A DNA stretch of 27,164 bases from positions 1-27,164 of the IMG/VR virus record IMGVR_UViG_3300013126_000199. One strand, written 5' to 3'. The position numbers and the translations under genes are program-made. Source of the stretch: a virus. This document shows, piece by piece, positions 1 to 27,164 of the stretch. Every line of letters begins with the position of its first letter. Position 1 is the stretch's first letter. The notes under the pieces were generated by a model that saw nothing but the letters and a program-made list of their open reading frames with translations, made no database searches and had not been told where the DNA came from.

Positions 1-208
1 AGATACATATAACGTGGCTACATTAGGAATATCACCTAATTCAAGTGACTCCGAGTCTACTTTTAACACCAACAGAGGCCCACATAACATGGATTTCACC
101 TCTAATGGTTTCAAAATAAGAACGAGCAGTTCAGGAATAAACGGCACAAATACATTTATCTACGCCGCCTTTGCCGAATCACCCTTTAAGTATTCTCTTG
201 CGAGGTAA
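1..208 (+). CDS. C-terminal end of a phage virion protein (5' partial)
   Basis: An open frame runs in from the left edge and ends with TAA at 206-208; 68 residues are visible. The GTG at 14 is only an internal codon, since the frame is open back to position 2. The end of the protein (NGFKIRTSS, then IYAAFAESPFKYSLAR) resembles the conserved C-terminus of phage tail or fibre proteins with a lectin-like beta-sandwich, in which a segment of the type IYMAFAENPFK closes the domain. That similarity is recalled from the family, not computed. The next gene starts 2 nt downstream, so it belongs to the structural operon. Most of the gene is outside the window, so its full domain content and exact role cannot be given. 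Confidence 0.6.
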   Translation, partial: DTYNVATLGISPNSSDSESTFNTNRGPHNMDFTSNGFKIRTSSSGINGTNTFIYAAFAESPFKYSLAR

Positions 209-210
209 CT

Positions 211-726
211 ATGTTTCTATTTAATGGCAACCCAATTTCAATCGACACTGAGCAAGTTATTGACGGTGTGCGATACCCACACCTACGTGATCCTGAACTG
301 CGCGAACAGTTAGGCGTGACTGAGGCAGCAGACCCAGTACAATACGATCAACGCTTTTACTGGGGTGTAGGTAATCCTAAACTTCTGGATGACCGCTTAG
401 AAGTCAAAGAAGAAGGCACTCCGTTGTACGTCCAAGTCTATAACCCAGCAACGCAAGAAATGGAAGATACTGCGGAGCAAGTGGTAACAAAGGGACTGAA
501 GTCGCAGTGGATTGCACAGGTTAAAGACACGGCTGGCAAGATGCTTGCCCAGACTGACTGGATGGTAGTACGCAAGGCAGAGCGCAACGTAGACATACCC
601 GCAGAGATAGTTGCTAAACGTGCGGCTATCGTGGCTGAATGCAACAGGCTTGAGACTGCTATTGCTGCCTGTACAGATGTAGAGGCTTTGATTACGGTGG
701 TTATCAACCAGTCTTGGGGTGAATAA
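211..726 (+). CDS. Tail-fibre-assembly-like hypothetical protein, 171 aa
   Basis: The frame starts at ATG 211, two bases after the preceding stop, and ends in TAA that shares bases with the next ATG. The N-terminal half is polar and acidic. The C-terminal half (about residues 95-171) has the pattern LAQTDWMVVRKAERNVDIPAEI followed by a helical stretch with RLETAIAACTDVEAL, which is reminiscent of C-terminal domains of phage tail fibre assembly or DUF4376-type proteins, where a TDWxxxRxxE segment is typical. No signal peptide or membrane segment is visible. Position among virion genes supports a chaperone or minor tail role. Function is inferred, not proven. Confidence 0.6.
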   Translation: MFLFNGNPISIDTEQVIDGVRYPHLRDPELREQLGVTEAADPVQYDQRFYWGVGNPKLLDDRLEVKEEGTPLYVQVYNPATQEMEDTAEQVVTKGLKSQWIAQVKDTAGKMLAQTDWMVVRKAERNVDIPAEIVAKRAAIVAECNRLETAIAACTDVEALITVVINQSWGE

Positions 727-893
727 TGGTAACAGCAGACCAAGTTAAAGGACAACTTGATACCCATGAGGCGGTGTGCGCTGAGCGCTATGCAGGCATC
801 AATGCTAGGCTAAAGAGAATAGAACAGATCCTGCTTGGTACTACTGGTTTTATTGTAGTTCTATTACTCAGCTTAGTTCTTAAGATAGGTTAA
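726..893 (+). CDS. Small XhlA-like membrane protein, 55 aa
   Basis: ATG 726 overlaps the TAA of the previous gene (TAATG) and the frame ends with TAA at 891-893. The first 35 residues are polar and helical with heptad-like spacing (RYAGINARLKRIEQIL). They are followed by one clear membrane segment, TTGFIVVLLLSLVL, and a two-residue tail. This layout of an amphipathic helix plus one C-terminal transmembrane helix is that of XhlA/haemolysin-type phage proteins that help holins, and of other small phage membrane proteins. It lies far from the holin and endolysin at 10.9-11.9 kb, so a lysis role is only a guess. Confidence 0.6.
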   Translation: MVTADQVKGQLDTHEAVCAERYAGINARLKRIEQILLGTTGFIVVLLLSLVLKIG

Positions 894-894
894 T

Positions 895-1239
895 ATGAGC
901 AGAAAAGTCTCCGCTGTTGCTAACAGGACTAACTCTACCAAGGTAACATTGTTGACAGTACCTACCAAGAATACTGGTCTTTGGCAGGTTATGTACGTTG
1001 CTAGCATCACTGGAATAGATAGTCCAAGTGTTTACTGGTATGACAGTTCTGCCAACACAGAATATTATGTAACTGGCGGCAAGAACTTAGGTGCTGGTGA
1101 CTATATTTTACTTAACAACGCTGAGGTAGTATTACAGGCTGGTGATGAGATTCGTGTAAAGAATTCGGGAACTCAGACAGTGACCTACATAGCAACAGTA
1201 GAGCTTATCCCTGAAACAGCAATTCAATTTCATAACTAA
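895..1239 (+). CDS. Hypothetical beta-rich virion-type protein, 114 aa
   Basis: ATG 895 follows the previous stop by one base and the frame ends with TAA at 1237-1239. The sequence is full of alternating Val/Thr/Ser strands (TKVTLLTVP, WQVMYVASI, VVLQAGDEIRVKNSG, TYIATVELI) with few charged residues and no Cys. This suggests a small beta-sandwich. The segment VLQAGDEIRVKNSGTQTV resembles the last strands of phage head-decoration or neck-fibre type domains. No motif fixes the role. Placement among structural genes favours a minor virion protein. Confidence 0.55.
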   Translation: MSRKVSAVANRTNSTKVTLLTVPTKNTGLWQVMYVASITGIDSPSVYWYDSSANTEYYVTGGKNLGAGDYILLNNAEVVLQAGDEIRVKNSGTQTVTYIATVELIPETAIQFHN

Positions 1240-1249
1240 GGAGAATAGT

Positions 1250-1435
1250 ATGCCAATGGTAGACGGAAAGAAATACCCTTACACTAAGAAAGGCAAACAA
1301 GAGGCAGCATCAGCCAAGATCAGCAAGCTGCGTAAAGAAGGTATGCCTCAGAAGCAGGCAGTTGCTGTTGGCCTAGCTATGACTGGAATGTCTAATAAGA
1401 AGAAAGCTAAGAAAGGTTCTTCTCGTGGCTACTAA
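1250..1435 (+). CDS. Small Lys-rich protein, DUF6496-like, 61 aa
   Basis: ATG 1250 is preceded by AAGGAGA at about 8 nt, a good ribosome site. The protein is strongly basic. It begins with DGKKYPYTKKGK, has a central stretch MPQKQAVAVGLAMTGM, and ends in a KKKAKKGSSRG tail. The KQAVAVGLA pattern recalls small phage and bacterial proteins of the DUF6496 type, which carry KQAIAIAL near their end. It is the first of four tandem basic micro-genes and its stop overlaps the next start. DNA or nucleoprotein contact is a reasonable guess from charge only. Confidence 0.6.
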   Translation: MPMVDGKKYPYTKKGKQEAASAKISKLRKEGMPQKQAVAVGLAMTGMSNKKKAKKGSSRGY

Positions 1436-1610
1436 GCCTAAGTCAAAGGTTAACCAAGCTGGGGTCTACACTAAACCTACGATGCGTAAGAACTTATTTA
1501 ACCGTATCAAGGCTGGTAGTAAAGGTGGAGATCCCGGTGAGTGGTCTGCTCGTAAGGCTCAGTTGTTAGCTCGTGAGTATAAGAAAGCTGGTGGTGGATA
1601 CAAATCATGA
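1425..1610 (+). CDS. Small basic protein with GxWSARKAQxLAxxYKKAGGGY motif, DUF5872-like, 61 aa
   Basis: The start is a GTG at 1425 inside the last codons of the previous gene, with GAAAGG upstream at 1412-1417 as a possible ribosome site. No ATG is available near the start. The C-terminal half contains MRKNLFNRIKAGSKGGDPG and WSARKAQLLAREYKKAGGGY, a pattern I recognise from small conserved proteins of aquatic phages and some large DNA viruses (DUF5872-like). It is basic, has no Cys, and lacks membrane segments. Its C-terminal residues overlap the next start by 4 nt (ATGA). Function unknown; it may be a virion DNA-associated protein. Confidence 0.65.
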   Translation: MATKPKSKVNQAGVYTKPTMRKNLFNRIKAGSKGGDPGEWSARKAQLLAREYKKAGGGYKS

Positions 1611-1840
1611 AGAAAGATCCACAACAGTCTCTTAAGGATTGGTCAGCTCAGAAGTGGAGAACCTCTGATGGGAAGCCCAGCAAAGGTAAGAAGAGATATC
1701 TACCTGATGCAGCGTGGGATGCTCTGTCACCTGCAGAGAAAGCAGCAACTAACAAGGCCAAGGCACAGGGTAACAAAGCTGGTAAACAGTTTGTTAAACA
1801 GCCTAAGAAGATAGCAAAGAAGACAGCGGGGTACAGGTAA
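1607..1840 (+). CDS. Small basic protein, DUF5872-like, 77 aa
   Basis: ATG 1607 overlaps the previous TGA (ATGA), which implies translational coupling. The sequence has LKDWSAQKWRTSDGKPSKGKKRYLP, then a helix WDALSPAEKAATNKAKAQG, then GKQFVKQPKKIAKKTAGYR. The combination QKWRT-DGKPS...RYLP...LSP-E-AAT-KAK is a recognisable signature of the DUF5872-type family seen in marine and freshwater phages. Lysine content is very high. It forms a set with its three neighbours. The role is unknown, although the charge suggests nucleic-acid binding. Confidence 0.65.
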   Translation: MKKDPQQSLKDWSAQKWRTSDGKPSKGKKRYLPDAAWDALSPAEKAATNKAKAQGNKAGKQFVKQPKKIAKKTAGYR

Positions 1841-2085
1841 TGGTAAAGAAGGTATATCAGAATCCAGAAGGCGGTTTAAACGCCAAAGGCAGAGCATACT
1901 TTAAGAATAAGGAAGGCGCTAACCTGAAGCCTCCAGTGTCTGCTAAAGAGGCTGCTAAGTCTCCTAAGAAGGCAGGGCGTAGAAAATCTTTCTGTGCTCG
2001 TATGAGTGGTGTGCCGGGGCCTATGAAGGACGAGAAGGGTAGGCCTACTCGTAAGGCGCTAGCATTAAGAAAATGGGATTGCTAA
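1840..2085 (+). CDS. Small basic protein, DUF6321-like, 81 aa
   Basis: ATG 1840 shares a base with the previous TAA (TAATG). The N-terminus GGLNAKGRAYFKNKEGANLKPPV and the C-terminus RRKSFCARMSGVPGPM followed by KGRPTRKALALRKWDC match the layout of the DUF6321 family. This is a short conserved protein known from cyanophages, other aquatic phages and large viruses, with a fixed SFCARM-G-PGPM core and a closing RKWxC. Two cysteines (in SFCAR and at the C-terminus) are conserved in that family. Function is not known. Confidence 0.7.
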   Translation: MVKKVYQNPEGGLNAKGRAYFKNKEGANLKPPVSAKEAAKSPKKAGRRKSFCARMSGVPGPMKDEKGRPTRKALALRKWDC

Positions 2086-2742
2086 ATGGCAAACAAAACT
2101 TATCTAGAATTAGTCAATGATGTGTTAGTTAGGCTTCGTGAGAACGAGGTTACTTCCATCAATGATACCACCTACTCCAAGCTTATTAGTAAGTTTGTTA
2201 ATGACGCTAAGAGACAGGTAGAGGATGCGTATAACTGGAACGCTCTGTCTGAGACCTTAACTGTTTCTACTACTGCTAATCTATTTAACTATGTTATGAC
2301 TGATGCTGGTATCCGCTTCAGGATCTTTGACGTACTAAACGATACAAGTAACTGGTTTATGGAAAACGCTTCTACCAGTGATATGAATAACTGGTTCCTT
2401 AATCAGGCTCCTGAAGTAGGGTCTCCTCGTTACTTTAACTTTAACGGAGTAGACTCTAACGGAGATACTCAGGTAGATCTGTATCCAATTCCTAATGGTA
2501 CATATACTCTTAACTTTAACATCATTAAGCCACAAGCAGAGTTAGCTCTAAACAGCACACAGATCAAAGTTCCAGCAGAACCAGTTATATTCTTGGCTTA
2601 TGCTAAAGCCTTAGCAGAACGTGGTGAAGACGGTGGACTTAGTAGTTCAGAAGCTTACAGTTTATATCAAACCTCTTTAGCAGACCATGTAGCTAACGAG
2701 GGTAATCATTATCCAGATGAATTTACTTGGGATGCTGTCTAA
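2086..2742 (+). CDS. Head-to-tail adaptor (P22 gp4 / phage adaptor-like), 218 aa
   Basis: ATG 2086 directly follows the previous TAA. The protein opens with a helical segment TYLELVNDVLVRLRENEV and continues with KLISKFVNDAKRQVEDAYNWNAL, the standard opening of podovirus neck proteins that dock onto the portal. A beta-rich middle and a C-terminal helical segment with PVIFLAYAKALAERGEDGG then SEAYSLYQTSLADHVA follow, as in this family. Length (about 200 aa) fits. The next gene is the tail hub, as expected for the order adaptor-hub in P22-like and related podoviruses. It could alternatively be called a tail-tube gp11-like protein. Confidence 0.7.
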   Translation: MANKTYLELVNDVLVRLRENEVTSINDTTYSKLISKFVNDAKRQVEDAYNWNALSETLTVSTTANLFNYVMTDAGIRFRIFDVLNDTSNWFMENASTSDMNNWFLNQAPEVGSPRYFNFNGVDSNGDTQVDLYPIPNGTYTLNFNIIKPQAELALNSTQIKVPAEPVIFLAYAKALAERGEDGGLSSSEAYSLYQTSLADHVANEGNHYPDEFTWDAV

Positions 2743-4595
2743 TGGCTTCACCTTCGCAAACCGCTAGTATTGCAGCACCGGGATTCTTTGGATTAAACAT
2801 CCAAGAGTCTGCAGTCTCGTTGTCTTCTGGCTTTGCGCTAGAAGCTAACAACTGCGTTATTGACCGCTATGGTCGTATTGGTGCTCGTAGAGGTTGGACA
2901 CCTGTTAACTCAACAGTAAACACAGACTTAGGCGCTGCTAACCCAGTAGAGTTTATGTTTGAGTTAACTGACAATGGGTCTAGTCAGTTCATCAGTGCTG
3001 GTAATAATAAGTTGTTTACTGGTACTACCACCATGACTACGAAGGCTGTGCGTAATCAAGCTAATAGCGCAGACCTCGCATACACAATAACTGGTAACAA
3101 CTGGCAAGGGGCTGCTATGCCCTACGGTGATGGTTCTGCTGCCGAACCTCATGCATATCTGGTGCAAACTGGACACCCTATGCTGGCTTACCATCGTATG
3201 CCTACTCCCGGCACTGGTGCTACCTTCACAGTCTCTACAGTCTCTAGTGGTGCTATCACTGCTCTAACCTTAACTGCTGCTGGATCAGGCTATAATGTAG
3301 GAGATATTCTTACCCTATCTGGTGGGACCACTGCTGCTACGGTTACTGTAGCTACACGGTCTGGAACAGGTATAGCTACTGTCACAATTACTACTGGCGG
3401 TACTGGCTACTCAGTCTCTAATGCCCTGACAAGCACAGTTACAACTATTGCTAATCCACACTCCCACACAGACTCATACGGCTTCCAGAGGCTCGGTGAC
3501 ATAGGAACAATGCCTACAGGATACTCTGTTGGTGACTTCGCCCCTAACTGCGCTTTAGCGGCTTATGGACGTATCTGGGTAGCAGACATAGCAGGAGACC
3601 CACAGACAATCTACTTTAGTCGCTTACTAGATGGATCAGACTTCCAAGGCGGTGACTCTGGCTCCTTAGCATTAAATGCTGTCTTTCCTAACACAGACAA
3701 GATAGTGGCTATTGCAGCACACAACGGGTTCCTAATTATCTTTGGTCGTAATAACATTGCTGTCTATGCTAACCCAGTAGACGTAACAACACTAACCTTA
3801 GCAGACTTCATCCCCAATGTGGGATGTATCGCTAGGGATTCTGTACAGAGCACTGGTACGGATATCATCTTCTTGTCTGATTCTGGTATCCGTAGTCTTC
3901 AGCGAGTAATCCAAGAGAAGTCCCTACCTATGCGGGATATCTCTAAGAATGTACGGGATGACCTTATGTCCAGTGTAGCTTCTGAGACAGCGGCTAACAT
4001 CAAGTCTGTCTACTATGATAGAGATGCCTTCTATCTTCTCAGCCTGCCTATCACCAAGTCAGTATACTGCTTTGACATGAGAACTCCTCTACAGGATGGA
4101 TCGGCTAGGGTAACTACTTGGACTAGTATAGAACCTAAATCTTTTATAGTTACCAACTCTAAAGACCTATACATCGGTAAGCCGGGGTATATTGGTAAGT
4201 ACTACGGTCATGCAGACAATGGAGTTGAGTATCGCTTCAGCTACTACACCAACTACTTTGACTTTGATAAACCTACTGTAGAAAAGATAATGAAGCAGAT
4301 TGGTTTTGTAGTTATTGGTGGTTCTAATCAGAACGTAGCTGTTAAGTGGGGCTTTGATTATAATGAAAATTACTTTGCTTTTACGAAAAAGCTTGACACA
4401 GCAGTAGTTTACGAGTATAATATAGGTGAATATAATATTGCTGAGTTCGCAGACGGTATTGTCCTAGATAAGTTTAAGATACAGGCTGGTGGTACAGGCT
4501 CTGTAATCCAGATTGGCCTAGAGGCTGAGATCAATGGTAACCCTATTTCTATTCAGCGGATTGATGTATATATTAAACAAGGAAAACAAGCATGA
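2742..4595 (+). CDS. Tail hub / stabilisation protein (P22 gp10-like), 617 aa
   Basis: I start this gene at ATG 2742, which overlaps the previous TAA (TAATG), not at the TTG 15 nt upstream. N-terminal residues contain LEANNCVIDRYGRIGARRGW, the usual opening of podovirus tail hub or stabilisation proteins (conserved N-C-V and a GxxxxRxGW element). The body is beta-rich, with NGFLIIFGRNNIAVY and VGCIARDSVQSTGTDIIFLSDSGIRSL, a beta-propeller-like repeat typical of the P22 gp10 family. At about residues 155-230 a Gly/Thr/Ser-rich insert with two GxGYxVG-type repeats interrupts the fold. Its last bases overlap the start of an HNH endonuclease gene. A consensus promoter lies within its 3' part. Confidence 0.75.
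   Translation: MASPSQTASIAAPGFFGLNIQESAVSLSSGFALEANNCVIDRYGRIGARRGWTPVNSTVNTDLGAANPVEFMFELTDNGSSQFISAGNNKLFTGTTTMTTKAVRNQANSADLAYTITGNNWQGAAMPYGDGSAAEPHAYLVQTGHPMLAYHRMPTPGTGATFTVSTVSSGAITALTLTAAGSGYNVGDILTLSGGTTAATVTVATRSGTGIATVTITTGGTGYSVSNALTSTVTTIANPHSHTDSYGFQRLGDIGTMPTGYSVGDFAPNCALAAYGRIWVADIAGDPQTIYFSRLLDGSDFQGGDSGSLALNAVFPNTDKIVAIAAHNGFLIIFGRNNIAVYANPVDVTTLTLADFIPNVGCIARDSVQSTGTDIIFLSDSGIRSLQRVIQEKSLPMRDISKNVRDDLMSSVASETAANIKSVYYDRDAFYLLSLPITKSVYCFDMRTPLQDGSARVTTWTSIEPKSFIVTNSKDLYIGKPGYIGKYYGHADNGVEYRFSYYTNYFDFDKPTVEKIMKQIGFVVIGGSNQNVAVKWGFDYNENYFAFTKKLDTAVVYEYNIGEYNIAEFADGIVLDKFKIQAGGTGSVIQIGLEAEINGNPISIQRIDVYIKQGKQA
4393..4421 (+). promoter_or_regulatory. Consensus sigma70-type promoter inside the hub gene
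   Basis: TTGACA at 4393-4398 is separated by exactly 17 bases from TATAAT at 4416-4421. Both hexamers are perfect. It lies within the 3' end of the hub gene, about 170 bp ahead of the HNH endonuclease start, and points to the HNH, collar fibre and cupin genes. The encoded residues (LDTAV ... EYNIGEYN) are compatible with ordinary coding sequence, so chance cannot be excluded. Confidence 0.5.
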
Positions 4596-5047
4596 GTAAA
4601 AGGTGTGCTGATTGTGGGGAAACTAAGAACTTTTCTTTATTCCACAAAAACGCACAGCAAAAAGATGGGTATAGTTGTTATTGTAAAAGCTGTGCCATGC
4701 AGCAAAGCAAAAATAAATATTCTAAATTAAGCCAAGACCATGAGTGGAAGTTGAAACAAACTCTAAGAGCTAGTAAACAAAGGGCGGCACAAAACAATTT
4801 AGAACATACTTTAAGTTTAAAAGATTTGCAACAGTTATATCCGCAAGACAATAAATGTCCTATTTTGAATATTGAACTATGTTGGGGATTTCCAAAAGAT
4901 ACTAGCCCTAGTTTAGATAGAATTGATTCTACCAAAGGCTACACTTATGAAAACTGCCAAATAATTTCAAACAGGGCAAATAGAATTAAAACTGACGCAA
5001 CTATAGAAGAACTCGAACTTGTTGTAAATTATTTGAAGGAGATTTAA
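4592..5047 (+). CDS. Free-standing HNH-family (homing-type) endonuclease, 151 aa
   Basis: ATG 4592 overlaps the stop of the hub gene (ATGA). The N-terminus is a zinc ribbon with Cys5-x2-Cys8 and Cys31-x2-Cys34. The HNH-type core is about residues 89-135: CPILNIEL, then PSLDRIDSTKGYTYENCQI, then SNRANRIK. The DRID...GYxxxN...NxxK pattern is common in phage HNH endonucleases that carry Asp in place of the first His. Such proteins cut DNA and spread copies of their own gene. It is A+T-rich compared with the flanking structural genes. It breaks up an otherwise continuous tail gene order (hub, collar fibre), as expected for an insertion. Confidence 0.8.
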   Translation: MSKRCADCGETKNFSLFHKNAQQKDGYSCYCKSCAMQQSKNKYSKLSQDHEWKLKQTLRASKQRAAQNNLEHTLSLKDLQQLYPQDNKCPILNIELCWGFPKDTSPSLDRIDSTKGYTYENCQIISNRANRIKTDATIEELELVVNYLKEI

Positions 5048-5048
5048 T

Positions 5049-5732
5049 TTGTCAAATTACGTAAAAGCTACTAACTTTGCTGTCAAGGATGGTCTAGCCA
5101 CTGGCAACCCTTCTAAAATTATCAAGGGTACAGAGATTGATACCGAGTATAACGCTATCGCCTCTGCTATCTCGTCCAAGGCTGACCTAAATAGTCCTAC
5201 CTTTACAGGGACTCCAGCGGCTGCTACGGCCTCTGCAGGAACCAGCACTACTCAGGTCGCTACTACAGCCTTTGTCACAACCGCTATAGCCACAGCCGTT
5301 GCTGCCCTAGTACCTGCTGGTATGATCATGATCTGGTCTGGCTCAGTAGGTTCTATACCCTCTGGGTGGGTACTTTGTAACGGCGCTAACAGCACTCCAG
5401 ACCTGCGAGATAAGTTTATTATTGGTGTTGGTTCTACCTACGCTGTTGCCGCTACTGGAGGCTCTGCTAACGCTGTTGTAGTAAGTCATACACACACAGC
5501 AACTTCAACAGTTACAGATCCGGGACACTTACACAATTATGGTAATACTGGTTCTGGTATTGGCAATGCAGGTGGCGGTAACGCCTCTGTTGTTACTGCA
5601 TCAAAAACAGTTCCAACTACTACAGCAACTACTGGTATTACAGTAGCAACTACAAACAGTACAGAAGGTGTATCAGGTAACAACGCTAACCTACCACCAT
5701 ACTATGCTCTTTGCTACATTATGAAGACATGA
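5049..5732 (+). CDS. Short tail fibre with phage tail collar domain, 227 aa
   Basis: Start is TTG 5049, chosen because GAAGGAGA lies at 5035-5042, six bases upstream, and because the conserved N-terminus MSNYVKATNFAVKDGL begins there; no ATG is available nearby. Residues 47-80 have NSPTFTGTP...TTQVATTAFV, the repeat found in phage fibre shafts. Residues about 90-150 carry the tail collar domain: GMIMIWSGSVGSIPSGWVLCNG, then TPDLRDKFIIG and SHTHT. The remainder is Gly/Thr/Asn-rich, ending NNANLPPYYALCYIMKT, the usual C-terminus of collar proteins. It probably contacts the cell surface at the tail tip. Confidence 0.85.
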   Translation: MSNYVKATNFAVKDGLATGNPSKIIKGTEIDTEYNAIASAISSKADLNSPTFTGTPAAATASAGTSTTQVATTAFVTTAIATAVAALVPAGMIMIWSGSVGSIPSGWVLCNGANSTPDLRDKFIIGVGSTYAVAATGGSANAVVVSHTHTATSTVTDPGHLHNYGNTGSGIGNAGGGNASVVTASKTVPTTTATTGITVATTNSTEGVSGNNANLPPYYALCYIMKT

Positions 5733-6022
5733 TTAAACATCATTTCTCAGATAACTTATATGCTAAGGAAACTATATTTCCAAAAGGAACACAGATTATT
5801 CAACATAAACACAAGTATGATCATCTGTCGATACTTGCTAAAGGCAAGGTAAAGGTTGTAATAGATGATGAAGTTTTTGATATTGCAGCACCTTATTGTT
5901 TTAATATCAAAGCCGATAAACATCATGGTATCTTAGCGTTAGAGGATTGTGTTTGGTACTGTATTCATTCTACAAATGAGACAGATGTTAATAAAATTGA
6001 TGAAGTTTTAATTAAGGAGTAG
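5729..6022 (+). CDS. Small cupin-fold protein, 97 aa
   Basis: The likely start is ATG 5729, overlapping the TGA of the fibre gene (ATGA); an upstream TTG is ignored. The sequence fits cupin motif 1, G-x5-H-x-H-x3-(E)-x6-G: Gly20, His26, His28, then His32 in the place of the usual Glu, and Gly39. A second pair, His65-His66, could complete a metal site. The rest consists of short beta strands (KVKVVIDDEVFDI, PYCFNI, DCVWYCIHST) as in one-domain cupins. Small cupin genes occur next to fibre genes in several aquatic phages. The substrate is unknown; it could be a fibre accessory or an enzyme. Confidence 0.7.
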   Translation: MIKHHFSDNLYAKETIFPKGTQIIQHKHKYDHLSILAKGKVKVVIDDEVFDIAAPYCFNIKADKHHGILALEDCVWYCIHSTNETDVNKIDEVLIKE

Positions 6023-6026
6023 TATT

Positions 6027-7106
6027 ATGCCTATTGCAGCAGCAGCAATTATAGGAGGCGCTAGTTTACTGGGTAGTAGCATGGCTGGAAGGTCGGCCCA
6101 AAAAGCAGCTAACGCATCTGCACAGGCTCAATTAGAAGCAGCTAGAATAGCGGCAGAAGAGCAAAGATTCAGACCAGTAGGTGTATCTACTAGGTTTGGT
6201 ACTTCTCAATTTCAGTTTGGTCCTGAAGGAAGACTATCTGGTGCAAGCTATACTGCTTCTCCAGAGATCCAAGCACTTCAGAACAGACTTTCTAATTTAT
6301 ATAACACAAGCTTAGGACAAGCAGAAGAAGCTCAAGCCTTGGGCGCTCCTCTTGGTGCTGCTGGTCAAAGGTTATTTGGATTAGGAGAACAGTATCTTGC
6401 TACGTCTCCTGAAGCTGCTAGACAGCAATATATAAGAGAGCAGCAGGATCTACTCAGAGCACCTCGAATGGAAGAAGAAGCTAGGTTAGGTTCTTCTGTC
6501 TTTGGTCGTGGTCGTGCTGGTCTTAACATAGGAACTGCTGGGCAACCAGAACTAGCGGCTCTAGCTGGTGCTCGTAGACAACAAGACTTAGCACTGGCTG
6601 CTAACGCTGAACAGGCTGCTCAACAGCGTATTGGCTTCGGTACTGGTTTGTTTGGTACAGGTGCTGGTCTCTTCGGAACTCAGTACGGATTACAGACTCA
6701 GGCATTGGCTCCATTCCAGCAACAGTTTGGAGTATCTCAGTTGCTTGAGCAAGCTGCACTACAGCCTCTTGATATCGGCGCTCAGTTGGGTGGGCGTACT
6801 GCTACTGCTGGTGCTAATGTTGGTCAGTCGTTGTTAACAGGCGGTCTAGGTGCTGCACAGACTCAGCTACAGGGTTCCTTAGTTGGTCCGTCATTGATGG
6901 CACAGAATATTTCTGGCTTTGGGCAGAACTATTTACAACAAAAACAACAGCAACAATTGTTAGACAGGCTTCTAAACCGTACTAGTGGTTCTGGAATGGG
7001 TCTTAATACTAATGCAATGTACGGACCTTCTGGTCAATATGTTGGTCAGTTTACGCCTCAAGCAGCTACTTGGGATCAAGCTTTTCAATCAGACGTTTAC
7101 GGTTAA
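6027..7106 (+). CDS. Ejection / internal virion protein candidate, 359 aa
   Basis: ATG 6027 follows AAGGAG at about 8 nt. The N-terminus is AAAAIIGGASLLGSSMAG, a short hydrophobic Gly/Ala segment, followed by a long Ala/Gln/Glu helix and repeated Gly-Leu-Phe-Gly motifs (FGTGLFGTGAGLFGTQYG near residues 203-220). This composition of Ala/Gln-rich helices with few aromatic residues is typical of podovirus internal or ejection proteins that enter the host envelope with the DNA. No enzyme motif is visible. The next two genes are of the same type, so the three probably work together, like P22 gp7, gp16 and gp20 or T7 gp14-16. This is inference from position and composition. Confidence 0.55.
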   Translation: MPIAAAAIIGGASLLGSSMAGRSAQKAANASAQAQLEAARIAAEEQRFRPVGVSTRFGTSQFQFGPEGRLSGASYTASPEIQALQNRLSNLYNTSLGQAEEAQALGAPLGAAGQRLFGLGEQYLATSPEAARQQYIREQQDLLRAPRMEEEARLGSSVFGRGRAGLNIGTAGQPELAALAGARRQQDLALAANAEQAAQQRIGFGTGLFGTGAGLFGTQYGLQTQALAPFQQQFGVSQLLEQAALQPLDIGAQLGGRTATAGANVGQSLLTGGLGAAQTQLQGSLVGPSLMAQNISGFGQNYLQQKQQQQLLDRLLNRTSGSGMGLNTNAMYGPSGQYVGQFTPQAATWDQAFQSDVYG

Positions 7107-7119
7107 TTAAGGAACAAAC

Positions 7120-8370
7120 ATGGCTATTACTTCTTTATTTGGTCCTTCTCCAGCTGAGGTTATTATGGCCCAGCAAAAAGAAACTCAGCAGCAGAATATG
7201 CTGCGTAACCAGCAAATTGCACAGCAAGGTAGTCAATTTGGTGTGTTTGCTCCTTTATATCAAGCAGGCTTAAGGTTTGGTGATGTAGCGTCTCAAGCTG
7301 CTGTTCAGGGTTTATTTCCTCAACAGGTAGATCCAAGATTACAAGAGGCTACTGCTGTTCAGTCTGTTCTGTCTAAATATGCTGATCAAGATCAGAGTAA
7401 TCCTTTAACATTAGAAAAAATAGGCAGAGACTTGATGCCTGTTGCTCCTGATGCTGGTCTTCGTGCTCTTACATTAGCTAAACAGCTTACAAAAGACGAT
7501 AAACTTACTATAGTTAGTCCGGGAGCTTCTGCAATAACTGGAACAGGGCAAGTAGTATATACGGCTCCTGAAAGAGCTAAACCTACTAAAATAGGGTTAA
7601 CAGACCAAGCTGTAGCATTACCTAGTGGGCAAGTACTTTCTAAAGGCCAAGCTGTGTATCAGGAAGGAGATCAACAATATATTTTAGGACCTACTAATGT
7701 TAGGATTAATGTTGGTGGTATTCCTTTACAAGGTGCGGCTGGCACTAAGATTGAACTTGGTCTTGGTGACGCAATGTTAAAAATGTTTGGAATGACAGAG
7801 GCAAAAGAAAAAGGAGCCGCTTGGGAGCAATTTGGAACTCTTTATAAAGACAACGATCAAATTATTAGGACTATTGATGAGTTTAAAACCAAAGCCCCAA
7901 ATGCATTTACCGGTTTTGGCGCAGATAGCAAAAAGAACATTTCTAAAGTTTTTAGTGCAATTGGTGTCCCTGTGTCTGAAAAAGCTAGCGATACTGAATT
8001 ACTACAAGCGTTCCAGAGCGGGTTTGTTCAGAAGATTGCTAAGAACTTTCCCGGCTCACAGGCAGTTAAAGAACTTGAACAGTTGATTGCCAGTCAACCA
8101 AACATAAAACAAGAACTTCCTACAATTCTTCGGTTATTAGACAAGCTCCGTGATGAGCGTTTAGTAGATAAACTAACCTATGAGCAGTTATCTAAACTTC
8201 CACGAGAAAAAAGGTTTGAAACGGATTACAATATCTTATCAGTAACTAACGCTAATAAAATTAGCAAGTATCGTATTTACCAAGAGTTTGCTAAAAATAA
8301 ACAGCCTCTTCCACGTGGGTATACAACCGCAGAGGCTATACAACTACAAACTGAATTAGGATTAGACTAA
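7120..8370 (+). CDS. Ejection / internal virion protein candidate, 416 aa
   Basis: ATG 7120 has AAGGA about 6 nt upstream. The protein is Gln- and Ala-rich near its N-terminus (MAQQKETQQQNMLRNQQIAQQG), has a central beta-like part (about residues 130-210) and a C-terminal helical half with many Lys/Glu residues. No transmembrane segment or catalytic motif is visible. Its last base is shared with the start of the next gene (TAATG), so the two are probably made together. It sits second in the three-gene ejection-type set. The assignment rests on context and composition only. Confidence 0.5.
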   Translation: MAITSLFGPSPAEVIMAQQKETQQQNMLRNQQIAQQGSQFGVFAPLYQAGLRFGDVASQAAVQGLFPQQVDPRLQEATAVQSVLSKYADQDQSNPLTLEKIGRDLMPVAPDAGLRALTLAKQLTKDDKLTIVSPGASAITGTGQVVYTAPERAKPTKIGLTDQAVALPSGQVLSKGQAVYQEGDQQYILGPTNVRINVGGIPLQGAAGTKIELGLGDAMLKMFGMTEAKEKGAAWEQFGTLYKDNDQIIRTIDEFKTKAPNAFTGFGADSKKNISKVFSAIGVPVSEKASDTELLQAFQSGFVQKIAKNFPGSQAVKELEQLIASQPNIKQELPTILRLLDKLRDERLVDKLTYEQLSKLPREKRFETDYNILSVTNANKISKYRIYQEFAKNKQPLPRGYTTAEAIQLQTELGLD

Positions 8371-10493
8371 TGAGCAAAATTAACTGGGCTGAGTACGAAG
8401 CTAACCTAGAACGAGCTGGTGGGCAGCAGATAGGCCCCGGTCCGGGGGCTGCTCAGGCTGCTAGAGCGGCAGAGCAAAGAGGCCAAAGATTTGCTTCTGA
8501 TGTTGGAACTGCAATGTCTCTGTTTCCAGATATTAGACCTCAAGGAGACCAGACAGCTCTTCCAGCTATCGGGGGCCTAGTTGGCGGTCTATACCCGTTC
8601 TTTCGTCCTGAAGGAAGGATTGCTAAAGCAGGCAGTCAGCTTCTTAGAGGCTCTCCATTGGCGCAATCTCTTGCCCCGTCTTTAGCTGGCTCTACTATCG
8701 GCACAGTATTTGGGACCGCTGCAGAACAAGCTGTTCTTCCTAATAAGTTTGTTCCGTCAGACTTTGCTAAACAACTAGCAGGCAATGTAGTTGAAAACGC
8801 TGCTTGGGATGTTGGTGGTAACTTAGTATTTTCATTAGGCGGCAAAGCTTTTAAAGTAGCTAAGAACGCCTTTGGAGATGCTGCTGGTCAGGTAGACCCC
8901 AGAGTAGCCACGCAGCAATGGCTGTCAGAACGCGGAGGCACGTTAACTCGTGCGCAATTAACAGGTTCTCCTATTTTTAGAGCACTGGAATCCTCTGCTA
9001 AAGGAGGCTTTGCTGATGAAGCTTTTCGTAAGCAACAAGCAGGTGTTGAAAGGGCAATTACTGCAGGAATGCAGGAAGTAAAAGATACTTTAAATACTTC
9101 AGAGTCCTTTAAACTGGCTTTAGCTTCAGATGAGCCATTTACTAGGGCTGCTGGTGAGAACTTTAGAGAGCTTATTGCTACTGGTCGAGAAGCATTTAAA
9201 GACCGCTATCGTCCTTTCTATCAGAGTCTGACAGAACAGAATGGTGTCTATGTTGACCTCAGAGGTATTAAAACACAGGCTCAGAAAGAACTAGCTAATC
9301 TGTCTAAGATTAAAGACCCTAAAGGAGCTACTAAGGATAGGATAGATGTTTTAGATAGCGTTGTAGCTCAGAATGACTTTGTTGACTTTGGCACTGCTCA
9401 TCAACTTAGAAGTGATTTTTTTGCCTCTGCTGATGACTTAGCCCAACCCGGAAAAGCAACCACATCCAAACAACAGATCTTTACTAAATACGGATCTGAT
9501 TTTGAAAAGGCTATGGATGACGCTATTCAATTTGCTGCTTCTACTCCACAGCAGAAAGAAAAGCTAATAAAAAGAAACCTTTCTTTTGTTCCGTTAGAGC
9601 AAGGACAAACATCTACAATTGTTACAGGTGAGCAGTTTAATCCTTTCCTGACTAAAACAACCCTATCAAAAGACGCTGTCAATGAGTACAATAGAGTAAA
9701 AGGATTGTATAAAGAAGGCTTTGGTAGTCTCTATAACGAGACAATCACTAGTGCTCTACAGCAGGCTCCTTCTAAGGTCGGAGCATACTTAGCTGATTTG
9801 ACAGAATCAGAGAAGTTTACAGACTTATTTAAGGCTGTAGGTGCTATTGATCAGTATGTCTCTAAAGCTGGAGTAGAAGGCTCTCAGTTAATTAACGATG
9901 TTAAGTACTCCTTTTTAGAAAAAAACTTATCTACTCCTGAAATGGTGTTTAAGTTTAATCAGGCTCTAAAACAAGATAAAGACATGAACAGTGCTTTCTT
10001 TAAAATGTTTAGAAACGAAGCACCACAGCTAAAACAAATTATTCAGGCTGCTGAGACTGGATTGGAAGAAGGAGGAGCACAGGCTTCTTTTGTTAGAAAC
10101 AAAGCACTTGGGGTTACTGGTGTTGGGCTGGGCGGCGTAGCTGGTTATTTTATTCTTCCTTCAGATGTACAAGACAAGCTATCCTCTGCTCTCCCCCAGC
10201 TTGCTACTACTGCTGGTGTGTTTATTCTAACTCCCCGTCTGATTGCTAGGGCTGCTACTAATAAAGATGCTATGGATGCCTTAGCAGGACTTGCAAGTGC
10301 TTCTAAACAACCTAGGCTGGGAGGGGCAGCCGCATCTAAAATAATTGATGGTTTTAATAAGTCTGGTATTATTGATTCTGAGTACATTACAGCAGTAGAT
10401 AATTTCTTCAATACACCAGCGCCTCCGCCTTCTGCTGTTGCTCCAGCACAAAGCGGTCCAATTAATTGGAATGAATACCCAGTAGAACAATAA
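8370..10493 (+). CDS. Large ejection / internal virion protein candidate, 707 aa
   Basis: ATG 8370 overlaps the previous TAA (TAATG). It opens with KINWAEYEANLERAGG and closes with GPINWNEYPVEQ, an INW-EY element at both termini. Residues about 60-140 form a Gly/Ala/Pro-rich hydrophobic region (LPAIGGLVGGLYPFF, SLAGSTIGTVFGTAA). The long middle is helical and polar (residues 180-560). Near the C-terminus are two hydrophobic segments, GVGLGGVAGYFILP and LATTAGVFILTPRLIA. Large, mostly helical proteins with membrane-compatible segments after the tail genes are the usual profile of podovirus DNA-ejection proteins. No transglycosylase motif was recognised. Confidence 0.55.
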   Translation: MSKINWAEYEANLERAGGQQIGPGPGAAQAARAAEQRGQRFASDVGTAMSLFPDIRPQGDQTALPAIGGLVGGLYPFFRPEGRIAKAGSQLLRGSPLAQSLAPSLAGSTIGTVFGTAAEQAVLPNKFVPSDFAKQLAGNVVENAAWDVGGNLVFSLGGKAFKVAKNAFGDAAGQVDPRVATQQWLSERGGTLTRAQLTGSPIFRALESSAKGGFADEAFRKQQAGVERAITAGMQEVKDTLNTSESFKLALASDEPFTRAAGENFRELIATGREAFKDRYRPFYQSLTEQNGVYVDLRGIKTQAQKELANLSKIKDPKGATKDRIDVLDSVVAQNDFVDFGTAHQLRSDFFASADDLAQPGKATTSKQQIFTKYGSDFEKAMDDAIQFAASTPQQKEKLIKRNLSFVPLEQGQTSTIVTGEQFNPFLTKTTLSKDAVNEYNRVKGLYKEGFGSLYNETITSALQQAPSKVGAYLADLTESEKFTDLFKAVGAIDQYVSKAGVEGSQLINDVKYSFLEKNLSTPEMVFKFNQALKQDKDMNSAFFKMFRNEAPQLKQIIQAAETGLEEGGAQASFVRNKALGVTGVGLGGVAGYFILPSDVQDKLSSALPQLATTAGVFILTPRLIARAATNKDAMDALAGLASASKQPRLGGAAASKIIDGFNKSGIIDSEYITAVDNFFNTPAPPPSAVAPAQSGPINWNEYPVEQ

Positions 10494-10496
10494 ACT

Positions 10497-10937
10497 ATGA
10501 GTGAGCCAGTAACACAAGTTGCCAAGGCTGCTGTCTCTGGCATTAGAGAGGCTTTAGCTGTTGGTAAGGAGATCGAGTCAGTTACTAAGGACATTCAAGA
10601 CCTTGGTAAGTCTGAGATCCAAGCTAGAGATGCCTATCGCCGTAAGCAAAAGAAGAGACCATCTGATACTTCTGTCTTTTCTGCTGTTGAGGAGTGGCGA
10701 GGAGTATACGAAATCAAGAAGATACAAGACGAACTAAAGCAGGACATCATTGAGAAGCATGGTCAGGCTGCTTGGGAAGAAGTAGAAGTTATCCAGCAGA
10801 GAATCCTTAAGGACAACAAGGATTTAACTGATGAGTTTGGTCGGGACATAAAGAAGCTTGCACTGCTAAAATGGTACTGTTTCATGGCTGCTTTCATTCT
10901 AGTTAGTTTTGCCTACGTCATGGGCTATAAGCCTTAA
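10497..10937 (+). CDS. Coiled-coil protein with C-terminal membrane anchor, lysis cassette, 146 aa
   Basis: The gene starts at ATG 10497, 3 nt after the previous stop. Residues 1-120 are highly charged and helical (VGKEIESVTKDIQDLGKS, IKKIQDELKQDIIEKHG), suggesting coiled coil. One membrane segment lies at the C-terminus, KWYCFMAAFILVSFAYVMG, followed by YKP. It lies directly before a holin and a lysozyme, so it could be a spanin-like or antiholin protein, yet the anchor is at the wrong end for a classical i-spanin. Proteins of this shape occur at this place in many aquatic podoviruses. Function is not established. Confidence 0.6.
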   Translation: MSEPVTQVAKAAVSGIREALAVGKEIESVTKDIQDLGKSEIQARDAYRRKQKKRPSDTSVFSAVEEWRGVYEIKKIQDELKQDIIEKHGQAAWEEVEVIQQRILKDNKDLTDEFGRDIKKLALLKWYCFMAAFILVSFAYVMGYKP

Positions 10938-10946
10938 GGAGTTATT

Positions 10947-11450
10947 ATGCTGTCCCTTATTTCCTCTGCAGTTGGTTTTCTAGCCTCTGGTTTACCACAG
11001 GTACTTAGCTTCTTTCAAGACAGGGCTGACAAGGCTCAAGAGCTAAAGCTTGCCCAGATGCAAACTGAGCGTGAACTAGCCCTTGCAGAGAGGGGCTTTA
11101 TAGCCCAACAGAAGGTCGAAGAGATCAGGACTGATCAGATTGCCCTCCAGACTGATGCAGACCGCCAGAGCGCCGCTTTAGACCACGATAAGGCTATCAT
11201 GGCTCGTGCCTCTAACTGGGTGGTTAATCTGAATGGAATAGTACGCCCAACAGTTACCTTTATCTTTGTCCTAGAGTTAGTACTCATTAACATAGCACTG
11301 ACCTACTTCCTCCTTCGTGGTGGTTTAGGTGAGATGTCTGTAGATCAGTTCATTGCAGCTACGGACGTTATCTTTTCTGAAGATGAAATGGCTTTGCTGT
11401 CAGGAATCATTGCTTTCTGGTTTGGTTCTCGTCAGTGGGGCAAGAAGTGA
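10947..11450 (+). CDS. Holin of the three-membrane-segment (gene-transfer-agent release) type, 167 aa
   Basis: ATG 10947 has AAGGAG upstream. Three hydrophobic segments are visible: LISSAVGFLASGLPQVLSFF near the N-terminus, a strong one at about residues 107-130 (VTFIFVLELVLINIALTYFLL), and LLSGIIAFWFGSR near the C-terminus. Between the first two is a long charged helix (DKAQELKLAQMQTERELALAE). The RPTVTF element before the second segment and the closing FWFGSRQWGKK are features of the GTA_holin_3TM family. Such proteins make holes in the inner membrane to release endolysin. The lysozyme gene begins within its last codon, which supports the role. Confidence 0.75.
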   Translation: MLSLISSAVGFLASGLPQVLSFFQDRADKAQELKLAQMQTERELALAERGFIAQQKVEEIRTDQIALQTDADRQSAALDHDKAIMARASNWVVNLNGIVRPTVTFIFVLELVLINIALTYFLLRGGLGEMSVDQFIAATDVIFSEDEMALLSGIIAFWFGSRQWGKK

Positions 11451-11947
11451 AAGTAAGCAGTGCCTGTATAGAAGGAATTAAGAAAGATGAAGGAGTACGA
11501 TTTCGTCCCTATCGCTGTCCTGCTTTACTGTGGACTGTTGGCGTTGGTCACGTTATTGATCCTAGCCACATAAGGACACCACTGAATGAACGAAAAGGAC
11601 TTAGTATCCCTGATGGGTGGGATAGAGTTTTGTCAATGGCTGAAGTGGATAGAATCCTCGCAGAAGACTTGGCTACATTCGAGCGAGGTGTTCTTAGACT
11701 ATGCCCTAAAGGACTTACCCAAGGTAGGTTTGATGCTTTGGTTAGCTTTAGCTTCAATGTGGGACTGGGAAACCTGCAAAGATCCACTATAAGGATGAAG
11801 CACAACAGAGGCGAGTACGAAGCTGCTGCTGATGCTTTCCTTGCGTGGACCAAGGCAGGTGGTAAAGAGCTTCCCGGCCTAGTTAAGCGCAGGAAGCACG
11901 AGCGAGAGATGTACTTAATCCCAACTGAAGAGGACTCTGACGAATAA
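11447..11947 (+). CDS. Endolysin, GH24 (T4/P21-type) lysozyme, 166 aa
   Basis: I prefer GTG 11447, whose bases overlap the holin TGA (GTGA) and which has GGGG at 11437-11440 upstream; GTG 11435 would add four residues. The protein cuts the glycosidic bonds of peptidoglycan. The catalytic triad is present with the family spacing Glu-x8-Cys-x5-Thr: Glu15 in KKDEGVRFRPY, Cys24 in place of the T4 Asp, and Thr30 in LWTVGVGH. A later conserved segment, RFDALVSFSFNVGLGNLQRST, matches the GH24 fold. There is no obvious signal-anchor sequence, so it should depend on the holin. Its 3' end overlaps a minus-strand micro-gene tail to tail. Confidence 0.9.
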   Translation: MKVSSACIEGIKKDEGVRFRPYRCPALLWTVGVGHVIDPSHIRTPLNERKGLSIPDGWDRVLSMAEVDRILAEDLATFERGVLRLCPKGLTQGRFDALVSFSFNVGLGNLQRSTIRMKHNRGEYEAAADAFLAWTKAGGKELPGLVKRRKHEREMYLIPTEEDSDE

Positions 11948-12043
11948 GATATCCACTACTATGTAGTGTGTCCCTTCATCAGGATCTTGTACGTACTCTG
12001 CTCCACACATGATACCAGAAATAAAGTTTAGTTCTATCATCAT
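11915..12043 (-). CDS. Conserved-type phage micro-protein, 42 aa, after ribonucleotide reductase
   Basis: ATG 12043 overlaps the stop of the reductase gene (ATGA; a second ATG is at 12040) and the frame ends with TAA at 11915-11917. The protein reads MMIELNFISGIMCGAEYV, then an acidic linker QDPDEG, then THYIVVDILFVRVLFSW. Small proteins with the pattern LxLISGxMxGxE...VVDLxFxRxxFxW are common in aquatic phages, which is why I call this frame real. It overlaps the endolysin 3' end by 33 bp in convergent orientation. Function unknown; its hydrophobic, alternating strands suggest a small beta protein. Confidence 0.65.
   Translation of the reverse strand: MMIELNFISGIMCGAEYVQDPDEGTHYIVVDILFVRVLFSWD
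11954..11968. terminator. Perfect short inverted repeat between converging operons
   Basis: CACTAC at 11954-11959 and GTAGTG at 11963-11968 can form a 6-bp stem with a 3-base loop, 7 bases after the endolysin stop. There is no T-run after it, so it is only a candidate terminator. It also lies in the reading frame of the 42-aa minus-strand gene (residues around THYIVVD). Confidence 0.25.
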
Positions 12044-13929
12044 ATTTCACAATGCCCCGCTACGCAGGCTAGGGTCTGCGCTCCCTCTACGTTGTCATCT
12101 TCTTCTTTAAGATTCTCCCACACAATATCCGCAGGCATCTTAGATAGAAGCTCCTCGTACTGCTCTTTAGTACACTCCTCGTATGGTGCTTGACGATAAG
12201 AACCCCCATCCCAAGGTAGGAATGAGATACCACTAAGCTCATCGAAGTTCCTCCACACCCAAGCTCCTACGTCCATCCACTCGTCTTCCTTGACAGAGAT
12301 AGTCACTGAAGGCTTGTGCTCACACCAGTGACGCTGATACATCAACCACAGGTCTAGGTGCTGCATAGCTGTCAGATCATCACGAGTACGAGAAGACTCA
12401 GGAGCCTTGACTGGGAACGAGAAGACTGCTGTGTTGTCTGGCCTCATGACACAATCCTCTGTAGGAATACCAGAGTCTGTCAAGAACTGCGTGAGAGGGT
12501 CTTTCTTATCACCACGAACACGGCGAATATAATACTGGCTATGTCGAGTATGAATACCAGAGGCGCTATTAACAAGTTGAGACACAGTGCCAGAAGGTTT
12601 GACACAAGTGATCGCAGTAGACACAGAAATTCCCAACTGTGTTGCAAACTCATTATTGGTATTAACGGAGACATCCCGTAAGTATTCAAGAGATTGCGTA
12701 GTGCTTTCACATACCCTCCCCATCCAAGGATTATCTAAGATACCAGTTAACGACACACCCAAGAGACGCTCATCCTCAGTGTTCTTCTGCCACACCTTAC
12801 GCAGGTATGGGAAGTGTGTCATAGTGCTCTGGAACGTGCCTAAGATTGTGGCGATGCGTACCTTCTTAGCCAAGTCTGCAACGGTATCTTCGGCCCGTAC
12901 AACGACTTCTGTAAGGTTACAGAACTGATAGGGTCGTAGTATGATTTCGCTACAGGGATTAGTTCCGAAGTCATAATTCGCATCACGCCTTCCGTTCTTT
13001 GCAGCTTGACTCTTACTTGCCTCTCGTGAGAAGATTCCCCGCTCTCCAGAATGACTGTTGTAAAGACTTGTCCATTCTGCGAGAAACTGACCAATATCTG
13101 GTTTAGAAGTGTAAGCTGCTGAGTTGTTAGCGAGTGCTCTATGTCCATTTTGTTCCCACCAATTTCCTGATTTACAAGACCGCATACGGTCATCTTCGAG
13201 GTCCGACAAAGAAATCATTGCAGATCTTCGTACTCCACCGACAACAACAACTTCCCCGATTTTACAGAGAAGATCATGACACTCGATTGATGTAAGTTTT
13301 CTACCCACTGCTCCTCTAAACTTGGCGATAGTGAACTTAAAAAGCTCATCCAAAGGTCCGGGACCAGAGGCACGTCCTCCAAAAGTTTTGAGTCTGGCTC
13401 CTGCAGGTCGAATTCTACTAAGGTCATATTTTGCAACTTCCCCAGAGTATAATAAAGCGATGAGTTGGCGTAGTGCTTTGGCCCACCCTTCTTTTGAATC
13501 CGCAACCGAAATAGTAGTCTGAGAATCAAACAACTGATCCGGGACTTCAGGCAATTGATCGACATATTTATGCTCCACAGAAAAGCCTACACCAGTACCA
13601 CAGAGTAGGATGTACATAGCCTCATCAAAGGCTTTAGGGTCATCGATAGGCAAGTAACTGCAATTGTAACCAGCGGTATTGTCCCGATCAAGGGCCTTGC
13701 CTGCGGTCATGATAGCCCTCATAGAAGGCATAACATCTAGGTTCTTGACAGCCTGTGTCAGCTCTGTGCGTAGCTCAGCATCAGGAGAGAACTTGTACTT
13801 CTCTTCCAAATGATTAAACATAAAACTAAAGTAGCGGTCTACTGATTCGTCCCAGTGTTCACGGCGATTCTTCTCAGGCAGGAACCTGCTGTAACGACTC
13901 TTTGCAATAAATTGTTGATAATAATCCAT
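12040..13929 (-). CDS. nrdJ: Class II (adenosylcobalamin-dependent) ribonucleotide reductase, monomeric type, 629 aa
   Basis: ATG 13929 is chosen because it overlaps the upstream TAA (TAATG); a TTG 15 nt earlier is ignored. The enzyme reduces ribonucleotides, in this type usually triphosphates, to supply DNA precursors. It has the RTPR layout: Cys326 of NPCSE, expected to carry the thiyl radical, Cys337 eleven residues on (QFCNLTE) to pair with Cys90 (GYNCSY), and Glu328. The C-terminal relay pair Cys622 and Cys627 (CVAGHC) has the same spacing as in the Lactobacillus leichmannii enzyme. CVKPSGT at 442-448 is the phosphate-binding segment. No class I small subunit is present. It needs B12, which the host must make or import. 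Confidence 0.93.
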   Translation of the reverse strand: MDYYQQFIAKSRYSRFLPEKNRREHWDESVDRYFSFMFNHLEEKYKFSPDAELRTELTQAVKNLDVMPSMRAIMTAGKALDRDNTAGYNCSYLPIDDPKAFDEAMYILLCGTGVGFSVEHKYVDQLPEVPDQLFDSQTTISVADSKEGWAKALRQLIALLYSGEVAKYDLSRIRPAGARLKTFGGRASGPGPLDELFKFTIAKFRGAVGRKLTSIECHDLLCKIGEVVVVGGVRRSAMISLSDLEDDRMRSCKSGNWWEQNGHRALANNSAAYTSKPDIGQFLAEWTSLYNSHSGERGIFSREASKSQAAKNGRRDANYDFGTNPCSEIILRPYQFCNLTEVVVRAEDTVADLAKKVRIATILGTFQSTMTHFPYLRKVWQKNTEDERLLGVSLTGILDNPWMGRVCESTTQSLEYLRDVSVNTNNEFATQLGISVSTAITCVKPSGTVSQLVNSASGIHTRHSQYYIRRVRGDKKDPLTQFLTDSGIPTEDCVMRPDNTAVFSFPVKAPESSRTRDDLTAMQHLDLWLMYQRHWCEHKPSVTISVKEDEWMDVGAWVWRNFDELSGISFLPWDGGSYRQAPYEECTKEQYEELLSKMPADIVWENLKEEDDNVEGAQTLACVAGHCEI

Positions 13930-14096
13930 TATGTGTTTTCCCAATTAACTAGCGACTCTAATTTGTCCGCTTTATCTTCAATAATATCATCAAACCTTTC
14001 AACTATATCCTCTGAACGGATTGACAACTCCTCAATGAGCGTCACCTCATCCCATCTTTTTAACCTTTCTTTGATCTCTTCTAATGTTAGGGCCAT
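13929..14096 (-). CDS. Acidic micro-protein, 55 aa, upstream of ribonucleotide reductase
   Basis: ATG 14096 to TAA at 13929-13931; the stop overlaps the reductase ATG. The protein begins MALTLEEIKERLKRWDEV and continues TLIEELSIRSEDIVERFDD, ending in an acidic helix. This opening and the ELxISSEDIVERF element are familiar from short conserved phage proteins next to replication genes. It is all helical and strongly charged. The upstream ribosome site is weak (AAGGTG, about 11 bases before ATG), and a TATAAT lies only 2 bases before the ATG. Function unknown, perhaps a partner of the reductase, inferred only from tight coupling. Confidence 0.75.
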   Translation of the reverse strand: MALTLEEIKERLKRWDEVTLIEELSIRSEDIVERFDDIIEDKADKLESLVNWENT

Positions 14097-14104
14097 ATAT
14101 TATA

Positions 14105-14443
14105 TCACACCTTGTAATACTTGTTACCAACTTTATCATAATTTTCTATCATAAACTCTAGGTAGTGCTTTGCCTTCTCAAGGTCTTGCTTGCCTGCCTT
14201 CTTGCGATGACGCTGCACATACTTGATGACATTACAGGCCCAAGGGTCTAAACCCCAGTCGAGGAATACATCCCAAGACTGTATGTTAGTACCTTTGTAG
14301 TGCTCTCCTCCAATCTGCCTAGAGGCTGAGGAGTTCTCTATCAGCCTGTCCTTAATCAAATCACCTAGAGTCTGTGGTTTTTTCTTCTCGGTATTATGAT
14401 ATGCAACATACCAATCATTAGGACTTGCGTTATCAATGCTCAT
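14105..14443 (-). CDS. DUF3310 family protein, 112 aa
   Basis: ATG 14443 starts within the phosphoesterase gene end (overlap of 11 nt). The conserved part is residues about 40-105: RQIGGEHYKGTNIQSWDVFLDWGLDPWACNVIKYVQRHRKKAGKQDLEKAKHYLE. The signature GGxHYK, W/L-D-G-L...ACNVIKYV-RxxxKxGxxDLxKAxxYL defines DUF3310 (PF11753), a small phage family often annotated as nucleotide-kinase-like or SaV-like. An N-terminal polar extension of about 35 residues precedes it. Its exact activity is not known. Position between reductase and phosphoesterase agrees with a role in nucleotide metabolism. Confidence 0.85.
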   Translation of the reverse strand: MSIDNASPNDWYVAYHNTEKKKPQTLGDLIKDRLIENSSASRQIGGEHYKGTNIQSWDVFLDWGLDPWACNVIKYVQRHRKKAGKQDLEKAKHYLEFMIENYDKVGNKYYKV

Positions 14444-15200
14444 ACTTCTTCCTTAAATAGTTAAGAGACACAGGCATTTCATCGAAGCTGCCGTTAGTTA
14501 CCTCATGTAGCATCCAGACACCACGCCAGTACTTGTTACCTTGACTGCCTAGATAGTCCTCGTCATGTAAGTAGCAACAGCCACTAAAAAGACCAGTGAT
14601 CTGTGTGCCGTCAGCACGATTAGAGTAGGCTATCTGTCTGTTCTGCACATGGCCCATTACTGAGGACATATGCTTCTTAGCTAACAAGGCCCCAGCAGAG
14701 GCTACAGGACGCCCCATAACGCCAGAAGTAAAGTAATGAGCGTACACAACCCCATCAATAACAATAGGTTCAAGGAACGGTATAACTTCCCAGCCATGAT
14801 GTTCGTAGTTAAGGTCGCTGAGACTAATAGTTCCATCCAGTTTAGGGTCTCCTTCGACAGCTCTGGAAATTCTTTCTTCATGATTTCCGAGAGTAAGGAC
14901 CATTCTGGGTTTGTACTGTCGCTCTTTATTTCTCTTTGCTCGTTCATTGTGTTCCTTAATAGGTGCTAATAGCATCTCCATAGCTTTGTTAGTAACTTCG
15001 ATATCAGTCTTGTACCGTCTGCCTTCAAAGGACTTCTTACCGACATCGTAGCTAGACAGGCTAGGCATATCTGCAAAGTCCCCAATCTGTACAATCACAT
15101 CAGGTTTCTTCTCCACAAGATATTGGCCTACCCATGTCAGATAACTAAGATCAACACCGTCCTTAACTTGGCAGTCTGGGATTATGGCGTGAACAGTCAT
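14433..15200 (-). CDS. Calcineurin-like metallophosphoesterase, 255 aa
   Basis: ATG 15200 overlaps the TGA-ending upstream gene by one base. The metal-binding motifs of the calcineurin-like superfamily are present in order: Asp9 (AIIPDCQV), Gly40-Asp41 (VQIGDFAD), Gly105-Asn-His-Glu (LGNHEERI), His155 (YAHYF) and Gly183-His184-Val (MGHVQ). Phage enzymes of this group are thought to cut phosphodiester or nucleotide phosphate bonds; some are linked to DNA end repair (Mre11/SbcD-like) or RNA processing. The length suits a single domain with no cap. The substrate is not predictable here. Confidence 0.88.
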   Translation of the reverse strand: MTVHAIIPDCQVKDGVDLSYLTWVGQYLVEKKPDVIVQIGDFADMPSLSSYDVGKKSFEGRRYKTDIEVTNKAMEMLLAPIKEHNERAKRNKERQYKPRMVLTLGNHEERISRAVEGDPKLDGTISLSDLNYEHHGWEVIPFLEPIVIDGVVYAHYFTSGVMGRPVASAGALLAKKHMSSVMGHVQNRQIAYSNRADGTQITGLFSGCCYLHDEDYLGSQGNKYWRGVWMLHEVTNGSFDEMPVSLNYLRKKYEH

Positions 15201-15499
15201 CAGTCAGCATCCTTGTCTTCGTTGTCTAAAACTTCTGAAGTAGCAATGTATTGTCCCGGACCGATAGTCTCAAACAAACCATCATTCTCCATGTTGTAAG
15301 GATCTTTGATGACAACACGTTCTAGTACACCGCTGTAGCCAGAAGTCTCTAGAAACTTACAGAACTCATAGAGTACCTTGGGCCATGCTGTGAAGTCTGC
15401 GAAGTAGTGGCGAACCTTAACAGTAGAAGCCTCTGGGTATTCTGTAGGCTCTCCTTCTTGAAACTCAGAATCATAAATGAATCGATAAACTTTACTCAT
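15200..15499 (-). CDS. Hypothetical acidic protein, 99 aa
   Basis: ATG 15499 lies within the last codons of the upstream nuclease gene (overlap 8 nt), with AAGGAGC at about 4 nt upstream. The protein is acidic, with an N-terminal strand VYRFIYDSEFQEG and a middle segment VRHYFADFTAWPKVLYEFCKFLETSGYSGVLERVVIKDP that looks like alternating helix and strand. The C-terminus ends in DNEDKDAD. I do not recognise a family. It lies in the replication/nucleotide operon between a nuclease and a phosphoesterase. It ends sharing a base with the next gene. Confidence 0.65.
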   Translation of the reverse strand: MSKVYRFIYDSEFQEGEPTEYPEASTVKVRHYFADFTAWPKVLYEFCKFLETSGYSGVLERVVIKDPYNMENDGLFETIGPGQYIATSEVLDNEDKDAD

Positions 15500-15833
15500 G
15501 CTTGCTCCTTAATAAGTTAAAGAAATACTCTGCGTCTACCACAGCCAAGGGCTTATCTCTGTTTTGTTTGATGATGCAAACAGGCTCGTATCCTCCTGCG
15601 TTTCCTCTGGCTTGTTCGTAATAACCGTATACTGAGATAGCTGCTCTGGACTTGCATTCCAAACTAATTGGCAAGACCCGTCTGGCTGCTGGACTGAGTA
15701 GCAAATCCTCCCCGGAGACGCCCATACTAACTGAGCGAACATCGTCTGCCTCCAGATTGAACTTGGCTAGTATTAGATCTCTTACCCACTTTTGCAGGTG
15801 TCTTCCTTTGGATTTGGCGCTGCTCGGTTTCAA
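15492..15833 (-). CDS. PD-(D/E)XK-type phage nuclease (resolvase-like), 113 aa
   Basis: Start is TTG 15833; a stop codon lies two codons upstream in frame and AAAGGA precedes the TTG by 8 bases, so TTG is the supported start. The N-terminus SKGRHLQKWVRDLIL is a basic helix. The core is VSMGVSGEDLLLSPAARRVLPISLECKSRAAISVYGYYEQA: an acidic GED, then a strand with E-C-K (the ExK half), then a helix with Y-x3-EQA. This is the arrangement seen in small phage Holliday-junction-resolvase-like or VRR-NUC-like nucleases. The N-terminal part is encoded inside the upstream gene (107 bp overlap). Substrate: probably branched or free DNA ends, by inference. Confidence 0.7.
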   Translation of the reverse strand: MKPSSAKSKGRHLQKWVRDLILAKFNLEADDVRSVSMGVSGEDLLLSPAARRVLPISLECKSRAAISVYGYYEQARGNAGGYEPVCIIKQNRDKPLAVVDAEYFFNLLRSKHE

Positions 15834-16083
15834 GTGCTATGTCCTTTCTCACTTTAATCCATTGCTTAGGTAGATGCATACGGGCATTGCTGTTGTCCAT
15901 AGAGACTGTATTAGCAATGCATAGTGCGTCATCTGTCTCATCAATAATCCAGCCAATGCTGTGACAAAGGTGAACTTCTGCTTTAACATCCTCTTCCCAT
16001 TCCACATCTGCTACTGCGTCAACCCATTGGATGTACTGCAAAGGGCAGGTGACCAAATCTGGTTTTCGTTTCTTCGTATCCAT
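15727..16083 (-). CDS. Hypothetical protein, 118 aa, overlapping genes at both ends
   Basis: ATG 16083 lies 73 bp inside the exonuclease gene and its end lies 107 bp inside the nuclease gene, all in different frames. Residues 12-90 look globular (CPLQYIQWVDAVADVEW, VHLCHSIGWIIDETDDALCIANTVS, ARMHLPKQWIKVRKDIALE). The alternation of strand and turn, with SIGWIIDETDDAL and R-x-HLPKxWI, is familiar from short phage proteins that sit beside exonucleases and nucleases. The C-terminal 30 residues are basic, low in hydrophobics, and coincide with the overlap. They may be an added tail. Function not recognised. Confidence 0.65.
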   Translation of the reverse strand: MDTKKRKPDLVTCPLQYIQWVDAVADVEWEEDVKAEVHLCHSIGWIIDETDDALCIANTVSMDNSNARMHLPKQWIKVRKDIALETEQRQIQRKTPAKVGKRSNTSQVQSGGRRCSLS

Positions 16084-16715
16084 AACAATTGTCCATTCTC
16101 CAAGACTCTAGTTTCATCGTTGTCGTATGCTTCTAAGACTGCCTTGTACATATCGGCTTCGGTAATACAGTCCTGAAGAATCTTCTCAGCTTTCTTTGGA
16201 CCAATGCCCCGAAGGCCAACAATGTTATCAACTCTATCGCCAGTCAGTATCTGCGTATAGAAATGTTTGATAGCTTGTTGATCATCGATCAGGTACTTCG
16301 TATCCTTAATAAAGTTGTAATGCCAACCACGAATCATATCGAGGTCTTTGTCGATGGACATGATGATATATTCTTCAATGTCTCCAATCTCATAAGCCTT
16401 GATACCAATAGCGTCATCAGCTTCCTGTCCTTCTACTACGACACAACCCCACGCCTTCTCAAGGTACTCTCGAATCAGACCATAGTGTTTAGGTTTATCT
16501 GCGGTTCGATTGCCCTTGTAAGGCGCGGTTACTGCTATGTCAGCCCTGTAGTTCCCTTTGCCAGTGAGAAACCCTTGGTAGTCTCCTACATAGGGTTTCA
16601 TCACTAGCTCTTCCATAAACTCAGCACACCGTGCCAAGCAAATCTTGTCGCTAACATCCTCGGAAGCGAATCCGATTCGGTAGCAAACGATGTCGGCATC
16701 GATGAGTGCTAACAT
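16011..16715 (-). CDS. 5'-3' exonuclease, PIN/FLAP type (T7 gp6-like), 234 aa
   Basis: ATG 16715 overlaps the upstream TAA (TAATG). The enzyme degrades duplex DNA or removes RNA primers from 5' ends. Acidic metal ligands are in order: Asp6 and Asp8 (LIDADIV), Glu98-Ala-Asp100-Asp101 (QEADDAIG), Asp122-Lys-Asp124 (SIDKDLDMI), and Asp160/Asp163 in GDRVDNIVGLRGIGPKKAEKIL, the helix-three-turn-helix that grips DNA. The family length (about 230-300) agrees. The last 24 residues overlap the next gene and are Ser/Thr-rich; the stop at 16011 may represent a natural extension. It belongs with the polymerase, helicase and DNA-binding protein. Confidence 0.9.
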   Translation of the reverse strand: MLALIDADIVCYRIGFASEDVSDKICLARCAEFMEELVMKPYVGDYQGFLTGKGNYRADIAVTAPYKGNRTADKPKHYGLIREYLEKAWGCVVVEGQEADDAIGIKAYEIGDIEEYIIMSIDKDLDMIRGWHYNFIKDTKYLIDDQQAIKHFYTQILTGDRVDNIVGLRGIGPKKAEKILQDCITEADMYKAVLEAYDNDETRVLENGQLLWIRRNENQIWSPALCSTSNGLTQ

Positions 16716-16948
16716 TACTTCTTCAGGAACGAAGCCATAGCTTCAAGAGCCTGTGCTGCCTGTTTCTTGCTGGAGAACTCGTTGTCATTGATAGTGACAG
16801 AGCCATCCGAAGACACAGAGAACTTGAAGAAGTCCGAACCCCATACTGTGTGGTTCAGCCCATCAACTTCTACCTCAAACACAGACTCTACAGGCGACAC
16901 CTTGACGTTAAACTTAGGTGACGGTACTGCTGCTTTCTTTGTTACCAT
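16715..16948 (-). CDS. Hypothetical small protein, 77 aa
   Basis: I place the start at ATG 16948 (MVTKKAAVPSPK) because AAGAAAGGAAAG immediately precedes it and the upstream gene ends 14 bases before. An ATG at 16993 would add 15 residues entirely within the previous gene. The N-terminus is basic; the middle FNVKVSPVESVFEVEVDGLNHTVWGSDFFKFSVSSDGSVTIND looks like beta strands; the C-terminus KKQAAQALEAMASFLKK is a helix. This shape suits a small beta protein with a helical tail. No family recognised. It lies between the DNA-binding protein and the exonuclease. Confidence 0.6.
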   Translation of the reverse strand: MVTKKAAVPSPKFNVKVSPVESVFEVEVDGLNHTVWGSDFFKFSVSSDGSVTINDNEFSSKKQAAQALEAMASFLKK

Positions 16949-16961
16949 TTTCTTTCCTTTC

Positions 16962-17372
16962 TTAGAGAACATCATCAGCGGTTTCAACTGCATCAGATCC
17001 TTCGTAGACTACCAGATCCGTTACAATCAGCTTATTAATACCGACTCCAACACCTTTCTTACCCTTGTACGAATACTCGTAAGGCTTAAGCAGTGCAATA
17101 CCCTTGGAGCCGTTACCTACCTTAACTGTTACAGCTTTGCCTTCGTTATCCTCAGTCTTGATAGGGTAGTTTACAGACTTAGCTGTAATGTATTGTCCCT
17201 TTTCAGGCTGGGTGTCTTTAGTCATGACGTTAACTCCCATGCCTTTTAAAGCCTCTACAGCGCCCTTGGTAAGGTTACAGAGGTCTACCTGATACTTCCC
17301 TGATAGCTGATTAGGCGTATCCAAGAAAGCCCACATAATCTCTGCCTGTACTTTAAGCGGTTTCAATTCCAT
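16962..17372 (-). CDS. Single-stranded DNA-binding protein-like (T7 gp2.5-like), 136 aa
   Basis: ATG 17372 has AAAAGGAGAAG upstream, the strongest ribosome site on this strand. The pattern AEIMWAFLDTPNQLSGKYQVDLCNL, GQYITAKSVNYPIKTED, VGNGSKGIALLKPYEYSYKGKKGVGVGINKLIVTDLVVY is that of small phage OB-fold proteins related to T7 gp2.5, in which the strands NGSKxxxxxxxYEYxxxGKKGxxxxxxxLxVxDLxxY are conserved. The acidic tail (SDAVETADDVL) is the expected feature of a DNA-binding protein whose tail recruits polymerase and helicase. A consensus promoter lies just upstream, so it may be made at high level. Confidence 0.75.
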   Translation of the reverse strand: MELKPLKVQAEIMWAFLDTPNQLSGKYQVDLCNLTKGAVEALKGMGVNVMTKDTQPEKGQYITAKSVNYPIKTEDNEGKAVTVKVGNGSKGIALLKPYEYSYKGKKGVGVGINKLIVTDLVVYEGSDAVETADDVL

Positions 17373-17402
17373 TTACTTCTCCTTTTCAAAGTTTGAAATA
17401 AT

Positions 17403-17431
17403 ATTATACAGGACTCAGTGAAGCTTGTCAA
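17403..17431 (-). promoter_or_regulatory. Consensus sigma70-type promoter for the DNA-binding protein gene
   Basis: On the minus strand, TTGACA (17431-17426) is followed by a 17-base spacer and TATAAT (17408-17403); both hexamers are perfect. The -35 lies in the last codons of the 69-aa gene, and the ATG of the DNA-binding protein is about 30 bases beyond the -10, leaving room for a short leader with a strong ribosome site. Confidence 0.75.
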
Positions 17432-17624
17432 CATCTTTTGGATTAGATTTCATATCCTGAAACATCGCCATCATATAGGCAGTGCTGAAGATACTCTTTA
17501 GCTCCTCCATGTTCTTAACCGATGTCTGCATATTGATAGTCTTATCCTTTCTTACATTGATAAACACCACATCTTCCATGTCTTTCCAGAAATCATCTTC
17601 AAAGTCTAGTGGGTTTGCGCCCAT
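17415..17624 (-). CDS. Hypothetical acidic protein, 69 aa, after DNA polymerase
   Basis: ATG 17624 lies inside the polymerase 3' end (overlap 19 bp), and AAAGGA is 5-6 bases upstream. The protein opens with GANPLDFEDDFWKDMEDVVFINVRKDKTINMQTSV, and continues with a helix MEELKSIFSTAYMMAMFQDM. It is acidic at its N-terminus. It has no motif I recognise. It is transcribed with the polymerase and just before the DNA-binding protein. Confidence 0.65.
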   Translation of the reverse strand: MGANPLDFEDDFWKDMEDVVFINVRKDKTINMQTSVKNMEELKSIFSTAYMMAMFQDMKSNPKDVDKLH

Positions 17625-19246
17625 GTCGTTCCTTTCTTGTATTCACCATCTAGTGGGCAGCGAAGACCTAAGACTTCCCCTGCTTCCTTAATACTACTTA
17701 CTGCTAACTTACCTACTGCATCTGCATCTTCCTGACTGCATTCTATCTGCCACTCATCATGCACATTGGCTACAAAGTTGGCCTTAAGCTTTTGCTGCTG
17801 GATCTTCTTACTTAGTAGCACAAGACCCTGCTTCATCACTATCGCACCAGCACTCTGGAGGAGTGTGTTGAGCGCTGCGTGTGCGGAACGCACTTGTAAT
17901 TTCCTACCGTCCAAACCCGGTAACGTCCCTTGTTCTGATAAGCGTTCAACCTTTTCTCTAAGACTTTTGAGAGCTGGAGTGTTGCGAAGAAAAGTACTGA
18001 TGAGTTCCTGACCATCCTTTGCTGAACCACCAACAATCTTCCCGATTTTGGCAGGCCCTGCACCATAAAGTAAGGCATAAATAAATGTCTTGGCTTGCGC
18101 CCTTGTTTCCAAACCCGCAGCGAGTTGGTTTTTTGTGTGAATATCGCCCTCAACGATTTCTTTTGCATAGCCTTCATCTTTCATATAGTGTGCAAGCATC
18201 CGTAACTCAAGCGAACTAGCGTCTGCGCCGATAAGTACCTTACCATCATCTACTGTCCAGCAATCCCTACACTCGTGGCCCCAAGGACTACTACTGCTAG
18301 GAACCTGAGCCATGTTAGGGCTGTGGTGTGTCATCCGTCCCGTGACTGCTCCGTTGGTGATGACCTTACCGTGAACCCTACGCTCGTCAGATACAAACTC
18401 AAGCCATGATTCAACCTGAGCCACCCGTTTCTGAATGAGTAGGTACTCTGCGATCCTCTTTGCCTCTGGAATATCAACTCCGTCAAGAACTGATTCGTCA
18501 ACAATTACAGCTCCTTTCTCAGTGTGCTTAGTGGGTTTCCAACCTTTCTCAATCAACCGCTTTGCTATCTGCTGACGTGACCCCGGATTAAAGACTTCAA
18601 CATCGTCCTTTAACTGCTTGCCTGTCTTCTCACTAAACCGCTGAGTAACGATAGGCGGGAATATCTTTTGCAGCTCCTCTTCAATGTCAGACAGCTTACG
18701 CTTCCATTGTCCAAGCAGGCACTGGGCTTTCACAGTGTCGAGTTTAAAGCCATGCTTCTCCTGTTTGGCAATGATAGCCTGCACATTGTGTTCAAGGTCA
18801 ATGGACTGCTCAGAGAATCCTTTCAGTTCCTGAAGCAGGTACAGGTACAACTCACCACAAATGATTACATCCTCTTGACAGTACAGAATCATGTCATCTG
18901 TCAGACCGCCCTCGAAATCTTCGTATTCCTTCTTGGTTCGGTTTACGAGCTTTGCGAGATTGGCTAGACTGTGTCCACCCTCTCTTGAGGGGCTTGATAG
19001 TCTTGACATAACCAGTGTGTCCCGTACTTGGCTCAGTCTGATCGTACTCTTCCAGACTCTGTTTAGGACGGGGTAGTCGAATGATATTCCGTTGTGAGCG
19101 ATTATCAGTTCTGCCTGTTGAATGAACCTGTTGAAGTCTTGTCCGCTTGTCCATGTCTTTACTTCTTTAGTATCCAAATTATAAGTAGAGCAACACCAAA
19201 TAGTGCTGTGCTTAAGATTAGTTTCGATGTCAATTGCGATTCTCAT
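17606..19246 (-). CDS. Family A DNA polymerase with 3'-5' exonuclease (T7-like), 546 aa
   Basis: The start is ATG 19246. The proofreading exonuclease lies at residues 1-160: Asp6/Glu8 (DIETN), Asp57 (HNGISFD), and Tyr122 with Asp126 (YCQEDV). The polymerase domain has motif A with Asp342 (ADASSLELRMLAHY), motif B with Arg382, Lys386, Tyr390 and Tyr394 (RAQAKTFIYALLYG), and motif C His496-Asp-Glu498 (VHDEW). Tyr390 takes the place of Phe762 in E. coli Pol I and Tyr526 in T7, a position that varies among phages and affects fidelity and speed. At 546 aa it is shorter than T7 gp5 (704 aa); no thioredoxin-binding insertion is evident. No ribosome site precedes the ATG. Confidence 0.95.
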   Translation of the reverse strand: MRIAIDIETNLKHSTIWCCSTYNLDTKEVKTWTSGQDFNRFIQQAELIIAHNGISFDYPVLNRVWKSTIRLSQVRDTLVMSRLSSPSREGGHSLANLAKLVNRTKKEYEDFEGGLTDDMILYCQEDVIICGELYLYLLQELKGFSEQSIDLEHNVQAIIAKQEKHGFKLDTVKAQCLLGQWKRKLSDIEEELQKIFPPIVTQRFSEKTGKQLKDDVEVFNPGSRQQIAKRLIEKGWKPTKHTEKGAVIVDESVLDGVDIPEAKRIAEYLLIQKRVAQVESWLEFVSDERRVHGKVITNGAVTGRMTHHSPNMAQVPSSSSPWGHECRDCWTVDDGKVLIGADASSLELRMLAHYMKDEGYAKEIVEGDIHTKNQLAAGLETRAQAKTFIYALLYGAGPAKIGKIVGGSAKDGQELISTFLRNTPALKSLREKVERLSEQGTLPGLDGRKLQVRSAHAALNTLLQSAGAIVMKQGLVLLSKKIQQQKLKANFVANVHDEWQIECSQEDADAVGKLAVSSIKEAGEVLGLRCPLDGEYKKGTTWAQTH

Positions 19247-19252
19247 AATATA

Positions 19253-19281
19253 ATTATAGCATAGTTTTAGGAAGGAGTAAA
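19253..19281 (-). promoter_or_regulatory. Extended -10 promoter candidate abutting the polymerase ATG
   Basis: On the minus strand TATGCTATAAT ends at 19253; TATAAT is 19258-19253 and carries the extended TG. A weak -35, TTTACT (4 of 6 matches), lies at 19281-19276 with a 17-base spacer. Only six bases separate the -10 from the polymerase ATG (19246), so the expected transcription start is the A of ATG. The TATGCTATAAT core is shared with two other phage promoters in the window. Confidence 0.5.
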
Positions 19282-19587
19282 GTTCTTCTCCTCATGTTCA
19301 CGTTTTGCCGTTTCATCGACACGTTCTGCTGATATGTTTACTCCATCACCATAACGCTCATCGTAGGCAACACAACCACGCTCCCAACAGCCACGGTCTA
19401 AAGTAAGGGTTTCTTCAGGTGTGCAGTAGTTAGGTTTACCCCCGCAGTAAGACTTAACGGGTGGCTTTTCTGTCTGCGCTAGTGCTTGGCGTAATGCTTG
19501 GATTGCTTCAACATCTTTGTTCTTCAAATCGAAGACATCTTCCAAAGCCTCCAACGCCAACTCTGCCGCTTTGCGTAGATCAGTCAT
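19267..19587 (-). CDS. Hypothetical protein, 106 aa, between primase-helicase and polymerase
   Basis: ATG 19587 overlaps the primase-helicase stop (ATGA) and has GAGGAAC just upstream. Residues 1-40 form a helix (RKAAELALEALEDVFDLKNKDVEAIQALRQALAQ), of a type common in small phage hypothetical proteins. The C-terminal part contains five Cys (SYCGGKPNYC, RGCWERGC), perhaps a metal or disulphide site, and ends in a charged helix. I do not recognise a function. The gap to the polymerase is only 20 bases and contains the promoter candidate. Confidence 0.6.
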   Translation of the reverse strand: MTDLRKAAELALEALEDVFDLKNKDVEAIQALRQALAQTEKPPVKSYCGGKPNYCTPEETLTLDRGCWERGCVAYDERYGDGVNISAERVDETAKREHEEKNFTPS

Positions 19588-21170
19588 AGTTCCTCCATAA
19601 CAGTTTCGCTCATGCGTCCAGTAATCCGATCATAATAGAGACCACAGGCAGGGCCAGTCAGTCCACTGAATCGGTTCTTCAACACCCGTACCCTAGTTGT
19701 ATGACGTTCTTTAAGGTCTTCAGCCTGTCCGTTACGCTCCAGACCCAGCACCATATCCGACAACTGACCAATCGATCCTGAGCCTCGTAGAGCAGACAGA
19801 GAGGTACTCGCACCTTCCTCGTGGCCTTTGCCGTCAGGTCTCTTCAGATGCGAGACACAGAACAGAGCAATCCCTGTCTCCTGAACCACCATCCGAAGCT
19901 TAGTCATAATCTCGTCTAAGGCTTTTCGCTCATCTCCATTGTCTTGTGCAGATACCACGATACTAACGTGATCAAGAAAAATATACTTGCAATCAAGAGC
20001 CTTAGCCATGAAGCGGACTCGTGTGATAATGTTGTCGATTGCAGTAGAGCCAAAGTGATCAAAAAGATACACACGACCAGTACCCAGTGTAGCGTCAAAA
20101 GAGTCTCGTAGTTCTTCATTCGTAACCTCAATGTCAGGTAGATGCAATGGCTTGTTGGCGTGTAGACTCATCAGGCTCTTAGCAGTGCGCTTCACAGACT
20201 CTTCCAAGAACAGCAAGCCAATGTTGTCCTGAGTGTTATTGATGATGTGATACACAATCTCCCGCAGAAACTGAGACTTACCAAGTCCTGAGCCAGCCGT
20301 AATCGTGACCATCTCTCCAGCCCTGATACCGTAGGTTAGGTCATTTAACCCACCAAAAGGGTAGTTTACGTCAGACTTTTCCACTGGTTGGTTCACTAAA
20401 TCCCACAATCCTGCACCATCGATGATTCCATCAGGTGTATACCGCTCTGCTCTCCACCACAAGTCTACGAAGTCTTTTTCCTTGTTCTCTTGGGCGTACT
20501 CGCAGGAGTCTTTAAGACCTGAGCGTCCTTTAAATATCTTGGCTTTAGTTCCAAGGACTTCAGCAACCGCATTAGCAGCTCCTCTACCCGCATCATCGTT
20601 GTCAAAACAAATGACGATGTTCTCGAAGGAGTCGAGCCATTCGTAATTCGCTTTAATATCTTGGACTGCGTTGCCTGCACCGTTCCTAACAGAAACCACA
20701 GGATACTTAGAACCCAGCATCTGATACGCTGCTGCAGCGTCAAACTCCCCTTCCGTAATCGTGACATACTTACCTCCCTTAGAAAATAATTGTTGACCGA
20801 ACAGCCCACCCTTGTTCCAATCACCCTCGATGCTGAACCGCTTGTCTTCCATGTTCCTACGCTTGAAAGCCACCAGCGCCTCTTCCTCGTTGTAGTACGG
20901 GAAATAGTAGTAGCCATCCTTGTTACCGATACCGTAGGTCTGACAAGTAGCCCTAGTCAGGTTGCGATCAATCACCTGCTCATAGGACAGATCATGAACA
21001 TTAGTCACTTTAGTATTCACCTTAGTTAGTTTCTGTACTGGTTCCTCTGCACTGGCGTTACGCCTTGCCTTGCCACAACTAAAACACCGACTACCCCAGT
21101 CGTAGTAAGTCAGTGCGTCACTACTGCCACAATCAGGACAGGGTTGATGTGCCTTTAACTGTTCTGCCAC
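19584..21170 (-). CDS. Primase-helicase (T7 gp4-like), 528 aa
   Basis: GTG 21170 is supported by AAAGGAG six bases upstream. The zinc-binding site is Cys11-x2-Cys14 and Cys29-x2-Cys32. A TOPRIM fold follows: Glu140-Gly-Glu142 (TITEGEFDAAAA) and FDNDDAG at 189-195. The RecA-like helicase has Walker A AGSGLGKS (Lys298), Walker B YIFLDH (Asp400), the sensor VSHLKRP, and ALRGSGSIGQLSD at about 460-472. VLKNRFSGLTG at 496-506 holds a likely arginine finger (Arg500). It unwinds the fork and makes primers for the polymerase. The length is close to T7 gp4 (566 aa), so it is full-size and intact. Confidence 0.93.
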   Translation of the reverse strand: MAEQLKAHQPCPDCGSSDALTYYDWGSRCFSCGKARRNASAEEPVQKLTKVNTKVTNVHDLSYEQVIDRNLTRATCQTYGIGNKDGYYYFPYYNEEEALVAFKRRNMEDKRFSIEGDWNKGGLFGQQLFSKGGKYVTITEGEFDAAAAYQMLGSKYPVVSVRNGAGNAVQDIKANYEWLDSFENIVICFDNDDAGRGAANAVAEVLGTKAKIFKGRSGLKDSCEYAQENKEKDFVDLWWRAERYTPDGIIDGAGLWDLVNQPVEKSDVNYPFGGLNDLTYGIRAGEMVTITAGSGLGKSQFLREIVYHIINNTQDNIGLLFLEESVKRTAKSLMSLHANKPLHLPDIEVTNEELRDSFDATLGTGRVYLFDHFGSTAIDNIITRVRFMAKALDCKYIFLDHVSIVVSAQDNGDERKALDEIMTKLRMVVQETGIALFCVSHLKRPDGKGHEEGASTSLSALRGSGSIGQLSDMVLGLERNGQAEDLKERHTTRVRVLKNRFSGLTGPACGLYYDRITGRMSETVMEEL

Positions 21171-21333
21171 AATTAACTCCTTTCGATTTTTCTTTATGCA
21201 TTAATTTTATCACATCAGCCATTACTTTGGCAACACCTTGATCTAAGGACAGACGAGCCATAGCAGACACAGTGAACCAGTAGTGTGCCTCTTCTTGCAT
21301 CTCAGCTATAAACCTCTGTTCATCATCATTCAT
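21133..21333 (-). CDS. Hypothetical protein, 66 aa, first gene of primase operon
   Basis: ATG 21333 is preceded by AAAGGAC at about 9 bases. The protein starts with NDDEQRFIAEMQEEAHYWFTVSAMARLSLDQG, a helical segment, continues VAKVMADVIKLMHKEKSKG, and ends in a short basic tail that overlaps the primase-helicase start by 38 bp in another frame. It is the first coding frame after the consensus promoter at 21425-21453. No family recognised. Confidence 0.65.
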   Translation of the reverse strand: MNDDEQRFIAEMQEEAHYWFTVSAMARLSLDQGVAKVMADVIKLMHKEKSKGVNCGRTVKGTSTLS

Positions 21334-21367
21334 ATTAAATAGTCCTTTAAGTAATTAAATAGTTATT

Positions 21368-21389
21368 AAAGTAAATATTAATAATAATT
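21368..21389 (-). promoter_or_regulatory. 22-nt leader element shared with the terminase operon leader
   Basis: On the minus strand the leader between promoter and first gene contains a stretch that begins AATTATTATTAATATT and ends ACTTT, with one T where the copy at 26451-26472 (plus strand) has C. It lies 35 bases after the -10 and 34 bases before the ATG. TATATAGAT also occurs upstream of both copies. Same orientation relative to transcription suggests a common regulatory or RNA function. Confidence 0.5.
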
Positions 21390-21424
21390 TTCTATTTAGT
21401 CTTACTGTTTAGTATCTATATAGA

Positions 21425-21453
21425 ATTATAGCATACTCAAAAGTCTTTGTCAA
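21425..21453 (-). promoter_or_regulatory. Consensus sigma70-type promoter for the primase operon
   Basis: On the minus strand, TTGACA (21453-21448), a 17-base spacer, and TATAAT (21430-21425), with an extended TATGCTATAAT. Both hexamers are perfect. It lies at the 3' end of the 70-aa zinc-ribbon gene and fires toward primase-helicase and the genes that follow. Confidence 0.8.
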
Positions 21454-21649
21454 CATCTAGACCACAATGAGAATCGCTGTCATCTCTTTCATCCTCGTCA
21501 TGAGCTAAATCTGCTCTTTCTAGGACAGTCATTTGGTCTGCGATACTGCCAAAACACCAGTTACAAAGATCAACAAACCCGCCGGTCGAAGTGTACTTCC
21601 GAGTAGCCTCAAAGTCTGTAAGGTTTTTATCACAACTTAGACACCTCAT
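21437..21649 (-). CDS. Zinc-ribbon micro-protein, 70 aa
   Basis: The start is ATG 21649, whose bases overlap the TGA of the previous gene (ATGA) and which has GGGAGG about 5 bases upstream; longer starts at TTG 21676 are unlikely. The protein starts MRCLSCDKNLTDFEATRKYTSTGGFVDLCNWCF: two CxxC pairs (Cys3/Cys6, Cys29/Cys32) form a zinc ribbon. The pattern RCxSCxxxLxDFEATRKxxxTGxxxDLCxxC is recurrent in phage small proteins. The C-terminal half is very acidic. Likely a regulatory or nucleic-acid-associated zinc protein; role not known. Confidence 0.75.
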   Translation of the reverse strand: MRCLSCDKNLTDFEATRKYTSTGGFVDLCNWCFGSIADQMTVLERADLAHDEDERDDSDSHCGLDVDKDF

Positions 21650-21816
21650 ACTGCCTCCCATTTTTGGTCTACCCAATTATACTTGAACAACTGACCGTTC
21701 TTAGGTATACCATATAAATTGTTGTTTCTGTCAAAAGTAATTGACACAAACTCCTGACAATCTGCCACGACAACCTCCTGAACCACTTCTTCCACTACCT
21801 TCTTAGTTTTTGCCAT
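21646..21816 (-). CDS. Hypothetical micro-protein, 56 aa
   Basis: ATG 21816 to TGA 21646-21648, overlapping the next ATG. The N-terminus MAKTKKVVEEVVQEVVVADC is a charged/Val-rich stretch. The rest, QEFVSITFDRNNNLYGIPKNGQLFKYNWVDQKWEAV, resembles a small beta-sheet with GQLFKYNWVDQKWE, which looks like a KxYxWxxxxxxW repeat of short conserved phage proteins. The start overlaps the DUF1289 gene by 14 bp. It was too short to be found by simple length cut-offs, but the tight overlaps on both sides support it. Confidence 0.65.
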   Translation of the reverse strand: MAKTKKVVEEVVQEVVVADCQEFVSITFDRNNNLYGIPKNGQLFKYNWVDQKWEAV

Positions 21817-21991
21817 GTAAGTCCTTTAGTCTGTCCCTAGTTTCTAGGATAATTGTTTCTCGTTCCTGATCAGTCATGTAAACCCATCCCATAATCTCCT
21901 CTATACGCCTTCCACACCCTAAGCATATACCCAACCCCTCAGACATCGCACAGAGGCCGATACAGGGCGTTTTAAGGCTTTCTAGAGGCAT
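21803..21991 (-). CDS. DUF1289 family protein, 62 aa
   Basis: ATG 21991 lies inside the upstream gene end (overlap 20 bp). The core TPCIGLCAMSEGLGICLGCGRRIEEIMGWVYMTDQER carries four Cys (PCIGLC and CLGC) and fits DUF1289 (PF06945): PCIGxCxxD-x-CxGCGRxxxEIxxWxxMxxxER. This is a small bacterial protein, common in proteobacteria, probably metal-binding. Its presence in a phage suggests acquisition from a host. Function is not known, although the Cys set suggests Zn or Fe-S binding. Confidence 0.85.
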   Translation of the reverse strand: MPLESLKTPCIGLCAMSEGLGICLGCGRRIEEIMGWVYMTDQERETIILETRDRLKDLHGKN

Positions 21992-22178
21992 TCCTGTTCA
22001 TTTCATTGAGTAGGTCTATGTTTAACTTAATTAGTAACTCGTTAGTTGTTCTTACCTCGTCCTCTAGCCTCTCTATCCTCGCCCTGAGCATGAAGTTCTC
22101 ACGCTCGAGTTCTGAGACATCGTTCATGTACTGATCAACCAACTCTACCTCATAAGGCACACCTGATACTCTAACCAT
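21972..22178 (-). CDS. Coiled-coil protein, 68 aa
   Basis: I start at ATG 22178, which overlaps the TAA of the 24-aa gene (TAATG) and has GGGAGGA six bases upstream; a TTG at 22193 is unlikely. Residues 1-22 are a short globular piece (MVRVSGVPYEVELVDQYMND) followed by a long helix with heptads, VSELERENFMLRARIERLEDEVRTTNELLIKLNIDLLNEMN. This looks like a dimeric coiled coil. It could be a small regulator or a scaffold. Not recognised further. Confidence 0.7.
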   Translation of the reverse strand: MVRVSGVPYEVELVDQYMNDVSELERENFMLRARIERLEDEVRTTNELLIKLNIDLLNEMNRNASRKP

Positions 22179-22252
22179 TATTTGTCCTCCCAATATGACA
22201 CCAAAAGACCGAAGATAAGCGCAAATGCCAACACTAGCAAGAAGTTAATCAT
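22178..22252 (-). CDS. Very small membrane peptide, 24 aa
   Basis: ATG 22252 overlaps the TGA of the 48-aa gene (ATGA) and its TAA overlaps the next ATG. MINFLLVLAFALIFGLLVSYWEDK is a single membrane helix with a charged C-terminal end. Overlaps on both sides and the SD of the next gene lying within it support an operon member. Small size leaves the coding claim uncertain. Confidence 0.5.
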   Translation of the reverse strand: MINFLLVLAFALIFGLLVSYWEDK

Positions 22253-22395
22253 TTTAGTGCTGCCAGTGTTAGCCCTACATTACCTAGAGAATAGCCCACA
22301 AAAGCTATCCCTAGCCCTGTCTGTCCCTTAATTAACAGGTCAACAGATACTACTAAATATATCACACCTATGACAGCAATCAACCATGCAGACAT
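22249..22395 (-). CDS. Small two-helix membrane protein, 48 aa
   Basis: ATG 22395 is preceded by AAGGGGG about 4-5 bases upstream. The protein has two hydrophobic stretches: AWLIAVIGVIYLVVSVDLLI and GIAFVGYSLGNVGLTLAAL, with KGQTGL between. This suits a small holin-like or membrane-stress peptide, but its location at the head of the replication operon (not in lysis genes) makes this uncertain. The spacing of the hydrophobic stretches resembles short phage membrane proteins in general. Confidence 0.6.
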   Translation of the reverse strand: MSAWLIAVIGVIYLVVSVDLLIKGQTGLGIAFVGYSLGNVGLTLAALK

Positions 22396-22424
22396 TTTAC
22401 CCCCTTGGTTTTTTCACAGCAAAC

Positions 22425-22447
22425 AACTTGTTTTTCCAGCACAAGTT
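22425..22447. repeat. Inverted repeat, possible attenuator
   Basis: AACTTGT (22425-22431) and ACAAGTT (22441-22447) are perfect 7-bp inverted arms around a 9-base loop, between two small membrane genes. On the minus strand no clear U-run follows, so it may be a structural RNA stem, not a strict terminator. Confidence 0.3.
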
Positions 22448-22523
22448 ATTGTAACGAGCATTGTAGCACGAAAAAAGCTACCACAACTAATAACCCAGTA
22501 AGCCAGTCAAGAATAATATTCAT
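22446..22523 (-). CDS. Possible very small membrane peptide, 25 aa
   Basis: ATG 22523 to TAA 22446-22448; AAAGGG lies about 11 bases upstream. The product MNIILDWLTGLLVVVAFFVL plus QCSLQ would be one membrane helix. It may be the first of three membrane micro-genes. The following stem, AACTTGT (22425-22431) with ACAAGTT (22441-22447), could attenuate transcription. Coding is unproven. Confidence 0.35.
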   Translation of the reverse strand: MNIILDWLTGLLVVVAFFVLQCSLQ

Positions 22524-22603
22524 GTTTTTTACACACCCTTTCCAGAGAACATAACTTAAAATTTGGAAAATTCAAAACCTTGAGCAAAAATCCGGGAAAC
22601 TCC

Positions 22604-22780
22604 TTACTTAGCTTTTATTTTGTTGTATAAATACCACAGCTGGTGGTTGTTCTGTCCCTGTTTCCCTGATGTAAGTGAGTACTTACTTCGCTGATAGTAA
22701 GCGCTTACTTCGTTTTTCGAATAGTTAGCACTCACTTTTCTAGCTGAACGAGCTTTTTTAATACCTGAAATCCAGATCAT
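22604..22780 (-). CDS. Doubtful small basic frame, 58 aa, crossing operator-like repeats
   Basis: ATG 22780 to TAA 22604; AAAGGG is about 9 bases upstream. An ATG at 22831 would add 17 residues. The product is basic (KKARSARKVSANYSK) and has no family I know. Three 14-bp palindromic repeats lie inside the frame and are not in the same reading phase, which suggests the DNA repeats, not the peptide, may be what matters. I keep it as a possible gene because the frame is open and starts with a ribosome site. Confidence 0.3.
   Translation of the reverse strand: MIWISGIKKARSARKVSANYSKNEVSAYYQRSKYSLTSGKQGQNNHQLWYLYNKIKAK
22675..22737. repeat. Cluster of three palindromes AGTNAGYRCTNACT
   Basis: Copies lie at 22675-22688 (AGTGAGTACTTACT), 22697-22710 (AGTAAGCGCTTACT, a perfect palindrome) and 22724-22737 (AGTTAGCACTCACT). 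A fourth close copy is at 22929-22942 (TGTAAGTGCTTACT). Each is a 14-bp dyad around YR, the shape of operators bound by dimeric repressors. Centre spacing is 22 and 27 bp. Confidence 0.65.
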
Positions 22781-22928
22781 AAGATAATCCCTTTTATTAA
22801 AATGCCCAGAAATGGGCTTAAATCGATCCATACGGGGTTTTCAGAGATTCCTTATACCCTACCCTAGGGGAACCCTTAGAAACCCGTCTATAGCCCTAGA
22901 AACGAACCTGTAAAAGCTGATTTCTCGG

Positions 22929-22942
22929 TGTAAGTGCTTACT
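22929..22942. repeat. Fourth copy of the AGTNAGYRCTNACT palindrome
   Basis: TGTAAGTGCTTACT matches the consensus at 13 of 14 positions. It lies in the gene-free stretch just beyond the terminator of the amidoligase cassette and about 190 bp from the three-copy cluster. Confidence 0.55.
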
Positions 22943-22953
22943 AACCAAAACAG

Positions 22954-22982
22954 CACTAAAAAAACCCGCTAGAACGGGTTTT
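22954..22982 (-). terminator. Intrinsic terminator of the amidoligase cassette
   Basis: AAAACCCG (22961-22968) and CGGGTTTT (22975-22982) form an 8-bp stem with a 6-base loop. On the minus strand it is followed by seven U (22964-22958), a classical intrinsic terminator 22 bases beyond the stop of the 56-aa gene. The plus-strand side also has a T-run, so it may act both ways. Confidence 0.85.
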
Positions 22983-23004
22983 CTTAGTACAGCTTAGGGT
23001 TAGG

Positions 23005-23175
23005 TTAGGTTAACTGCCAGAACCCTTTGGAGTCGATTATAAGGGGTTCAGAATCGGGATCTTCAAGGGATCTGAGAATCACACAATCCCCTTGCAATCC
23101 GATCAGCTCAAAGTATTCAGGGGGAAAATTAAGATCATCTAAACAGACCCCGATAGCTTGATTATTAATAGTCAT
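23005..23175 (-). CDS. Small acidic protein, 56 aa, last gene of the amidoligase cassette
   Basis: ATG 23175 comes one base after the amidotransferase stop (TAA-T-ATG), so translation is probably coupled. It ends with TAA at 23005-23007. The product reads MTINNQAIGVCLDDLNFPPE, then YFELIGLQGDCVILRSLEDPD, then SEPLIIDSKGFWQLT. It is acidic, with two Cys and short strands suggesting a small beta-barrel. No family recognised. Because it is bound to an amide-forming enzyme pair, it may be a substrate, a carrier or a small subunit; its carboxylate side chains would suit amidation, but that is only inference. Confidence 0.7.
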   Translation of the reverse strand: MTINNQAIGVCLDDLNFPPEYFELIGLQGDCVILRSLEDPDSEPLIIDSKGFWQLT

Positions 23176-23176
23176 A

Positions 23177-24172
23177 TTAGAACCTTTCGTATTCTGATTC
23201 GATTTCTAAAAACGGGAAATATTTGATCGCTGATTCTGGGTTTTTTATAGCTCTAATAAACTCTGATTCTGGGACATTATGGTGAGCTAGTAGATCGGCT
23301 AGATCCAGAAACGAATTAACCCCGTAAATCTCATTAAAACAATCGATCTCATAGAGTGATAGATTTCCCGCGTCTTTATATCCTTGATCCAGAAAATCAT
23401 CTAAATAAGATTCGATCATATAGTCTGAATCCGCCGTTCTAATAGATCCCTGATAGTGATAGTCTTTATATCCATAATCAGAATAATAATCATTAGCCCA
23501 ATATGAGCTAGCGGGCTTTAATGGTTTCAGAACGGGTTTTTCTAATGCTTGGGCTTGCGCTAGCTCTGGATCGTTTACAGGTGAGCTTGTAGCCGTTTCT
23601 GAGCTTGTCCAAGCATATTCATTAGATAACCATAGACCCGCCCAATAAACCCCTTCTGATTCGTTTATTGTGATCGTAAACCCGTCATCATTCATTAGAA
23701 CGAATTTATTCCCGTTCCCGATATGCTTAGAAACGATTTCACTAAAAGACGGGTGATACATAAAAGAAGGATTATCCTTTAGCATTGGGCGCAAGAAATC
23801 GACAATATAGTGCCAAGTATCAGACCTAGACGGGTCTTTAGCGTTTCCTGTACTGAGAATCCCATTATGCATGAGCCAGACATTCACGCCATGCTCTGAT
23901 CTATTAAGCACTTCGTAAGGATGACAATTCCCCAGATCGATCTCGCCATGGGTTCTCATTCTGAGATGATAAGCACAATTTTTTCCCTGAATATGGGAAC
24001 GATAGAAATCGATAAATTCTTGGGCTGTTTTCGGGAGTGCTTTTTCAATCACTAACATTCCCTTTTCTGAATACATTACACCTACGCCGTCTGAATTGTA
24101 AGAATAGAAATCAGCTAATCGTTCATCTGATAAAGCTGGGCTGTTTTGATTCTGGGTCACAAGTAAACACAT
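23177..24172 (-). CDS. Class II glutamine amidotransferase-like protein, 331 aa
   Basis: ATG 24172 has AAAAAGGA about 11 bases upstream. The protein starts Met-Cys2, and Cys2 should become the N-terminal nucleophile that releases ammonia from glutamine. Supporting motifs: NSDGVGVMY (26-34), HLRMRTHGEIDLGNCHPY (69-86; Arg73, His75, Asn82, His84) and WLMHNGIL (99-106), with the expected Ntn-hydrolase order. Residues 1-185 make up this domain. After that is a Pro/Ala linker (about 200-222), a Tyr/Asp-rich stretch (SYWANDYYSDYGYKDYHYQ, 223-241) and an acidic helical C-terminus. There is no synthetase domain in the chain, so the ammonia acceptor must be another protein, most likely the amidoligase next door. 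Confidence 0.85.
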   Translation of the reverse strand: MCLLVTQNQNSPALSDERLADFYSYNSDGVGVMYSEKGMLVIEKALPKTAQEFIDFYRSHIQGKNCAYHLRMRTHGEIDLGNCHPYEVLNRSEHGVNVWLMHNGILSTGNAKDPSRSDTWHYIVDFLRPMLKDNPSFMYHPSFSEIVSKHIGNGNKFVLMNDDGFTITINESEGVYWAGLWLSNEYAWTSSETATSSPVNDPELAQAQALEKPVLKPLKPASSYWANDYYSDYGYKDYHYQGSIRTADSDYMIESYLDDFLDQGYKDAGNLSLYEIDCFNEIYGVNSFLDLADLLAHHNVPESEFIRAIKNPESAIKYFPFLEIESEYERF

Positions 24173-24203
24173 AGTTTATATATCCTTTTTAGTAGAGTTA
24201 AAT

Positions 24204-25574
24204 TTAAGCTATCTTCTTAGTGGGAACGAATACATTCAGAAAACCCTTAGATTGTAGATACTCCCTAAGATAAATCGAATCTGATCTATTTTCGGGCTTA
24301 TTGATAAATTCTAAGAATTTCGATGTAGTTAAATCCTTAATACTTGCATCTTTAGTAAAGTGCCACGATAGAAACGAAAATTCTAAACAAGCTTGAATTG
24401 TTTCGTATTTTAATGTCCCTTTGAATAACCTAAATTCGATAGTGCTAGGATTCTGAAAATTAAGAGCCTCGTACCTATCATTATTCAGATTATTTAATGG
24501 GTTTCTGGTTTCACGAGCTTGTTTTAACCAGACGATATTATCTTTTTTATTCTTTATTTTCGCATAACCAGATTCAGACCGGCGAGCTATTGTCTTTATT
24601 AATTCGCTGTTTTTATCGTCATTAATAAATAGAATCAGCTTCGCCCCATGATATAAGCTCATTGTGCTTTTACATATATGGACATGAAGCCCGCAAGTGC
24701 TTGTATTATGGGATTTTAATCCGCTGAGAGGGTTTTTAAAGTATTCTAGCTGTTCTCGATGTACATCTAAACCAGTAAAACCCGTCACAATCTCGAATCC
24801 ATAGTTTAGAGACCCGTCACGCTCAGCTTGGCAGTACCTGTAATAAGATCCCGTCTTTTCGTTTCGATAGGTTCCCATAGCATTAAGCATATCTTCAGCT
24901 TTAGATTCTCTCTCATACCTTTCGGATACTTCGATCTCAAGCTCTAAACCGATTAGCACTTTGGGCTTGCGATTATCAAAAGCTGATGGAATATGACAAG
25001 GGTTAGATGAATGATATTCCCCAATAATAGAATCAGAATCATCTTCATCATCTTCTGAGTATTGTCTCTCATCATAATCGGCGTTCCTAATATAAGTATC
25101 TTCTGGGTCATAATAAGTATAATCAGCTTCGATACAGTCTAAGCATATAGGATTAGAATCGTAAGCCCAATGAATACGATCCCCGTCAGAATCCATAATC
25201 TCACCACAATCTTCGCAAGAATAAAACGGCGAGCCGAAAGGAAACGCCTTTTCTAATACATTTATAAAATCGCCTCTGTTCCGCATTATTCTAAAAGCTC
25301 GATCGTTAATAATACTTAAAGCTGTATCGAGGTCTTTATCTTTAAAGCACTGCCCTAACATTTTCCCTAATGCTTGGGCATCTTTTCTAAGCTGGATATA
25401 TCCTTCTCGTCTGAGATATGCTAAAGAATATCTATAATCTCGATAATTTTTTAAACGATAATTAATCCAATCCTTGATTATTCTTTTCTTGTTTTCAGAG
25501 TCGAAAATAACAGCTTCTTTAAGCATTTCAGCCAGAGATTTTCTGGCGTAATAATTGTCATAATGTAAGCTCAT
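24204..25574 (-). CDS. Amidoligase (COOH-NH2 ligase, Amidoligase_2 family) with N-terminal zinc element, 456 aa
   Basis: ATG 25574 has TAGGA about 11 bases upstream. The fold of the glutamine-synthetase/gamma-glutamylcysteine-ligase type is indicated by VLIGLELEIEVS (207-217), with acidic ATP-Mg ligands, ERDGSLNYGFEIVT (251-264), STCGLHVHICK (292-302), RYEALN (367-372) and TIEFRLFKGTL (378-388). Together these match the Amidoligase_2 (PF12224) pattern. The N-terminus (1-110) is helical and basic; Cys120-x2-Cys123 and Cys144-x2-Cys147 form a zinc-ribbon-like site, followed by an acidic linker (DERQYSEDDEDDSDS). Amidoligases join a carboxylate to an amine using ATP. The neighbouring amidotransferase could supply ammonia. 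The target is unknown. Confidence 0.85.
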   Translation of the reverse strand: MSLHYDNYYARKSLAEMLKEAVIFDSENKKRIIKDWINYRLKNYRDYRYSLAYLRREGYIQLRKDAQALGKMLGQCFKDKDLDTALSIINDRAFRIMRNRGDFINVLEKAFPFGSPFYSCEDCGEIMDSDGDRIHWAYDSNPICLDCIEADYTYYDPEDTYIRNADYDERQYSEDDEDDSDSIIGEYHSSNPCHIPSAFDNRKPKVLIGLELEIEVSERYERESKAEDMLNAMGTYRNEKTGSYYRYCQAERDGSLNYGFEIVTGFTGLDVHREQLEYFKNPLSGLKSHNTSTCGLHVHICKSTMSLYHGAKLILFINDDKNSELIKTIARRSESGYAKIKNKKDNIVWLKQARETRNPLNNLNNDRYEALNFQNPSTIEFRLFKGTLKYETIQACLEFSFLSWHFTKDASIKDLTTSKFLEFINKPENRSDSIYLREYLQSKGFLNVFVPTKKIA

Positions 25575-25585
25575 GGTTTTAAATC

Positions 25586-25669
25586 CTATTTAAGGGTTAA
25601 GGGGTTCATTATTAAAACGATTACAGCTACAGCTACAGCACAGACAAGTAATTCTAGCACTGGTTCCAT
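25586..25669 (-). CDS. Membrane micro-peptide, 27 aa, leading the amidoligase cassette
   Basis: ATG 25669 is preceded by AAGGA (spacing 9) and the frame ends with TAG 25586-25588, 11 bases before the amidoligase ATG. MEPVLELLVCAVAVAVIVLIMN plus PLTLK is a single, strongly hydrophobic helix. A leader peptide or small anchor is possible. It is short enough that the coding call remains tentative. Confidence 0.45.
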   Translation of the reverse strand: MEPVLELLVCAVAVAVIVLIMNPLTLK

Positions 25670-25784
25670 TTAGTTAGATCCTTATAAAGTTAAAAGATAG
25701 ACTGCCCAAGAATATATGCAAGAATCATGCCAGAATCAGTCCTAAGCCCTAAGTGCTTGATTCATAAGGATATTATTTTCTAAC

Positions 25785-25799
25785 TGAGAATTATTCTCA
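25785..25799. promoter_or_regulatory. 7-1-7 palindrome resembling a Fur-family box
   Basis: TGAGAAT-T-ATTCTCA is a perfect dyad. It differs from the core Fur box TGATAATnATTATCA at one position in each half. It lies about 116 bp upstream of the 27-aa gene that starts the amidoligase cassette. Confidence 0.35.
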
Positions 25800-25828
25800 T
25801 TAGCTGAGCTGTCCCTATTCCCTTAAAT

Positions 25829-25844
25829 GGTGCAATAATGCACC
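25829..25844. repeat. Palindrome GGTGCA-ATAA-TGCACC
   Basis: Perfect 6-bp arms with a 4-base centre. Further half-sites GGTGCA at 25871-25876 and GCACC at 25909-25913 make a pair of similar dyads about 40-80 bp apart in this control region. Confidence 0.55.
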
Positions 25845-26327
25845 GAAACAGTGAAAACCTGCCCTAATATGGTGCAAGCTCATCAGTCTAGCTGAGTGAT
25901 GCTTATAAGCACCATGATAGCCTCTTACTTACTTAGCCCAGATCTTAATAGTTTTCCGCTATTGGCACAGATATTGCCTTAGCAAGAATCATGCCATATT
26001 GCATTGCACAATCTGTTTATGCATATATGTGCATAGACGCATAAGTGCTTTATGCAAATATATGGATAAATGCATAGACGGGGGAGGGGCTATGCCGCTG
26101 CCTGTAAAATGCTGGACCCTACAACACACAAGAGAAGGCAAAATAGGAATTAAATATCCTAAAAACGTCCTAAATAGTACGAAATAGGGCTGAATTCCCA
26201 CTATAGAAATTGCCTTATAAATCAATGACTTAGGCTTGTGCAGACCCAGCAGGTCGCCTAAAGAGAAAAGGGACAGGTTGACCAGTGCTCTCTAAGCCCT
26301 AAAGAGGGACAGATAAGAAGAAATAAC

Positions 26328-26356
26328 TTGACAAATCTCTAAAAATATGCTATAAT
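26328..26356 (+). promoter_or_regulatory. Consensus sigma70-type promoter for the terminase operon
   Basis: TTGACA at 26328-26333, a 17-base spacer, and TATAAT at 26351-26356, with extended TATGCTATAAT. Both hexamers are perfect. A leader of about 195 bases separates it from the small terminase gene. Confidence 0.82.
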
Positions 26357-26450
26357 ATACTTGTAGTAAAAAAACAACAAGAACTAATTATATAGATCTG
26401 AGCAGTTGATCGCCTAAGAAGTGAATTGAAGTTAACAGGTATCTAATAAT

Positions 26451-26472
26451 AATTATTATTAATATTCACTTT
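26451..26472 (+). promoter_or_regulatory. 22-nt leader element shared with the primase operon leader
   Basis: The stretch begins AATTATTATTAATATT and ends ACTTT, differing from the minus-strand copy at 21389-21368 by one base (C here, T there). It lies 94 bases after the -10 and 85 bases before the terminase start. Confidence 0.5.
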
Positions 26473-26557
26473 TAGTCTCTGTTTAGTTAATTATTAATAG
26501 TTATATCCTACTACATACAAAAACAAGCTATGTAGAAACTATATAGAGGAGAATTTA

Positions 26558-26977
26558 GTGTCAAACACTGAACCTCTGTCTGATGTGTCTGTGTCCCCTT
26601 CAAAGAGGAAACGTGGCAGACCCCGTAAGGCAGACATAGAAGCCAAGAAGAATAGAAATGTAGTAGGAAGGCCTCCCGGAGAGGCCGCTAGGATAAAAGA
26701 ATTCTATGCTCGTTTACTGTCCACCAGTGGTGAGAAGGTAATCGAGACTGTCCTCCGTAAAGCGATGGACGATGGTGATAAGGATCAGGTGGCCTGTCTT
26801 AAGATGTGTATCGATAGGCTATTACCCTTAAGTCACTTTGAGAAGCAGGGTCAGGGCAGGGCTGGCGCTATTCAGGTACAGATTGTTACTACTGGTACAC
26901 CCCAGATAGCTGCTAGAGAAACTGAAGAAGTAGGCTATGAAGTAATTGATGTGGAGGACTCGGATGGCAAACCTTAG
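26558..26977 (+). CDS. terS: Small terminase subunit, 139 aa
   Basis: Start is GTG 26558, with AGAGGAG six bases upstream. The N-terminus contains KRKRGRPRKADIEAKKNRNVVGRPPGEAARIKEF; KRGRPRK and VGRPPG are AT-hook-like DNA-contact elements. Residues 40-90 form a helical segment (YARLLSTSGEKVIETVLRKAMDDGDKDQVACLKMCIDRLLPLS), and the C-terminus is acidic. This layout, and the large subunit right behind, matches podovirus small terminase proteins that bind the packaging site on the genome. The large subunit gene starts within its last codons (14 bp overlap). Confidence 0.8.
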   Translation: MSNTEPLSDVSVSPSKRKRGRPRKADIEAKKNRNVVGRPPGEAARIKEFYARLLSTSGEKVIETVLRKAMDDGDKDQVACLKMCIDRLLPLSHFEKQGQGRAGAIQVQIVTTGTPQIAARETEEVGYEVIDVEDSDGKP

Positions 26978-27164
26978 AGTCGAGCTACATCCTAAGCAGA
27001 CTGAAGTATTTAATGACGAGCATCGATTTAAGGTAGTAGCTGCAGGTAGACGGTTTGGTAAGTCAAGGCTTGCTGCGTGGACCCTCATCATTGAGGCCCT
27101 AAAATCTAAAGAGAAGGATGTATTCTATGTTGCTCCAACTTTTCAGCAAGCTAAAGACATTATG
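26964..27164 (+). CDS. terL: Large terminase subunit, N-terminal part (3' partial)
   Basis: ATG 26964 lies inside the small subunit end and the frame remains open to the window edge (67 residues). It opens MANLRVELHPKQTEVFNDEHRFKVVAAGRRFGKSRLAAW; the AGRRFGKS at residues 27-34 is a Walker A motif of packaging ATPases, and DVFYVAPTFQQAKDIM follows as in the Terminase_6 family. The motor drives DNA into the head. Walker B and nuclease parts lie outside the window. Confidence 0.92.
   Translation, partial: MANLRVELHPKQTEVFNDEHRFKVVAAGRRFGKSRLAAWTLIIEALKSKEKDVFYVAPTFQQAKDIM

Follow-up and report, generated by a model that had tools for sequence, protein, structure and literature searches.

Bacterial promoters of the glnA type are enhancer-dependent and use NtrC together with sigma-54. 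The E. coli sigma-54 motif obtained by gSELEX is TGGCACnnTTnTTGC, and the published form of the NtrC box is TGCACCAnnnTGGTGCA (both from PMC8743547); the sigma-54 site of pspG is given as TTGGCATGATTCTTGTA in PMC4591121. Host regulators also reach into phage genomes. Genes of the cyanophage S-PM2d are under host PhoBR control through Pho boxes in the promoters of single induced genes, and the same source calls predicted Pho boxes in phage genomes unreliable unless binding is tested (PMC10976474). In T5, the injection stop signal is described in a 2026 report as a set of repeats, palindromes and DnaA boxes that is thought to form structures and/or bind host components, and how the second step of DNA transfer works in T5-like phages is there called poorly understood (PMC13250531). 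Our literature search, which covered titles and abstract openings, found no report of sigma-54, NtrC or operator arrays in phages.

The window analyzed here is an entire IMG/VR virus record of 27,164 bases. Its minus strand carries replication genes (DNA polymerase, primase/helicase, exonuclease and ribonucleotide reductase), and at its right end the plus strand carries a small-terminase-like gene followed by the start of a large terminase gene. The 983-bp stretch at 25575-26557, between a leftward amidoligase gene and the rightward small-terminase-like gene, appears to hold a compact array at the boundary between the leftward genes and the terminase/structural genes: three sigma-54 (RpoN) elements, three boxes of NtrC type, one Fur-like box and IHF-like sites. 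Judging from their likeness to known motifs, these elements are very probably sites for host regulators. The sigma-54 motif was compared with the E. coli consensus, and the Fur, IHF, LexA, DnaA and SlmA motifs were assigned by likeness to general consensuses. The features are as follows.

23177-24172, minus strand: class-II glutamine amidotransferase (GATase_4; score 24.0 bits, cut-off 23), the next gene after the amidoligase
24204-25574, minus strand: Amidoligase_2 family enzyme, the first gene left of the array
25718-25732, minus strand: unpaired sigma-54-like -24/-12 element TGGCATGATTCTTGC, aimed at the amidoligase gene and 144 bp before it
25750-25762, minus strand: IHF-like site AATCAAGCACTTA, between the unpaired sigma-54-like element and the Fur-like box
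25785-25799, no strand assigned: Fur-box-like 7-1-7 palindrome TGAGAATTATTCTCA
25818-25834, plus strand: NtrC-box-like TTCCCTTAAATGGTGCA, 10 of 12 consensus positions, the first of three boxes in 21-bp phase
25839-25855, plus strand: NtrC-box-like TGCACCGAAACAGTGAA, 11 of 12 positions
25860-25876, plus strand: NtrC-box-like TGCCCTAATATGGTGCA, 11 of 12 positions
25963-25977, plus strand: sigma-54-like -24/-12 element TGGCACAGATATTGC, left half of a face-to-face pair
25982-25996, minus strand: sigma-54-like -24/-12 element TGGCATGATTCTTGC, right half of the pair
26080-26089, plus strand: strand-specific G-run GGGGGAGGGG, directly right of the array
26113-26239, plus strand: conserved non-coding block
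26220-26232: IHF-like site AATCAATGACTTA, inside the conserved block
26328-26356, plus strand: consensus sigma-70 promoter TTGACA-17-TATAAT with extended TG, before the rightward genes
26558-26977, plus strand: small-terminase-like protein, named from its position before the large terminase and without a PHROG or Pfam match

The repeats between the divergent genes

The initial annotation of this region pointed to a repeat-rich zone that might serve as a replication origin or regulatory hub, and most of the repeats it named are there. The exact 15-bp direct repeat GCAAGAATCATGCCA lies at 25718-25732 and 25982-25996 (no exact 15-mer repeat of any kind arose in 2000 shuffles of the 363-bp stretch), the GGTGCA dyad GGTGCAATAATGCACC at 25829-25844, its extra half-sites at 25871-25876 (GGTGCA) and 25909-25913 (GCACC), and GCTTATAAGC at 25901-25910. 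Read on the other strand, the 15-bp repeat is TGGCATGATTCTTGC, which has the sigma-54 -24/-12 form. The dyad and the extra GGTGCA, which lies within the third box, belong to a series of three boxes that follow the NtrC form TGCACYNNNNNRGTGCA, set in 21-bp steps with 2, 1 and 1 mismatches. The opposite-strand third copy of the sigma-54-like motif at 25963-25977 and the Fur-like palindrome had been overlooked. The repeated TGCATAGACG does occur, at 26030-26039 and 26071-26080, and a 10-mer repeat of this kind arises by shuffling in 24 of 500 cases. The alternation of ATGCAT-type units claimed alongside it is weak, however: only two copies of ATGCAT fall in 26000-26090, six more lie elsewhere in the window, and among the eight closest sequences (window included) the second unit (about 26050-26076) is conserved while the first is missing in several.

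The region does lie between divergent units, with gene starts at 25574 (leftward) and 26558 (rightward). AT-rich DNA does follow the repeats, but not immediately, as G+C is 0.39 in the 363-bp stretch, 0.45 in 26081-26320 and 0.24 only from 26321 to 26557. An origin with iterons would draw on the repeats, on this AT-rich segment and on the cumulative GC skew, which has its minimum and turns near 26 kb. The minimum coincides with the switch of gene strand and is thus indistinguishable from an effect of transcription. Furthermore, the iteron-like ATGCAT units are not conserved as tandem repeats, the DnaA box TTATCCACA is absent from the window and, as had been remarked at the outset, no initiator gene is visible among the window proteins scanned. 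We regard an iteron-type origin as very improbable. The suggestion of a regulatory hub fares better, at least in part, in that the conserved repeats match sites for host regulators (sigma-54, NtrC, Fur and IHF).

A face-to-face sigma-54-like pair upstream of terminase genes

All three sigma-54-like copies in the window fit the -24/-12 consensus TGGCAC-N5-TTGC, with GG and GC 10 bp apart. Two of them form the face-to-face pair, which spans 34 bp overall with its halves 4 bp apart. We examined the family of this locus through the small terminase: 80 loci were fetched, 57 had at least 600 bp upstream, and with near-duplicates taken out 46 remained, giving 47 upstream regions with the window. A face-to-face pair with a gap of 3-4 bp and a score of 20-22 out of 22 is present in 26 of these 47 non-redundant regions, and in all 26 it begins 446-595 bp upstream of the small terminase. 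The other 21 score no higher than 16, and 470 shuffled regions reach at most 18. In the 80 loci, which were fetched via the small terminase and not via the pair, all 24 convergent neighbors within 60 bp have a gap of 3-4 bp (near-duplicates included). The unlike halves of the pair exchange sides between clades. Seven regions without a pair (L012, L013, L015, L020, L027, L052 and L059) have different dyads, TGTNGYRT..AYRCNACA, in roughly that position, as though one set of operators could stand in for another.

A motif scan of 16 whole records found the sigma-54 motif confined to the place of the array in eight of them (the window and its relatives G003, G004, G005, G006, G008, G009 and G014, some of them partial), and a reversed-pattern control had no match there. 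Each of the seven relatives has one plus-strand and one minus-strand copy, and the window has three; the motif is absent from G001 and G010, and G011 has one exact copy opposite a degenerate partner. The unpaired element at 25718-25732 is present in the eight closest sequences (window included) with its GG...GC kept, and its position 4 is A instead of C in five of the eight and T in one. The contigs of the relatives end at varied places, and neither a blastn search with the intergenic region nor a search with the small terminase found a match among named phages.

Scanning IMG/VR for the pair returned at least 119 stretches, compared with 15 for a control with a gap of 9-10 bp, which may itself lie above chance. 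A stricter pair pattern, satisfied by 100 of 116 listed viral loci, was applied to 257 Gb of genomes from bacteria and archaea and picked out 6 stretches. An rpoN gene was found in five of the six genome bins that hold the pair, a Butyrivibrio bin being the one without a detected rpoN, and in 4 of 14 control genomes. Across 229 distinct half-sites from the listed loci, the free positions are biased, with A or G at position 7 in 97%, T at positions 9 and 10 in 58% and 62%, and A or T after TTGC in 77%. These preferences follow the sigma-54 motif, which supports its identity.

We assembled 130 listed viral loci: the pair scan supplied 116, and the control scan with the 9-10-bp gap added a further 14. 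In 71 of the 130, nine of which stem from the control scan, a large terminase of one BLAST cluster lies within 6 kb; the cluster is single-linkage, with the annotation of hits checked for two members only. Of these 71 large terminases, which differ widely from one another, 70 have the site on their upstream side. Gene calls for viral loci, here and in the counts of leftward frames and orientation below, are longest open frames, not curated. The window-type small terminase is common to 32 of the 130 loci and the rest are less related, so the loci are not all unrelated. On the sequence evidence, the match of the motifs to their consensuses, their conservation, the restriction of the sigma-54 motif to one place in half of the scanned records and the recurrence of such clusters upstream of very different terminases are established.

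Two candidate explanations for the pair were set aside. The terminase is unlikely to be the reader of the array, given that one sigma-54-like consensus accompanies large terminases of very different kinds. An RNA hairpin was rejected as well, as the inner five bases of the halves show 167 identities against a shuffled mean of 212, and all 500 of 500 shuffles were at least as alike. This excess of differences, seen in the pairs of L090-L205, would fit avoidance of perfect inverted repeats or their loss during assembly. The Pseudomonas phage Kat has a face-to-face pair (L226, 3003-3036) between two annotated genes, followed after about 11 bp by a sigma-70-like promoter.

Operator-type sites and the terminase side

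The listed viral loci were cut by similarity to 98 for the NtrC count, to 107 for the palindrome and operator counts and to 56 oriented loci for the IHF and G-run counts. Within the family, the 47 upstream regions contain 9 perfect and 23 one-mismatch NtrC boxes, compared with 0 and 0.25 in shuffles, these regions being related sequences and not independent. Perfect 12 of 12 boxes occur in L012, L013, L019, L020, L031, L032, L036, L041 and L067, and of the 16 whole records scanned one has a perfect box (that of L013). Among the 98 listed loci, 31 NtrC boxes lie within 300 bp of the pair (15 loci), compared with 10 in the remaining 819 kb. Controls with the gap changed by one gave 1 to 7 and 2 to 6, and a shifted control gave 2 near and 1 far, which are small numbers. 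Leaving out the loci with the window-type small terminase, 23 boxes are near the pair (9 loci) and 5 are in the remaining 655 kb (77 listed loci).

When gapped 5-mer palindromes were counted without bias around the pairs of the 107 listed loci, TGCAC-N7-GTGCA came first, followed by GCACC-N5-GGTGC and GTGAG-N2-CTCAC, the last of which we take to be SlmA-like; NtrC-type and SlmA-like forms therefore score highest. Fourth place went to the A/T-run AAAAA-N6-TTTTT, and Fur-type palindromes took places six, nine and ten; some further palindromes that have no known reader also score. The perfect Fur form is found in 7 of the 47 family regions, against 0.05 in shuffles, a count that again comes from related and not independent sequences, and Fur boxes lie near the pair in 5 of the 98 listed loci. 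Several NtrC- and Fur-form sites surround the pair in the arrays of L141 and L097.

The sequence WATCAANNNNTTR, presumably the IHF consensus, has only three matches in the 27-kb window, two of which are the sites at 25750-25762 and 26220-26232. In the 56 oriented listed loci, 15 IHF-like sites fall on the terminase side within 20-400 bp and 3 at equal distances on the other side, with controls giving 0-3 on the terminase side. Other operators were less informative. DnaA boxes are enriched 10.7-fold near the pairs of the listed loci, not well above the 3.8- and 6.4-fold of scrambled controls. A strict LexA box is absent from the window, and among the 107 listed loci strict LexA boxes are enriched near pairs but confined to one locus. 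In the same 107 loci, five one-mismatch SlmA sites are near pairs and four far from them, and CRP, FNR, ArgR, TyrR and PurR sites show no enrichment near pairs.

Between the array and the small terminase lie two further conserved features. The G-run is present in 39 of the 47 family upstream regions, and in the 56 oriented listed loci it occurs within 400 bp on the terminase side in 10 and on the other side in none, with its complement found once and a background of 1 in 223 kb. It is possibly a packaging or replication-stop signal. The block at 26113-26239 has a BLAST match in 42 of the 47 upstream regions (window included), among them most of those without the sigma-54 pair, and we consider it a candidate packaging signal (cos/pac) or structured element. 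This bears on the idea that the array itself belongs to the signal for DNA packaging and that IHF or other host proteins aid the terminase. The position upstream of the terminase in nearly all large-terminase loci, the strand-specific G-run and the IHF-bearing block would suit such a role. However, the adjoining conserved segment 26080-26239, which is also kept in most regions that lack the pair, is the better candidate, and we think it improbable that the array serves in packaging. Further right, the sigma-70 promoter and its leader (window 26321-26379) have a similar second copy about 4 kb downstream in many relatives, and the promoter pattern has a one-mismatch match at 21425-21453 on the minus strand.

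Promoter, landing site and known systems

A plainer use for these elements would be an enhancer-dependent, nitrogen-controlled two-way promoter, in which NtrC bound at 25818-25876 activates sigma-54 polymerase. This would drive transcription rightward into the late leader from the element at 25963 or, for the amidoligase and glutamine-amidotransferase genes, leftward from the elements at 25996 and 25732. Several features argue for this. With the rightward start predicted near 25989, the NtrC-like boxes have their centers at roughly -121, -142 and -163, exactly 21 bp from one to the next and inside the 80-200 bp upstream where a bEBP enhancer is expected, so that their spacing to the sigma-54-like element is, as far as coordinates go, that of an ordinary enhancer and promoter. 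The unpaired element that precedes the amidoligase gene is kept in the closest relatives, the genes downstream encode an amidoligase and a glutamine amidotransferase, and the enrichment of NtrC boxes near pairs extends beyond the window's own family. The Amidoligase_2 and class-II glutamine amidotransferase genes are adjacent (23177-25574), beside the NtrC- and sigma-54-like sites. A protein search found the amidoligase in 8 loci.

Other evidence speaks against promoters. From the known footprint, two holoenzymes on head-to-head elements 3-4 bp apart should be mutually exclusive, and the unlike halves trade orientation between clades. Apart from the single copy at 25718-25732, which aims at the amidoligase gene, the elements are not consistently oriented toward a downstream gene: unpaired sigma-54-like sites point toward genes in 22 cases and away in 23, with 62 uninformative at contig edges, 51 inside open frames (these may overlap) and 44 with both or neither neighbor facing. 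By contrast, sigma-70 promoters in the same loci (10 of 12 match) point toward genes in 68 cases and away in 25 (Fisher P 0.007), with 35 uninformative at contig edges, 63 in open frames and 72 with both or neither neighbor. Because the unpaired elements are not gene-directed and sigma-70 promoters are, an array for landing or roadblock fits better than promoters. Additionally, L013 has its perfect NtrC box without an exact sigma-54 element in 38 kb, and other pair-bearing family members have different leftward open frames; among the first leftward open frames of 20 listed family loci, only that of L011 resembles the amidoligase (judged by eye on longest open frames). A phage-coded activator was also sought, and no PF00158 domain was found in 20 records, several of them partial. 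On balance we consider the promoter reading unlikely, if still the strongest of the alternatives. In L111 (2055-4550), tandem sigma-54-like elements stand 26-38 bp apart, and two such tandem pairs lie before leftward genes with sigma-70-like promoters and aim away from those genes.

Searches with array DNA at a loose E-value limit reached named phages, and such sites cluster in T5-like ones. In the T5-like coliphage DT57C, either terminal repeat has four Fur-form sites, three of them in a long non-coding stretch and one in a gene, and these eight are all that the phage has; its LexA-form site and DnaA boxes are likewise confined to the terminal repeats; the cluster of Fur, LexA and DnaA forms (L229, 6829-8725) is near the genome end. 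DT57C has no exact sigma-54 element. The Vibrio phage VCPH has a cluster of sigma-54, LexA and DnaA forms near its genome end (L228, 2457-3728): the non-coding stretch beside its A2-A3 and A1 genes holds five sigma-54 elements (of six in all), two LexA-form sites (of three) and three DnaA boxes (of seven). The sixth sigma-54 element, the third LexA-form site and two DnaA boxes are at the end of the record, the other two DnaA boxes are elsewhere, and no Fur-form site is found in VCPH. In the Vibrio phage D419 (L227), a cluster near the genome end, at 103.2-107.2 kb of the 114-kb record, takes in every sigma-54 element (five), LexA-form site (three) and DnaA box (five) of the phage. This cluster is near a DNA-transfer-protein gene, and several of its sites are inside small annotated hypothetical genes rather than in non-coding DNA.

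Such numbers of sites raise the question of a decoy, in which replicated phage genomes would soak up sigma-54 holoenzyme, NtrC, Fur and the like at the expense of host promoters. The seven NtrC boxes of L141, the 8-12 exact sigma-54 half-sites of the richest loci and the Fur-form sites repeated at both ends of DT57C are what a sponge might look like. The window, however, offers only 1-3 sites of each kind, which would be few early in infection, and a sponge leaves unexplained both the fixed place before the terminase and the preferred gap of 3-4 bp. We consider it quite improbable, though slightly less so than a role in packaging.

The reading that we prefer, while giving it a little less than an even chance, is that the array serves above all as a landing site where host proteins assemble a roadblock or similar complex. 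A silent closed complex of sigma-54-RNA polymerase, together with NtrC, Fur and IHF, would occupy the array and form a roadblock or landing complex near the packaging end of the phage DNA. Its likeliest use would be to pause or stage the entry of DNA, in the way suggested for the stop signal of T5-like phages, and release might depend on the state of the host via NtrC and Fur. Several observations run against the landing array as well. The window's NtrC boxes each have 1-2 mismatches and it has neither a DnaA nor a strict LexA box; 21 of the 47 family regions lack the pair; few listed loci have NtrC boxes near the pair, and fewer have Fur boxes. One of the six pair-bearing bins has no detected rpoN, and the T5-like phages are uneven, DT57C being without the sigma-54 element, VCPH without the Fur form and D419 with its sites partly in genes. 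By analogy, our own reading is that the palindromes of the T5 stop signal may be operators for host proteins and that the window phage has a similar array beside its likely packaging signal. More broadly, and only tentatively, many unrelated lytic phages could carry at the packaging or entry end an operator array for sigma-54 polymerase, NtrC, Fur, LexA, DnaA, SlmA and IHF, the T5 palindromes included, on which landed host proteins halt or ratchet entry while nitrogen, iron or DNA-damage state sets release.

If the T5 stop signal is a row of known host operators, this would be testable in E. coli by single host gene deletions and operator removals. The face-to-face pair could also serve as a simple 33-34-bp marker of such phages in environmental contigs. 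Like the T5 injection stop signal, the window has a stretch rich in palindromes and sites for host proteins; it differs in having a mix of sigma-54, NtrC, Fur and IHF sites without a DnaA box, in belonging to a phage that is not T5-like, and in lying before the terminase, not in a known terminal repeat. With bacterial NtrC/sigma-54 promoters it shares TGGCAY-N5-TTGC elements and NtrC-type boxes 120-160 bp upstream, but the phage elements face each other 3-4 bp apart and have no consistent gene orientation. Even if the array is a promoter, its ties to NtrC/sigma-54 and Fur would make this phage another example of sensing the nutrient state of the host, beside the Pho boxes of cyanophages. Both place sites for a host two-component regulator within phage DNA; the cyanophage Pho boxes belong to single-gene promoters, whereas in the window the sites of several regulators are packed into one array.
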